IMG/VR virus record: IMGVR_UViG_3300046167_000984
Coordinates: 1 to 51,303 of that record
Source of the DNA: a virus
Strand: one strand, 5' to 3'
Length of the DNA: 51,303 nt
This document shows positions 1-51,303 of this stretch, one piece after another (the first letter of the stretch is position 1; each line of letters opens with the position of its first letter). The translations under genes and the position numbers were made by a program. The notes under the pieces are model-generated. The model saw only the letters and a list, made by a program, of their open reading frames with translations, was not told the origin of the DNA and ran no database searches.

Positions 1-261
1 ATGCGTAACAAAAGAATACAACTATATGCATCAGAGAATGTTATAGAAGAGTTTTATGATGCTATAGCAGATAATGACGTAAGAAAACTACAGCGTGTAC
101 ACATTCCTAAGTCTGATGTATTCTATGTAAGAACAGCTATAGAAGCAGACACTGGAGTGAGATACACTCTAGACCATGTAGAGAGAGCTATGTACCTTGA
201 GGGTCACCTCACTAGATACGAAGTATTAGATCCTGATAGAGAACGTGACAATGTGGGTTAA
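1..261 (+). CDS. hypothetical protein, 86 aa, at window edge
   Basis: I do not recognise this protein. It is hydrophilic and charged, with no signal peptide or membrane segment. The ATG is the very first codon of the window, so no ribosome binding site can be seen and the true start may lie upstream. It runs into the lipoprotein gene with an 11-base overlap, so it probably belongs to the same plus-strand transcript. The stretch AIADNDVR recurs in the coiled-coil protein at 1827-2399, but nothing else is shared. Confidence 0.6.
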   Translation: MRNKRIQLYASENVIEEFYDAIADNDVRKLQRVHIPKSDVFYVRTAIEADTGVRYTLDHVERAMYLEGHLTRYEVLDPDRERDNVG

Positions 262-460
262 GCTAATCCTATTTGTGCTACTAGCAGGTTGTACCACTAT
301 AACCTATACAGCATCCTGTCGTGTCGATGATGACGTATGCCAGAGAAACCAAAATGCTCAGACACTTGCTATTATCGGACAGGAAGACGCAGCTCTACAG
401 CTACTATGTGAAGATAGTAGTATTCGTAACAGCTTTAGGGACGAGTGTAGGAGCGAATGA
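251..460 (+). CDS. small lipoprotein, 69 aa
   Basis: The N-terminus is a lipoprotein signal: WVKLILFVLLAGC, with the lipobox LLAGC ending at about residue 14, so Cys14 is the expected lipidated residue. The mature part is about 55 residues with several further cysteines, and I recognise no enzymatic domain. I chose the ATG at 251 over the GTG at 245 because it places the basic residue and hydrophobic core correctly. The gene overlaps the next exported protein in another frame. Small phage lipoproteins can be outer-membrane spanins, but the length and cysteine content do not settle this. Confidence 0.65.
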   Translation: MWVKLILFVLLAGCTTITYTASCRVDDDVCQRNQNAQTLAIIGQEDAALQLLCEDSSIRNSFRDECRSE

Positions 461-1076
461 TATTACTGGTGACTTCAGTAACAACTATCAGGATTCAACA
501 GTAGATAGTAACAACACTGATGAGACTGTAACGAATAACTATAATGCTACTGGCGCTGGTTCAGCTGCACCTGTAATGTCAGCGATAGCTCCTACAGTAA
601 TGGGTGGCGGTGGTAACGACAGTTGCTTACTACCAAGTTCAACAGGGATACAGGTAAGCATACTAGGTTTATCTACTGGTACTATGACTCAGGATAAGTC
701 TTGTAACCGTAGAAAGAATGCCAGGCTCTTAGGAGCACCACAGCAAGTAGGTGGATTAGGGCTACAGGTGAGTGCCATATCCATTTTGTGCCAAGACCCA
801 GTAGTGTTTAGAAGTATGATGTTAGCGAATACGCCATGCCCTATAAATGATAGTAAGACAGGGAAGCTGCTCATGGGAAAAGCGGCGATTAAGAAGTACA
901 GAGAGAGTCCAACACTTTATATTGTTGGGTATGAGACAGACCAAGAATTTTGGAACACCCTGTTGAGGGTAGGAGAGGAAGATGAAGATGAAGAAACAGT
1001 TGAAGATGATGCTCCTAAGCTCAGCCTTAGTGAGCGTTTCCGCAGTAGCAAACGCAGGGGGTCTGGATCTAAGTAG
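408..1076 (+). CDS. exported hypothetical protein, about 222 aa
   Basis: From the GTG at 408 the protein starts VKIVVFVTALGTSVGA and then ND, a plausible Sec signal peptide with an AxA-like cleavage site. The frame is open upstream to 321, but those residues are the shadow of the lipoprotein gene and are not signal-like. The mature part has an Asn/Thr/Gly-rich segment, a cysteine-containing middle with NRRKNARLLG, and the motif LCQDPVVFRSMM followed by a TPCPI segment. It ends in an acidic then basic tail. I recall similar exported proteins in marine podoviruses but know no function. Its start overlaps the lipoprotein by 53 bases and its end overlaps the next gene by 95 bases. Confidence 0.65.
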   Translation: MKIVVFVTALGTSVGANDITGDFSNNYQDSTVDSNNTDETVTNNYNATGAGSAAPVMSAIAPTVMGGGGNDSCLLPSSTGIQVSILGLSTGTMTQDKSCNRRKNARLLGAPQQVGGLGLQVSAISILCQDPVVFRSMMLANTPCPINDSKTGKLLMGKAAIKKYRESPTLYIVGYETDQEFWNTLLRVGEEDEDEETVEDDAPKLSLSERFRSSKRRGSGSK

Positions 1077-1830
1077 CCCAGAATACTCAATGACGGGTCA
1101 GGAAAAGATTGATGCACTCATAGCTTCAATCAGTGATATACAAGATCGTATAACTGAATCTGCTGTTATGACTGTAGGTGCTGTAGGTTATGCGGCTATC
1201 GGTGGTGTTATCAATGATGATACCTTTGACGATGGGCTTATCACTTCAGCTGAGTTGAATGCTTACTTAGACGCTAAAGAACTTGTACTAAACCATGACT
1301 ATGCTATAGCTGAAACAGCTGAGCAGTTGTTTATGCAGGAACACGCGGCTAATATGAATAGCTTAGACACTGCAGTAGATAATTTAGCGGCGGCAACAGC
1401 TATAGTTATGACAGCAGTTGAAGTAACCAGTGTGGCGGCTGAGGCAGATACTAAGCCTGAGCAAGTTGAGTTACAGGGTATGTTAGAGACAGATGCGTAT
1501 AGCCTTGACACAGCAGAAGTTAACGAGTATAATGAAGCTGTAGCGGCTGTAGAGAACTTTGCTCAACAAGCTGGTGCTTACATGGCAGCTGCAAACAATG
1601 ATGATTTAACAGCTACTGTAGATAGTTATGCAGCAGCTAACAACTTTATGGTAGGTAGCTATACAGCAATTACATACACTCAGAATATAGATGAGTTTGT
1701 AATTACATGGGCTGATGCAAGTTTTGGTACAGGTTTCCAAGGATACCTAACACCAGATATGAAGAATGCTTCTGAGATATATGCTGCAGGTGAATACATA
1801 AATGAATATGGAGCAATGCCAACACAATGA
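982..1830 (+). CDS. exported Ala-rich hypothetical protein, 282 aa
   Basis: There is a clear Sec signal peptide: basic MKMKKQLK, a hydrophobic core and ANAGG cleavage near residue 26. The mature part is acidic, rich in alanine and predicted helical, without cysteines. A purine-rich AGGAGAGG at 971-978 precedes two in-frame ATGs (982 and 988), and the second has better spacing. No catalytic motif is recognised. Position beside other exported and membrane proteins suggests a periplasmic or envelope role. The stop overlaps the next start as ATGA, indicating coupling. Confidence 0.7.
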   Translation: MKMKKQLKMMLLSSALVSVSAVANAGGLDLSSPEYSMTGQEKIDALIASISDIQDRITESAVMTVGAVGYAAIGGVINDDTFDDGLITSAELNAYLDAKELVLNHDYAIAETAEQLFMQEHAANMNSLDTAVDNLAAATAIVMTAVEVTSVAAEADTKPEQVELQGMLETDAYSLDTAEVNEYNEAVAAVENFAQQAGAYMAAANNDDLTATVDSYAAANNFMVGSYTAITYTQNIDEFVITWADASFGTGFQGYLTPDMKNASEIYAAGEYINEYGAMPTQ

Positions 1831-2399
1831 GTTTTAGTATAGGCGGTTACAATATTAAAGGATGGATGATGGCAGTAGCTGTCCCTGTCCTTTCAACTAT
1901 ATCAGGTGGTATATACTTTGGTTACGACACCCTTAACCGTTTCTATGGTGTAGAAGCTGGTGTAGGAGAATCATTAGACCGTATAGGTACACTAGATGAT
2001 AAGACAGGTGCTATGGATAAACGCATAACATCTGTAGAGACTGTAGCCCAGCGCAACCTTACTGAAGTAGATAATGAGTTAAGCAGTGAGATTATAACGT
2101 TAGACTCTTTAATCCTAACTAATGTACAGGAGCTAGAAGGTAAACTCATAGTTCGTATACAAACGTTAGAACAAGCTATAGCTGATAATGATGTAAGAGG
2201 TTTAAACCAGAAGCTTGCCCAGTTAACGACTAACATGCAGCAGATACTAGAACAACAGAAGCTACTACTAGACTTACGTAGTCAGGTAGATAAGGCTACA
2301 ACTATAACAGATGGATTAGGTGATACTCTAGATACACTACAAACTGAAGTAGATGATATTTGGAAAGCCTATGATGAATTAGCGGATAACCCTTTATAA
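1827..2399 (+). CDS. membrane-anchored coiled-coil protein, 190 aa
   Basis: One N-terminal membrane segment (about residues 12-32, WMMAVAVPVLSTISGGIYFG) is followed by a long heptad-like region of 140 residues rich in Leu, Gln, Asp and Thr. This is the topology of an inner-membrane anchored periplasmic rod. Inner-membrane spanins have this shape, and the small lipoprotein at 251-460 could be the partner, but the two genes are not nested as spanin pairs usually are. It starts at an ATGA overlap with the preceding gene. Confidence 0.65.
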   Translation: MSFSIGGYNIKGWMMAVAVPVLSTISGGIYFGYDTLNRFYGVEAGVGESLDRIGTLDDKTGAMDKRITSVETVAQRNLTEVDNELSSEIITLDSLILTNVQELEGKLIVRIQTLEQAIADNDVRGLNQKLAQLTTNMQQILEQQKLLLDLRSQVDKATTITDGLGDTLDTLQTEVDDIWKAYDELADNPL

Positions 2400-2677
2400 T
2401 GGCTATAGAATACAGAGGTGAGAAGTTTGCAGGTTATAACAAACCCAAACGCACACCCAAACATCCTACTAAATCTCACGTAGTGTTAGCTAAAGAAGGC
2501 GATACTATTAAAATGATTCGCTTTGGTGAGCAGGGAGCATCTACAGCAGGTAAACCTAAGGCTGGTGAATCTGATAGGATGAAGAAGAAACGTGCAAGCT
2601 TCAAAGCTAGACACGCTAAGAATATTAAGAAAGGTAAGCTATCAGCGGCTTACTGGGCAGATAAGGTGAAATGGTAA
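2399..2677 (+). CDS. small basic conserved phage protein, 92 aa
   Basis: A lysine-rich, cytosolic-type protein starting MAIEYRGEKFAGYNKPKRTP and ending in SFKARHAKNIKKGKLSAAYW. I recall closely similar small proteins from cyanophages and other marine phages, where they sit near structural genes and are annotated only as a domain of unknown function. High positive charge suggests nucleic-acid contact or a minor virion role; that is inference. The start forms a TAATG overlap with the preceding stop. Confidence 0.7.
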   Translation: MAIEYRGEKFAGYNKPKRTPKHPTKSHVVLAKEGDTIKMIRFGEQGASTAGKPKAGESDRMKKKRASFKARHAKNIKKGKLSAAYWADKVKW

Positions 2678-2844
2678 TGGCAGCACCCAAGCCAACAAAT
2701 ATGAAGTTGTATAACCAGAAGAAAGCTCTGGCTAAGAAGAAGTTTAAGAGATGGCCTAGCGCATATGCGTCTGCTTGGTTAGTAAAAGAATACAAAAAAG
2801 CTGGGGGTAAATATAGTGGCACAACGAAAAACAAGGTCACGTAG
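2677..2844 (+). CDS. small basic protein, 55 aa
   Basis: The ORF begins MAAPKPTNMKLYNQKKALAK and contains KKFKRWPSAYASAWLVKEYK, a pattern I recognise from small basic proteins of marine phages that accompany the neighbouring basic protein. It starts at a TAATG overlap with the upstream gene (an alternative ATG is at 2671) and ends 29 bases inside the next gene. Coupling on both sides and the conserved pattern argue that it is real. Function is unknown; a minor virion or DNA-contacting role is possible. Confidence 0.6.
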   Translation: MAAPKPTNMKLYNQKKALAKKKFKRWPSAYASAWLVKEYKKAGGKYSGTTKNKVT

Positions 2845-3097
2845 TCAACACGTTCTTGTAGGGCGTAGAGGTTTTTCTAAAGGTGGTTTAGGTAAATGGT
2901 TCGGAGAGGAATGGACAGATGTTAAAACAGGTAAAGAATGTGGCAGGTCGGGTACTTCAGAAAGTGGTAGACCTTATCCTGCGTGTCGTCCCAAAAAAGT
3001 GGCGAACAAAATAAGTAAAAAAGAAGCGGCTAAGAAGACAGGACCTGCTAAGGTTAAGTGGTCTACTACTGCTTCTGGTAGAAAAAGAAAAGCATAA
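2816..3097 (+). CDS. small basic protein with WFGEEWTDVKTGKECGRS motif, 93 aa
   Basis: The protein has a conserved core, GKWFGEEWTDVKTGKECG followed by YPACRPKK, which I associate with a family of unknown function (DUF5872-like) in marine phages and some algal viruses. The rest is Lys/Arg-rich. The start is GTG at 2816, where the frame opens inside the preceding gene; no ATG in this frame precedes the conserved core. The two cysteines could bind a metal, but only two are visible. Function unknown. Confidence 0.65.
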   Translation: MAQRKTRSRSQHVLVGRRGFSKGGLGKWFGEEWTDVKTGKECGRSGTSESGRPYPACRPKKVANKISKKEAAKKTGPAKVKWSTTASGRKRKA

Positions 3098-3128
3098 TTG
3101 CTAAAAAAGTAAAGAAAAGGATTGTATA

Positions 3129-3455
3129 ATGGGTTCTGGAATCAATACGCCACCTAAAAGTTTTAAAGGTTTAAGTAGGAAAAAATTAGTATCTTTAGTT
3201 CGTGATGATATGGGTTATTCTGATGATGATTTCGATTTTAAAAATATAACAAAGGGTGAGTTGTTAGAAATCGTAGACAACCATTTTGGCGGTGACTATA
3301 ACAAGGGCGGTATGGTTAAAAAGAAAAAAACACCTGCAGTAGCTAAGAAGAAGGGTTACAACTATGGTGGCATGGCTAAGAAACCTATGAAGATGAATAG
3401 GGGTGGGTACTGTGGTGCATCTAACCCAGCGTCTAAGCCTATGAAAAAAGGATAG
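3129..3455 (+). CDS. Lys/Gly-rich conserved small protein, 108 aa
   Basis: The N-terminal half is a compact acidic/basic helical region. The C-terminal half has repeated GGM or GGY elements between lysine clusters (NKGGMVKKKK, NYGGMAKKP, NRGGYCGASN). Such low-complexity KGG tails are common in small proteins of marine podoviruses near structural genes and may be minor virion components. No enzymatic motif is visible. It follows a 31-base intergenic gap and is followed after 4 bases by the next gene. Confidence 0.65.
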   Translation: MGSGINTPPKSFKGLSRKKLVSLVRDDMGYSDDDFDFKNITKGELLEIVDNHFGGDYNKGGMVKKKKTPAVAKKKGYNYGGMAKKPMKMNRGGYCGASNPASKPMKKG

Positions 3456-3459
3456 ACTT

Positions 3460-3756
3460 ATGAAAGTTTATGAAAAATATAAAGATGCTCTAGCTAAGCA
3501 TGGCTACACAGTAGATGTAGATGGCTGTGTTTGGGATGAGCGTGGCAACCAAGCCGCTATGGAAGATAGATTTGGCAATGCTTTTTGTAATGATCCAAAC
3601 GTAACAGATATTTGTAGAGCTGCTGAAGTTGCTAAACCTAAGACTAAGAAAAAGTCTAAAGCACCTGAGGGTAAGAAACGTGCTCGTACAGCCAAAGGTC
3701 ACTACGTTAAGGACGATCCTAACACACCAGAGAATGAAGCTTGGGTTGACGAGTAA
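3460..3756 (+). CDS. hypothetical protein with basic tail, 98 aa
   Basis: The first 60 residues form a small acidic domain with three cysteines (DVDGCVWDERG, NAFCNDP, DICRAAEV). Then follows a lysine-rich linker (PKTKKKSKAPEGKKRAR) and an acidic C-terminus. I recognise no family. It lies in the run of small basic proteins ahead of the packaging genes, and its stop forms a TAATG overlap with the next start. Confidence 0.6.
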   Translation: MKVYEKYKDALAKHGYTVDVDGCVWDERGNQAAMEDRFGNAFCNDPNVTDICRAAEVAKPKTKKKSKAPEGKKRARTAKGHYVKDDPNTPENEAWVDE

Positions 3757-4112
3757 TGAGTTTTTTTAGTCAGGGCAAGTCAGCACGTAGGCGTTCTGTT
3801 TATGGTCATAATACTGGCACTACTACAGAAGATGTGTACACATGTCCTGCTAACTGTGTAGCAGAAGTTACCTACCTTCATGTACACAACACTACTGGCA
3901 ATACAGACATTGAAATTGAATGGTATGTAGCAGCTGATACATATACATCACATTTCCTAGAAGGTAAAAATTTAGGCGCTGGTGAGTTTGTAACATTCTC
4001 AGATATAGAAATTGTTTTATCTGCTGGTGACAAGATACAAGTAACTCCAGCTACAGCTGCACATATAGATACTATACTAACTGTAACTGAAACCTTTGTA
4101 CCTGTAGGTTAA
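3756..4112 (+). CDS. putative beta-sandwich virion protein, 118 aa
   Basis: After a short basic N-terminus the sequence is rich in Thr, Val, Ile and Glu with alternating hydrophobic residues, as in an all-beta fold. Examples are EDVYTCPANCVAEVTYLHVH and FEGK/GAGEFVTFSDIEI-like strands. This resembles small structural proteins of phages that decorate heads or connect tail parts. The assignment is by composition and position only, so treat it as a structural candidate. It is followed by a 78-base gap holding the hairpin at 4159-4189. Confidence 0.5.
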   Translation: MSFFSQGKSARRRSVYGHNTGTTTEDVYTCPANCVAEVTYLHVHNTTGNTDIEIEWYVAADTYTSHFLEGKNLGAGEFVTFSDIEIVLSAGDKIQVTPATAAHIDTILTVTETFVPVG

Positions 4113-4158
4113 CGGGTATGCACAAACAGACGTACTAAGTTATTACTAAATAAGTATA

Positions 4159-4189
4159 ACTATCTCCGCACACAAACAAAGGAGATAGT
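4159..4189 (+). promoter_or_regulatory. hairpin sequestering the DUF1127 ribosome binding site
   Basis: A perfect 9-bp inverted repeat, ACTATCTCC at 4159-4167 and GGAGATAGT at 4181-4189, encloses a 13-base loop. The right arm contains GGAG, the Shine-Dalgarno sequence of the ATG at 4191 (6-base spacing). In mRNA the stem would hide the ribosome binding site. There is no U-run after it, so a translational switch fits better than a terminator. Confidence 0.55.
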
Positions 4190-4190
4190 G

Positions 4191-4373
4191 ATGCTAAACT
4201 TTTTACAACGCGGCTTTAGGGCTGTACAAAGAACACAACAAGCAAGAGCAGATCTTTGGTTACTTAACAATATGAGTGACAGAGATTTACACGACATAGG
4301 CATTAGCCGTGGCGAGATAAGAGAGCATATATATGGCGAGAAATCTAACCGAAAAACAAAACAAGTTTCTTGA
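4191..4373 (+). CDS. DUF1127 (YjiS-like) small protein, 60 aa
   Basis: The sequence LWLLNNMSDRDLHDIGISRG is the signature of DUF1127: an Arg-rich helix, then L..MSDReLhDIGIsR. DUF1127 proteins are typically 45-75 aa in Proteobacteria and are abundant in Alphaproteobacteria; some bind RNA and affect small-RNA maturation or turnover (known for the family). Carriage by a phage is unusual. ATG 4191 is chosen over GTG 4188 because of GGAG spacing. It overlaps the small terminase start by 41 bases. Its ribosome binding site is inside a hairpin. A role in host RNA metabolism is inference. Confidence 0.8.
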   Translation: MLNFLQRGFRAVQRTQQARADLWLLNNMSDRDLHDIGISRGEIREHIYGEKSNRKTKQVS

Positions 4374-4701
4374 AGTATTATTCGACGAAGCTAATGGTGA
4401 TGCTGTTACAGCTAAAAGGTTGGCAGGTTACGGGGACAACAGCAGCACTACAGCTATTGTTGAATCCTTAAAGGACGAGATAGGCGAGAAGACTCGTACA
4501 TATTTTGCCCGTACTGCCCCTAAAGCTGCAGTTGCTATGGTAGGTGCTCTTTCTGATCCTACTGAGCTAGGCATAAAAGAAAAAATGGTTGCAGCAAAAG
4601 ACTTGCTAGACCGCGCTGGACTTGGTAAAGTAGATAAAGTAGATGTCACATCGAGTGGTGGCATCTTCTATCTACCACCAAAAGAAGGTAAAAACGAATA
4701 A
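4333..4701 (+). CDS. terS: putative terminase small subunit
   Basis: The protein begins MARNLTEKQNKFLEVLFDEA, then an HTH-like helical region (VTAKRLAGYGDNSSTTAIV) and a helical middle ending in KMVAAKDLLDRAGLGKVDK. This is the pattern of small terminase subunits: TEKQ.kFle, an HTH for pac or cos recognition, then helices for oligomerisation. At 122 aa it is in the normal size range. It sits just before the large subunit, as expected. Its last codons overlap the frame of the HTH protein that starts at 4698. Confidence 0.7.
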   Translation: MARNLTEKQNKFLEVLFDEANGDAVTAKRLAGYGDNSSTTAIVESLKDEIGEKTRTYFARTAPKAAVAMVGALSDPTELGIKEKMVAAKDLLDRAGLGKVDKVDVTSSGGIFYLPPKEGKNE

Positions 4702-5117
4702 GTATTCCAACAAGAGACCTAGGATTCTGGCAATTACCAAAGCCAATCAAAGGCAAAGAAAAAGAGTGGCACACAATAGTACGTGTTACTGCAAAGATAC
4801 CATGGGGGTATGTCCTAGCTCCAGACAATGATAGGCTTCTGATACCTGTCCGTCTGGAGCTTGAAGCATTAGATCTTGCAAAGAGGCATCTCAAGCAGTA
4901 TAGCTATCGTGCAGTAGCGCAGTGGCTTAGTAAAGAAACAGGTCGCTATATATCTCATATGGGACTAAAGAAGAGAATCGAAGTTGAGCAAAGACGTAGA
5001 AAAGCATCTACTATTAAACGCAAGCTTGCCAAGTGGCTCGAAGAAACCCTTGAGGAAATCGAAAAGCTCGAAACCCAAGGAGTCGGTGCATACAGAGATT
5101 CCAGTACAGGTAGTTGA
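4698..5117 (+). CDS. HTH DNA-binding protein between TerS and TerL, apparent ATA start, 139 aa
   Basis: A frame open from 4692 to the stop at 5117 encodes ISIPTRDLGFWQLPKPIKGK, WHTIVRVTAKIPWGYVLAPD and an HTH-like YSYRAVAQWLSKETGRYISH, then a basic helical tail. I recall such proteins beside terminases of marine phages. No ATG, GTG or TTG precedes the conserved part. The only well-placed codon is ATA at 4698, which follows AAGG at 4685-4688 and overlaps the terS stop as ATAA where ATGA is expected. So a G-to-A change, a sequencing error or an AUA start is implied. It overlaps the large-terminase frame. Confidence 0.6.
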   Translation: MSIPTRDLGFWQLPKPIKGKEKEWHTIVRVTAKIPWGYVLAPDNDRLLIPVRLELEALDLAKRHLKQYSYRAVAQWLSKETGRYISHMGLKKRIEVEQRRRKASTIKRKLAKWLEETLEEIEKLETQGVGAYRDSSTGS

Positions 5118-6579
5118 AGAAATAGAAACTCCTAAAGATACTGTTCCAGCACAAGCTGTTGCTCCTGCATACGATGAGGAGTTAGCACAAGATATAGTGT
5201 TTAAGCCTAACCCTGGCCCCCAGACCTTGTTTCTAAGTTCGTCAGAGAGAGAAGTACTATATGGAGGAGCAGCTGGTGGAGGTAAAAGTTATGCCATGCT
5301 TGCAGACCCTCTTCATGGTTTAAACGATCCTAACTTCTCAGGTCTACTTGTACGTCATACTACAGAAGAACTTAGAGAGTTAATACAGAAGAGTCAAGAA
5401 CTATACCCTAAAGCTATACCAGGTATAAAATGGTCAGAGCGTAAATCACAGTGGACTTCACCTAAGGGCGGTAGACTCTGGATGTCTTACTTAGATAAAG
5501 ACACAGACGTTACAAGATACCAAGGACAGGCTTTTAACTGGATAGGCTTTGACGAACTTACACAATGGTCTAGTCCTTACGCTTGGGACTACATGAGATC
5601 ACGTTTACGTAGTTCAGCCCAGCACTTAGGTTTATACATGAGAGCTACTACCAACCCAGGAGGTAGTGGTCATCAGTGGGTTAAGAAAATGTTTATTGAT
5701 CCTGGACCGTCTAATGAGCCGTTCTGGGCTACAAATGTCGAAACAGGTGATACTATTACATATCCTGTTGGTCACAGTAAAGCAGGGCAACCTTTGTTTA
5801 AACGTAGGTTTATACCTGCATCACTATTTGATAACCCATATCTTGCTGAGGCAGGTGACTATGAAGCAATGCTATTGTCACTACCAGAGCATCAAAGAAA
5901 ACAACTCTTAGAAGGTAACTGGGATATTAACGATGGAGCCGCTTTCCCAGAGTTTGACAGAACCAAGCATGTCATTGACGCTTTTGAAGTTCCCGAAAGT
6001 TGGGCTAAGTTTAGAGCTTGTGACTACGGCTACGGATCTTATACAGGAGTTATCTGGTTTGCTGTTGCACCAGACGAGCAACTCATTGTTTACAGAGAGT
6101 TATATTGTTCTAAGGTTACAGCTACAGATCTAGCTGATATGATTTTAGATTTAGAGAAACAAGACGGTGGTATGAGATACGGTGTGCTAGACTCTTCTTT
6201 ATGGCACAACCGAGGCGACACGGGACCATCACTAGCTGAGCAAATGATTATGAAGGGTTGCCGTTGGCGGCCTTCGGATCGGTCTAGGGGTTCGCGTGTC
6301 GCAGGTAAAAACGAAATACATAGGCGGTTACAGGTCGATGAGTTTACGGAAAAGCCTAGATTAGTATTTATGAACAACTGCACTAACACTATAGCGCAGA
6401 TACCAAGCATTCCTTTGGATAAAAGAAATCCAGAAGATGTAGACACTCACGCAGAGGATCACTTATACGATGCTTTACGATATGGTGTTATGACACGTCC
6501 ACGCAGCAGCATTTGGGATTTCAACCCAGCAACACAACGCACAGGCTTTCAAGCTAGTGATACAACATTCGGGTATTAA
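4984..6579 (+). CDS. terL: terminase large subunit
   Basis: The packaging ATPase and nuclease. Walker A is GGAAGGGKS (about residues 94-102), Walker B is WIGFDEL (186-192) with Asp190 and Glu191, and the coupling motif ATTNP is near 221-225. The C-terminal RNase H-like nuclease has ACDYGYG (Asp347), VLDSSLW (Asp403) and a late EDHLYDALRY. The open frame starts with TTG at 4984, but the first 35 residues are low complexity and overlap the HTH gene. GTG 5086, preceded by AAGGAG (spacing only 3), is a credible alternative start. The protein pumps DNA into the prohead through the portal. Confidence 0.93.
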   Translation: MSKDVEKHLLLNASLPSGSKKPLRKSKSSKPKESVHTEIPVQVVEEIETPKDTVPAQAVAPAYDEELAQDIVFKPNPGPQTLFLSSSEREVLYGGAAGGGKSYAMLADPLHGLNDPNFSGLLVRHTTEELRELIQKSQELYPKAIPGIKWSERKSQWTSPKGGRLWMSYLDKDTDVTRYQGQAFNWIGFDELTQWSSPYAWDYMRSRLRSSAQHLGLYMRATTNPGGSGHQWVKKMFIDPGPSNEPFWATNVETGDTITYPVGHSKAGQPLFKRRFIPASLFDNPYLAEAGDYEAMLLSLPEHQRKQLLEGNWDINDGAAFPEFDRTKHVIDAFEVPESWAKFRACDYGYGSYTGVIWFAVAPDEQLIVYRELYCSKVTATDLADMILDLEKQDGGMRYGVLDSSLWHNRGDTGPSLAEQMIMKGCRWRPSDRSRGSRVAGKNEIHRRLQVDEFTEKPRLVFMNNCTNTIAQIPSIPLDKRNPEDVDTHAEDHLYDALRYGVMTRPRSSIWDFNPATQRTGFQASDTTFGY

Positions 6580-6582
6580 TAA

Positions 6583-8712
6583 ATGGCAGAACAAGAAGAA
6601 ATGTTTGAAACAGATGAAGTCGTAGCTGCAGAAGACAGTACGGATAGCATCTTTGAACAAAAAGATAGCGTAGTAGCTTTTGTACAAGAGCGATACAAAC
6701 GAGCAGAGGATGCAAGGCATTCAGATGAACAACGCTGGTTAAAAGCATATCGCAACTATCGTGGTATATATGGTAAGGATGTTTCATTTACAGATACTGA
6801 GAAGTCTCGCGTATTTGTTAAGGTTACCAAGACTAAGACTCTTGCTGCTTATGGGCAGATTGTAGATGTATTATTTGGTAACAACAAGTTCCCACTATCT
6901 GTTAACCCTTCTGTATTACCTGATGGTGTAGCAGAAGCAGTACATATTAATATAGATCCTAAAGCTCAAGCTGCAGGTGATGCACTCAAACCTGTGACAG
7001 AAGATAAAGCCTCTAGTCCTTACCTTATAAATGGTGACACTACACTAAAACCTGGTGAGACCCTTATGGATCTACAGGCACGTATGGCTGGTTTAAGCGG
7101 TAAACTTGAAGCTGTATCAGATAAGATTATTGAGGGTGACGGAACTACACCATCTACTGTATCATTTCACCCAGCTATGGTCTCAGCTAAGAAGATGGAA
7201 AAGAAAATCCATGACCAGCTGCAGGAATCAGGTGCATCTACACACTTACGTTCTATGGCGTTTGAGATGGCACTACTAGGTACAGGTGTTATGAAAGGTC
7301 CCTTTGCTGTAGATAAAGAGTACCCTAACTGGAATGATGATGGTGAGTATGATCCATTAGTAAAGACAGTACCTGAGTGTAGTCATGTTTCTTCTTGGGA
7401 CTTCTACCCAGACCCAGAAGCTAAGTCTATGAATGATGCAGAGTATACTGTTGAACGTCATAAGATGTCACGTACACAATTACGTTCTTTAAGAAGTCGT
7501 CCCTACTTCATGTCTGACTCAGTTCAGATGGCTGTAGATAAAGGACCTGACTACATACAGAAATACTGGGAAATGACTATGGAGGATGATGATACACAAC
7601 CATCTTCTGAGCGTTGGGAAGTATTAGAGTTTTGGGGTTATGTAGATACTGAACTACTTGAAGAGCATGGTGTTAAGATACCCAGCGAACTAAAAGATTT
7701 AGATGAGGTTAACTGTAACGTTTGGATATGTAACGGTGAAGTACTACGCTTTGTACTAAACCCATTCAAACCTACACGTATACCTTACTATGCAGTTCCT
7801 TACGAGCATAACCCTTACAGCTTCTTTGGTGTAGGTATTGCTGAGAACATGGACGATACACAGACATTGATGAATGGCTTTATGCGTATGGCTATTGACA
7901 ATGCTGCATTATCTGGTAATCTTATTATAGAAGTAGATGAGACCAACTTAACGCCTGGACAAGACTTATCTGTATATCCTGGCAAGGTCTTCCGCAGGGC
8001 TGGGGGTGCACCAGGACAAGCCATCTTCGGTACTAAGTTCCCAAATGTTGCTCAAGAAAATATGCAACTATTTGATAAGGCAAGAGTACTAGCAGATGAG
8101 AGTACTGGCTTCCCTAGCTTTGCTCATGGTCAAACAGGTGTATCAGGCGTTGGGCGTACAGCCTCAGGTATTAGTATGCTTATGTCTGCTGCTAACGGTT
8201 CTATTCGTACAGTAGTTAAAAACGTGGATGACTATTTACTTCGCCCATTAGGTAAAGCATTCTTCTCTTTCAACATGCAGTTTGACTTTGATGAACAAAT
8301 ACGGGGTGACTTAGAAGTACATGCGTCAGGTACTGAAAGCTTAATGGCTAACGAAGTAAGATCCCAGCGCTTAATGCAATTCTTACAAGTTGCACAGAAC
8401 CCAGTACTAGCTCCTTTTGCTAAGATGGATTACATAATACGTGAGATTGCTAAGTCCATGGATCTTGATCCTGATAAGGTTACTAACTCTATGGCAGACG
8501 CTGCTATCCAAGCTGAGATCCTCAAAGGCTTCCAGCAACCAGCACAGCCTCCAGAAGCACCTGAGGGTGTACCAGCACCAGAGGGAGGCCAACAAGCGCC
8601 ACAGACCCCTCAGGGGGGCGTACAGGACACATCAGGTGGTGGCGGTGGTCAGATAGGCATGGGTACAGCACCAGTTCCAGGAGAGCAAGGATTCAGTGGT
8701 AATGTCTCTTAA
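6583..8712 (+). CDS. portal (head-tail connector) protein, 709 aa
   Basis: A large protein directly after terL, with the composition of a podoviral portal: an acidic N-terminus, a long mixed alpha/beta core with PDPEAKSMNDAEYTVERHKM, RIPYYAVPYEHNPYSFFGVG and TGVSGVGRTASGISMLMSAA, and a Gln/Pro/Gly-rich tail. The last of these is typical of portal proteins of marine T7-like and N4-like phages. It is longer than T7 gp8 (about 536 aa). It forms the dodecameric channel for DNA packaging and ejection. The start follows the terL stop after three bases. Confidence 0.85.
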   Translation: MAEQEEMFETDEVVAAEDSTDSIFEQKDSVVAFVQERYKRAEDARHSDEQRWLKAYRNYRGIYGKDVSFTDTEKSRVFVKVTKTKTLAAYGQIVDVLFGNNKFPLSVNPSVLPDGVAEAVHINIDPKAQAAGDALKPVTEDKASSPYLINGDTTLKPGETLMDLQARMAGLSGKLEAVSDKIIEGDGTTPSTVSFHPAMVSAKKMEKKIHDQLQESGASTHLRSMAFEMALLGTGVMKGPFAVDKEYPNWNDDGEYDPLVKTVPECSHVSSWDFYPDPEAKSMNDAEYTVERHKMSRTQLRSLRSRPYFMSDSVQMAVDKGPDYIQKYWEMTMEDDDTQPSSERWEVLEFWGYVDTELLEEHGVKIPSELKDLDEVNCNVWICNGEVLRFVLNPFKPTRIPYYAVPYEHNPYSFFGVGIAENMDDTQTLMNGFMRMAIDNAALSGNLIIEVDETNLTPGQDLSVYPGKVFRRAGGAPGQAIFGTKFPNVAQENMQLFDKARVLADESTGFPSFAHGQTGVSGVGRTASGISMLMSAANGSIRTVVKNVDDYLLRPLGKAFFSFNMQFDFDEQIRGDLEVHASGTESLMANEVRSQRLMQFLQVAQNPVLAPFAKMDYIIREIAKSMDLDPDKVTNSMADAAIQAEILKGFQQPAQPPEAPEGVPAPEGGQQAPQTPQGGVQDTSGGGGGQIGMGTAPVPGEQGFSGNVS

Positions 8713-8890
8713 GAGTTTTGTAAACAACACAACATCATGGGAAGCGTTCATCTCTGAGTTAGATGAGCGTATTTCTACACAACAACGTAGTATGGAAACT
8801 GTTACAGATACTGCTGAACTATACAGGCATCAAGGTGCTATACGCGCTCTGCGTCAACTTCAATACTTGAGGGATAAAGTAAATGGATGA
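8702..8890 (+). CDS. small helical protein after portal, 62 aa
   Basis: The sequence MSLKSFVNNTTSWEAFISEL continues with a helical DERISTQQRSMETVTDTAEL and ends in ALRQLQYLRDKVNG. I recall near-identical small proteins after portal genes in marine podoviruses; the function is unknown, and a head-assembly role is inferred from position. I chose ATG 8702 over GTG 8696. It overlaps the portal gene by 11 bases and the next gene by 8 bases. Confidence 0.7.
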   Translation: MSLKSFVNNTTSWEAFISELDERISTQQRSMETVTDTAELYRHQGAIRALRQLQYLRDKVNG

Positions 8891-11090
8891 ACAAACAAGA
8901 ATGGCTTTTGCACTGGGCGGTAGTGTAGATTTAGATACAGTACCAGACAACACTAAAGGTATTGACCCTGTGTCAGGAAATGAAGTTCCCATAGGTTCTA
9001 CTGCAAAAGAAGTTCGTGACGATATACCAGCACAACTAAGTGAAGGTGAGTATGTCGTACCTGCTGACGTAGTACGGTACTATGGCGTTAGGTTCTTTGA
9101 GCAATTACGCGCTAAAGCTAAGTTTGGCTTTCAAGATATGGCTGAGAATGGACGTATTGGTGGTGAGCCTGTAGATGAATCTGACGATATGATGTTCGAT
9201 ATTTCTGAACTAGAAGTAGAGGATGATGGCAAACCTATGAAAATGGATGAGGGCGGTTATGCACTATCTCCAGGAGATGAAGGTTATGACGAAATGGGTG
9301 CTCTTGGCTTAGGCAGCACAGGTATTACTGCTGGTTATGAATCAACAGGTAGTGCACCTACTGTAGAAGTACGTACCTATGTTAATGAAGCTGGGCATTC
9401 TATATACATCACATTTATTAACGGTAAACCTCAGACTTCTATTCCTCCAGGTTATACAATAAAAGAAGAGGTTGTTGAAGAAGCACCAGCTGCGGCAGCA
9501 CAACCAGAACCACAGGTTGTAACTTCTCGTCGCCGTAAAAGACCAATGTTAAAACCTGATCCTATAAACTATAAAGAACTTACTACAGAAGAGATTGGTA
9601 AGATGTTAGAAGATCAATCTTCTGGTAAATCTACAGCAATAGCATTTGGTGCAGGTGCTATAAATCCAGTATTAGGTCTTTTTGTTAAGGGTGCTATGAT
9701 GGATAGTGCTAGACGATTAGAGAATGAGATAGAACGTAGAATTGCTTCAGAAGAATATGCAGCAGATAAAAGTGCTCTTGAAGATATGTTAAAAGCATCT
9801 AAAGAAGGTAAGCCTGGTCTAATCAAAAAAATATATGGTGCAGTAAAAGATGCATTTGTACCAGAGACAGATGAAGAAGCTGTTGCACTTCAAAAAGCAA
9901 TAGCTATGGAAGCTGGTGAAGTATACGACTTTGAAGGTAATATTACTGGAGATGCTATTTCTCCTGGAGATCCTGCAGTAACAGGTATGGATGTAGAAAA
10001 AACTAAGTCACCTGTAGAGGTTGTAGAAAACACAATCGCTCCTACAACAGGTAGAGTATCCACATATAGAGATCCTATAACTAGAGAAGAAAAACAATTT
10101 GAATCTTACGGACAAGTTACTAGGAACGGTGTGTATGCTGGTGATGGCTTTGAGTGGTATGAGATGGATATAAAAGGCCGTGATGGTGTACCTGTCTTAG
10201 GTAGAAGATACACAGGTGAAGGTGAAGATAATAACTTAGGTCAAGACACTATCGTAGCAACTGAACTTGGTTACGGAGATCCAGTAGACAGAGATGTATT
10301 TATAAAAATAGCTGATGTATCTCTAGAAGAGGGTAGTGAGTTTGCATCTAAACCTGGATCAGCAAATGATGGAGACTTCTTCGAGTTCTTAAGAACAGGT
10401 GATTGGGGTGCTAGTGAATCTTATGCAGCCATGAAAGCAAAAGAATCTGGAGAGGAAAACGATTATAGTCCAACTCTTACATACGGTGAAGTTCTAGAAC
10501 AGATTAAGAAACCTACGGTAAAAGTTGAAGCGCCTGAAGTAAAAATTAAAGAACCTGAATTACAAGACGAAGAACCAAAAGTAAAAGTTGAAGATCCTGA
10601 ATTACAAGACGAAGAACCAAAACCTTTTGTATCGCCTTTTGAAAAGACAGGGCGTACTTTAGTAGATGACTATAAACCCTTTGTATACTCGGCAGAGCCA
10701 AAAGGCGCAGATCTAGATCCTACTTATGTAGATACTACAGAGCTAAAAGCTAAAGATCCTAATGAAATAATTACATCTCAAATCTTTGATCAGCCATACG
10801 AAACTATTACTACTGAAGAGAGTGCGGCATTAAGAGATAGGCGTAGAAAAAGAAAAGAAGCAGAAGCTAGAGGGAGAGATGCGTTTAGAGATTCTATGAT
10901 CAAAACTGGGTCTGTTGCATCTAAAGCAAGAAAAAGAGGTGCTTCAGACAAACAAGTTAAGACAATACTAAAAGAGGGCAAAAAAGCATCTGAGAAAATG
11001 GCACGGTATGCTAGTACAGGCCAAAGACCAACAGGTTTTAAAGAAGGCGGCTTAGCTTCCAAGAAGAAAAACAATAAGAAGAAGAAGTAA
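8883..11090 (+). CDS. large head-associated virion protein, 735 aa
   Basis: The N-terminus has GSTAKEVRDDIPAQLSEGEY and VVPADVVRYYGVRFFEQLRA, which I recognise from structural head proteins of marine cyano- and roseo-podoviruses. The rest is acidic, partly repetitive and probably extended, with a short hydrophobic stretch near residues 250-270 (AIAFGAGAINPVLGLFVKGA). It ends in a strongly basic Lys tail. A 42-base repeat sits at 10554-10622. No enzyme motif is visible. Position between portal and scaffold supports a head or core role; exact function is unknown. Confidence 0.7.
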   Translation: MDEQTRMAFALGGSVDLDTVPDNTKGIDPVSGNEVPIGSTAKEVRDDIPAQLSEGEYVVPADVVRYYGVRFFEQLRAKAKFGFQDMAENGRIGGEPVDESDDMMFDISELEVEDDGKPMKMDEGGYALSPGDEGYDEMGALGLGSTGITAGYESTGSAPTVEVRTYVNEAGHSIYITFINGKPQTSIPPGYTIKEEVVEEAPAAAAQPEPQVVTSRRRKRPMLKPDPINYKELTTEEIGKMLEDQSSGKSTAIAFGAGAINPVLGLFVKGAMMDSARRLENEIERRIASEEYAADKSALEDMLKASKEGKPGLIKKIYGAVKDAFVPETDEEAVALQKAIAMEAGEVYDFEGNITGDAISPGDPAVTGMDVEKTKSPVEVVENTIAPTTGRVSTYRDPITREEKQFESYGQVTRNGVYAGDGFEWYEMDIKGRDGVPVLGRRYTGEGEDNNLGQDTIVATELGYGDPVDRDVFIKIADVSLEEGSEFASKPGSANDGDFFEFLRTGDWGASESYAAMKAKESGEENDYSPTLTYGEVLEQIKKPTVKVEAPEVKIKEPELQDEEPKVKVEDPELQDEEPKPFVSPFEKTGRTLVDDYKPFVYSAEPKGADLDPTYVDTTELKAKDPNEIITSQIFDQPYETITTEESAALRDRRRKRKEAEARGRDAFRDSMIKTGSVASKARKRGASDKQVKTILKEGKKASEKMARYASTGQRPTGFKEGGLASKKKNNKKKK
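10554..10622 (+). repeat. 27-base direct repeat with 42-base period
   Basis: A 27-base segment encoding PELQDEEPK occurs at 10554-10580 and again, identical, at 10596-10622. A degraded copy (VKVEAPEVKIKEPE) precedes it. The unit lies inside the large head protein and probably encodes an extended acidic linker. Confidence 0.7.
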
Positions 11091-11121
11091 CTACAAAAAC
11101 TTCATATAACTATAAGGCTAC

Positions 11122-11139
11122 CCAGCTTAGGCTGGCCCC
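11122..11139 (+). other. short GC-rich hairpin before scaffold gene
   Basis: CCAGC (11122-11126) and GCTGG (11131-11135) flank a TTAG loop, followed by CCCC. There is no T-run, so this is at most a weak terminator or an RNA processing site. The nonamer GCTGGCCCC (11131-11139) recurs in the terminator after the capsid gene (13450-13458). The rest of this 66-base gap carries AAGGAG ahead of the scaffold ATG. Confidence 0.35.
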
Positions 11140-11156
11140 ATCATAAGGAGTATAAC

Positions 11157-12104
11157 ATGATACAAGAACCACAAGAAACTACGCCGATTAAAACTACATC
11201 GGCTTCACATCAAAGGAATGATGCACGTGTTAAGCGTGATCAAGAAGAACTAGAGGCACTGCTAAAGCAAGCACGTGGCGAGACAGATGAAACAGAAGAA
11301 GCTGTTGAGGCGAAACCCAGTAGCGAAGATCCTGTCGAACCCAAAGTTCAGACAGAGAGTAGTTCCGAACAAAAAGAAGAACCCGAAGGTGAAGCACAAG
11401 AAGATGATGCTGAGCTAAGTGCTGAAGAAAAAACCTTCAAGCAACGCTATTCTGATATAAGAAGGCACATGCAGGATAAAGAGAAAGACTTTACTGCTAA
11501 GCTTGAGAGGTTAGAAAAGCAATTAGATCTTGCAACAAAGAATGAACTTGTACTACCTAAGTCAGATGAAGAACTAGACGCATGGGTTAGAAAATATCCA
11601 GACGTTGCAGGTATTGTAGAAGCTATCGCCGCAAAAGAAGCGGATAAAAAGTCTTCTAATTTAGATGCAAGACTTGCTGAGATAGAAGAGTTACGGTCTA
11701 CTGCAAAAAGAGAAAAGGCTGAAGCAGAGTTACTAGGTATGCACTCTGATTTTGTATCTATCAGAGATGATGATGCTTTCCACACATGGGCAGGTGATCA
11801 ACCTAAGTGGGTACAAGATGCACTCTATGAGAATGTAGATGATGCTAAATCTGTATCCCGTGTTATAGACTTATACAAAGCTGACATGGGTATTACCAAA
11901 AGTAAAACTAATACGTCAGACAAAGGCGCAGCAAGTTCTGTAAAGAGTAAACGCTCTGCTGCACCCGAACCAGACGATAGTTCATCTTACTTACGAGAGT
12001 CACAAATTGCTAAGATGAGTATTAAAGAATATGAGAAGCGCCAAGAAGAAATTATGGACGCTCAACGTAACGGTAAATTTATTTACGATTTATCAAAGAA
12101 ATAG
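11157..12104 (+). CDS. capsid scaffolding protein, 315 aa
   Basis: The protein is highly charged, rich in Glu and Lys, with a disordered acidic N-terminal third (repeated EE, SS and KP) and a long coiled coil (KDFTAKLERLEKQLDLATKN). It also has a conserved-type middle with DAWVRKYPDVAGIVEAIAAK and DAFHTWAGDQPKWVQDALYE. Such a sequence directly upstream of the major capsid gene is characteristic of a podoviral scaffold, which guides prohead assembly and is then lost. AAGGAG lies at the right distance before the ATG. Confidence 0.85.
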   Translation: MIQEPQETTPIKTTSASHQRNDARVKRDQEELEALLKQARGETDETEEAVEAKPSSEDPVEPKVQTESSSEQKEEPEGEAQEDDAELSAEEKTFKQRYSDIRRHMQDKEKDFTAKLERLEKQLDLATKNELVLPKSDEELDAWVRKYPDVAGIVEAIAAKEADKKSSNLDARLAEIEELRSTAKREKAEAELLGMHSDFVSIRDDDAFHTWAGDQPKWVQDALYENVDDAKSVSRVIDLYKADMGITKSKTNTSDKGAASSVKSKRSAAPEPDDSSSYLRESQIAKMSIKEYEKRQEEIMDAQRNGKFIYDLSKK

Positions 12105-12132
12105 TTGACATCTGTTAAAAGATGGATACAAC
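12105..12132 (+). promoter_or_regulatory. sigma70-like promoter upstream of the major capsid gene
   Basis: A perfect -35 hexamer TTGACA (12105-12110) begins one base after the scaffold stop codon. A -10-like TACAAC (12127-12132) follows at 16 bases. Initiation would fall near 12139, at the foot of the long hairpin. With no phage RNA polymerase gene in view, use of host RNA polymerase would make sense. Confidence 0.5.
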
Positions 12133-12135
12133 TAA

Positions 12136-12192
12136 GGGCATGTGCAGTATCAAGTTTATTTTAGTATTCGTTTGCTTGAACTGCACATGCTT
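12136..12192 (+). ncRNA. long 5-prime-UTR hairpin ahead of the capsid gene
   Basis: GCATGTGCAGT (12138-12148) pairs with ACTGCACATGC (12180-12190). After one bulged A, TCAAG (12150-12154) pairs with CTTGA (12175-12179) around a 20-base loop, and two G-U pairs extend the base. This is the strongest intergenic structure in the window and no T-run follows. It lies at the predicted transcript start, so it may stabilise or mark the capsid mRNA, or be an RNase III site. The rest of the 249-base gap shows only a small GGAT/ATCC hairpin, a lone TATAAT at 12318 and AAGGAG before the capsid ATG. Confidence 0.5.
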
Positions 12193-12353
12193 ATAACTAA
12201 GCTCTATCCACGAAAAAGAACTACCTCAGACTAAAGGCCCAGCGCTCTAAGGATGGCGATCCCTAAAGCAAAGCTGACTACCCTAATAGTAAGAGCCTCT
12301 TTAGTTGGTATGAAGCGTATAATGTCACGCCATATCTATAAGGAGATTACACA

Positions 12354-13421
12354 ATGGCTATTACTTCCGCAAGTGGTGGATTTAACGGAAACTTTTCCCC
12401 GATTATCTACTCAAAACAAGCACAGATCGCACTTCGTCGTGCAGCTGTAGCTAACGCAATCACTAATAACTCTTACTTTGGTGAGATTGCAAACCAAGGC
12501 GACGTTGTTCGCATTCAAAAAGAACCAGATGTAACTGTAAACGCTCTTGAGCGTCACACAGCTATCTCTGTTGAAAAGTTGAATGATGAAGACTTCTCTT
12601 TGACTATTGACAAAGCTAACTACTTTGCGTTCAAGATGGATGACATCGAGGACCAATTTTCAAATGTTGACTACGTTAGCTTAGCTGCTGACAGAGCTGC
12701 GTTTAAAATGGCTGACTCAATGGATGCAGACATTCTATCATACATGTCAGGTCACACAACTGCAGGTGCTTACATTACCGCAACATCAGGTGATGCACAG
12801 CACGACACAGCTGGAAACCTAACAGGTGAGTTTTTAACTGCTAACCATTTGGACGCAACGGACTTCGGTTCATTGGGTTCTGCTGACTCTGCTTCAACAG
12901 CATATGCTAGTGGCGATTCAATCCCATTGGCTCCACGTCTTCCAGGCGCAACAGCGTTGTCTACAGCGACTGTTTCACCTTTGACAGTGGTTGCTCGTAT
13001 GGCACGTCAGATGGATCAAGCAAATGTTGACTCAAGAGGTAGATGGCTGGTCCTAGACCCAGTATTTATTGAGATGCTCAAAGACGAAGATTCACGTATG
13101 TTGAATGCTGACTTCGGTGGAGCAGGTCTACAAAATGGCTTGGTCTTAAACAACCTACACGGCTTCCGTATTTACCAATCTAACTCTTTACCTTCTAAAG
13201 GTACAGGTGCTGGAACTTCTGGTGCATTAGCACAAGACGTAAACTTTGGTGTTATCGTAGCTGGTCAAGACGATGCTGTTGCTTCTGCTGAGCAGATCAA
13301 CAAGGTCGAGAACTATCGTGACCCAGATTCATTCGCTGACATTGTTCGCGGTATGCATCTTTACGGGCGCAAGATTCTTCGCCCAGAAGCATTAGTCACA
13401 GCGCACTACAACGCTGCGTAA
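12354..13421 (+). CDS. major capsid protein, 355 aa
   Basis: The gene follows the scaffold and is preceded by a strong AAGGAG. The protein begins MAITSASGGFNGNFSPIIYS and has a long region rich in beta and helix, with NYFAFKMDDIEDQFSNVDYV, SRGRWLVLDPVFIEMLKDED and DFGVIVAGQDD-like segments. The late ENYRDPDSFADIVRGMHLYG segment is typical of HK97-fold capsid proteins of marine T7-like phages. Length (about 350 aa) is normal. Codon use is richer in C-ending codons than in its neighbours, as in highly expressed genes. It is flanked by its own promoter and a terminator. Confidence 0.9.
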   Translation: MAITSASGGFNGNFSPIIYSKQAQIALRRAAVANAITNNSYFGEIANQGDVVRIQKEPDVTVNALERHTAISVEKLNDEDFSLTIDKANYFAFKMDDIEDQFSNVDYVSLAADRAAFKMADSMDADILSYMSGHTTAGAYITATSGDAQHDTAGNLTGEFLTANHLDATDFGSLGSADSASTAYASGDSIPLAPRLPGATALSTATVSPLTVVARMARQMDQANVDSRGRWLVLDPVFIEMLKDEDSRMLNADFGGAGLQNGLVLNNLHGFRIYQSNSLPSKGTGAGTSGALAQDVNFGVIVAGQDDAVASAEQINKVENYRDPDSFADIVRGMHLYGRKILRPEALVTAHYNAA

Positions 13422-13435
13422 TAAAGTATAACACT

Positions 13436-13461
13436 GGGGCTGGCTATATGCTGGCCCCTTT
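13436..13461 (+). terminator. intrinsic terminator after major capsid gene
   Basis: GGGGCTGGC (13436-13444) and GCTGGCCCC (13450-13458) pair with two G-U wobbles around a TATAT loop, followed by TTT. The T-run is short, so termination is probably partial, letting some transcripts read on into the tail genes. Placement after the capsid gene resembles the late terminator of T7. Confidence 0.65.
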
Positions 13462-13491
13462 GTGCATTTAGAAACATAAAGGACATAACCA

Positions 13492-13929
13492 ATGGCTATT
13501 ACAACGGCGATGTGCAACAGCTTCAAGCAAGAGTTACTTGGTGGTGTTCACGATATGGATACAGATACACTTAAAGTAGCTCTAATAAAAGCCTCACCAT
13601 CAGGCTCTTATGGTGTTGGTACAGCTAATTATTCTGACGTAACAGGTAACACAGATGAAGCAGTAGGTACTAACTACTCTGCTGGTGGGCAAGCTCTAGA
13701 CAGTGCTACTATTACATTATCAGGAAATACAGTATTTTTAGATTTTGCAGATGAAGTATTTACTAATTTGAGTATTGCTGCAGACGGTGCTATAATATAT
13801 AATTCATCACAAGCTAACAAAGCTGTTGCTGTGTTTGATTTTGGTGGTACTGTTACATCTACAAGCGGTGACTTTACTATAGTATTCCCAACAGCAGATG
13901 CTAGTAACGCTGTAATTCGTATTACGTAA
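13492..13929 (+). CDS. putative virion decoration or head protein, 145 aa
   Basis: The protein begins MAITTAMCNSFKQELLGGVH and continues DMDTDTLKVALIKASPSGSY, which I recognise from small structural proteins after capsid genes in marine phages. The rest is Thr/Ser/Gly-rich with alternating hydrophobics (an all-beta fold), for example VFLDFADEVFTNLSIAADGA. It probably decorates the head or joins head and tail; which one cannot be told from sequence. It starts after the capsid terminator with AAAGGA upstream. Confidence 0.65.
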   Translation: MAITTAMCNSFKQELLGGVHDMDTDTLKVALIKASPSGSYGVGTANYSDVTGNTDEAVGTNYSAGGQALDSATITLSGNTVFLDFADEVFTNLSIAADGAIIYNSSQANKAVAVFDFGGTVTSTSGDFTIVFPTADASNAVIRIT

Positions 13930-13951
13930 ACAATAAGACAGGTATTGCATA

Positions 13952-16900
13952 ATGGCATTTATCATTAAAGATCGTGTAAAAGAAGGTACTACTACTGCAG
14001 GGACAGGGGCTTTTACTTTAGGTGGCTCTTCTGCTACCTTTGATACATTTCAATCTTACATGTCTAACGGTGACACAACTTATTATGCTGTTGTACATAC
14101 CTCTTCTGGTGTTGACGAATGGGAAGTAGGCATTGGTACTTGGAATACGGGTAATACACTTTCTCGTACTACAGTATTAGCAGGGTCTAATGGTACTTCT
14201 GCTCAGAGCTTCTCTTCAGGTACTAAAGATATATTTATGACATATCCTGCTTCTAAGGCAGTATATACAAATGTTAATGGAGAAATAGACATTGATGGGG
14301 GTACTATTGACGGTACAACTATCGGTGCTGTTACTGCAGCTCCAGGTAACTTTACCTCAGGTGATTTTACAGGCGATGTTGATGTAGACGGTAATATACA
14401 TATCAGTGAATATGTAGACTTTGATCCCCAAGCATCACACCCAACACATCGTGAGGGTCGTCTATGGTATGATAATGTACATAAGACAATAAATTATCAC
14501 AGTGAAGACTCTAATGTTGTACACGAACTAGGTGTTGAAGAACATGCGCGTGTATATAATACTTCAGGCTCTACTATTAGTAAAGGTAAGCCTGTTTACT
14601 TCTCAGGTAGTCATAGCACTAATGGGACACATGTTCCTACAATAGCTTTAGCTAACGCTACATCTGAGAGTAAATATAAATCTGAAGGTATGACTGCATC
14701 AGATATACCTAATAACTCATATGGTTACATAGTTACTGCAGGTCTTCTAGACGGTATTGATACTAGTCACCTTAGTGTTGGTCAGGTTTTTACAGGAATT
14801 ACAGACGGTGCAACTCAGACTATGCCACCTGTATACCCAAACTATCCTATGTGCTTGGGTTTTGTTGTTAAGGTAGATAGTTCAGAAGGTGTTATATTCC
14901 TAGCACAACAAAACCATTCTATCAAAACATTCCGTGTTCAGATGGATCAACATATAGGTGGTAATCTTACTATTGATGGAAACCTTAACGTTACAGGTAC
15001 AACAAGTTCTACCTCTACAAGTGACGTTACTGCAGGTGCACCTTTCTACAGAGCTAATGAAGGCGATGCTATTGGTGAAGCAGGTACTACTTTTACAGGT
15101 ACAGGACTTGATGATGCTTTCTTCTCTGGTCATTATACAGGTACAGCCACTATTACTTACGATGTTAAGATTGATGGTGTAGGTACAGGTACGGGTGGTG
15201 TAGATACCTTTGCAGTGAGTCGTGATGGTTTTAATACTACATTCTCTAGCGCAAATGATATTACAGGTAATAAACAGCTTATACACTCTGGAGATAACAT
15301 TTATGTTGAGTTTGGTGCAACAACAGGTCACACACTAAATGATAACTGGGAAGGTGTAGCGTCTCCTGTTAATGTGGACTCTGGCTTCTGGACTAATCGT
15401 AACACGGGTGCATCGGGAGTTGGTTATACGCATATGGGAATATGGTATGATGCTTCTTCTTCTAAGTGGTATCTAACAGACGAGTATGACCCTGTACCAG
15501 CAGGTGCTATTGACAGATCTCATTCAAGTTATGTTAAGGCTACATTAGATGCAAATATTGAAGGTAACGTAACTGGTAATGTTACAGGTAATTTATCTGG
15601 TAATGCTACAACAGCTACAACACTAGAGTCACCTCGTAATATTGGTGGTGTTTCTTTTGATGGATCTTCTGACATAAACCTTGCTGGTGTTAACACATCA
15701 GGTAACCAAGACACTACAGGTAATGCAGCCACAGCTACAACATTAGAAACATCTCGTACCATACAACTAACTGGAGATGTAACAGGTAGTGCCACATTTG
15801 ATGGTTCTGCTGATGCTACTATTACAGCTGTTGTACAAGATGATAGTCACTCTCATGTTGTTTCTAATGTAGATGGATTACAGACTGCCTTAGACTCTAA
15901 AGCACCAACAGCACGTAATATTACTGCAGGTAATGGCTTGACAGGCGGTGGTGATTTAACTGCCAACCGTACATTAACTGTAGGTGGCGGTACTGGTGTT
16001 ACAGTTAATGCTAATGATATTGCTATTGGTCAGGATGTTGCTACTAGTGCTAACCCTACGTTTGCTAACATTACCTCAACAGGAAATATATCAGTAACAG
16101 GTACAGTAGATGGACGTGATGTTGCAGCAGACGGTACTAAACTCGACGGTATTGAATCTGGAGCAACAGGAGATCAAACCAACGCAGAGATACGCGCAGC
16201 CGTAGAAGCCGCTTCTGATAGTAACGTATTTACTGACGCTGATCATAGCAAATTAAACGCTATAGAAGCTAATGCTAAAGACGATCAGACTATTACTGCT
16301 GGTGCTGGTTTATCAGGTGGCGGTACTGGTAATGTAACTTTAAGTCATAGCGATACATCTTCTCAAGGTTCATCAAACAACTCTGGTAGAACATATATAC
16401 AAGATATTACTCTTGATACATATGGGCATGTCACTGGTTTGTCTACAGCTACAGAAACAGTAGTAGATACTAATACAACATATAGTGTAGGTGATGGAGG
16501 ACTTACACAAAAGAATTTTACAACAACTCTTAAGTCGAAGCTAGATGGAATAGAAAGTGGTGCAACTGCAGATCAGTCAGCATCTCAGATACTTACAGCT
16601 GTTAAAACTGTAGACGGTTCTGGCTCTGGTTTAGACGCTGACTTATTAGATGGGCAACAGGGTAGTTACTATTATAGCCCAGCAAATGTACCACCGGCTA
16701 GTCCTACTACAAATTTTTCAACTTCATCTTCTTATCCGTCAAGTCCATCTAACGGAGCTGTATTTTATAATACATCAGATAACATGGCACGTATGTATGT
16801 TGATGGCGCTTGGAAAGATATGTTTAATATTGCACCAACAACAGTTGGCGGTACAATAAATCTTAGTATTGCTAATAACCTCTCTAGTCCGTATAGCCAA

Positions 16901-17851
16901 TCTTTAACAAGTTATTTTTCAGATACTCAGACAGCTGCCTCTGATCTTTATTATGAGATATCAACAGGTACAACACCCCCTGGAGTTAGTATTTCAGGAA
17001 GTAATCTAGTCCACGATAATTCAAGTTTTTCACCTAATATCAACGCTGCTACTACATATAGCTTTGGTATAACTGCTAGGGATATGGACGGTGCTACGAG
17101 TATCCCTCAATCATTTAGCTTAACATTAGCTAAACCCCCCAACCCAAATATTAATTATATACCTAATTTTTCCACTCCTGATATTACTTATACAGCTACT
17201 ACAAATGTTATTATACCAACAAACCTAGCAGATTTTCAGTTATGTTATATTTACTTAGTAGGCGGAGGAGGCGGTGGTAATAGCTCCGAATATAGTGCTG
17301 GTTGGCGTTTCCAAGGACACGGCGGTAGCGCAAGAATGATATTATGTAGAGCAGACGTACTATCAGGTTCTACTGTCACAATAGGTGCTGGAAGACCACC
17401 TAGTGGACAGTGGCGATCAACATATGGTTCTATAACTTCTATCACCCTTGGAGGTACAACCTACGGTACAAATCACGGGAGTTCTAATCAGGTTATAATT
17501 CATCCAGGTACATATGATGTTAGTGCTTTGAGTACTACAGGTTTTTCTTTCAGCGCCGCTTCAGATACGAGCAGTCCTTCTGTAACTATGTCAGGAACAA
17601 GCATGACTAACTGGGGGAATGGTGTTGATGACGGTAGCCTTAGGGCTGACAGTGGTTCAAACACTACAAAAGTTTATTCTGCTGGTAATGGTTATGGTAG
17701 AGGTACAGGTGGCCCCGATTATTATGAAAACTCAACATATGCGGGTCGCGGTGCTACTGGTTTTAACCAATCTGGTCAAGCACCTGGTGGAGGCGGATCA
17801 TCCTATTCGGGTAGTGGCGCTACCGGTAGTTGTAGAATATACTTTTCATAG
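13952..17851 (+). CDS. tail fibre protein, 1299 aa
   Basis: A very long Gly/Thr/Ser/Asn-rich protein. The N-terminus (MAFIIKDRVKEGTTT) resembles virion-attachment domains of marine phage fibres. The middle carries beta-helix-type repeats such as GNVTGNVTGNLSG, and segments like GNAATATTLETSRTIQLTGD and NGLTGGGDLTANRTLTVGGG that recur in many phage fibres. A C-terminal part (about residue 1100 on) is glycine-rich, with YLVGGGGGGNS and GGGGSSYSG, and is probably the receptor-binding tip. The TTATTLE/DDSHSH/VDGLQ module is shared with the fibre at 23573-24997. Confidence 0.85.
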   Translation: MAFIIKDRVKEGTTTAGTGAFTLGGSSATFDTFQSYMSNGDTTYYAVVHTSSGVDEWEVGIGTWNTGNTLSRTTVLAGSNGTSAQSFSSGTKDIFMTYPASKAVYTNVNGEIDIDGGTIDGTTIGAVTAAPGNFTSGDFTGDVDVDGNIHISEYVDFDPQASHPTHREGRLWYDNVHKTINYHSEDSNVVHELGVEEHARVYNTSGSTISKGKPVYFSGSHSTNGTHVPTIALANATSESKYKSEGMTASDIPNNSYGYIVTAGLLDGIDTSHLSVGQVFTGITDGATQTMPPVYPNYPMCLGFVVKVDSSEGVIFLAQQNHSIKTFRVQMDQHIGGNLTIDGNLNVTGTTSSTSTSDVTAGAPFYRANEGDAIGEAGTTFTGTGLDDAFFSGHYTGTATITYDVKIDGVGTGTGGVDTFAVSRDGFNTTFSSANDITGNKQLIHSGDNIYVEFGATTGHTLNDNWEGVASPVNVDSGFWTNRNTGASGVGYTHMGIWYDASSSKWYLTDEYDPVPAGAIDRSHSSYVKATLDANIEGNVTGNVTGNLSGNATTATTLESPRNIGGVSFDGSSDINLAGVNTSGNQDTTGNAATATTLETSRTIQLTGDVTGSATFDGSADATITAVVQDDSHSHVVSNVDGLQTALDSKAPTARNITAGNGLTGGGDLTANRTLTVGGGTGVTVNANDIAIGQDVATSANPTFANITSTGNISVTGTVDGRDVAADGTKLDGIESGATGDQTNAEIRAAVEAASDSNVFTDADHSKLNAIEANAKDDQTITAGAGLSGGGTGNVTLSHSDTSSQGSSNNSGRTYIQDITLDTYGHVTGLSTATETVVDTNTTYSVGDGGLTQKNFTTTLKSKLDGIESGATADQSASQILTAVKTVDGSGSGLDADLLDGQQGSYYYSPANVPPASPTTNFSTSSSYPSSPSNGAVFYNTSDNMARMYVDGAWKDMFNIAPTTVGGTINLSIANNLSSPYSQSLTSYFSDTQTAASDLYYEISTGTTPPGVSISGSNLVHDNSSFSPNINAATTYSFGITARDMDGATSIPQSFSLTLAKPPNPNINYIPNFSTPDITYTATTNVIIPTNLADFQLCYIYLVGGGGGGNSSEYSAGWRFQGHGGSARMILCRADVLSGSTVTIGAGRPPSGQWRSTYGSITSITLGGTTYGTNHGSSNQVIIHPGTYDVSALSTTGFSFSAASDTSSPSVTMSGTSMTNWGNGVDDGSLRADSGSNTTKVYSAGNGYGRGTGGPDYYENSTYAGRGATGFNQSGQAPGGGGSSYSGSGATGSCRIYFS

Positions 17852-17866
17852 TTAAAGGAAAGATTA

Positions 17867-18199
17867 ATGAGCGATACAGATAGAGTAGTCTGGCACAGAA
17901 CAGAACGTGGTAGATGTATAGTTGTTGCCGCAGATGATGATTTGAGCCGTTGGCCTGATTATGAAGATGAAAAAGGTGAACATCATCTAGGTCACACGGA
18001 AGAAGAGATAGCAGAATTAGACAGGCTTTACAGAGAAGACAGAAACGCTGAACTAGCACGTACTGACTATATGATGTTACCAGATATGAACCCTACACAG
18101 GAGCTTATAGATTATCGCCAAGCTTTGAGAGATGCTCCAGATCACCCAGGTTGGCCTCTTGATTTACCTCCTTTAAATAGGTGGGGGCAGACAGATTGA
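17867..18199 (+). CDS. tail fibre assembly chaperone-like protein, 110 aa
   Basis: The C-terminal segment TQELIDYRQALRDAPDHPGW followed by PLDLPPLNRW matches the pattern YRqaLRDip...gwP of phage tail assembly chaperones (PF16778-like). In these, the motif sits at the end of a small acidic protein encoded after a fibre gene. The N-terminal part is acidic. It follows the long fibre gene by 15 bases, as expected for a protein that helps fold or attach the fibre. Its stop overlaps the halogenase-like start as TTGA. Confidence 0.6.
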   Translation: MSDTDRVVWHRTERGRCIVVAADDDLSRWPDYEDEKGEHHLGHTEEEIAELDRLYREDRNAELARTDYMMLPDMNPTQELIDYRQALRDAPDHPGWPLDLPPLNRWGQTD

Positions 18200-19359
18200 A
18201 GAAGCTTGCAGTGATTGGTAAAGGTACTGCTGGTTGTATGTCAGCAGCGTTTTACAAAAACAGAACAGATTGTGAAATTGATTGGTACTTTGACCCTAGT
18301 ATAAAACCACAGTCAGTAGGAGAGGGTTCTAATTTAGTATTACCTACTAGGTTGAATGAGTTTTTTGCATTTGGTGCAAGGGATTTTAATAAGGTGGATG
18401 CTACTGTAAAGACAGGTATATATAAACAAAATTGGGGTAAGGGTATGAAGCCTTTTCTTCATGATTTTCCTAGTCCACAAACAGCTTTACACTTTAGCGC
18501 ACCTAAACTACAAGAATATATAGAATTAAAACTAGAGAAGCATGTAAATATAAAAGCAGAAAACGTAGTAGCTAAAGACATAGATGCTGATTATATTGTA
18601 GATTGTACTGGTAAGCCTATTAATTATGATTCTCATAAACAATCAGATTATATACCTGTTAACTCTGTCTACGTCACCCAATGTTATTGGGATTATCCTA
18701 GGTTTAATCATACACTAACTATTGCAAGACCGTATGGTTGGGTGTTTGGTATTCCTTTAGCAAATCGCTGTTCTATTGGTTATATGTACAACAAGGATAT
18801 AAACACCTTAGAAGAAGTAATGGCTGATGTTCAAAATATATTTGATGAATATAATTTAGAACCTAGTAATGTTACCAATGCTTTCTCTTTCAAAAACTAT
18901 AAAAGAAGAAACAACATAGAAGGTAATATAGCCTATAATGGTAATGCTTCTTTCTTTTTAGAACCTTTAGAGGCTACATCTTTTGGTACAGTAGATGCGG
19001 TAAACACAATGATAGATAGACATTGGTTTCATGGTTCTAGTCTAGAGGTAACCAATGAACGCTACAATTATTGGATTGATGCAAACGAATCTATAATTAT
19101 GCTTCACTATTACGCTGGTTCAGATTTTAAAACACCCTTCTGGGATTATGCAGAAGAGCGCGGTAAAAAGTGTATAGAAAATTCTAGTGATTCTTTTAAA
19201 TATATGTTTGATAATTCAATAGCACCGACAGGTTTAGGGTCATACGATAGATACTTTCCAGAACAGTTTTTTCCATCTGAAGATTTTCAGGCAGTTTATG
19301 CTTCTTGGTGGGAAGGTTCATTTTCACAAAATAAGATAGGGCTTGGATTATGCCAGTAA
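18196..19359 (+). CDS. flavin-dependent (tryptophan) halogenase-like protein
   Basis: Counting from the in-frame GTG at 18181 (5 codons upstream), the FAD motif GKGTAG is at 13-18, and SVGEGSNLVLP matches the family's GE.t.p box. DATVKTGIYKQNW carries the lysine (about Lys77) aligned with the catalytic Lys79 of PrnA. PYGWVFGIPL is the WxWxIP box with Phe for the second Trp. FLEPLEAT matches the EPLEST motif with Ala for Ser. These enzymes use FADH2, O2 and halide to halogenate Trp or related indoles. At about 390 aa it is shorter than PrnA (about 540), so substrate contacts differ. TTG 18196 fits the overlap with the upstream stop. It sits between fibre genes; its substrate is unknown. Confidence 0.78.
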   Translation: MKKLAVIGKGTAGCMSAAFYKNRTDCEIDWYFDPSIKPQSVGEGSNLVLPTRLNEFFAFGARDFNKVDATVKTGIYKQNWGKGMKPFLHDFPSPQTALHFSAPKLQEYIELKLEKHVNIKAENVVAKDIDADYIVDCTGKPINYDSHKQSDYIPVNSVYVTQCYWDYPRFNHTLTIARPYGWVFGIPLANRCSIGYMYNKDINTLEEVMADVQNIFDEYNLEPSNVTNAFSFKNYKRRNNIEGNIAYNGNASFFLEPLEATSFGTVDAVNTMIDRHWFHGSSLEVTNERYNYWIDANESIIMLHYYAGSDFKTPFWDYAEERGKKCIENSSDSFKYMFDNSIAPTGLGSYDRYFPEQFFPSEDFQAVYASWWEGSFSQNKIGLGLCQ

Positions 19360-20297
19360 CTAGTAGCGGTGCAATATCTATGCAGGATATAATGACAGAG
19401 CTTGGCATCTCTGGTTCAACATCTTTGAATGATGCTGATGTTAGAGGTCTTATTGGTAAAGATGCAGGTGCTCAGATGTCTATGTCTGAGTGGTATGGCG
19501 CACAGGATGCATTCTCTTTTAATATTTCTACAGGTATAGATGGAGCTTCTACTTTAAGTACTTTAGCAACAGCTGCAGGTTGGGATGGAACAGTACCTAT
19601 CGTAATGACTGTAGATTCTGGTGTACACATTCGCTCAATGTCATCATCTACACCTTCTTTAACAATAGATGTTGCTGACTCCGAAGTCATAAACAATGGC
19701 GCTATCTTTGGACGTGGTGGTAATCATTCTACGGCAGGTGGTCACGCTATCAGCATAACTGCAACAGGCACTACAGTAACTAACAACTCTGGTGCATTCA
19801 TCGCAGGTGGCGGTGGTGGCGGTGGCGGTGCTGGAGGCGGTGGGGGCGCAGGTCAAAGTGCATATAACACAGCTTCAGGTAATGGTTCAACAACAGGTTA
19901 TATTTTTACTCCTGGGGGTATAACAGAAAATGTTTATTGGTCAGGATGTACAATAACTGGCACTGTTCTAGGCGGTACAGGCGGTGATCAAGGTGGCGGC
20001 GGTGTTACTCCTGCTACTACGTATATGGGTGGGTCTTGTAATAGTCCATCTTATTTTGTTTCGACTAATGGGTATGCAGGTGAACGTGCACAAGAATCCA
20101 ATGGCTATGTAGCTAATAACCCTGCCCAAGGTGGTTCTGTTCTAAGTGCAACATCAAACACAGACGGTGCAGGTTCTAACGGTGGTGGCGGTTGGGGTCG
20201 CTCTGGTGAAAACGGTGGTGGTGCTGGTGGTGATGCTATTAATGCAAGTCTATCATATACTTACACAAATAATGGACACGTCTACGGAAGCGTATAA
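19350..20297 (+). CDS. gp38-like adhesin or tail fibre tip with polyglycine motifs, 315 aa
   Basis: The N-terminus MPVTSSGAISMQDIMTELGI and MSMSEWYGA are recurrent in marine phage fibre proteins. The C-terminal half carries polyglycine stretches (GGGGGGGGAGGGGGAGQSAY, LGGTGGDQGGGG, GSNGGGGWGRSGENGGGAGG). These resemble the glycine motifs of T-even gp38 adhesins, where variable loops between Gly motifs bind the receptor. It overlaps the halogenase-like gene by 10 bases. Receptor binding is inferred from this architecture. Confidence 0.7.
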   Translation: MPVTSSGAISMQDIMTELGISGSTSLNDADVRGLIGKDAGAQMSMSEWYGAQDAFSFNISTGIDGASTLSTLATAAGWDGTVPIVMTVDSGVHIRSMSSSTPSLTIDVADSEVINNGAIFGRGGNHSTAGGHAISITATGTTVTNNSGAFIAGGGGGGGGAGGGGGAGQSAYNTASGNGSTTGYIFTPGGITENVYWSGCTITGTVLGGTGGDQGGGGVTPATTYMGGSCNSPSYFVSTNGYAGERAQESNGYVANNPAQGGSVLSATSNTDGAGSNGGGGWGRSGENGGGAGGDAINASLSYTYTNNGHVYGSV

Positions 20298-20315
20298 AAG
20301 AAAGTTTAGTATAGA

Positions 20316-21005
20316 ATGTTAGGTTTTACAACTCTATCAGAAGCACCTATATCAGAAGCTACTACTGCAATAATAGCTAATGCATTTTTACCAGGTACAG
20401 GTGCTCAGTTTGATACAGGTAATTTATTATACGAAGCTATAGCCAATCATAACCTGACCAACGTTTCGGCTAATATTAATTTAGCTATAGAGTTTGATGC
20501 TAAAGCTAATATGACTTTAGATTCTAATGTTGTCAGTACAGCTATTGATTCTATACTCACATCTGCTAAAGCTACTATTATACCTACACCTGTGACTGCT
20601 TCTTTTACAGCTAATACTTTTGGAGACGTAGACGCTAAAGCCAAAACCTCCCTTTCAAGTGTGTCTTCTCTTACCACGCTAGATAATGTAGGATTTAGTG
20701 CTAAGGCAAACTCACCTATCACAGGTGTATTTCTAACGTTAAACAATTTTGAATTTTTAGATGAGGACGCTCAAGCTAGTCTAACATTAAGTTCAATACT
20801 TACCACAATGTCTGTTAATCTAGCTGACCCAACAGCTGTTGTGTTCCCTTACCAAGACTACGCAAGTCAATACAATAGAAACAATACTCTGTTTATAACT
20901 AAAAACAATACAAGTAATACTGTATATATCACTAAACCAAACATAAGTAATACTGTATATATTACCAAGCAAGACACAAGTAACACTGTATATATTACAG
21001 CATAA
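20316..21005 (+). CDS. tail fibre-associated repeat protein, 229 aa
   Basis: The protein begins MLGFTTLSEAPISEA, a start I have seen in marine phage proteins near fibres. It is rich in Thr, Ser, Ala and Asn with regular hydrophobic spacing, then ends in four 11-residue units (20877-21002). The whole looks like a beta-rich appendage subunit. It sits within the fibre/adapter block, 18 bases after the adhesin gene. No catalytic motif is seen. Confidence 0.6.
   Translation: MLGFTTLSEAPISEATTAIIANAFLPGTGAQFDTGNLLYEAIANHNLTNVSANINLAIEFDAKANMTLDSNVVSTAIDSILTSAKATIIPTPVTASFTANTFGDVDAKAKTSLSSVSSLTTLDNVGFSAKANSPITGVFLTLNNFEFLDEDAQASLTLSSILTTMSVNLADPTAVVFPYQDYASQYNRNNTLFITKNNTSNTVYITKPNISNTVYITKQDTSNTVYITA
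20877..21002 (+). repeat. 33-base tandem repeats encoding 11-residue units
   Basis: Four consecutive units: RNNTLFITKNN, TSNTVYITKPN, ISNTVYITKQD and TSNTVYITA. The core SNTVYIT is nearly invariant and its DNA (AGTAATACTGTATATAT) recurs with few changes. Each unit looks like one beta-strand plus a turn. Confidence 0.8.
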
Positions 21006-21014
21006 GGATAAGAT

Positions 21015-21332
21015 ATGTCATATAAATGGCCTGATAAGGATAAAGATGAAATTGTAGATTACAGTGTAGATTGGTCTCGTTTCTTAGGTGAAGACACTAT
21101 TTCTGCTACCGCTTGGTATATCAAGGATGCAGCAGGTGTCAATACGTTAGTAGAAAATTCTGGTGTTGTTAATGGACTACAGTTTGTTACTGGTACAATA
21201 TCTGGTAAGGTATCTACTGCTAGGTTTTCTTTAGGTACAAACAATGTAAGATATACAATCATGTGTAGAATTACAACAGGTGCAGGTTTACAATATGAGC
21301 GTAGCATCTTCTTGCGTGTGAAGGAGAAATAG
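21015..21332 (+). CDS. fibre-tail adaptor-like protein, 105 aa
   Basis: The protein begins MSYKWPDKDKDEIVDYSVDW, then SRFLGEDTISATAWYIKDAA, a pattern known in small Ig-like proteins of tailed phages annotated as fibre-tail adaptors. The length (about 105 aa) and alternating hydrophobics fit one beta-sandwich domain. It lies directly before tail tubular protein A, consistent with linking fibres to the tail. Confidence 0.55.
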   Translation: MSYKWPDKDKDEIVDYSVDWSRFLGEDTISATAWYIKDAAGVNTLVENSGVVNGLQFVTGTISGKVSTARFSLGTNNVRYTIMCRITTGAGLQYERSIFLRVKEK

Positions 21333-21334
21333 AA

Positions 21335-22024
21335 ATGGCGTATAATTATATTGGCCTAGTTAATAATATCAATCGTAGACTTAATGAGGTGGAACTTACA
21401 ACAGCCAACTTCTCTACTACTACAGGTTTTTACAGCTTCGCTAAAGATTCTGTTAATGCATCTATCAGACACATAAACCAAGAAGAGTTCGAGTGGCCTT
21501 GGAATCATGTAGAAGAAACAGAAGTACTTGTTGTAGGCGAAGTTCGCTATAGTATGCCTCATGATAGTAAGACTATTAATATGAACACTTTTCGCATTAA
21601 ACGTAATGCTGGTTTAAATGTAAAAACTATTAAGTTAAAAGTGCTTACATACGAAGAATGGCTTGACAAACACGCTGATTCTGAGTATAACTCTGAAACA
21701 AGTGCTTTTGGTACACCTACTCACATTGTACGCACCCCTAGCAGAGAATTAATCTTTTACCCAGCGCCTGATAAAGAGTATGAAGTAGTATATGAATATT
21801 TTCGTTTAGGGTTTGAGTTGGAAAGCCCGACAGATATACCTAGTCTACCAGAACAGTATCAACATACAATAATAGATGGTGCTATGTATTATGTTTACCA
21901 GTTTAGAGGTGACAATCAAGCAGCACAACTAGCATTACAAAAGTTTGAACAGGGTATTAAACAACTACGTAGTTTACATATCAATCGCACAGAATATTTA
22001 CGAGATACAAGAGTACATTTCTAA
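21335..22024 (+). CDS. tail tubular protein A (gp11-like adaptor), 229 aa
   Basis: The sequence matches T7 gp11-type head-tail adaptors: LVNNINRRLNEVELTTANFS, SIRHINQEEFEWPWNHVEET, IFYPAPDKEYEVVYEYFRLG and IPSLPEQYQHTIIDGAMYYV. Length is close to that of T7 gp11 (196 aa). The protein forms the ring below the portal. It follows the adaptor-like gene by two bases, and its stop overlaps the next start as TAATG. Confidence 0.88.
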   Translation: MAYNYIGLVNNINRRLNEVELTTANFSTTTGFYSFAKDSVNASIRHINQEEFEWPWNHVEETEVLVVGEVRYSMPHDSKTINMNTFRIKRNAGLNVKTIKLKVLTYEEWLDKHADSEYNSETSAFGTPTHIVRTPSRELIFYPAPDKEYEVVYEYFRLGFELESPTDIPSLPEQYQHTIIDGAMYYVYQFRGDNQAAQLALQKFEQGIKQLRSLHINRTEYLRDTRVHF

Positions 22025-23562
22025 TGGCTACACAGTGGCAAACATTTCCTATAGAGTTTAAAGGCGGTCTCGTCTCTAACCTTAGTCCCTTACAGCATGG
22101 TACTAATGCCGTAGGTTCTGCTACTATTTTACAAAACTTTGAAGCTACTAAAGAAGGTGGTTACTCTAAGATAAAAGGCTATGAGAAATACAGTACTACA
22201 ACTGTTCCTGGTACAGGATCTATCTTAGCTTTAAAAGTTATAAGCTCTGGAAGAATTGTAGTTGCCAGAAAGAATGCTAGTAATGTAACAGAATACTATT
22301 ATGGTACAGGTACTACATGGACTTCTATGGGTGCTAGACCTCTATTAGGTAGTAAAACCCGTAGTGCTTTGTATAATCTAAATGGCGACGATAAAGTTTT
22401 ATTTGTTGATGGTGTTAACTACCCTGCTACTTATAACACTTCTGGTAATTCTCTTACAGCAATAGCTAGTAGTACAGATGTTCTAGGTGCTTCACATGTA
22501 GCAGTATTTAAAGATACAGCATTTTATGCAAAAGGTAATAATGTATTTTTTACTGCGCCCTTTACTGTTGATAACTTCAGTGCTGCTGATGGTGCTGGTT
22601 CTATTAATGTATCTTCTGATGTAACAGGTTTAACTGTATTCCGTGATCAGCTTATCATATTCACTTCTGATAGTATTAAACGTTTAACTGGTAATACAAC
22701 AGCTGATTTTCAGGTAGCACCTATCGCAAGTAAAATGGGTTGTATAAACGGAGATACTATACAAGAGGTTGGTGGTGATATTATATACCTAGCAGCTGAC
22801 GGTATTAGATTACTAAGTGCTACTGATCGTATTGGTGACTTTGGACTAGACATTGCATCTGATCCTATTTCTAGAGATGCTACTAAATTTCTAGCTAGTA
22901 CTTCTAATTTTACATCTGTTATTTTACGTGAGAAAGCTCAGTACAGAATCTTTGCATTTATTGAGTCTGAACAAAATGAAGTTGCTAAAGGTTTGATTGC
23001 TACTAAGCTTATAGCTCAGGGTGCTTCTGGTATAAGTTGGTCTACTACATTTGGTATAAAAGCTCATATAGCTGACAGTCGATATTCAGGTACAGCAGAG
23101 ACTATTGCTTTTGCTAATGGAGATGGTTACGTATATATTATGGATACAGGCTCTAGCTTTGATGGTGCTAACATTGATGGTTTGTATGAATCTCCCTTCA
23201 TGCCACTCTCTGATCCACAACTACGCAAATCCTTTTATAAAATTACTCTATATGCTAAACCTACAGGTCCTATGGATCTAGGGTTAAATATAAAATATGA
23301 CTTTGATACTAAGACCAGCACGTCTGTTATACAACCTCCTACACAGAGAATAGAAAGTACAGGTACAGCAGTATTTCTCTATGGCTCTTCAGAGTCAGTG
23401 TTTAATACAGCTACCTTTGGTGGTGAACTTGACGTAGTATATAATACTAATCTTGTAGGGTCAGGTAAGACTATAGCACTACGTGTAGAGGATAACTCTA
23501 CTAATCCCACATTCACTCTAGACACAGCCCTGCTAGAGTATAGACAAAACGATAGACAGTAA
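22024..23562 (+). CDS. tail tubular protein B (gp12-like nozzle), 512 aa
   Basis: The protein begins FPIEFKGGLVSNLSPLQHG, then has NFEATKEGGYSKIKGYEKY, GCINGDTIQEVGGDIIYLAA and DGIRLLSATDRIGDFGLDIA. This is the beta-propeller pattern of podoviral nozzle proteins (T7 gp12-like). It is shorter than T7 gp12 (794 aa), as in many marine podoviruses. It forms the tube tip through which DNA and internal proteins leave. Pairing with the gp11-like gene supports the call. Confidence 0.85.
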   Translation: MATQWQTFPIEFKGGLVSNLSPLQHGTNAVGSATILQNFEATKEGGYSKIKGYEKYSTTTVPGTGSILALKVISSGRIVVARKNASNVTEYYYGTGTTWTSMGARPLLGSKTRSALYNLNGDDKVLFVDGVNYPATYNTSGNSLTAIASSTDVLGASHVAVFKDTAFYAKGNNVFFTAPFTVDNFSAADGAGSINVSSDVTGLTVFRDQLIIFTSDSIKRLTGNTTADFQVAPIASKMGCINGDTIQEVGGDIIYLAADGIRLLSATDRIGDFGLDIASDPISRDATKFLASTSNFTSVILREKAQYRIFAFIESEQNEVAKGLIATKLIAQGASGISWSTTFGIKAHIADSRYSGTAETIAFANGDGYVYIMDTGSSFDGANIDGLYESPFMPLSDPQLRKSFYKITLYAKPTGPMDLGLNIKYDFDTKTSTSVIQPPTQRIESTGTAVFLYGSSESVFNTATFGGELDVVYNTNLVGSGKTIALRVEDNSTNPTFTLDTALLEYRQNDRQ

Positions 23563-23572
23563 GGACTAAATT

Positions 23573-24997
23573 ATGGCAGGTTATACACGTCAAGACACTG
23601 GTAACAACATTGCTAACGGAAACGTTATTGATGCTGACGACTTTGATGCAGAGTACAATGCTCTTGAAGCAGGGTTTAACGCATCATCAGGACATAAACA
23701 CGATGGTACTTCTGGTGAAGGTGCACCTATTACTAAGGTAGGACCAGCGCAAGATGTAGTTGTTTCATCTTCAAATGTTGTACCTAAGACAACGAATACT
23801 TTAGATGTAGGATCTACAGGAGCTAGGTTTAAAGACGGGTTCTTTTCTGGTGGCCTTAGTATTGCTACTATTACAGCTACTGGAAATGTATCTGTAGGTG
23901 GTAATCTTAATGTTACAGGTAATACTACAATCTCTGGTAATCTTACTTTCGGTGATGCAGCTACAGATACCATAGACTTTCAAGCTGATGTAAATAGTAA
24001 CATAGTACCAGAAATAACAGGAAACTTTAGCTTAGGTACTTCTACACAACAATGGCAAAACCTGTGGTTAGACGGTACTGCAAATGTTGATACTCTTACA
24101 GTAGATGAGAACGCTACAGTAGCAGGTACGCTAGGTGTAACAGGTGTTACAACATCAGTTAGTGGATTTGTAGGTAATGTTACTGGTAACTTAACAGGCG
24201 CTGTTACTGGGGATGTTACTGGTAACTTAACAGGCGATGTAACAGGAGATGTTACAGGTTCTTTAACAGGTGATGTTGCTGGTAATACTATTGGTAATTT
24301 AACAGGTAATGTAACTGGTGATGTGACAGGAGATGTTACAGGTGACGTAACGGGTGACGTTACAGGTAATTTAACAGGCAATGTAACAGGTAATGTAACT
24401 GGCAATGTTACAGGTGGAGTTACTGGTAATGTAACAGGAAACCTAACAGGCAATGTAACAGGCAACCTGACAGGTGATGTTACTGGAGACGTTACAGGAG
24501 ACCTGACAGGTGGAGTTACTGGTAATGTAACAGGTAATGTGACAGGTAACGTAACAGGAAACCTAACAGGTAACGTAACAGGAGATGTTACTGGGGATGT
24601 TACAGGTGCTCTAACAGGTAATGCATCAACAGCAACGGCCTTAGCCACTTCTCGTACCATAGGTTTATCAGGTGATGTAACAGGGTCTGTTTCATTCGAC
24701 GGTACAAACAGCGTCACTATAGCAGCTACGATTGCAGATGATAGTCACAATCATACTATTGCTAATGTAGATGGCTTACAAACAGAAATAGATACTAAAG
24801 CAGAACTAGCTGGTTCTTCATCTCAGGCTTTCTCTGCTTCCACTCTTAACGCTACTACTGTAGACTTAGGTGACTGGACCATAACAGAGAGTTCTGGTAC
24901 TTTGTACTTTGCTACTAGTGGTACAAATAAGATGAAGTTAGATGCAAGTGGTAACATTACTGTAGCAGGTAACGTAACGGCGTTTGGCACTATCTAA
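23573..24997 (+). CDS. tail fibre protein with 37 VTG tetrapeptide repeats, 474 aa
   Basis: The N-terminus MAGYTRQDTGNNIANGNVID and DADDFDAEYNALEAGFN is typical of podoviral fibre attachment domains. Then comes a beta-rich region, the 37-unit repeat (24173-24616), and a C-terminal part with DDSHNHTIANVDGLQTEIDT shared with the other fibre gene. The protein ends MKLDASGNITVAGNVTAFGT, a short beta tail. The repeats probably form a trimeric beta-helical shaft. It lies immediately after tail tubular protein B, like the T7 fibre gene. Confidence 0.85.
   Translation: MAGYTRQDTGNNIANGNVIDADDFDAEYNALEAGFNASSGHKHDGTSGEGAPITKVGPAQDVVVSSSNVVPKTTNTLDVGSTGARFKDGFFSGGLSIATITATGNVSVGGNLNVTGNTTISGNLTFGDAATDTIDFQADVNSNIVPEITGNFSLGTSTQQWQNLWLDGTANVDTLTVDENATVAGTLGVTGVTTSVSGFVGNVTGNLTGAVTGDVTGNLTGDVTGDVTGSLTGDVAGNTIGNLTGNVTGDVTGDVTGDVTGDVTGNLTGNVTGNVTGNVTGGVTGNVTGNLTGNVTGNLTGDVTGDVTGDLTGGVTGNVTGNVTGNVTGNLTGNVTGDVTGDVTGALTGNASTATALATSRTIGLSGDVTGSVSFDGTNSVTIAATIADDSHNHTIANVDGLQTEIDTKAELAGSSSQAFSASTLNATTVDLGDWTITESSGTLYFATSGTNKMKLDASGNITVAGNVTAFGTI
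24173..24616 (+). repeat. 37 tandem 12-base units (GNVT/GDVT/GNLT)
   Basis: The segment is 444 bases and consists of 37 uninterrupted 12-base units, mostly GNVT, GDVT and GNLT. Rare units are GAVT, GSLT, GDVA, GNTI, GGVT, GDLT and GALT. Synonymous differences between units show it is old rather than freshly expanded. It is a likely site of slippage or recombination and of assembly collapse. Confidence 0.9.
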
Positions 24998-25254
24998 TGG
25001 CTAGTATTAACTTAACACCAGATGAATTAGAATCTATGCTAGATCGTGCAGCTAAGCGTGGCGCTAAGCAAGCTCTAACGTCTATCGGATTACATGATAA
25101 GTCAGCCGCTAAAGATATAAACGAGATGAGAGATCTACTTGACGTATGGCGTGATACACGTAGAGGTATTTGGTCTACAGTAGTCAAGGTAACAACAATC
25201 GCTATTTTAACATTCATCGCTGGTGCGGTGTGGATGCAGTTGGGAAATAAATAA
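24997..25254 (+). CDS. small membrane protein (DUF6127-like), 85 aa
   Basis: The sequence LTPDELESMLDRAAKRGAKQ, then LTSIGLHDKSAAKDINEMRD and LLDVWRDTRRGIW, precedes one C-terminal membrane segment (TTIAILTFIAGAVWMQL). I associate this pattern with a small phage membrane protein family of unknown function. A single-pass holin or an anchor for virion assembly is possible. It starts at a TAATG overlap with the fibre gene. Confidence 0.6.
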   Translation: MASINLTPDELESMLDRAAKRGAKQALTSIGLHDKSAAKDINEMRDLLDVWRDTRRGIWSTVVKVTTIAILTFIAGAVWMQLGNK

Positions 25255-25255
25255 C

Positions 25256-27127
25256 ATGGCAAAAAAGTTTGTAGGGTTTAAGCCTGAAACATTAAAAAAT
25301 AAGGTTTTACCAGCGCTGGGATATAATGGCCCTACGGATCAAAAATCTATTAACCTCTTTCTATCAGCTAATCCTGCAGCGGCGGCTAGGATGGGTAAGT
25401 TTACCTTAGCGGCTAGGCGTACCATAGAAGGTGACCCTGTTAAGATGATGGCTGAGGGTGGGTCTGCTACAGACGAAGAAGAAACCACTACAGATGAAGG
25501 CACAGTCGTTAATAGTGGTGCAAGTACTATGACTTCTGCTATAACAACTGACCCTCGTAAGCTAACTATTAAAGCTGATACAGTAGCAGACAAAGGTACA
25601 GGTACAGAGATTGCTACAGGTACAGGTCAACTAGGTGGTGCTACTACAGCTACAAATGTAACAGCTGAACAAGCACCAGAAGCAGTAGCTTCACCAACTA
25701 CACCAGTATCTACTGTAGATTCAACGATGGCAGCTCCAGCTGTAGATAAAGCACTTGCAGGTGTTACTGCAGCTACAGGTACTGTAAGCGACGAAGCTAC
25801 TATGACAGCGGCTACAGGAGATCCTACTAAGTTAGCTCAACTAGATCTAAAGGCGGCAGAAGGTGAAGCGGCTAAAGTAGAAGATGCTCCTACACGTGTA
25901 CTTGAGACAGGCGAAACTATTGATGGTTCTTCTGTAGATCAACAGAAAGTACAAGACATATACGGTACAGAGAAGCTAGAAGCGGCTAGTGTACAGGACG
26001 AGATGTCTTCCCTAATGGCAGACTTTGAAGGTGGTTCTACACCAGCGTGGGCTGCAGGAGCTATGAGAGGTGCTACAGCAAGGATGGCAGCTAGAGGTTT
26101 ATCTGCTTCATCTATGGCTGGTATGGCTATTGTACAAGCGGCTATGGAATCTGCGTTACCTATAGCACAGATGGATGCCTCTAACAAACAAGAGGTTGCT
26201 ATGGAGTCGGCACGTCAACGCGCTGGTTTCCTCAACATGGAATTTACTCAAGACTTCCAAGCTAAGGTTCAGAACGCGGCTAGGGTATCTGAAATAGCTA
26301 ACATGAACTTTACAGCACAACAGCAGGTAGCTCTTGAGAATGCTAAGATGGCTCAGACTATGAACTTAGCTAATCTAAGTAATCGTCAAGCTAAAGTAAT
26401 GGCAGATGCAGCGGCTATGTCTCAGATGGATATGGCTAATCTAAACAATAGACAACAAGCACAGTTACAGAATGCTCAGGCTTTCTTACAGATGGACATG
26501 ACTAACCTGAGCAACGAACAACAAACAAACATGTTCAAAGCACAAGAGAGAGTTAATTCTATTCTATCTGATACAGCCCAAGAGAATGCGGCTAAGCAGT
26601 TTAACGCTACGTCTGAGAATCAAACTAACCAATTCTTTGCTACACTTGCTACGCAGGTATCACAGTTTAACTCTGAGCAAAAGAATGCTATGTCTCGTTT
26701 CAACGCTGGTGAAGCTAATGCTTTATCTAGGTTTAACGCAGATCAAGAGAATGCACGTGACCAATTTAACGCTACTAACCATCTAGTTGTAGCACAGGCT
26801 AACGCTCAGTGGGCGCAGTCTATAACAACAGCTGAAAACGCAGCTGACAACCAAGCCAATCGTGACGCGGCTCTTGCCGCTAATAACTTAACTATGACTG
26901 CATACAACAATATGGTTCAACGTGAACGTGACGTTCTTGCTTGGGCTTGGCAGTCAGGTGAGAACGCAGCTCAAAGGGATGCTAACATTGCCATTGCTAA
27001 GATTCAAGCTGAGGCATCTGCTTCTGCTGGGGGCGACACTGACTCTAGTGGCCTATCAGCGGCATCAGGAAAGTTCCTTGGAGAGATTGCCACTAACGCA
27101 GCAAAACTATTATTCGGAAAGTTATAA
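25256..27127 (+). CDS. internal virion protein with helical repeats, 623 aa
   Basis: The N-terminus is MAKKFVGFKPETLKNKVLPA; the ATG at 25256 is preferred to the GTG at 25223, which would be a shadow of the previous gene. A Thr/Ala-rich disordered segment is followed by a long alpha-helical region with repeats such as NLSNRQ, FNSEQKNAMSRFNAG and RFNADQENARDQFNA. This matches large helical internal-core proteins of marine podoviruses, which are ejected into the cell with the DNA. No enzymatic motif seen. Confidence 0.75.
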   Translation: MAKKFVGFKPETLKNKVLPALGYNGPTDQKSINLFLSANPAAAARMGKFTLAARRTIEGDPVKMMAEGGSATDEEETTTDEGTVVNSGASTMTSAITTDPRKLTIKADTVADKGTGTEIATGTGQLGGATTATNVTAEQAPEAVASPTTPVSTVDSTMAAPAVDKALAGVTAATGTVSDEATMTAATGDPTKLAQLDLKAAEGEAAKVEDAPTRVLETGETIDGSSVDQQKVQDIYGTEKLEAASVQDEMSSLMADFEGGSTPAWAAGAMRGATARMAARGLSASSMAGMAIVQAAMESALPIAQMDASNKQEVAMESARQRAGFLNMEFTQDFQAKVQNAARVSEIANMNFTAQQQVALENAKMAQTMNLANLSNRQAKVMADAAAMSQMDMANLNNRQQAQLQNAQAFLQMDMTNLSNEQQTNMFKAQERVNSILSDTAQENAAKQFNATSENQTNQFFATLATQVSQFNSEQKNAMSRFNAGEANALSRFNADQENARDQFNATNHLVVAQANAQWAQSITTAENAADNQANRDAALAANNLTMTAYNNMVQRERDVLAWAWQSGENAAQRDANIAIAKIQAEASASAGGDTDSSGLSAASGKFLGEIATNAAKLLFGKL

Positions 27128-27128
27128 T

Positions 27129-28226
27129 ATGCCAGAACCAGGTTATGATCCAAACGCTGTATCGAGCTTCTACAATCCCAGTAGCACTCCACGTCCTAAG
27201 CTGAGACCCTCAGGTCTAGGCTCACGTCCTAGTACAGCAGATAACAAAGGTAGTTCTGCAGTATTCTCTGCACCAAAGCCTGTGTATTCTAGTAATGACA
27301 ACGATAACAAGTCAGATAAAAGATTAACACCAGCGTCTGCTTTATATAGTGCTACTGCTAGTTCTTTAGCTGAGTCTGGTGCTAGATTATCAGCGAATAA
27401 AGAAACAAGAATATCACCTATGAATTTGTATGATCAGAAGAACATGCAAGAGATGAAGACCGAGCTTGAAGATTACTTGCGTGGTGTTGTTGTTGAAGAC
27501 GGTGTAGCTGCTGATATGGCTCGTATGGCTGTACCAGAAGTTTATACAGGTGAAGTGAATGATGTAGAGGTTAAGTCTGGAGACACACTAACAGCTATAG
27601 CTAAGGATAAAGGTGTATCTTTAAAAGAGTTGATAGATGCTAATCCGCAGATAGATGACCCTGATCTGATTTTTCCTGGGCAGAAAATAAACATACCAAG
27701 TACAGAAGAGACTCCTGTTGTGGATATAGCTACAGCTGTTAGAGAGGATCAGATTAGACAACAAGACACCTCTACACTAAAAGGTAGCCAAGTAGGTCTT
27801 ATGTCTAGACCTGCTACTGTTGAAGATACTAAGATGTCTGAGACTATATTACAAAAAACCCCTACAGATGATAGTTTAGAACATGCTTTAGCTATAGCAT
27901 CTAGTATAAAGAATGCAAAGCCTGAGGATATATACAATAAAGTTATTATGCCTCTGGCTTACCATGAATCTGATGGTACAATGGACCCTAAACTAGCTCA
28001 GTACGGTGGAGGTCCTGGTAGAGGTGTTATGCAGTATGAACCTGATCGTTTCAACTCATCAGTTGTAAGAGCTATTAGACAGTTTAACGATTTAGGTAAA
28101 GATATACCTGAGTGGCTTGATAATATAGATTTATCTGGAGATATACAAAAGGAGATAACTTCTTTGACAGCAAATCAACAGATGTCTTTAGCTGTGTACG
28201 ATCTTTTGCAAAAAAAGGGGTGTTGA
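27129..28226 (+). CDS. LysM and lytic transglycosylase-like virion or lysis protein (main part, frameshifted)
   Basis: Starting at ATG 27129, the first 110 residues are Pro/Ser-rich and disordered. A LysM peptidoglycan-binding module follows (VKSGDTLTAIAKDKGVSLKE, ending LIFPGQKINIPS, about residues 145-195). The C-terminal domain has PLAYHESDGTMDPKLAQYGG and GRGVMQYE, resembling the catalytic Glu and GxxMQ boxes of lytic transglycosylases. The frame stops at 28226 just after A7G4 (28210-28220). Removing one base joins it to the 59-residue segment ending at 28398, giving about 422 aa. No signal peptide is present. The next gene is a holin candidate. Confidence 0.75.
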   Translation: MPEPGYDPNAVSSFYNPSSTPRPKLRPSGLGSRPSTADNKGSSAVFSAPKPVYSSNDNDNKSDKRLTPASALYSATASSLAESGARLSANKETRISPMNLYDQKNMQEMKTELEDYLRGVVVEDGVAADMARMAVPEVYTGEVNDVEVKSGDTLTAIAKDKGVSLKELIDANPQIDDPDLIFPGQKINIPSTEETPVVDIATAVREDQIRQQDTSTLKGSQVGLMSRPATVEDTKMSETILQKTPTDDSLEHALAIASSIKNAKPEDIYNKVIMPLAYHESDGTMDPKLAQYGGGPGRGVMQYEPDRFNSSVVRAIRQFNDLGKDIPEWLDNIDLSGDIQKEITSLTANQQMSLAVYDLLQKKGC

Positions 28227-28398
28227 CATAGGTGAAGTCTTATCAGGTAAAGAATCTATAGAGGACGTATGGGCTGATCATTGGTGGCAAGGGCCTGATA
28301 AGCAGAGGAAAAAAAGAATAGCGGCCTTCCGTAGAAGTCAGAGACTACTAAACAAGAATGCACCGTCTAATAATATAACAGCGTTTGAGTTCCCATAA
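28219..28398 (+). pseudogene. C-terminal segment of the lytic enzyme, shifted frame
   Basis: Frame +1 relative to the main part encodes GVDIGEVLSGKESIEDVWAD, then HWWQGPDKQRKKRIAAFRRS, and ends EFP. It has no start codon of its own and its stop forms a TAATG overlap with the holin gene, just like genuine neighbours. That coupling and the sensible continuation show it is coding sequence of the upstream gene. The break is at A7G4; loss of one A or one G restores QKKGVDIG. Confidence 0.7.
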
Positions 28399-28820
28399 TG
28401 TTTGGACTTCCCTTAGAATTAATCACAATGCTTTTCTCCACTGTCTTAGGTGGAGTTATGTCCATATGGGGACAAAGTAATAAAGCTAAAGCAGAGCAAC
28501 AGAAAGCTCTAGTAGGCGCAGTCAGTGAAGCTAGAGAGCATGGTAGTAAAGATAAACACTTTGCTTGGACACGTAGGATCATAGCTTTATCTGCAGTCGG
28601 ATCTATTATTGTGTTGCCAAAGCTAGTAGCAGTATGGTATCCTGACGTAAGTGTAATCGTTGGTTATACAGAAGTACAGGGTGGCTTCGTTAACTGGCTC
28701 TTAGGTGCACCAGATGCTATACACTGGAAAGCGGCACGTGGATTCGTTATAACACCTCTAGACACACACATAGTTTCAGCAATAGTCGGCCTATACTTTG
28801 GCGCTGGCTTTACCAAATAG
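28398..28820 (+). CDS. putative holin with several membrane segments, 140 aa
   Basis: An N-terminal hydrophobic helix (LELITMLFSTVLGGVMSIWG), a basic/polar loop (KAKAEQQKALVGAVSEAREH), a second helix (IIALSAVGSIIVLPKLVAVW) and a C-terminal hydrophobic segment (IVSAIVGLYFGAGF) give about three membrane passes. This resembles 3-TM holins found in alphaproteobacterial phages and gene transfer agents. It starts at a TAATG overlap with the lytic enzyme, consistent with a lysis cassette. Confidence 0.6.
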   Translation: MFGLPLELITMLFSTVLGGVMSIWGQSNKAKAEQQKALVGAVSEAREHGSKDKHFAWTRRIIALSAVGSIIVLPKLVAVWYPDVSVIVGYTEVQGGFVNWLLGAPDAIHWKAARGFVITPLDTHIVSAIVGLYFGAGFTK

Positions 28821-28829
28821 GATAATAAT

Positions 28830-29387
28830 ATGCCAATAGCAGGACCATTTGATAGACCAATTCCTGGTGAGTCACTCACAGGTGAACCGCGTAATAACCC
28901 TTGGGAACAACCAGCCCAGATGTCAAACGTTAATGAAGTAGCTGCATACTACATTGAGAGACTAGACAATGAAGAAGTGTTGCAAGACTTTGGTTCTATA
29001 ATACAAGCTGGTGCATCCTTAACGCCTATTGTAGAGACTGTGTACATGCAGGGTGTTATGAGAGGATTACACTCAATAGATGCAGGAGTTGTTGTAGCGC
29101 CTGTTATACACGCATACATAAAAGCTTCTCTTGAAGATATGGGTATTGATGTTAAAGATACAAACGATAATCCACAGAAGAAAGCAGAAAATGCAGAGAT
29201 GCAACGATTCCTTATGATTGCTAACAGTATGTTAGATAAAGAAGGTACAGACACACCTGATGAAGGGCAACAGATGGTTGAGTCTATGGTTGAAACGCAG
29301 GAGGGAGAACCTGTGGAGGAAGAGATGCCACAAGAAGAAGAAATGACACAAGAACAAAAGCCTATGGGCTTGATGGCAAAGGGTTAA
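28830..29387 (+). CDS. conserved virion-associated protein, 185 aa
   Basis: The N-terminus MPIAGPFDRPIPGESLTGEP, then NNPWEQPAQM, is shared by proteins of cyanophages and other marine podoviruses that lie among internal virion genes. A helical core (IIQAGASLTPIVETVYMQGV, HSIDAGVVVAPVIHAYIKAS) follows, then an acidic Glu/Gln/Met tail. No enzymatic motif is visible. It probably belongs to the internal core or is a morphogenesis factor. Confidence 0.65.
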   Translation: MPIAGPFDRPIPGESLTGEPRNNPWEQPAQMSNVNEVAAYYIERLDNEEVLQDFGSIIQAGASLTPIVETVYMQGVMRGLHSIDAGVVVAPVIHAYIKASLEDMGIDVKDTNDNPQKKAENAEMQRFLMIANSMLDKEGTDTPDEGQQMVESMVETQEGEPVEEEMPQEEEMTQEQKPMGLMAKG

Positions 29388-29393
29388 TATACA

Positions 29394-30788
29394 ATGGCGT
29401 TTAATAAGAAAGAGTTTGCAGCAGGTTTTCTCAATCAAGTAACAGACAATATGATTGATATGCGTGAGGAAGCTGAAGCCTTTAAGCAGAAACAGATAGA
29501 GGCTAGTGAGCGTAACAGAGCACTAATAAGTACACGTACCGCTAGAGCCAACGCAGCTGTATCTTTAGGTAGAGAAGCTCTCCAGTATTTACCAGAAGGT
29601 GCTAGGTCTAAAGGTATTATACGTACTGCTATGGCTTCTGGCATGACAGGTGTAAGTGAACTTAGAAATAAACTTGCTAAGGCACACGCTAACGCAGGTC
29701 TATCCGCAGGTGAAAGACTATCTATTAACGATGTTGAAGCTATTATTAATATGCCTAATATACCTGACATTGATACAAAGTATATTGATATGCCACTAGA
29801 GCAGTTTGCTAAAGAAACATATGGTGCTACAGCAAAAGCAACTGAGTTTAAAGACGACACTAGTATCGTTGGTAGATTGTTTGGCTTCGGTGCTATGGAT
29901 AGAACAAGAGAAGAACTAGGAAAAACACCTTCTGGTGATGGTATGTCTGTTGCAGATATAAATGCCGCTTCTCGTTTAGCTGAGTTTAATGCTCTTATAC
30001 CTAATGCTGTAATGTCATTCTCTGATATAGAAACTTTTAGTAAGACAGAAGCTTTTACTTTTGCTAAAGATATAACTAAGTTGTATGATGATGCAAAAAC
30101 TTCTAAAGAAGCAAAGGATGAGGCAGAAAAGGCTCAACAGATTCTACTGACAAAAGCGAAAAACGAAGGGCGTAAAGCAAGTGAGGTAACTTCTGTAGAG
30201 ATTCTTGAGGCACGAAGAATTGCTACAGAAGTATATGCCAGAGGTCAGGTTGAAGATTATATAGATATGTTTGCAGGACAATACGGTGCGGTTGGCGGTT
30301 TCTTTAATCAGCAGATAGCTATGGATCAGATTAATAAACTTATGGGTGATGGATACCTAGATACACTAAAAGGTAAATATGGGTTAGATCCAAAGAAAGA
30401 TAAACCTGATGCAGTGACTGATAAGGTTAAAGACTCAGCTACTGAAGAAGCTAAGATGAAAGAATTACCATACGAAGAGCCTACAGTAGCACAACCTGTT
30501 GCAGAATCTTTACCACCAGAGAAGCACAGACCAGGTGGAGATAAAGAAGTAGGTGCATTTGGAGATGCAGATGCTAGGCGCTGGGATAAGCAGTATGGTG
30601 CTCGTTACAACCCAGATGGTACTCCTATTATAGTTGAACCTAGACCTACAGACAAAGAAGCAACAGTCATGGTTGAGAATAAATATTCAGGGAAAGAGAA
30701 AGAGACAAACGCACAACAGGCGTGGGATGACAAATATAAGAAAACCCACAACGAAGATGGTACTCCTAAGAAACTTAAAGGTGACTAA
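29394..30788 (+). CDS. putative internal virion protein, 464 aa
   Basis: A mostly helical, charged protein starting MAFNKKEFAAGFLNQVTDNM, with long Ala/Glu/Lys-rich coiled-coil stretches and an extended C-terminal tail. The tail contains a duplicated motif, ARRWDKQYGARYNPDGTPII and AQQAWDDKYKKTHNEDGTPK. Position before the very large core protein and composition match an internal core component that is ejected with DNA. I recognise no enzymatic domain. Confidence 0.65.
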   Translation: MAFNKKEFAAGFLNQVTDNMIDMREEAEAFKQKQIEASERNRALISTRTARANAAVSLGREALQYLPEGARSKGIIRTAMASGMTGVSELRNKLAKAHANAGLSAGERLSINDVEAIINMPNIPDIDTKYIDMPLEQFAKETYGATAKATEFKDDTSIVGRLFGFGAMDRTREELGKTPSGDGMSVADINAASRLAEFNALIPNAVMSFSDIETFSKTEAFTFAKDITKLYDDAKTSKEAKDEAEKAQQILLTKAKNEGRKASEVTSVEILEARRIATEVYARGQVEDYIDMFAGQYGAVGGFFNQQIAMDQINKLMGDGYLDTLKGKYGLDPKKDKPDAVTDKVKDSATEEAKMKELPYEEPTVAQPVAESLPPEKHRPGGDKEVGAFGDADARRWDKQYGARYNPDGTPIIVEPRPTDKEATVMVENKYSGKEKETNAQQAWDDKYKKTHNEDGTPKKLKGD

Positions 30789-30790
30789 GT

Positions 30791-33700
30791 ATGAATTACT
30801 TTGAACAAAAAGAATATATGAAAAACCTTTACAGTGGTGTAGATACTTCTACTAAAAAGGAGTATGAAACTCTATCGTTTGACCCAGAAGAAACATTATC
30901 TGTAGACGACCTACGAAAAGACTATAAATATAATTCACCTATCCGTGACTATATGATTGAACGTATGGGTGTAGATTATCAAACTAAATCTGATGAAGAT
31001 GTAGTAGATGATTTTGTAAAGCACATGCGTTACTTCAACTCTAATACTGTAATGACTGCAGGTGAAGTTAGATTTGTTACTAAAGCAAACGACAGACAAA
31101 AAGAGACAGCGCGTAAAGCTTATCAAATATATGATCAGCTAGGTAATGTCTTTGTTAATGATGGTTTAATGGGTGCAGTAAAAGGTGTAGGAGACTACGT
31201 GTTTGCAGCGGCTTCTGATCCTACTAACTACTTAGGTATACTTACTGGTGGTATAGGTAGAGCTGCAGCTGGTGGTGTTCAAGTAAGTGGTAAGCAAGTT
31301 ATTAAAGCGGCAGTACGCAGGGCTGGTAGAGAAGCATTACAATCTGGTGCTACAAAACAAGCAGCAATAGATGCAGGTCGTAAGGCTGGTAGAGAAGCGG
31401 CGGCACGTGCGGCGGCTAGAGGTATGACCAAGAAAAGAACGCAAGGTGTGTATGATAAAGTCTCTAAACTTATTGAGACAGAAGCTATGAAAACTATACC
31501 TAAAGATGCTATGAAAAAGGCACAACAGGATCTGTTTAAATCAGCGGCAACTAAATCATTATATGCTACTACAGCGCTGGACGCTACAGCTGCGGTGTAT
31601 CAAGATATTGCAAATCAAGAGGCTCGCCTAGAAGTAGGAGCGCAGGATTCTTTTAGTAAAACACAGAGTGCTTTCTCTGCTCTCCTTGGTGGTGTTGCAG
31701 GTGGCGCTCAACTTATTACACGTAAGCTAGGTGCTGGTAAATCAGGCTTTGAAGACACACGCACAGAGACAGAGAAGTTAGCACAGAATACAATAGATTT
31801 ATATGCTCCTATTCTAAAGAAAGCAGACACACCTGAGGCGGCTAAAGCTATACGTAAAGCTGCAGATAAGTGGAATGCTAAAGTAGCTAGAGGTAAGAAG
31901 GGTAGAGGCGAGATACTAGACGACTCTCAACTTATTAGAGAGATTATGTTTGGTGATCCTGATGAGTTAAAACCAGGTGAGATAGGTGGACTTGTTGGTG
32001 TATTCAGAGCTAAGGGATATAAGGTTGGAAAAGAAGTTCACATATCTGACGTTATGACTAACGTAGCTAACTCACTTACGCAGAAAGAACTCAAAGATAT
32101 TAACAAGTCTATAGGAAAGCATACAGGGTTTAACTTTGGAAACCTTACTGGTACACGTGTTAAGCTAGGGGATCTTATGGCAGATCGTTTTAGTGAGGCT
32201 GGTAAAACTCTACAAGTAGCATCACAGGTTAGTAAGACTTTAAACGCTGGGTTATTAGCGGCTGAGACTAAGATAAAACTGCAGTCTAACACTATTAAAA
32301 AAGCTGAGGAAGCTGAAAAGACATTAGCTGATGGTACAAAAGTTCCTAAGCCAGCTGAGCCGATACGTTATGGTCAGTCTGTATGGAAACGATTACTTGT
32401 TTCTTCTCCAGCTACTACAGCATTAAACGTTGCTGGTTTTAGCCAGTACTATGTAGGTCAAACTGTTGCTGATCTGTTTAGTTCAACAGCGTTAATGACT
32501 AAAGGTTTAGCACAGAGTGTTACTAATCGTAGTGCTGCACAGGAATCATTTAGACAAGCACGTGCTCTTAGCTCACTACAGGTACAAAAGATTCGTAACT
32601 TGATGGACCCATATACAACACGTGATGCATACATGAAGTTCCTTGAAGATCCTGAAAACTTAAACGCGCAAAAGGTATTGTTTGAAACTATGGCAGGTGG
32701 TGTAGATGCATCAGCTAAACGTTATGGCATGGACCCTAACAACCCAACCTTTCGTAATGTAGAGGCTTTCACTAGAGCTATGAATCAGATAACAGGTGTT
32801 CGTATACAGGATACGTTTACTAAGTCTCAAATGTTTATGACTGATATGGATAAATACCTCAGATTAAAGAGAGGTGTTACTCTTAAAGAAGCCTTACTAT
32901 CTGATGATATAATTATTGATGATGAGGTTATATCAGGTGCACTAGATACTACTCTAAAGTCTGTGTTTGCTAAAGACTATACTACAGCAGAACAACCAGA
33001 GCTTCTTAGAACAGCGGCAAAGTTTGTAGAGACTGTATCTAATACACCAGGCTTAGGTACTATACTACCCTTTGGTCGTTTCTTTAACAACGTTGTGGCT
33101 ACTGCTTATCAGTGGTCGTTCCTCTCTGCACCTGAGACACTACTTAAACCTGTGTTTAAACGAATGGCTAAAACTGAAGGTGTAGATAATATCACGGAAA
33201 TGGATGCGGCTGCTCGTACAATAGTTGGGACAGCTGGTTTAGCACTTGCTGCTCAGTATGATAAAGAACGTAGGGATGATGGCTTAGGTGTATTCGAGAT
33301 TAATATAGGTGGCGGTAAGATTATAGATGCTAAAAACACATACCCTTTTTCTGCCTTCCTTGCCGCTGGGCGTATCGTCAATATGAAGATGAACGGCGAG
33401 ACTGTACCACCAGAGCTTATACAAGAGATGGGTACTCAAGTTGCTGTAGGACAGTTAGCAAAAGATGCTCAGTTTGGTAATGATCTAAACAATATACTAG
33501 ATGTATTAATAAACCAAGATGAGGGTGCACGTGGTGCACAGTTTAACGCCTTCCAAAAAACCTTTGGTAATATCTTAGCAGGTACTACTAGACCTTTAGA
33601 TGCTGTCAATAAGATTGTAGGTTTTGCTATGGGTACAGACACAGCTAAAGACGTGCGACAGGCTGATGGATTAGGTTTGTTTACTCAGACTTCTACAAAA

Positions 33701-34297
33701 TACTTTGATAATATCCTTGAAGCATTCATAGGCAAGACAGATAGTATTACTGGTGAAGATTTGAAAGTAGCAACAAGAGAGGGTGAGATATATGATGCTA
33801 ACCCCTTTGCTAGAATCTTTGGTCTAACTATAAAGCAAGGTCGTACTGCTACTGAGAAAGCATACTCTATGTCTGAGATGCAAGCTTGGACTGCTAATGA
33901 GAGATCTAAACTACCTGCATACGATAGAGCATTCAACGGTATGTTAGCACCTATCTTAGAGAGACAGACGCAGAGACTTTTAAGGACAGAGAAGTTTATG
34001 AAAGCTGACCTGCCTGAAAGACGCGGTATGTTAAAGGCTGTACTACGTAGCGCTAAGAAGCAGATACGTGAGAAGTTGGACAGTGGTTATACTACAGGGG
34101 ATAACGTTAAGCTAAGAGCCGTATATAAAGCACAGTCAAAGTTCTCTAAAGAGATAACATCAGAAGCTAAGAAAGTAATGAAAGAAAAGTTTGGTGTGAG
34201 TGGTGAAATAGAAGACTACTCTTTCGCTGAGCTAGATCTATTTATAAGTTATAGTGAGCATCTCAAAGATGCCTATGACGAAGCAGGTCAGTTATAA
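30791..34297 (+). CDS. giant internal core or DNA-ejection protein, 1168 aa
   Basis: The largest helical protein of the late module and the last gene before the terminator, as gp16-type core proteins are in podoviruses. It has long Ala/Lys/Arg-rich helices and an amphipathic Ala/Gly segment (YVFAAASDPTNYLGILTGGI). Later segments include TTALNVAGFSQYYVGQTVAD and TILPFGRFFNNVVATAYQWS, as in large ejection proteins of marine podoviruses. I see no transglycosylase motif here; that activity is apparently carried by the gene at 27129. Confidence 0.8.
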   Translation: MNYFEQKEYMKNLYSGVDTSTKKEYETLSFDPEETLSVDDLRKDYKYNSPIRDYMIERMGVDYQTKSDEDVVDDFVKHMRYFNSNTVMTAGEVRFVTKANDRQKETARKAYQIYDQLGNVFVNDGLMGAVKGVGDYVFAAASDPTNYLGILTGGIGRAAAGGVQVSGKQVIKAAVRRAGREALQSGATKQAAIDAGRKAGREAAARAAARGMTKKRTQGVYDKVSKLIETEAMKTIPKDAMKKAQQDLFKSAATKSLYATTALDATAAVYQDIANQEARLEVGAQDSFSKTQSAFSALLGGVAGGAQLITRKLGAGKSGFEDTRTETEKLAQNTIDLYAPILKKADTPEAAKAIRKAADKWNAKVARGKKGRGEILDDSQLIREIMFGDPDELKPGEIGGLVGVFRAKGYKVGKEVHISDVMTNVANSLTQKELKDINKSIGKHTGFNFGNLTGTRVKLGDLMADRFSEAGKTLQVASQVSKTLNAGLLAAETKIKLQSNTIKKAEEAEKTLADGTKVPKPAEPIRYGQSVWKRLLVSSPATTALNVAGFSQYYVGQTVADLFSSTALMTKGLAQSVTNRSAAQESFRQARALSSLQVQKIRNLMDPYTTRDAYMKFLEDPENLNAQKVLFETMAGGVDASAKRYGMDPNNPTFRNVEAFTRAMNQITGVRIQDTFTKSQMFMTDMDKYLRLKRGVTLKEALLSDDIIIDDEVISGALDTTLKSVFAKDYTTAEQPELLRTAAKFVETVSNTPGLGTILPFGRFFNNVVATAYQWSFLSAPETLLKPVFKRMAKTEGVDNITEMDAAARTIVGTAGLALAAQYDKERRDDGLGVFEINIGGGKIIDAKNTYPFSAFLAAGRIVNMKMNGETVPPELIQEMGTQVAVGQLAKDAQFGNDLNNILDVLINQDEGARGAQFNAFQKTFGNILAGTTRPLDAVNKIVGFAMGTDTAKDVRQADGLGLFTQTSTKYFDNILEAFIGKTDSITGEDLKVATREGEIYDANPFARIFGLTIKQGRTATEKAYSMSEMQAWTANERSKLPAYDRAFNGMLAPILERQTQRLLRTEKFMKADLPERRGMLKAVLRSAKKQIREKLDSGYTTGDNVKLRAVYKAQSKFSKEITSEAKKVMKEKFGVSGEIEDYSFAELDLFISYSEHLKDAYDEAGQL

Positions 34298-34308
34298 ACA
34301 AAGAGAGA

Positions 34309-34336
34309 GGGGGCTAAGAAGCCCCCTTATTTTATT
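34309..34336 (+). terminator. strong terminator between convergent modules
   Basis: GGGGGCT (34309-34315) pairs with AGCCCCC (34320-34326) around an AAGA loop, and TTATTTTATT follows. It ends plus-strand late transcription 12 bases after the last late gene. On the minus strand the hairpin is followed by CTCTCTCTTT, so it may work in both directions. Confidence 0.9.
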
Positions 34337-34533
34337 CCATGTATGTCAGCTGATAACCTAGCCCACATCTTTGCTTCCAGTACCTTCTCCCTAGCTCTCT
34401 CCTTTTCCCTACAGTCGTGTAAGTTGTTTAAGATGTAGTTGTCTAGATCACGCACTTCTTTGTTAAGCCCTGTGTTAAACTTATTACTCTTAGTCTTAAC
34501 AAAGTTATTTGCCTCTAGCTCTATCTTCTTCAT
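34327..34533 (-). CDS. Acb2-like (REK..A...LEAxMWA) small protein, candidate anti-CBASS, 68 aa
   Basis: The C-terminal half, DCREKERAREKVLEAKMWAR, matches the helical-hairpin signature SREKSLAxTKLEEAxMWA of the Acb2/Tad1 hairpin family. Characterised Acb2 proteins soak up cyclic oligonucleotides and so block CBASS defence. The N-terminal helix (LNKEVRDLDNYILNNLHD) also fits the family. At 68 aa it is near the usual size. It is the last gene of the minus-strand operon, starting at an ATGA overlap with the endonuclease VII gene. Substitutions in the core (ERAREKV for the usual SLALTKL) make ligand binding uncertain. Confidence 0.6.
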   Translation of the reverse strand: MKKIELEANNFVKTKSNKFNTGLNKEVRDLDNYILNNLHDCREKERAREKVLEAKMWARLSADIHGIK

Positions 34534-34976
34534 TCTTTATTTTCTACTTTCTTTAGGTAGTCTATTGCTCGTTGCAATCCCTCAAGATCATCGCCTAGTA
34601 AACCTATACCACGATTACAACTGCTACAGAGATGCCCTCTATATGTTTCTGTAGTATGACAGTGATCTAGGTGAAGCTTCTCTCCTCTAAGATCTTTTGC
34701 ATCTACACCACAGCAAGCACACTTACCAAGAGCTTTATGACCATGTAACTTCGTAAGAAAATGTTGTACGTTTCTAGCGTTGTTATTACAAGGTTTACAT
34801 TTGTTATGTAAGTGCTCGTTAATACTACCATCTTTTGATAGGTTACGAACTGCTACATGAAAGTTTTCCTTTGTTTCAGGTAAGACTTCTTTACATGCGG
34901 TACATCTTTTATGCCTAACATAGTCTGGTTCTTTTTCTTCTATATGCTCAAACAAATCGAACTTTAGTTGCATCAT
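34530..34976 (-). CDS. endonuclease VII-like (HNH) junction resolvase, 148 aa
   Basis: The HNH core is LHLDHCHTTETYRGHLCSSC followed by NRGIGLLGDDLEGLQRAIDY, the characteristic signature of T4 endonuclease VII. Zn-binding pairs CTACK, CKPC and CACC are visible upstream. The enzyme cleaves branched DNA and resolves junctions before packaging. Here a T7-type endonuclease I gene is also present. Size is close to T4 gp49 (157 aa). It is coupled by ATGA to genes on both sides. Confidence 0.88.
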   Translation of the reverse strand: MMQLKFDLFEHIEEKEPDYVRHKRCTACKEVLPETKENFHVAVRNLSKDGSINEHLHNKCKPCNNNARNVQHFLTKLHGHKALGKCACCGVDAKDLRGEKLHLDHCHTTETYRGHLCSSCNRGIGLLGDDLEGLQRAIDYLKKVENKE

Positions 34977-35173
34977 GTATCCTCTGGTAGAGCGTTACAC
35001 ATAGGTAATATAAAAACTTTTTCAGTAAGTTCTTCTGGTAAGTATGTATATACACTTGTCATTGCACGTGCTGCACCATCAATACAGCTATCATATGTAT
35101 CATACAGGATAGGTGAGGCTTTTATTGTTGGCTCCTCACCCACCATGAATGCTATAAGCACAAGAACATACAT
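34973..35173 (-). CDS. hypothetical protein, probable N-terminal signal, 66 aa
   Basis: A short hydrophobic N-terminus (MYVLVLIAFMVG) without basic residues is followed by a polar part with two cysteines. It may be an exported or membrane-associated protein, but no family is recognised. The start overlaps the upstream stop as TAATG and the stop overlaps the endonuclease VII start as ATGA. Confidence 0.55.
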   Translation of the reverse strand: MYVLVLIAFMVGEEPTIKASPILYDTYDSCIDGAARAMTSVYTYLPEELTEKVFILPMCNALPEDT

Positions 35174-35325
35174 TATTCTTGCTCTTCAGAATCAAACTTA
35201 TCTTTGACGTAATCTACCCCCTGTGTTACTTTAGGTTCTACATAATTATAAGTAGAACTACCTACATTACTAGCTACGTCAATAGCTGCAATACCTACAA
35301 AAAACATTACTAAAACTTCAACCAT
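35173..35325 (-). CDS. small membrane-anchored protein, 50 aa
   Basis: The ORF begins MVEVLVMFFVGIAAIDVASN, one hydrophobic segment, then an acidic tail (VTQGVDYVKDKFDSEEQE). It overlaps the glutaredoxin gene by 8 bases and is followed by TAATG coupling. The context and coupling argue that it is real. Function unknown. Confidence 0.5.
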   Translation of the reverse strand: MVEVLVMFFVGIAAIDVASNVGSSTYNYVEPKVTQGVDYVKDKFDSEEQE

Positions 35326-35545
35326 CTAAGTGTTCCTTCAGTTTGTTATAATCACCAATATGGTGACCTTCATTATCCCAGACTTGGGGTACAGTATTCA
35401 TACCTGCCTTTAACATTAGTGTTAACAACCACCTACTACTAACTGTATCAATAGAGTAAGGCATAAACGCTATGCCTTTCTCCTCTAGTAAGTTCTTTGC
35501 TTTGTTACAGAACTCACAACTACTTGTTCCTAATACTATATACAT
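35318..35545 (-). CDS. glutaredoxin-like protein, 75 aa
   Basis: A short thioredoxin-fold protein with the CxxC redox site CEFC at residues 10-13 and the cis-proline motif TVPQVW near 51-56, then a GDYNKLKEHL helix. It matches small phage glutaredoxins. It lies 3 bases downstream of the class II ribonucleotide reductase gene, which needs dithiol electrons to recycle its active-site cysteines, so it is probably that enzyme's reductant. Confidence 0.85.
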   Translation of the reverse strand: MYIVLGTSSCEFCNKAKNLLEEKGIAFMPYSIDTVSSRWLLTLMLKAGMNTVPQVWDNEGHHIGDYNKLKEHLDG

Positions 35546-35548
35546 AGT

Positions 35549-37477
35549 CTATACCAAATCTACTATTTCACAAGAGTCTCCAGAGCAAGCCATTGTTTGC
35601 ATAGACACTGTGTTATCTTCACTCTCGTAGTCTGACAACTCTGACCAATCAATACTGGTAGGCATCTTTGAGAGTAATTCTTTGTACTCTTTCTTATCTA
35701 TCTCTTGGTAAGGCGCTTGCTGGTATGAGTGATCTGAGTGTGGCAAAAATGACACACCTGACATTTCATCAAAGTGTTTGTACACGAATGCACCTACATC
35801 CATCCACTCCTCATCACGTACTGTTATAGTAACAGATGGCTTATGCTCACACCAGTGTCGTTGATATGCAAGCCACAACTCTAACTGCTCCACAGCCGAC
35901 ATAACATTACGTGTCACTGACTTCTCAGGCGACTTAACTGGGAAGCTAAACACAACTGTAGAGTCAGGCTTCATAACACATGGTTCATTAGGTATACCTC
36001 TATCAATCATAAACTGAGTTAGAGGATCTTTATTGTCACCACGTACAGTACGAATATAGTATGGGCTATGTCTCGCATGGATTCCACTGGCGCTATCTAC
36101 AAGCTGTGAAACCGTGCCGCTAGGTTTTACGCAGCTGATAGCAGCACTGGCAGGTATACCTAGTAGGTTAGCCCAATCCCGATTAGTTTCTACAGCAACA
36201 GAACGTAGGTGCTCTAGTGTCTTCTTCAGACCTTTGTTCTTCTGTGTCATTAATGGGTTGTCCATGATACCTGTCATAGATACACCAAGCAATCTCTCTT
36301 CTGCTGTATTGTTCTGCCATACTTTACGTAGGTAAGGAAACTTAATCATAGTAGATTGTATTGTACCTAAGATAGTAGCAAGTCTAACCTTACGCTCAAG
36401 ATCTTCTAGTGTATCAGTAGCACGTACTACACACTCCGTTAGGTTACAGAACTGGTATGGGCGTAAAATTATCTCACTGCAAGGGTTGCAGCCGAACTCG
36501 TAGTTAGGATCACGTCTACCATTCTTAGCCGCTTGTACCTTAGATGCCTGTCTGTTAAAGATACCACGCTCACCAGACTTAGACTCAACCAGAGACAACC
36601 ATTCACGCATGAATGTTTCCATGTCTGGCTTCTCACTGTAAGCTACTGAGTTGTTAGCTAATGCTCTATGTCCTGCAGTTTCCCACCACTGTCCTGACTT
36701 AGCATGACGCATTCTATCATCAGATAAATTACTCAATGAAATCATAGCACTACGGCGTACACCACCAACAACAACTATCTGACCTATGAAACACATAAGG
36801 TCGTGACATTCCATAGAGCTAAGCTTACGTCCTTGCGCTCCCTTGAAAGTAGCTACAGCGAAGTTAAATAGTTCTACTAACGGCGCTGGTCCTGATGCTC
36901 TACCGCCAAACGTTTTTAGTCTTGCACCTGCAGGACGAACCTGAGACACATCCCACTTAGGTATTTCACCAGCCCATAGGAGTGCAAGAACTTGACGGAA
37001 CCCCTTAGCCCAGCCTTCTTTGCTGTCCTTAACGACGACGACAGACTCACTGTCGAAAAGATCAGGGACTTCTGGGAGCTTTGTGATGAACTGTCTCTCA
37101 ACAGAGAAGCCAACACCCGTACCACAGAGAAGGATATACATAGCTTCATCGAAGGACTTAGGGTCATCTACGGGTAAGTAGCTACAATTATATCCTGCTG
37201 TATTGTCGCGGTCTAAAGCTAAACCAGCAGTCATCATCGCTCGCATACTAGGCATTATTTCCTGGCCCAGTATAGCCTGTTCAAGGTTCATTACATCTGT
37301 ATTAGCAAAACAACTATCGGCTGAAACTACTCCACGATCAAGCGCCTTGCGAACTACGTTATCCATGTAACGTCCTACTGTCTCTCCCCAAGACTCACGG
37401 CCTTTGCCATCAAAGTACTTGGCATAGCGTGACTTGTGTATGAATGCTTGATAGTCTGTTGGTAATTGGTTACTCAT
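35549..37477 (-). CDS. nrdJ: adenosylcobalamin-dependent (class II) ribonucleotide reductase
   Basis: The protein converts ribonucleotides to deoxyribonucleotides without O2. FGCNPCSEIILRPYQFCNLT carries the catalytic Cys and Glu, ILLCGTGVGFSVERQ is the conserved N-terminal block, and CSGDSC near the C-terminus provides the swinging redox cysteines. At 642 aa with this order it fits the monomeric B12-dependent type. No beta-subunit gene is present, as expected. It is coupled by ATGA to the MazG-like gene and followed by glutaredoxin. The host or community must supply cobalamin. Confidence 0.93.
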   Translation of the reverse strand: MSNQLPTDYQAFIHKSRYAKYFDGKGRESWGETVGRYMDNVVRKALDRGVVSADSCFANTDVMNLEQAILGQEIMPSMRAMMTAGLALDRDNTAGYNCSYLPVDDPKSFDEAMYILLCGTGVGFSVERQFITKLPEVPDLFDSESVVVVKDSKEGWAKGFRQVLALLWAGEIPKWDVSQVRPAGARLKTFGGRASGPAPLVELFNFAVATFKGAQGRKLSSMECHDLMCFIGQIVVVGGVRRSAMISLSNLSDDRMRHAKSGQWWETAGHRALANNSVAYSEKPDMETFMREWLSLVESKSGERGIFNRQASKVQAAKNGRRDPNYEFGCNPCSEIILRPYQFCNLTECVVRATDTLEDLERKVRLATILGTIQSTMIKFPYLRKVWQNNTAEERLLGVSMTGIMDNPLMTQKNKGLKKTLEHLRSVAVETNRDWANLLGIPASAAISCVKPSGTVSQLVDSASGIHARHSPYYIRTVRGDNKDPLTQFMIDRGIPNEPCVMKPDSTVVFSFPVKSPEKSVTRNVMSAVEQLELWLAYQRHWCEHKPSVTITVRDEEWMDVGAFVYKHFDEMSGVSFLPHSDHSYQQAPYQEIDKKEYKELLSKMPTSIDWSELSDYESEDNTVSMQTMACSGDSCEIVDLV

Positions 37478-37830
37478 CTATTATCTCCTGATCCTTTTAT
37501 TACACCACGTGCAGCGCGGCTGTTTAGTTTGTACATATTCCTTTGTATTATATCCTGTAGGTCACTGTCAAAGTAATTAGCTATAGCAACTGTATAAAAT
37601 AATACGTCACCACATTCTTTGAGAATACCCTCTTCATCATTAGTATTATCACGCAGTACACGCTTTATCTTGCCATGTAATTCTCCTACTTCCTCACACA
37701 ACCCTAATAGGTTTTCCATTAGCCTATCCTCAGGTTTTGTTACAATCATACTCTCAACAAAGTCGGAATACTCTGTTGGTGTTGAGTCTATTAGATTGTT
37801 TATTGCTTCTATGTCTTCTCTAGCAATCAT
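37474..37830 (-). CDS. MazG-like nucleotide pyrophosphohydrolase, 118 aa
   Basis: The metal-binding pattern LCEEVGELHGKIKR, then ILKECGDVLFYTVAIANYF, matches EExxE and ExxD boxes of all-alpha MazG-like pyrophosphohydrolases. These hydrolyse NTPs or dNTPs to monophosphates; in phages they may supply nucleotides or alter stringent signalling. Placement immediately before the reductase supports nucleotide metabolism. Substrate cannot be told from sequence. Confidence 0.8.
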   Translation of the reverse strand: MIAREDIEAINNLIDSTPTEYSDFVESMIVTKPEDRLMENLLGLCEEVGELHGKIKRVLRDNTNDEEGILKECGDVLFYTVAIANYFDSDLQDIIQRNMYKLNSRAARGVIKGSGDNR

Positions 37831-37994
37831 TTTCTTTCCTTAACATTTAAATTTTCTATATTCATATCGTCTACATCGTATATAACATCTGTTATTAGAT
37901 CGTGTACATCTTTTTCATGGCTGTTGTTAGCGGAAGACAGTATATTATTGTTGTCTTCTACCTTAGCTACAAATGTAACATTAAACTTTTTCAT
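37827..37994 (-). CDS. hypothetical acidic protein, 55 aa
   Basis: The ORF begins MKKFNVTFVAKVEDNNNILS, then an acidic helix HDLITDVIYDVDDMNIENLN and a basic end. The pattern resembles small phage proteins with one beta hairpin and a helix. It is coupled by ATGA on both sides, which strongly supports translation. Function unknown. Confidence 0.6.
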   Translation of the reverse strand: MKKFNVTFVAKVEDNNNILSSANNSHEKDVHDLITDVIYDVDDMNIENLNVKERK

Positions 37995-38341
37995 GCACTA
38001 CCCTTTGTCTTCGTCCATCTGTTGAGTATAATAACATTGTCCTCTACCTTGTACCCAGTATCTGTTTCAATCAGAGCTTCTTTGTACTGATCTGGGAACA
38101 TCTCTCTCATAAGGTCACCTCGTAATTCTACAAAATCATCCCATGCATCAGGGTACTTATCTAAGAATGCTTGTGCTGCTGCCATAGTAAGAGCTTCCTC
38201 TAGTGCTGCTTTCATACCATCGTGTGTTTCAGCCTCGCCAAATACTAGACCTGTCTTGATGTGTCCTGTCCACTCACCCTCTTCTGTTAAAGGGTGTAGT
38301 ATAATAGCAACATCTCCAGGCTTTACTTCATAGCCCATCAT
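37991..38341 (-). CDS. hypothetical protein, 116 aa
   Basis: The N-terminal part (MGYEVKPGDVAIILHPLTEE) is beta-rich; the middle is helical (DGMKAALEEALTMAAAQAFL), and the end is charged. I recall similar proteins in replication modules of marine podoviruses, without known function. It lies between endonuclease I and the MazG-like gene in the coupled operon. Start overlaps the endonuclease stop as ATGA; MM at the start leaves two possible ATGs. Confidence 0.6.
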   Translation of the reverse strand: MMGYEVKPGDVAIILHPLTEEGEWTGHIKTGLVFGEAETHDGMKAALEEALTMAAAQAFLDKYPDAWDDFVELRGDLMREMFPDQYKEALIETDTGYKVEDNVIILNRWTKTKGSA

Positions 38342-38772
38342 AATCTCCTCTTCACTTTCACACGTTGATCTTTCATACGCTTACCCTTCTCTAATAGCCA
38401 ACCCTCAGGTATTACTCGATGCGCCCACTTGAATCCATTCTTCTCACACCAATCACAGTACCTACTCTTAGCACCCTTATATAGTTTAGAGTTTGCGTTA
38501 CTAAATACAAAACGTATATCTAGTTTAGGATGTTGCTTCTGTATTTCTACGTGCTTGCGCCTATCTCCAGAACTGAATAACCCTTTTGTCTCAATTATAA
38601 TACCGTTGTCTAATTCGAAGTCTGGTGTATAGGTGCGATACTTTAAATCTTCCCACTCTATCTTTAACTTTTCATAAGATACAATCTTCTGTCGTGTCTC
38701 TAAGAATGTAGCGGCCTCTAGCTCAAGGCCACTACGATAGTTTCTTCTGTTGTGTTTACGAACCACTGCCAT
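38338..38772 (-). CDS. T7 endonuclease I-like junction resolvase, 144 aa
   Basis: The protein matches phage T7 gp3: NYRSGLE, a PDFELDNGIIIETKG core (PD-(D/E)xK with ExK), and RRKHVEIQKQHPKLDIRFVF, ending in WCEKNGFKWAHRVIPEGWLL. Such enzymes cut Holliday junctions and degrade host DNA. I chose ATG 38772 (MAVVRKHNRRNYRSG) over TTG 38787. Length is close to T7 gp3 (149 aa). It overlaps the Cas4-like nuclease gene by 17 bases. Confidence 0.88.
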   Translation of the reverse strand: MAVVRKHNRRNYRSGLELEAATFLETRQKIVSYEKLKIEWEDLKYRTYTPDFELDNGIIIETKGLFSSGDRRKHVEIQKQHPKLDIRFVFSNANSKLYKGAKSRYCDWCEKNGFKWAHRVIPEGWLLEKGKRMKDQRVKVKRRL

Positions 38773-39619
38773 CTCCAACAAGTACATACTCTACAAGAGG
38801 TGCTTCTTTCTTACCCTTATACACACGTGAAGGTAGTTCCTGTAGATCCCAACACTTGTGCTTGAAGTCACACCAGTGACACTTAGAATTAAGTACTAGG
38901 TTACCACTAGGCTTCTTGAAGTATGTCTCAGGTACTGGCTCATAGCAACGCTTGAACGGTTCATCACTCTCGATGTAGTCCACAGTAGATTGGATGCTAT
39001 CTATTACAGCTTCCTTATCCACATCAGATGCGTCTACATACTTAAACTCACCGTTCCCTTTGTTGACTACCCACCAGCCACCTACATCCTTTCCTGCAGC
39101 TTCTGCATAGCCTACAAGCTGTGATACATAGCCAAAGCTATCGTCCTTGTTTAGAGACTCAAAGCTTTCAAACTTATTCTTATATGACCAAGGAGAGGCA
39201 GACTTAACATCGTCAATCTTTCCATCCATCTCCATATCATATTCACCCTTGATCTCCTGACCATTAGGTAACTTGAGTGTGACAATCTCATTGTCTTTAA
39301 AGTCTTGGTCTACTGCACGTAGTAACCCTTTGAACACAGCCTCAACTATATCACCAAGGATCATGTTCATTAAGAAGTGTGGTGGAAAAGGTCTACGATC
39401 TTCTGGATCATTCTTTTCAAACCACAACTGACAAGGTGCTTTACCAATGTTAGACATACGTAGTCGGAAGTCGCCACGTGGGGGTGAGTTAAACTGTTTG
39501 TTCAACGCCGCCTCAACATCAGCGGCAACCTGCTTGGTCACCGCCTCTGTCATGTTTGCTTCACCAGCCAAAGCCTTCTGCAGAAAACTGTAGATTGCTA
39601 ATTCTGCTGGGTGATTCAT
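38756..39619 (-). CDS. Cas4/RecB-like PD-(D/E)xK exonuclease, 287 aa
   Basis: A nuclease core is visible in GEYDMEMDGKIDDVKSASPW (D and E/D plus K) and SYVSQLVGYAEAAGK-like helix (QLxxY motif). A cysteine at APCQLWFEK and a C-terminal cluster CHWCDFKHKCW could bind a 4Fe-4S cluster as in Cas4 and AddB. This is the podoviral exonuclease, in the place of T7 gp6, that degrades host DNA and processes ends. It starts in an ATGA overlap with the upstream gene. Confidence 0.75.
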   Translation of the reverse strand: MNHPAELAIYSFLQKALAGEANMTEAVTKQVAADVEAALNKQFNSPPRGDFRLRMSNIGKAPCQLWFEKNDPEDRRPFPPHFLMNMILGDIVEAVFKGLLRAVDQDFKDNEIVTLKLPNGQEIKGEYDMEMDGKIDDVKSASPWSYKNKFESFESLNKDDSFGYVSQLVGYAEAAGKDVGGWWVVNKGNGEFKYVDASDVDKEAVIDSIQSTVDYIESDEPFKRCYEPVPETYFKKPSGNLVLNSKCHWCDFKHKCWDLQELPSRVYKGKKEAPLVEYVLVGDGSGS

Positions 39620-40494
39620 GGGCTTACCTCGATGAAGTCATTGTTGATAATGTCTGTTACTACAGACTCATCATCCTCAGACATAGCTTTGTCAAACCTC
39701 TCATGGTATAAGTCTAAGATCTTACCATTGCTGTACTCAATAAGCTCAATGAAATCTTTTAACATCTCATTGTCGCCCTCACCAAGATCAACCCTGTCAC
39801 CTGATGCTGCTTTGATCTTACCGAACTTAGCACCTGTAGGGATACTATCTTCTACACCCATGAACTTAACAGTAGACATGATAGGTAGTAAGTTCTTGCG
39901 TTTGAGTACACTCAACACACCATTGATACTCTTGAGTGAGTCTCGGTTCTTAACGTCCATTACAAATGGTACGTCTTTATACGCAGACTTATCCAGTGAT
40001 TCACCCTTCTCATTGATAGGATCATCAAGTGTTACTGTACCATAGTAAACGTTGACACGCTTAACACTACGGATAACCTGCTTAGTAGCATCATCTAAAG
40101 CTTGGAAGTCTTCGATCCAACCTGAGGGTCTACCCAAGTTGAAGCCACCTATGCTATCCTTCATATCACCATTGAGTGAGTTAGCTAAGACAGACTTCTC
40201 CATCTCTTCTGTTTCACTGTTCCAACGTTGCCACTGTTGGCGCTGGGCAAAGATACGTACTGTAATACCATTACTGTAGATCTTTTCGTCACCACGATTG
40301 AGGATGAATGCACCTACTGGTACTACCTCAGTCTTGATGGCCTTACCACCTACTTCAAGTTCACCCATAAGCGGTGAGTGTAGCATACCCATACGTGCTA
40401 TGGATGGTGTTGATTCACCACCTGATGTAGACACACCCATAAGTTCTGCCATTGATTGTCCGCGTTCATTCGCGATTGATAGTTCATTGCTCAT
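39616..40494 (-). CDS. hypothetical protein between nuclease and polymerase, possible ssDNA-binding protein, 292 aa
   Basis: No family is clearly recognised. The centre is beta-rich (KTEVVPVGAFILNRGDEKIY, VNVYYGTVTLDDPINEKG) and the C-terminus helical (MLKDFIELIEYSNGKILDLY). In marine podoviruses the protein at this position is sometimes annotated as a single-stranded DNA-binding protein. There is no acidic C-terminal tail typical of gp2.5, so the role is uncertain. AAGG lies ahead of the start. Confidence 0.45.
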   Translation of the reverse strand: MSNELSIANERGQSMAELMGVSTSGGESTPSIARMGMLHSPLMGELEVGGKAIKTEVVPVGAFILNRGDEKIYSNGITVRIFAQRQQWQRWNSETEEMEKSVLANSLNGDMKDSIGGFNLGRPSGWIEDFQALDDATKQVIRSVKRVNVYYGTVTLDDPINEKGESLDKSAYKDVPFVMDVKNRDSLKSINGVLSVLKRKNLLPIMSTVKFMGVEDSIPTGAKFGKIKAASGDRVDLGEGDNEMLKDFIELIEYSNGKILDLYHERFDKAMSEDDESVVTDIINNDFIEVSP

Positions 40495-40536
40495 TTCTAT
40501 ACCTTTCTATAGATTCAAAGAGTTCCTAGTTATACA

Positions 40537-42585
40537 TCATACGTCAACTGTGTCAAGCCAGTTTGGACCTATTTTTGCTTCAAGTAGTAATGGTACATTC
40601 ATTTCTACGTTGTATGTTTTTTCTACAAGTTCATTGATGTTGTCGTTAAGTGACTCAATAATATCAATAACTTGTTGTTCTTCATCAGGGTGTATGTCAA
40701 CTACCATACTGTCGTGTACTGAATTTACTACGACAGAGTTTAATGGTTGTAACAATTCGTGAAGTTCATTCAGTACAATAGGTACTATATCACCTGTGGC
40801 AAACCCCTGTACTGGATAGTTCTTTATCATTGTGAAGTGACTTGGCATACCATTATCTCTGCGTCTTACATTTGGGAAAGCGTACTGTCGTCCTGACTTA
40901 TTAGTGATCTTCATAAAGCGTAGTGCTTCATCACCTAACTCCTTATGCCATGCAGCAATACCCTCATACTTCTCAATAAAATGTTTGTAGTAAGCGGCTT
41001 CAGCCTTAGATCTACCATACCCAGTAGCCCCGAAGAGGGGGGCAAATGTATGTGCCTTCGCTGAGGTCCTTGAGGTTTTCTGACCTGCATCTGTTATAAC
41101 TTTTGCTGTGTAACTGTGTACATCAAACCCTGTACTAATCTCTTTCATAGCCTTCTCGTCTTGAGCAAGGAACGCAGCAACTCTAAACTCAAGTTGAGCA
41201 AAGTCAGCTTCCATTATCTTTCCGTTTTCCCATCGTGAAACAAAGACTTTCTTCACAGGAAACGTACCGCCACGTGGCATGTTCTGCATGTTAGGATTGC
41301 GCCCACTGAACCGTCCAGTAGCTGTTATGTGTTGTGTTAAACCTACATGTAAGAACCCATCATGCTTAGTGTAGTTTGATATACCCTCAACAAAAGAACT
41401 TAGGTAACTACTAACAGCAGACAAACGTTTTAGATCATTAAGAAAAGACTCAGCTTCTTTCATGTTATTGTTTCTTGCAGTCGCTGCTAAGATTTCTAAG
41501 TTGTCTTTACTTGTACTAAAACCATTAGCACTAATCCATTTCTTATTAGGAGCTGTGAATTTTAAACCTGCAATCTGTTTTGTTTCTGTTAGTTGAAAGC
41601 CTCGCGTGTCACAGTCCTTACACTTATTAGGTCTGGCATACTTTGTACCATCCTTCTTTACTTTATATGTTTTGCCTACACCCTCACAGGTAGGACATGT
41701 AAATGCTTTTGTTCTGTACACAGGCTTAGAATTTGCTCTAACAGCATCCTTATATTCATCGACTGTAGATGTAAACTCAAACAGATCTGCCCATTCTTTC
41801 TTGTTAATCATACGCAGAGAGAACACAACCTGAGACATTTGTTCTGGACTACTAAGGTTTATAGGTGTGTCACCCATAAGCTCACGAACTTTCTTCTGTA
41901 GTCTACCCTCAATCTCTGCCTTCTCTTGTTCAAACTCTAATCTTACTTCGTCAAGGGCAGATCTATCCACCCTGATTCCCGACATGTACATTCTGGTAAG
42001 GGTTTTACAGGTGGTAAAGGTTGTATCTCTAATGACTTTGAGACCTTTGGATTCGGGCATGGCATAGTCTGCTTCGATACTATGGAACAACCAGCTAGTT
42101 GAGAGCAAGTCACACCTAAGATAAAAGCTAAGCTCATCCAACGGTATCTCATTTGTTGTGTACCCTTCTTTAAAATATCTTTTAAGTGTATCATCTTTCT
42201 GTACCTCTAGGTTTCTGCGTTCAGCACAAGCAGCTAAACTCAACGGAGTTCGTTGGCCTCTATCAAGTATGTACTCTGCTAACATAGTGTCATAGATCAA
42301 GCCATCATACTTGAATCCTGACTCCCATAGCCACATCATATCGTGCTGCGCGTTGTGCATTATGAGTAATGTTGTTAAGTCTAATATATCCTGGACTAGC
42401 TTATGCCCAGCGCCTGATGTATCCTTCGCCTCATCATGGTCTATATTTACAATATGTAATTCATCATGGTTGTCTGCATTAACCATACCAACTTGGACTA
42501 GATGATTGTTAATCTCAAACGGGTCCATGTGATCTTTGCCGTTACGTTTTGTTGTGCTGTTCTCAACATCTAATACTATTCTCAT
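40537..42585 (-). CDS. family A DNA polymerase with proofreading domain and zinc module, 682 aa
   Basis: The N-terminal 3-5 exonuclease has ExoI VLDVEN, ExoII NAQHDMMW and ExoIII YLRCD. The palm and fingers include ATGRFSGRNPNMQN, motif A IMEADFAQLEFR, motif B SRTSAKAHTFAPLFGATGYG and motif C VNSVHDSMVV. The residue aligned with E. coli Pol I position 762 is Phe, and position 766 also reads Phe. Inserted in the thumb (41600-41700) is CPTCEGVG...CKDCDTRG, a four-Cys DnaJ-like zinc module, at the place where T7 polymerase carries its thioredoxin-binding loop. This is the replicative enzyme. Confidence 0.93.
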   Translation of the reverse strand: MRIVLDVENSTTKRNGKDHMDPFEINNHLVQVGMVNADNHDELHIVNIDHDEAKDTSGAGHKLVQDILDLTTLLIMHNAQHDMMWLWESGFKYDGLIYDTMLAEYILDRGQRTPLSLAACAERRNLEVQKDDTLKRYFKEGYTTNEIPLDELSFYLRCDLLSTSWLFHSIEADYAMPESKGLKVIRDTTFTTCKTLTRMYMSGIRVDRSALDEVRLEFEQEKAEIEGRLQKKVRELMGDTPINLSSPEQMSQVVFSLRMINKKEWADLFEFTSTVDEYKDAVRANSKPVYRTKAFTCPTCEGVGKTYKVKKDGTKYARPNKCKDCDTRGFQLTETKQIAGLKFTAPNKKWISANGFSTSKDNLEILAATARNNNMKEAESFLNDLKRLSAVSSYLSSFVEGISNYTKHDGFLHVGLTQHITATGRFSGRNPNMQNMPRGGTFPVKKVFVSRWENGKIMEADFAQLEFRVAAFLAQDEKAMKEISTGFDVHSYTAKVITDAGQKTSRTSAKAHTFAPLFGATGYGRSKAEAAYYKHFIEKYEGIAAWHKELGDEALRFMKITNKSGRQYAFPNVRRRDNGMPSHFTMIKNYPVQGFATGDIVPIVLNELHELLQPLNSVVVNSVHDSMVVDIHPDEEQQVIDIIESLNDNINELVEKTYNVEMNVPLLLEAKIGPNWLDTVDV

Positions 42586-42593
42586 GTCTTACC

Positions 42594-43814
42594 TCAAGCT
42601 GAATAGATAGATCGTGATCCATCTAGTACACAAGTAATCTTACCCTGATACCCATTCAACTTATTCTTGGCTAAGTTTAAGTAACGAACTGGATCTTCGT
42701 CTTCACCCTCAGCTTGTTGTGTCTTACCTATCAAGACCATTAGGTCAGCCTCAGCTGCCTTGCCTGTCTTAGATCCTTCCATCATCGCTTGGTTAAGGTC
42801 AGCCTTACCCTCTGCTTCAGCAGATAGTTGTGACATCCAGATTACACAGCAGTCATACTGCTTAGCAATATTACGTGCATGGATAGCAGCAGTCTTGAGT
42901 GTAATGTCACTCCTCTCACTGCTTATATCAGCAAACTTATCACCCATGTCAAGAACTACAATGTCGGGCTTCTCTTGTTTTACAACAGACTCAACCCATG
43001 CCATACCCTTACCTGTACTATCCTTGAACAAGACATTAGTGCGGATAGGTTCATAACGTTTCTGTGCCAAAGCTTTATTCTCTCTGACTTCTTTCATAGT
43101 CATATTAGATGAGGCACTGATATACCTTGCAGCAACACGTGTGTATGCCTCTTCGTTACATAGTATAATACACTTAGCACCCTGATGTGCAAAGCCTTGT
43201 GCACCTGCTATAAGGCTGGCATGGAAAGAAGTCTTACCAGTATTGGGACGAGCGCCAACCAACACAAGGTGACCACCACTAACGCCTTCCACCCTACGAG
43301 CCAAGGAAGATATGTTAAAGCTCCACTTGGATTCCAGAAGCGTTGCATCAAGTATTGTGTCAAGGCTATTGTCGTCCCAGTCAACACGTAGATTAGGAGT
43401 AAAATCATTTTTGTATTCCTCTAGTAGTCGTCGCAGAGGTTCTAAACTATCCTCTGTTCCATTAACAAAATCAAACCCTAGGTTTGCTACACGATCACCT
43501 ACATGCTGTTGAAACAACTGTGACAATGTGTCTTGTGCTATCTCTTCTTTGATAGGCTCGGTAATTGCTATACGTTTAAACAGATCTTCATACGCTCCGC
43601 GAGTAGCGGTAGTAAGACTAGCATTCATTCTATTGAACACAGCCTCTAGATCCGCAACAGTTAGGTCACCCTCATAGGATTCCATAGCACCATCAAGTGC
43701 CTGTTTAATCTTACGTACATCCTTACTAAATATTTTATCTGGGCAACGTATGCCCTTGTGTTGATCATAAAAGTTACGATCTAGTAACGTTTTAATCAGT
43801 GCTAATTCCATCAT
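42594..43814 (-). CDS. replicative DNA helicase (DnaB / T7 gp4 helicase type), 406 aa
   Basis: A RecA-like core with Walker A GARPNTGKTS, Walker B IVVLDMGDKF and a motif CCVIWMSQLSAEAEGKADLN that contains the sensor and Gln, as in DnaB-type hexameric helicases. The N-terminal 150 residues are helical and lack a zinc finger and TOPRIM domain; the primase is a separate gene at 44491-45292. It unwinds DNA 5-prime to 3-prime ahead of the polymerase. A purine-rich TAGGAGA precedes the ATG. Confidence 0.9.
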   Translation of the reverse strand: MMELALIKTLLDRNFYDQHKGIRCPDKIFSKDVRKIKQALDGAMESYEGDLTVADLEAVFNRMNASLTTATRGAYEDLFKRIAITEPIKEEIAQDTLSQLFQQHVGDRVANLGFDFVNGTEDSLEPLRRLLEEYKNDFTPNLRVDWDDNSLDTILDATLLESKWSFNISSLARRVEGVSGGHLVLVGARPNTGKTSFHASLIAGAQGFAHQGAKCIILCNEEAYTRVAARYISASSNMTMKEVRENKALAQKRYEPIRTNVLFKDSTGKGMAWVESVVKQEKPDIVVLDMGDKFADISSERSDITLKTAAIHARNIAKQYDCCVIWMSQLSAEAEGKADLNQAMMEGSKTGKAAEADLMVLIGKTQQAEGEDEDPVRYLNLAKNKLNGYQGKITCVLDGSRSIYSA

Positions 43815-43864
43815 TCTTTTTGTCTCCTACAACAATATATTATATATCTTCTAAGTGCTACTCA

Positions 43865-44101
43865 TCACTCATGTTTAAGCTCCACGTAGTACGAACCTGC
43901 ACTACTCTTATACGCAGCCATAATGTCTAACCACTGTTGGCTACTCATGATTAACATTTGATAAGCATCCATCTCAGGTTCGAACTGTCTCATGTATACA
44001 GTACCCTCATCTCCAAAGATAATCTCTATGTCTTCATGCTTACCAGAGTGATCTAATGTAGTGATGATTGATGCATCAGATTCAAACTCAACTGTGAACA
44101 T
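43865..44101 (-). CDS. hypothetical acidic protein, 78 aa
   Basis: The start MFTVEFESDASIITTLDHSG at 44101 is preceded by GGAGGG, so I prefer it to the TTG at 44119. The N-terminal half is beta-rich, the C-terminal half helical (YQMLIMSSQQWLDIMAAYKS). I recall similar small proteins in phage replication modules. Function unknown. A 50-base gap with a TATAAT-like element separates it from the helicase. Confidence 0.6.
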   Translation of the reverse strand: MFTVEFESDASIITTLDHSGKHEDIEIIFGDEGTVYMRQFEPEMDAYQMLIMSSQQWLDIMAAYKSSAGSYYVELKHE

Positions 44102-44216
44102 CTGAACCCTCCGATACAATTATATTTACTTGTGCTACATTACCTACAACTTTAACGATCTTAAACTCTAATCCTTCTTTGGTAAGTAATCTTCTTAACA
44201 TAGATACTGGTATCAT
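44088..44216 (-). CDS. hypothetical small protein, 42 aa
   Basis: The ORF reads MIPVSMLRRLLTKEGLEFKI, then VKVVGNVAQVNIIVSEGSD, a helix plus two beta-strands. It starts at an ATGA overlap with the DUF3310 gene and overlaps the following start by 14 bases. Coupling supports it; no homology is recognised. Confidence 0.5.
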   Translation of the reverse strand: MIPVSMLRRLLTKEGLEFKIVKVVGNVAQVNIIVSEGSDVHS

Positions 44217-44494
44217 ACATCTGCCTTTCCTGTTAGTTTTATCAACCTAGCTAAATACCACTGTGATTTCAGTAGGTCTTCTTGTTTGTTCTTGTATCTC
44301 CATCGGTGTAGATACTTAGCTATGTTACCTCTTAGGTATCCTATATATTCTTCTTCGGTTAGGAAGTCTTCTATGTAATCAATACATTCAATACTACCTT
44401 TGCCATAATGCGCTGGGTTGTTTACATTATCCATTCTGTTCTCTGCTAATAGTTCTGGTATAGAGTTAGGGTCTATCATATCTTTAATAATCAA
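44213..44494 (-). CDS. DUF3310 protein (T7 gp1.7-type), 93 aa
   Basis: The sequence NNPAHYGKGSIECIDYIEDF, EEEYIGYLRGNIAKYLHRWR and LLKSQWYLARLI is the DUF3310 signature (PaHY..g.iE.id, G...KYl.R). In T7, gp1.7 is a nucleotide kinase acting on dTMP and dGMP; many short DUF3310 proteins have no demonstrated function. Here it sits in the primase-helicase region, which fits a nucleotide role. Confidence 0.8.
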   Translation of the reverse strand: MIIKDMIDPNSIPELLAENRMDNVNNPAHYGKGSIECIDYIEDFLTEEEYIGYLRGNIAKYLHRWRYKNKQEDLLKSQWYLARLIKLTGKADV

Positions 44495-44715
44495 TCAAGG
44501 CGACTGCATATCTCCTGTAGTTTTTCCAGGTCTTCTGGCATACGATACTTAATATCGTCAGATAAACTTAGTGCTATTGTTTTGTTGCCTGTCCAAAGTT
44601 CTATCTCTCTACGATACTCGATAGTCTTTGATACTGCGTCAGGATCTAGTGCAATCACAGCCTTATCATACTCACCTATCTTCTCAAAGTGTTTATGATT
44701 CATGCTCGTACCCAA
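44491..44715 (-). CDS. primase TOPRIM C-terminal part (frameshifted from upstream gene)
   Basis: This frame continues the TOPRIM domain of the primase: GTSMN, then YDKAVIALDPDAVSKTIEYR carrying the conserved DxD, and a helical end. The upstream frame reads AILG then YEHES and stops. Removing one base from the G-run opposite 44711-44713 joins them as AILGTSMNHKHF, the usual primase form, and the fused ORF is 266 aa. Translation alone would start at ATG 44703 or TTG 44715, but an independent half-TOPRIM protein is unlikely. Confidence 0.75.
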   Translation of the reverse strand: MGTSMNHKHFEKIGEYDKAVIALDPDAVSKTIEYRREIELWTGNKTIALSLSDDIKYRMPEDLEKLQEICSRLD

Positions 44716-45292
44716 GGATAGCCATACAACTAACGTCAGGTAACTCTTGATAGGCTACTAAAGCAGAGATTACATCCTCTACAATAACTATAGTAGAGCC
44801 TACACCTACTGTATAATAGTCTGCTGCACCTGTGTAGCGATACCACTTAGGTGTCTGAGTAGCACCCACTGCCCTGCCTATAGCATCAATCATCTTATGT
44901 TTATTATATATAGGAAAGACTACGCGCTCTTGTTGTACATCATAGAAGGTGTTACCTACTATACCCCATCGCCTCATAAACCTATTGTGCTTAGTGTGTT
45001 GTCGTGTAGGTTCTACTAGCTGTGCTGGTATCTCCATAGTTTCTACCTCTATATTAGTTTGATCCTGCGCTGGGCGTAGTTGTCTGCGTATCTCAGATGC
45101 AGTCATGTCTGTATCAAACCTACCACCTACATTACACCCTAGCTTGTAACAGTTATACATCAATACACCTACTTCACAAGAGGCTGAGAAAGTATTCTTA
45201 CCTCTACAGAAAGGGCAGTCACCTCGGTGTGGTCCATGTGCTGTTACAGATGCAGCATATTCTCTGTGCTGTTTCCAGTTATGTTTACTCAT
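44693..45292 (-). CDS. DNA primase (zinc finger and TOPRIM, main part)
   Basis: A T7 gp4-type primase domain. The N-terminal zinc-binding region is GDCPFCRGKNTFSASCEVGV followed by MYNCYKLGCNVGG, with Cys pairs for template recognition. The core contains RERVVFPIYNKHKMIDAIGR-like fold and TIVIVEDVISALVAYQ, the TOPRIM Glu motif. The frame ends prematurely at YEHES; the DxD half lies in the next frame. It makes RNA primers and is encoded apart from the helicase. Its start overlaps the HNH gene stop as ATGA. Confidence 0.85.
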   Translation of the reverse strand: MSKHNWKQHREYAASVTAHGPHRGDCPFCRGKNTFSASCEVGVLMYNCYKLGCNVGGRFDTDMTASEIRRQLRPAQDQTNIEVETMEIPAQLVEPTRQHTKHNRFMRRWGIVGNTFYDVQQERVVFPIYNKHKMIDAIGRAVGATQTPKWYRYTGAADYYTVGVGSTIVIVEDVISALVAYQELPDVSCMAILGYEHES

Positions 45293-45639
45293 ACTCTAGC
45301 CAACTTCTTTATACCATAGTGTTCTTCAGTGTTAGTTCTTATAGAATGACAATTAGAACACAACACCTGACACTTGAATATTTCTTCTTTTATTTTCTTG
45401 TTACTCTTAGTCTTCTTACCATAGCGTAGGTAGTGTGCTCTCTTTGCTATTTCAAACTTCTTATCCTTAGGATTAACATGATCAAACTCTAATGCCGCTG
45501 CATGTTCTTTGTACTTACAAATTTTACAACCCTTAATCAACTTATATCTATGCAGTATAGCCATGCCTTCATCATACTTTTTTCTTCTGCGTATATTATC
45601 TTTTTCTTTACTCTCTTCACTTCTCACTCTCATCTTCAT
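45289..45639 (-). CDS. HNH-type endonuclease, about 116 aa
   Basis: The sequence CKICKYKEHAAALEFDHVNP, then CQVLCSNCHSIRTNTE, is an HNH/McrA-like zinc fold with CxxC, DHV and CxxCH. Such small phage HNH proteins can be homing-type nucleases or help packaging. The frame opens to 45672, but ATG 45639 or 45633 (spaced from GAGGG) is more likely, as the upstream part overlaps the integrase. It stops in an ATGA overlap with the primase. Confidence 0.72.
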   Translation of the reverse strand: MKMRVRSEESKEKDNIRRRKKYDEGMAILHRYKLIKGCKICKYKEHAAALEFDHVNPKDKKFEIAKRAHYLRYGKKTKSNKKIKEEIFKCQVLCSNCHSIRTNTEEHYGIKKLARV

Positions 45640-46009
45640 TCCCTCTCGCTGATAGTGCTTTAGATGCACCACTCAATGTATTTACTATATAAGGTTTCAC
45701 CGATTGTATATTCTTATGTCCTGTTACCTGCATGATATTAGCTAAGTCAACCCCACCTTCCATCATCTCAGTCACAGCAGTACGGCGTAAGTCCATAGCT
45801 GTAAGCTCTCTAGGTAGATTAGCTTCGTCCAGTACCTCATTGATAAGTAAGGATATTTCACTCTTATCGTAGGGTGTGTATGCCCCTGCCTCTTGGCTTA
45901 ACTCTAGGTGCTACATAATCCTGGAATCCAAAGTCTTCCTTCTGTTGTCTCAACATCTCACACAACCCATTAGATATAGGTAAGTGTATCTCAGCATTAC
46001 GTTTACTTT
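45617..46009 (-). pseudogene. tyrosine integrase C-terminal part in shifted frames
   Basis: Two successive frames continue the integrase. The first reads QSKRNAEIHLPISNGLCEML and EDFGFQDYVAPRVKPR, with the core Lys in SKR. The second reads GAYTPYDKSEISLLINEVLD, then MDLRRTAVTEMMEGG (the second Arg box), VTGHKNIQSVKPYIVNTLSG (the His and the nucleophilic Tyr) and ends DESEK. Each junction requires dropping one base, near 46007-46009 (TTT) and 45883-45886 (CCCC). All catalytic residues survive except that the HxxR box has Asp for His. The repaired ORF is 305 aa. Confidence 0.75.
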
Positions 46010-46536
46010 GTGTCTAGGTCTAAGCGACACTGATCTAAGTCTAAGGTATCCCAAGTCATAACTCTCATGTCGCCTATGCGCTGACCCCAATCGTATGCCA
46101 TGTGTACTATAAGACTAATGCTACGCCATCTGAAGTCACTGTAACCTGTCTCAAGAAAGGTTTTGATCTGATCTCTACTCCAGTATACACGTCTTTGTTT
46201 ACTAGACTTGGTAGGTACAAGTGCTACTGGATTGTGTATCATTACATCCTGTCTCATGGAATACTTCCAAGCAGCAGACAGTACAGACTTACGATAGTTA
46301 GCAGTACGTATACCTGTCTTGAGCCATATGTCATACGCTTGTATAAGATGTCTTACTTTAATATTAGTACAACGATATTCACCAAGGGTCTTACCTTCCA
46401 CAGATGTGCTTATCACAGACGATAGATGTGTTTCATAATCTTTTTGAGATGCACCAGATAGTCTAGCAAAAGCAGGTGATACAAGATAGAACTCTATAAT
46501 GTCACACAACTTAGCGTTACCCTTGGGTATTTTCAT
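46003..46536 (-). CDS. int: tyrosine site-specific integrase, N-terminal and first catalytic part
   Basis: A core-binding helical N-terminal region (SGASQKDYETHLSSVISTSV, YRKSVLSAAWKYSMRQDVMI) is followed by the first catalytic Arg box, YDWGQRIGDMRVMTWDTLDL. The ORF then stops after CRLDLDTK, in the middle of the catalytic domain. The rest is encoded in shifted frames to 45617. AAGGGAAGG lies ahead of the ATG. Intact, it would catalyse integration into a bacterial attachment site. As read, it is truncated and inactive. Confidence 0.85.
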   Translation of the reverse strand: MKIPKGNAKLCDIIEFYLVSPAFARLSGASQKDYETHLSSVISTSVEGKTLGEYRCTNIKVRHLIQAYDIWLKTGIRTANYRKSVLSAAWKYSMRQDVMIHNPVALVPTKSSKQRRVYWSRDQIKTFLETGYSDFRWRSISLIVHMAYDWGQRIGDMRVMTWDTLDLDQCRLDLDTK

Positions 46537-46537
46537 G

Positions 46538-46621
46538 TTACCTTCCCTTCACGTTTTTGTACCAGAGATATAAAGCACCACCAATGTAAGCAGCAATAAC
46601 AGTTAATGGTAGTAGATGCAT
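46538..46621 (-). CDS. 27-aa membrane microprotein
   Basis: The ORF reads MHLLPLTVIAAYIGGALYLW, then YKNVKGR, one membrane helix with a basic cytoplasmic end. Its ATG overlaps the previous stop as TAATG, and the integrase ribosome binding site follows inside its last codons. Such size makes the call tentative; function unknown. Confidence 0.4.
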   Translation of the reverse strand: MHLLPLTVIAAYIGGALYLWYKNVKGR

Positions 46622-46797
46622 TAGAATGTTGGATGCCATACGTCACCTTCCTCTATAGTTTTTTTAATATATAATGCTTCGTTCTCATACATATGAGCCT
46701 TGGCTGTATTGCCATTCCAAAGAGCATCGTCAGCCTGTCTCATCAGAAAAGCGTGGTACTTCTGAGCAGGTAACAGGCGAGTATCTTCATTCATCAT
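46621..46797 (-). CDS. hypothetical helical protein, 58 aa
   Basis: From MMNEDTRLLPAQKYHAFLMR the protein is an amphipathic helical hairpin ending in a Trp-containing tail (EGDVWHPTF). The two ATGs at 46797 and 46794 overlap the stop of the Api92-like gene; the GTG at 46836 would be shadow of that gene. I recognise no family. Confidence 0.55.
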   Translation of the reverse strand: MMNEDTRLLPAQKYHAFLMRQADDALWNGNTAKAHMYENEALYIKKTIEEGDVWHPTF

Positions 46798-47272
46798 TTT
46801 CTTCCTGCCATTCTTGGTAGTACGTATACTCACCATCTAAATCAAACTCTTCTATTAGTTCAGTAGGTATGCTATCTTTCCAATCCTCATTACTAAACTC
46901 AACACTGTAGGTATTGTTTATATCTAAGGCACTATCGTATTCACCTATGTAACACATTCCTGGCTCATAGTAGGATGCATCTATGTTGATCTTTAATCTA
47001 TCAGCACCTGTATCGTATGCACCTGTAGGTGGACTCCATGCACTCTGAAACCCTAGGTGTAAGTTGGATGTATCACCATCCTCAAACAGGTTAGCCTCTA
47101 CATCCTGTACTTCCCACTTAGTATTCCACTCAGTACAGGCAACACCATAATCGTATTCACCAATAGGTGCTAGGTGTTCCAGTAACCCACCCCTATCTGC
47201 CGCTTCTTTGATAGCCGTTAATACTTTTACATCACCTGTAATTATTACCCTGTTCTCACACCAGTTGGGCAT
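46787..47272 (-). CDS. Api92-like (DUF1281) protein, 161 aa
   Basis: The start MPNWCENRVIITGDVKVLTA carries the PNWCxN signature of Api92-like ferredoxin-fold proteins found in phages and plasmids. Later LGFQSAWSPPTGAYD and YEPGMCYIGEYD also fit the family. Function in these families is not established. The ATG at 47272 forms a TAATG overlap with the upstream stop, so I prefer it to the upstream TTG at 47299. Confidence 0.72.
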   Translation of the reverse strand: MPNWCENRVIITGDVKVLTAIKEAADRGGLLEHLAPIGEYDYGVACTEWNTKWEVQDVEANLFEDGDTSNLHLGFQSAWSPPTGAYDTGADRLKINIDASYYEPGMCYIGEYDSALDINNTYSVEFSNEDWKDSIPTELIEEFDLDGEYTYYQEWQEENDE

Positions 47273-47511
47273 TACATATCTCCTTTGTTTAACATCCATA
47301 CACGTCTGTTAGTTTGATCTACCTTACGAGTAACAACCTGACACCCTATCTTCTTAGCGTGAGTGTATATACTAGCCAAGGCAGCACGTTTTACTACTAC
47401 ACTATCGCCTACTTTCATATGCTTTAGCAATGCTTCGTAACCTTTGTTAGGTGCACCGCGTCCATCCTTGGTTGATGGTAAAGGTACGTTCTTCTCAATC
47501 ATAAATGTCAT
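47272..47511 (-). CDS. hypothetical protein, 79 aa
   Basis: The sequence has MTFMIEKNVPLPSTKDGRGA, GYEALLKHMKVGDSVVVKRA and an end VTRKVDQTNRRVWMLNKG. I recognise the pattern of small marine-phage proteins in early modules (annotated as a domain of unknown function) where a small beta domain with a helix is predicted. Coupled at both ends (ATGA in, TAATG out). Confidence 0.62.
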   Translation of the reverse strand: MTFMIEKNVPLPSTKDGRGAPNKGYEALLKHMKVGDSVVVKRAALASIYTHAKKIGCQVVTRKVDQTNRRVWMLNKGDM

Positions 47512-47642
47512 TTTACTTCCATCCTTATGCCTTTAATTTTCTCATACATTTTATATAGACGTAGCAAAGCTTCCCTGCTACGCGCTGTGTGGTAGCATAT
47601 GTGCTCACCAGTTGATACACTGTAGATGTTAAGCTTATGCAC
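47508..47642 (-). CDS. hypothetical small protein with GTG start, 44 aa
   Basis: Beginning at GTG 47642 (after GAGGAG with 8-base spacing) the ORF encodes HKLNIYSVSTGEHICYHTAR, then SREALLRLYKMYEKIKGIRM. It ends at an ATGA overlap with the next gene and starts one base inside the stop of the previous one. Composition suggests a beta hairpin plus basic helix. Function unknown. Confidence 0.5.
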   Translation of the reverse strand: MHKLNIYSVSTGEHICYHTARSREALLRLYKMYEKIKGIRMEVK

Positions 47643-47794
47643 TATACACTCTCCTCTTCTATTTGTTTAAATATACTAGCTAACCTAGCAACACTTTCTT
47701 TAGGTAGAGTTACTTCCTCTGCCTCACTCTTAACTAACATACCACCATCTTCTAAGATAGTAGCAGTCCACTCAGGTGTTAGTTGTACTTCCAT
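47642..47794 (-). CDS. hypothetical acidic small protein, 50 aa
   Basis: The ORF reads MEVQLTPEWTATILEDGGML, then SEAEEVTLPKESVARLASIF and an acidic end. Its start overlaps the HTH gene stop by one base. The Glu-rich amphipathic character and coupling support translation. No family is recognised. Confidence 0.5.
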   Translation of the reverse strand: MEVQLTPEWTATILEDGGMLVKSEAEEVTLPKESVARLASIFKQIEEESV

Positions 47795-48024
47795 TATGCA
47801 TTCTCCTCTACTAATGTGTAACGTGTGTATCTTTGATTTGTAACTGGGTGTCTTCCCTTGATGCCATCAATACGATAGCCTGACTTACGTAGCTCAGAGA
47901 TACGCTTGGGGAAAGACTGTATGCTATAGTCTATCAAAGCTTCGCGTAAGGTTAGACCCTTAGATGCACGAAGGTGCTTGAGTATCATTGTGTGTTGAGA
48001 CATTTTCTTATTTGTATTTCTCAT
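47794..48024 (-). CDS. winged-helix/HTH DNA-binding protein, 76 aa
   Basis: The segment ILKHLRASKGLTLREALIDY and IQSFPKRISELRKSGYRIDG forms a helix-turn-helix with a following wing (RYTRYTLVE), a pattern of small phage HTH regulators. It is the first gene after the promoter and palindrome at 48057-48109, so it may regulate that promoter; that is inference. GAGGA lies before the ATG. ATG 48024 and ATG 48003 are both possible. Confidence 0.72.
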   Translation of the reverse strand: MRNTNKKMSQHTMILKHLRASKGLTLREALIDYSIQSFPKRISELRKSGYRIDGIKGRHPVTNQRYTRYTLVEENA

Positions 48025-48056
48025 ATTTATATTCCTCTATGTTATATTATGTGTAA

Positions 48057-48085
48057 GATATATTATTAGTTTTAGTGTTAGTCAA
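48057..48085 (-). promoter_or_regulatory. sigma70-like promoter of minus-strand module
   Basis: On the minus strand, TTGACT (48085-48080) is followed after 17 bases by TATATC (48062-48057). The transcript would start near 48050, 26 bases before the HTH gene. This 85-base gap is the only sizeable intergenic space in the right arm, so it is the best promoter candidate there. Confidence 0.5.
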
Positions 48086-48095
48086 TGTTACTAAT

Positions 48096-48109
48096 ATGTC
48101 ACGTGACAT
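48096..48109. promoter_or_regulatory. 14-bp perfect palindrome, candidate operator
   Basis: ATGTCACGTGACAT is a perfect palindrome just upstream of the -35 element and directly after the stop codon of the zinc-ribbon gene. It fits the site of a dimeric regulator. I did not find a second copy by eye. Confidence 0.5.
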
Positions 48110-48307
48110 TTATGCAGCACTTGTTTCTATAGGTATCTCTACAGTCGTAGCTTCATAGTCACATTGATGGCAATACTTTCTTCTTCTAGTACTAGGATAG
48201 CCAAGCTTATGATAAGGTCTAGTATCTATGGTACGCATCTTAGTAAAACAGTAGGGACAATGTGTAACTACTGTATCCTTCCACCAAGGTTGTTTATTCT
48301 CTGCCAT
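48110..48307 (-). CDS. zinc-ribbon protein resembling the NrdR N-terminus, 65 aa
   Basis: The sequence HCPYCFTKMRTIDTRPYHKL, then STRRRKYCHQCDYEATTVEI, has a CxxC...CxxC ribbon. The pattern TIDTR...RRRKYC.qC...TTvE is reminiscent of the N-terminal ribbon of NrdR (CPFC...viDSR..RRRreC..C..rFTTyE), the repressor of ribonucleotide reductase genes. The ATP-cone is absent, so it would not sense nucleotides the same way. Alternatively it is a generic phage zinc ribbon. It starts in a TAATG overlap. Confidence 0.6.
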   Translation of the reverse strand: MAENKQPWWKDTVVTHCPYCFTKMRTIDTRPYHKLGYPSTRRRKYCHQCDYEATTVEIPIETSAA

Positions 48308-48501
48308 TACTTATCCTCTATGAAAGCAAAGCCACCGCCATTACCCTCTTCATCCTGCGATATTACAAATCGTACTTTCTCTGAGCCATTGGTTAATGTG
48401 AATACTGGAAAGGGATTATCATATTTAAAAGTACCCTCTTCAAAGTGAAAGTCCTGGATTTTACAACCCACTAATTGTCCATAGTATTTATTCATATCCA
48501 T
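48307..48501 (-). CDS. hypothetical protein, 64 aa
   Basis: A beta-rich small protein (MDMNKYYGQLVGCKIQDFHF, then FPVFTLTNGSEKVRFVISQD and EGNGGGFAFIED). Its stop overlaps the zinc-ribbon start as TAATG. I recall similar unannotated early proteins in marine phages. Function unknown. Confidence 0.6.
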   Translation of the reverse strand: MDMNKYYGQLVGCKIQDFHFEEGTFKYDNPFPVFTLTNGSEKVRFVISQDEEGNGGGFAFIEDK

Positions 48502-48504
48502 GTC

Positions 48505-48657
48505 TTAACTCCATACCATAATTAATAGTAAACTAAACGTAGCCAGTACGCCTATGACTGCGAACCCTAACACTGACCACACAAAGGTGGTGGCTAGTAT
48601 TTCTTTTCTTTTTTCTTTACGCTCATGTTCTGTCACGTTAAAATATTTGTCACTCAT
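48505..48657 (-). CDS. small single-pass membrane protein, 50 aa
   Basis: A charged N-terminus (MSDKYFNVTEHERKEKRKEI) is followed by one long membrane helix (WSVLGFAVIGVLATFSLLLI). GAGGAGA sits at the right distance before the ATG, which strongly supports translation. Small early membrane proteins of phages can act on host envelope enzymes, but no family is recognised here. Confidence 0.55.
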   Translation of the reverse strand: MSDKYFNVTEHERKEKRKEILATTFVWSVLGFAVIGVLATFSLLLIMVWS

Positions 48658-48691
48658 TGTCTTCTCCTCTATAAAAATAACTGTTGTCTAT

Positions 48692-49036
48692 CTAAAAATC
48701 TCCAAATTCTATGCCATCAGCTATAAGTTTATTGTTATTCTTAATGTTACCATTGCTTATATCTACAACATAATGTCCATTGTCCCATGCCTCTTTGTTA
48801 TTCTCGGCTGCAGGATATACACCTACAGATAGACCACCCTCTACATAATTACATATCTCAGTTATTAGTCTAGCAGTAGAGTAGTTGACATCTGTTTTAC
48901 GCATATTAGGCGCGGCATTCTTTACGAACTGTGTCACAGTCTCAGGACTACCTGACCAGTGAACGTATATGTAGCAAGGTGATTTGTTGTATAAAACTGT
49001 ATCACCTACTACTTCTATTGTTGCTCTATTTCCCAT
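48692..49036 (-). CDS. hypothetical protein, 114 aa
   Basis: Begins MGNRATIEVVGDTVLYNKSP, then YIYVHWSGSPETVTQFVKNA and YVEGGLSVGVYPAAENNKEA. The start MGNRATIEV with a YvHWsG motif occurs in phage proteins of unknown function, probably a small alpha/beta fold. No catalytic residues can be named. It has a 34-base gap before the membrane microprotein. Confidence 0.65.
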   Translation of the reverse strand: MGNRATIEVVGDTVLYNKSPCYIYVHWSGSPETVTQFVKNAAPNMRKTDVNYSTARLITEICNYVEGGLSVGVYPAAENNKEAWDNGHYVVDISNGNIKNNNKLIADGIEFGDF

Positions 49037-49039
49037 TTG

Positions 49040-49204
49040 TTATACTCCTTCTATATTTAGTTGTACTTCACCCTCAATCGTATCATCTACAATTAGTATA
49101 TCATAACGCTCACCTGTTTCTTGATCATAGACACATATAAGCTCATCTAAATCGTGATACTCCAGAGCTTGATCAAGAAACAATTTTAAATCCCTAATTG
49201 TCAT
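49040..49204 (-). CDS. hypothetical acidic protein, 54 aa
   Basis: From ATG 49204 (after GGAG with 6-base spacing) it reads MTIRDLKLFLDQALEYHDLD, then CVYDQETGERYDILIVDDTI. It is a helix followed by beta strands, resembling small phage proteins of unknown function. The frame is open upstream to 49246, but that region encodes the CCWC microprotein in another frame. Confidence 0.6.
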   Translation of the reverse strand: MTIRDLKLFLDQALEYHDLDELICVYDQETGERYDILIVDDTIEGEVQLNIEGV

Positions 49205-49295
49205 AATCATCTCCTTCATCATTACACCAACAGCAAGGCTCATCACTTGGGTATTCCCTGCACCAACAGCATAGCTTATTAAGTATTGCTCTCAT
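49194..49295 (-). CDS. 33-aa microprotein with duplicated CCWC motif
   Basis: The ORF reads MRAILNKLCCWCREYPSDEP, then CCWCNDEGDDYDN: two CCWC motifs 10 residues apart, followed by an acidic tail. Six cysteines in 33 residues suggest a zinc knuckle or redox peptide. Its ATG overlaps the previous stop as ATGA and it contains the next gene's ribosome binding site. The call rests on coupling and the motif repeat. Confidence 0.5.
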   Translation of the reverse strand: MRAILNKLCCWCREYPSDEPCCWCNDEGDDYDN

Positions 49296-49498
49296 TTTAT
49301 ATTCCTTTCTTTTACCCATAGTCTTTTCAATTTATTCTGCCTACCACCTTTAGCACCAGTGACTTGCCTATTCTTTTGTTGTGTCCACTGATCACCCTCT
49401 TTATAGTTACGCATATTAAACAACTCACGCATCCTTTTGTTCTCGGCTGCACACACTTTTTCGTGAGCTAATCTTAGTCTATCTTCCTGATCTAACAT
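49292..49498 (-). CDS. basic helical protein, 68 aa
   Basis: A helical N-terminal half (EDRLRLAHEKVCAAENKRMR) and a basic C-terminal half (QQKNRQVTGAKGGRQNKLKR). It may bind nucleic acid by charge. Coupled by TAATG at the start and ATGA at the end. No family recognised. Confidence 0.55.
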   Translation of the reverse strand: MLDQEDRLRLAHEKVCAAENKRMRELFNMRNYKEGDQWTQQKNRQVTGAKGGRQNKLKRLWVKERNIK

Positions 49499-49662
49499 TA
49501 CATACCTGCCCTAATAAATTCATCAAACGTTTTAGGAAATACATCCTGCGTAGTATCTAAGTAGTGTTCATATCTCTGACCATCATCTGTTAAAGGTGAA
49601 TGCTCATCATAGATAAACTTACCCTCATCATTCAGCGCAGGGACTTTAGTTCGTTCAGTCAT
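49498..49662 (-). CDS. hypothetical acidic protein, 54 aa
   Basis: The ORF reads MTERTKVPALNDEGKFIYDE, then HSPLTDDGQRYEHYLDTTQD and a helical end. It ends with TAATG coupling to the next gene. The composition is rich in Asp, Tyr and Thr. I recognise no family. Confidence 0.5.
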   Translation of the reverse strand: MTERTKVPALNDEGKFIYDEHSPLTDDGQRYEHYLDTTQDVFPKTFDEFIRAGM

Positions 49663-49663
49663 A

Positions 49664-49849
49664 TTATAATCCTTTCAGATTTATTAGGGCTTGCATCATA
49701 CCCCTTTGAAATTCACTGTCAGGTGGGTCTACAGCAAACAATGCTAGTGCTGTATCTAAACAATATATATTCCCACAGGCGTACTCTTGTTTAGCTTCTC
49801 TATACCCTTCCATAAAAGGTGTTTGTAATGATAAGATAGTTGCGCTCAT
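49664..49849 (-). CDS. hypothetical protein, 61 aa
   Basis: The sequence FMEGYREAKQEYACGNIYCL, then LALFAVDPPDSEFQRGMMQA, is a helical pair with two cysteines. The start MSATILSLQTPFMEGYREA is unlike known families I can name. It lies one base after the methyltransferase stop and has AAAGGA ahead of the ATG. Confidence 0.55.
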   Translation of the reverse strand: MSATILSLQTPFMEGYREAKQEYACGNIYCLDTALALFAVDPPDSEFQRGMMQALINLKGL

Positions 49850-49850
49850 A

Positions 49851-51026
49851 TTATAATCCTTTCAGTATGTGTGCTATGACATCGCAAGTCCAACCATTGC
49901 CTAACATTTTGTAGCGTTGGGTATTCGATACACCCTCAGTAAAATTATCTGGAACTGTTTGAAGACGTTCACATTCCAGAGGTGTTAGCTTGCGCCAAGA
50001 CATATTCTCTACAAGAATGCTATCCTTGGTTACGGTAGTTAAGCAGTTAGTTTTATCATCATCTCTAACCTCAATCATTTGTTTGATAGCGATACTCTTA
50101 TCATTATCCTTACGAGTTCCACTAGCATCTAGCCTACGCCCTACCATACGAGCGCCTTTTACTGACACTTTAGGTTCTAAATTACCACCGCTAGAGGCGC
50201 ATAAACTTGGAGCTTTACCATCAGGTGAATATATACGCTTAACGTAGTCATGCCCCTTTAAATTGGTTGCATGACCTTCAAGTATTAAACCACTAGCACT
50301 AACATTATTTTGAACATAACCATTTGCATAACCATGAGTTCCTGCACAAATTGTACCTGCCTTACCCTCTAAAGGGTGTATTGTATTTGCTTGGCTTTTA
50401 TACTCAGGGTTTAATTGATTGCCACCCTTATAGTTTCTTATTAGATTTATACCTGCGTTAAATTTTACATCAACAGGCTCTTTTTCTAGTATGTCTTTTA
50501 AAACAATGCCACGATCTTTAGGCTGTTGGACACCCTCAATGTTAGTCCAGTAAAAACGCTTACGATTTTGTGCTGATACTAACGAGCTATTGATCAAGTA
50601 TTTATTCACGTTGGGCAAAGCTTGCTCAGTATGGTGCGTGATATACTTCTCAAAAGCATTAGACATTCTAACATTTTCCATAAGGTATTTAGCATTAGGA
50701 TTACACTCCATAACGTGTTGCATAATATCTAGCATCACCCAAAATAGCTGACCTCTACTATCCCTGTCCCCTTGCTGTTTTCCGGCAACCGACCAACTCT
50801 GGCAAGGGAAACCCCCCATAACTAGGTCAACAAACTTCCACTGAATATCCCAATCACGCCAGTTATTTATATCACCTAATTGTATAATATCTGGATAGTT
50901 TTTACTAGCAATCTTCATAGCGTGTGGGTCTATCTCACTAGAGTAATATCTAGTAGGTATTATACCTAGTCTATCAAGTGCAAGTCGACCAACTTCACAG
51001 CCACCAAATAAATTTACTACATACAT
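49851..51026 (-). CDS. DNA (cytosine-5) methyltransferase, 391 aa
   Basis: Motif I LFGGCEVGRLALDRLG, motif IV GGFPCQSWSVAGKQQGDRDS with the catalytic Cys, motif VI ENVRMSN and motif VIII SAQNRKRFYWTN are present. After a target-recognition region come the C-terminal motifs ERLQTVPDNFTEGVSNTQRY and KMLGNGWTCDVIAHIL (motifs IX-X). The enzyme transfers methyl from S-adenosylmethionine to C5 of cytosine. No cognate restriction enzyme lies beside it, so it probably protects phage DNA or alters regulation. Its target sequence cannot be predicted by eye. Confidence 0.93.
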   Translation of the reverse strand: MYVVNLFGGCEVGRLALDRLGIIPTRYYSSEIDPHAMKIASKNYPDIIQLGDINNWRDWDIQWKFVDLVMGGFPCQSWSVAGKQQGDRDSRGQLFWVMLDIMQHVMECNPNAKYLMENVRMSNAFEKYITHHTEQALPNVNKYLINSSLVSAQNRKRFYWTNIEGVQQPKDRGIVLKDILEKEPVDVKFNAGINLIRNYKGGNQLNPEYKSQANTIHPLEGKAGTICAGTHGYANGYVQNNVSASGLILEGHATNLKGHDYVKRIYSPDGKAPSLCASSGGNLEPKVSVKGARMVGRRLDASGTRKDNDKSIAIKQMIEVRDDDKTNCLTTVTKDSILVENMSWRKLTPLECERLQTVPDNFTEGVSNTQRYKMLGNGWTCDVIAHILKGL

Positions 51027-51030
51027 TCTT

Positions 51031-51303
51031 TTATTCTCCTCTATCTATTGAACCATAATCTTTTAAATCTTGTTTAGTCAATCCATAATATTCAATAGGA
51101 TCAACAAAAAATCTGCCTGTCTCATCATAGTATGGGTCAGTAATCCAGTAGTTATTTTTAAGTACTGCCCATCCTTTTTTACTTGCTACAAAATCAAGTA
51201 AATCTTTAAAGCTATTAGTCTCAAAAATCCATGTATGATCATCCTCATACCCATTATAACTATTAGCTGTTTGCACAGTAAATCTAGATGGTAACACTTC
51301 CAT
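51031..51303 (-). CDS. hypothetical protein, 90 aa, at window edge
   Basis: Begins at the very last base of the window with MEVLPSRFTVQTANSYNGYE, then a helical SFKDLLDFVASKKGWAVL and an aromatic YWITDPYYDETGRFFVDPIE. I recognise no family. Any ribosome binding site would lie outside the window, and the true start may be further right. It precedes the methyltransferase by 4 bases. Confidence 0.6.
   Translation of the reverse strand: MEVLPSRFTVQTANSYNGYEDDHTWIFETNSFKDLLDFVASKKGWAVLKNNYWITDPYYDETGRFFVDPIEYYGLTKQDLKDYGSIDRGE

Follow-up and report, generated by a model that had tools for sequence, protein, structure and literature searches.

Chemistry that involves hypohalous acid together with a lysine and a glutamate of the enzyme is established for the flavin-dependent halogenase family. 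The enzyme described here, which is encoded by a marine virus and is a new member of this known superfamily, resembles SttH, PrnA, and RebH in fold (Z scores of 30–40), in its GxGxxG motif, in its catalytic Lys and Glu residues, and in the presence of a VGE strap. It differs from these proteins in length (387 amino acids versus 490–538, with ~115 residues lacking), in the possession of WxFxIP and EPxEAT instead of the canonical WxWxIP and EPLEST motifs, and in being encoded together with tail fibre genes rather than in a biosynthetic cluster.

MibH, SrpI, and ChlH halogenate Trp residues inside ribosomal peptides, and ChlH also halogenates an internal Trp of a protein of 1054 amino acids (PMC12518702, PMC10286304). 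The fold of MibH is similar to that of the present enzyme (Z score of 33). These three enzymes belong to RiPP clusters that contain a precursor peptide, whereas the substrate proposed here is a large structural protein of the virion that is accompanied by a chaperone. Phage-encoded members of the same superfamily include VirX1, an iodinating enzyme of a cyanophage, and the cyanophage "prnA," and some of the cyanophage genes have the same motif variants as the present enzyme. VirX1, however, consists of 531 amino acids and is only distantly related (3.6e-8 in phmmer), and the cyanophage halogenase genes that we examined have other neighbours and lack the pair of fibre tip and chaperone described below. 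The cyanophage "tryptophan halogenase" genes have been without a natural substrate for more than a decade, with antibiotic protection having been offered as speculation (PMC2984593).

With regard to the fibre, the closest described system is gp24 of phage Pam3 with its chaperone gp25, in which the tip has a similar fold (Z score of 10) and is likewise followed by the gene for a Tfa-type chaperone. The gp38 adhesin of S16 has been reported to be similar to that of Pam3. No halogenase has been described for the Pam3 and S16 systems, and two invariant tryptophans are a feature of the halogenase-linked tips.

The halogenase gene and its product

The stretch of DNA that we analysed (the window) is a virus record of IMG/VR with a length of 51,303 bases. 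Its nearest match, Roseobacter phage CRP-207, has 55% of the first 25 kb in common with it at ~80% identity. At the position corresponding to ~13.9–21.0 kb of the window, CRP-207 carries another fibre cassette, in which a relative of the chaperone is present and the halogenase is absent. The equivalent region of the window begins with a gene on the plus strand (13952–17851) for a tail fibre protein of 1299 amino acids, identified by its matches to tail fibre PHROGs, with a putative Gly-rich receptor-binding tip at its COOH-terminus. Directly 3' of this gene lies that for a tail fibre assembly chaperone of the Phage_tail_APC or Tfa-like type (17867–18199, plus strand; 110 amino acids), as indicated by gene order, by a PHROG match to tail fibre assembly proteins, and by a match to PF16778 (5e-9; 36.3 bits versus a cut-off of 26.6). 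The halogenase gene (18196–19359, plus strand) overlaps the stop codon of the chaperone gene by 4 nucleotides (TTGA) and the start of a gene for a Gly-rich tail protein (19350–20297, plus strand) by 10 nucleotides; it is thus squeezed into the fibre cassette with both neighbours overlapping, as the initial annotation had stated. Elsewhere in the window, positions 23573–24997 encode a fibre-like protein that consists mostly of V-T-G-[DN] repeats and has a MAGYTRQDTG segment at its start, and positions 46003–46536 of the minus strand encode an integrase-like protein of 177 amino acids (PHROG 1, 1e-17). The nearest relatives of the virus are isolates of Roseobacter phages.

The open reading frame at 18196–19359 was confirmed as a real and intact flavin-dependent halogenase gene. 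It starts with TTG at 18196, a position at which relatives carry ATG, with an in-frame GTG being located upstream at 18181, and it ends with TAA at 19357–19359. The enzyme class assigned by the initial annotation was borne out by evidence that agreed: a match to Pfam Trp_halogenase (PF04820; 9.4e-30, 104 bits versus a curated cut-off of 21), a match to PHROG 2928, "tryptophan halogenase" (2e-63), the fold of an AlphaFold model (pLDDT of 92.7), and the aligned catalytic residues. The model matched SttH (5hy5) with a Z score of 40.1 over 363 residues (rmsd of 2.8) and also matched MibH (Z score of 33.4) and VirX1 (Z score of 28.8). The protein contains GKGTAG as the flavin-binding GxGxxG motif, VGE, K72, WVFGIP, and FFLEPLEAT. 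In an alignment with RebH, E43 of the VGE strap (codon at 18322–18324, plus strand) corresponded to E49, the catalytic K72 (18409–18411, plus strand) to K79, which is also K79 of PrnA, and the catalytic E259 (18970–18972, plus strand) to E357.

The enzyme is short because it lacks ~115 residues from the stretch that separates the Lys strand from its second half, a gap that may open the active site. The ratio dN/dS was ~0.1–0.17 between close relatives, a clear indication at the codon level of purifying selection on the halogenase.

A scan of viral contigs for the halogenase yielded 49 loci, and 36 sequences were aligned. E43, K72, and E259 are invariant in this alignment, and the motifs GxGTxG, VGE, GWxFxxP, and EPxEAT, together with K72, are invariant or nearly so. 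The WxWxIP box reads WVFGIP in the window enzyme, with the second Trp being replaced by Phe in all relatives, and the position of S358 of RebH is occupied by A260. Similar variants occur in cyanophage halogenases that are encoded outside fibre cassettes, beside talC, gp33, or other genes. Judged from these sequences, the "modified" motifs are a feature of the family. The initial annotation had taken the W-to-F and S-to-A changes as a sign of an unusual substrate; given that they are common to all 36 relatives and that similar variants are found in cyanophage enzymes of other genomic settings, they provide no pointer to the substrate of the window enzyme, and the inference of an unusual substrate on these grounds was rejected.

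The altered tryptophan box and EPLEST tunnel motif might instead mean that the enzyme is a flavin monooxygenase or another oxidase that acts on the tip, with WVFGIP lacking the second Trp, which is said to block monooxygenation, and with Ala in place of S358 of RebH. The halogenase-specific Lys and Glu residues are invariant in the 36 relatives, however, the fold match is to halogenases, and variants and absences of WxWxIP occur in active halogenases, the motif being absent, for example, from Bmp5 (PMC8407142). We consider an oxidase very improbable.

Gene order in close and distant relatives

One clade of the halogenases (support of 100/100) showed a constant gene order: a fibre gene with a Gly-rich COOH-terminal tip, a chaperone gene (for ~90–115 amino acids), and the halogenase gene. 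The chaperone gene was immediately upstream of the halogenase gene in all 26 loci whose contigs show the chaperone side (L008–L032 plus the window), and the tip preceded the chaperone in all 24 loci whose contigs reach far enough. L033 and L034 are cut off upstream; in L033, which lies inside the fibre clade, no recognisable chaperone was apparent in the 113 bases upstream of the halogenase. The NH2-terminal regions of the fibre and the downstream genes vary among the loci of the clade. The genes downstream in the window were seen again in a subset of relatives only, and loci L012–L023, L028, and L031 have backbones other than that of the window; the trio is preserved across unrelated phage backbones. 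Sequence identities for halogenase, chaperone, and tip were correlated (Mantel rho of 0.64, with 0 of 2000 permutations as high), as would be expected if the three travel together.

The initial annotation had described the downstream polyglycine protein as coupled to the halogenase by an overlap, but homologues of this protein, which has no Pfam match, were found only in L008–L011 and L024–L027. It is absent from most relatives, in contrast to the constant tip and chaperone upstream, and was therefore ruled out as a conserved partner.

Loci without the halogenase were sampled with the chaperone as query. This search returned at least 72 further loci without the tip, and a halogenase was present in none of those listed. 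The exception among the listed loci was L131, in which tip and chaperone occur together without the halogenase. A query from L131 led to five more distinct loci of this type (L140, L141/142, L143, L144/145, and L146), giving six halogenase-free loci in all with close relatives of both tip and chaperone. When three groups of halogenase-linked tips served as queries, every contig returned carried the halogenase, with the result that no loss of the halogenase beside a tip of the linked type was seen in these three scans. In five loci (L087, L091, L096, L118, and L122), genes for tail fibre chaperones are arrayed in groups of three to five within 5–8 kb, possibly representing exchangeable tip-chaperone cassettes.

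The expectation that other phages would keep the halogenase beside fibre genes held for these close relatives and failed for relatives with an identity of ≤51%, in which its placement is unrelated to fibre genes. The neighbours of these more distant genes are the replication genes gp59/gp32, 2OG-Fe(II) oxygenases, epimerases, glycosyltransferases, a methyltransferase, or a carbamoyltransferase, and the halogenase genes sometimes form tandem pairs. Fibre linkage is confined to one halogenase clade, linkage of the entire subfamily having been ruled out by these other neighbours, and the variety of the neighbours means that the substrate may differ among clades. The closest protein from an isolate, that of cyanophage S-RIM4 (QBQ74919.1, annotated as hypothetical; L001:7995–9158), is 48.7% identical to the window enzyme. 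Its gene is located a few genes ahead of those for a structural protein and a tail fibre, and in S-ShM2 (L007) the halogenase gene directly precedes genes for a structural protein and tail fibres. With two patterns as query, no halogenase relatives were found in bacterial or archaeal genomes.

Several arrangements were observed outside the linked clade. L036 (3909–9413), L055, and L056 contain a Phage_tail_APC gene, three tandem genes for Cys- and Gly-rich adhesins, the halogenase gene, and a gene for 327 amino acids without a Pfam match, and thus show a second, separate adhesin-halogenase arrangement. L051 encodes a Gly-rich protein three genes upstream of its halogenase. Tandem halogenase pairs are present at L042:6827–9149, L044:6781–9200, and L049:7983–10296, and in L037 and L038 with a more distant copy, mostly on large phage contigs; they suggest duplication and two substrates. 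Genes for 2OG-Fe(II) oxygenases are located beside or near the halogenase gene in three divergent phages (L046:9208–10429, L047:6248–6829, and L051:5325–5927), and such a gene also adjoins the halogenase gene of HTVC008M.

Tryptophan residues of the fibre tip

The window halogenase adjoins a ribosomally made fibre tip that contains two invariant Trp residues and is its candidate substrate. The tip domain (17138–17848, plus strand; 237 amino acids) was modelled with AlphaFold (pLDDT of 88.7) as a β-sandwich with a Gly-rich lattice. The model matched the Pam3 fibre (7ypx) with a Z score of 10.1 over 153 residues (rmsd of 3.4) and the tail tip of Bxb1 with a Z score of 10.2. The match to Pfam Gly_rich_2 (2e-4, 21.9 bits) was below the cut-off of 24.3, and a profile search of the PDB with the tip gave no match, the likeness being seen by fold comparison only. 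In Pam3, Gly-rich loops reach a variable distal end that has been proposed as the host-binding site, and the Tfa-type chaperone shields these loops in assembly (PMC9608196).

The first Trp, W56 of the tip or W1118 of the fibre (codon at 17303–17305, plus strand), closes the first inter-glycine loop (NSSEYSAGW), and the second, W92 or W1154 (17411–17413, plus strand), lies within the second such loop (PPSGQW). By analogy with Pam3, these loop positions would place both residues in distal loops of the host-binding type. W56 was present in 17 of 17 halogenase-linked tips compared with none of the six halogenase-free tips. Both residues are invariant in an alignment of 16 halogenase-linked tips, in which the only other invariant residues are Gly, one Pro, and one Ser. 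At the corresponding positions, the six halogenase-free tips show either a gap or I, T, Y, or N, or else the loop contains no Trp at all, the loop corresponding to that of W92 lacking Trp in all six. An automatic alignment of all tips gave W56 in 19 of 19 linked tips and W92 in 16 of 19, versus 0 of 6 halogenase-free tips in each case; the three misses for W92 (L024, L026, and L031) have a Trp one or two columns off and are all aligned in the halogenase-only alignment. The motif W-x(1-3)-GG was found in none of 24 Gly-rich proteins from halogenase-free loci.

The linked tips are only 26–51% identical to that of the window. With dN/dS values of ~0.3–1, the tip evolves rapidly compared with the conserved halogenase, and yet W56 and W92 never change, which renders their fixity striking. 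The halogenase-linked and halogenase-free tips are split by one branch, however, so that the contrast in tryptophans amounts to a single evolutionary event. Such a single split would also account for the association if the halogenase were an auxiliary gene that was captured once by a tip at a recombination hot spot, the fibre locus, and was then swapped by way of flanking homology, the tryptophan pattern being due to chance; the varied genome positions of the cyanophage relatives fit this notion as well. Given that neither the order of the genes nor the two tryptophans have been lost while tips of the clade have diverged to 26–51% identity, and that no halogenase loss was found beside such a tip in the three tip scans, we consider mere hitch-hiking distinctly unlikely.

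The tryptophans might have a role in structure or binding that requires no modification. As plain receptor-binding residues, they would be compatible with an enzyme that acts late in infection on a small molecule or on the host surface, for example by altering a receptor or blocking superinfection, with functions that target the receptor being exchanged together. Tryptophan halogenases usually take free indoles, and VirX1, the sole characterised phage halogenase, accepts many small aromatics (PMC8407142). The location of relatives near genes for sugar modification, methyltransferases, and carbamoyltransferases also fits surface or small-molecule chemistry. Such a target nevertheless leaves unexplained both the constant position of the chaperone between tip and enzyme and the two invariant residues in a rapidly evolving tip, and we regard it as rather unlikely.

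A possible role in fibre assembly

The suggestion in the initial annotation that the enzyme modifies the virion has strong circumstantial support from these observations. We judge the chances to be evenly balanced that the enzyme is dedicated to the receptor-binding tip of its own virus and halogenates W1118 and W1154 during fibre assembly, with the step from linkage to substrate being about as probable as not. The fuller proposal, in which a phage enzyme attaches halogen to tryptophans of the loops with which its own tail fibre binds the host, and in which tip, chaperone, and halogenase are carried and exchanged as one cassette, falls slightly short of an even chance.

In halogenation of the tip, the enzyme would be made late, by translational coupling to the fibre chaperone. 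A host flavin reductase would supply reduced FAD, which together with O2 and chloride or bromide of seawater would give rise to hypohalous acid; Lys72 would steer this acid to indole side chains, with Glu259 acting as the base. The proposed targets are W1118 and W1154 in a tip that is nascent or held by the chaperone, before or during chaperone-assisted trimerisation. The resulting halo-tryptophans may modulate the interaction with the receptor or afford protection to the loops.

As far as our searches show, the cassette and the linked tryptophans are new here. Examination of 50,697 records of cultured phages by tblastn with three tips revealed no tip relative, a tblastn search of cultured phages with one halogenase-free tip gave no match, and no report of a halogenase joined to a fibre or to virion modification was found in the literature searched.

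The linked clade points to a specific substrate that can be tested down to individual residues. Even if the proposed modification proves false, the strict linkage of tip, chaperone, and halogenase in marine phages constitutes an undescribed cassette that needs explanation. If it is true, the enzyme would be a natural example of tryptophan halogenation at the protein level, with a large folded protein as its partner, and would be of use in the labelling of proteins; halogenation would also join the chemistry of host recognition.
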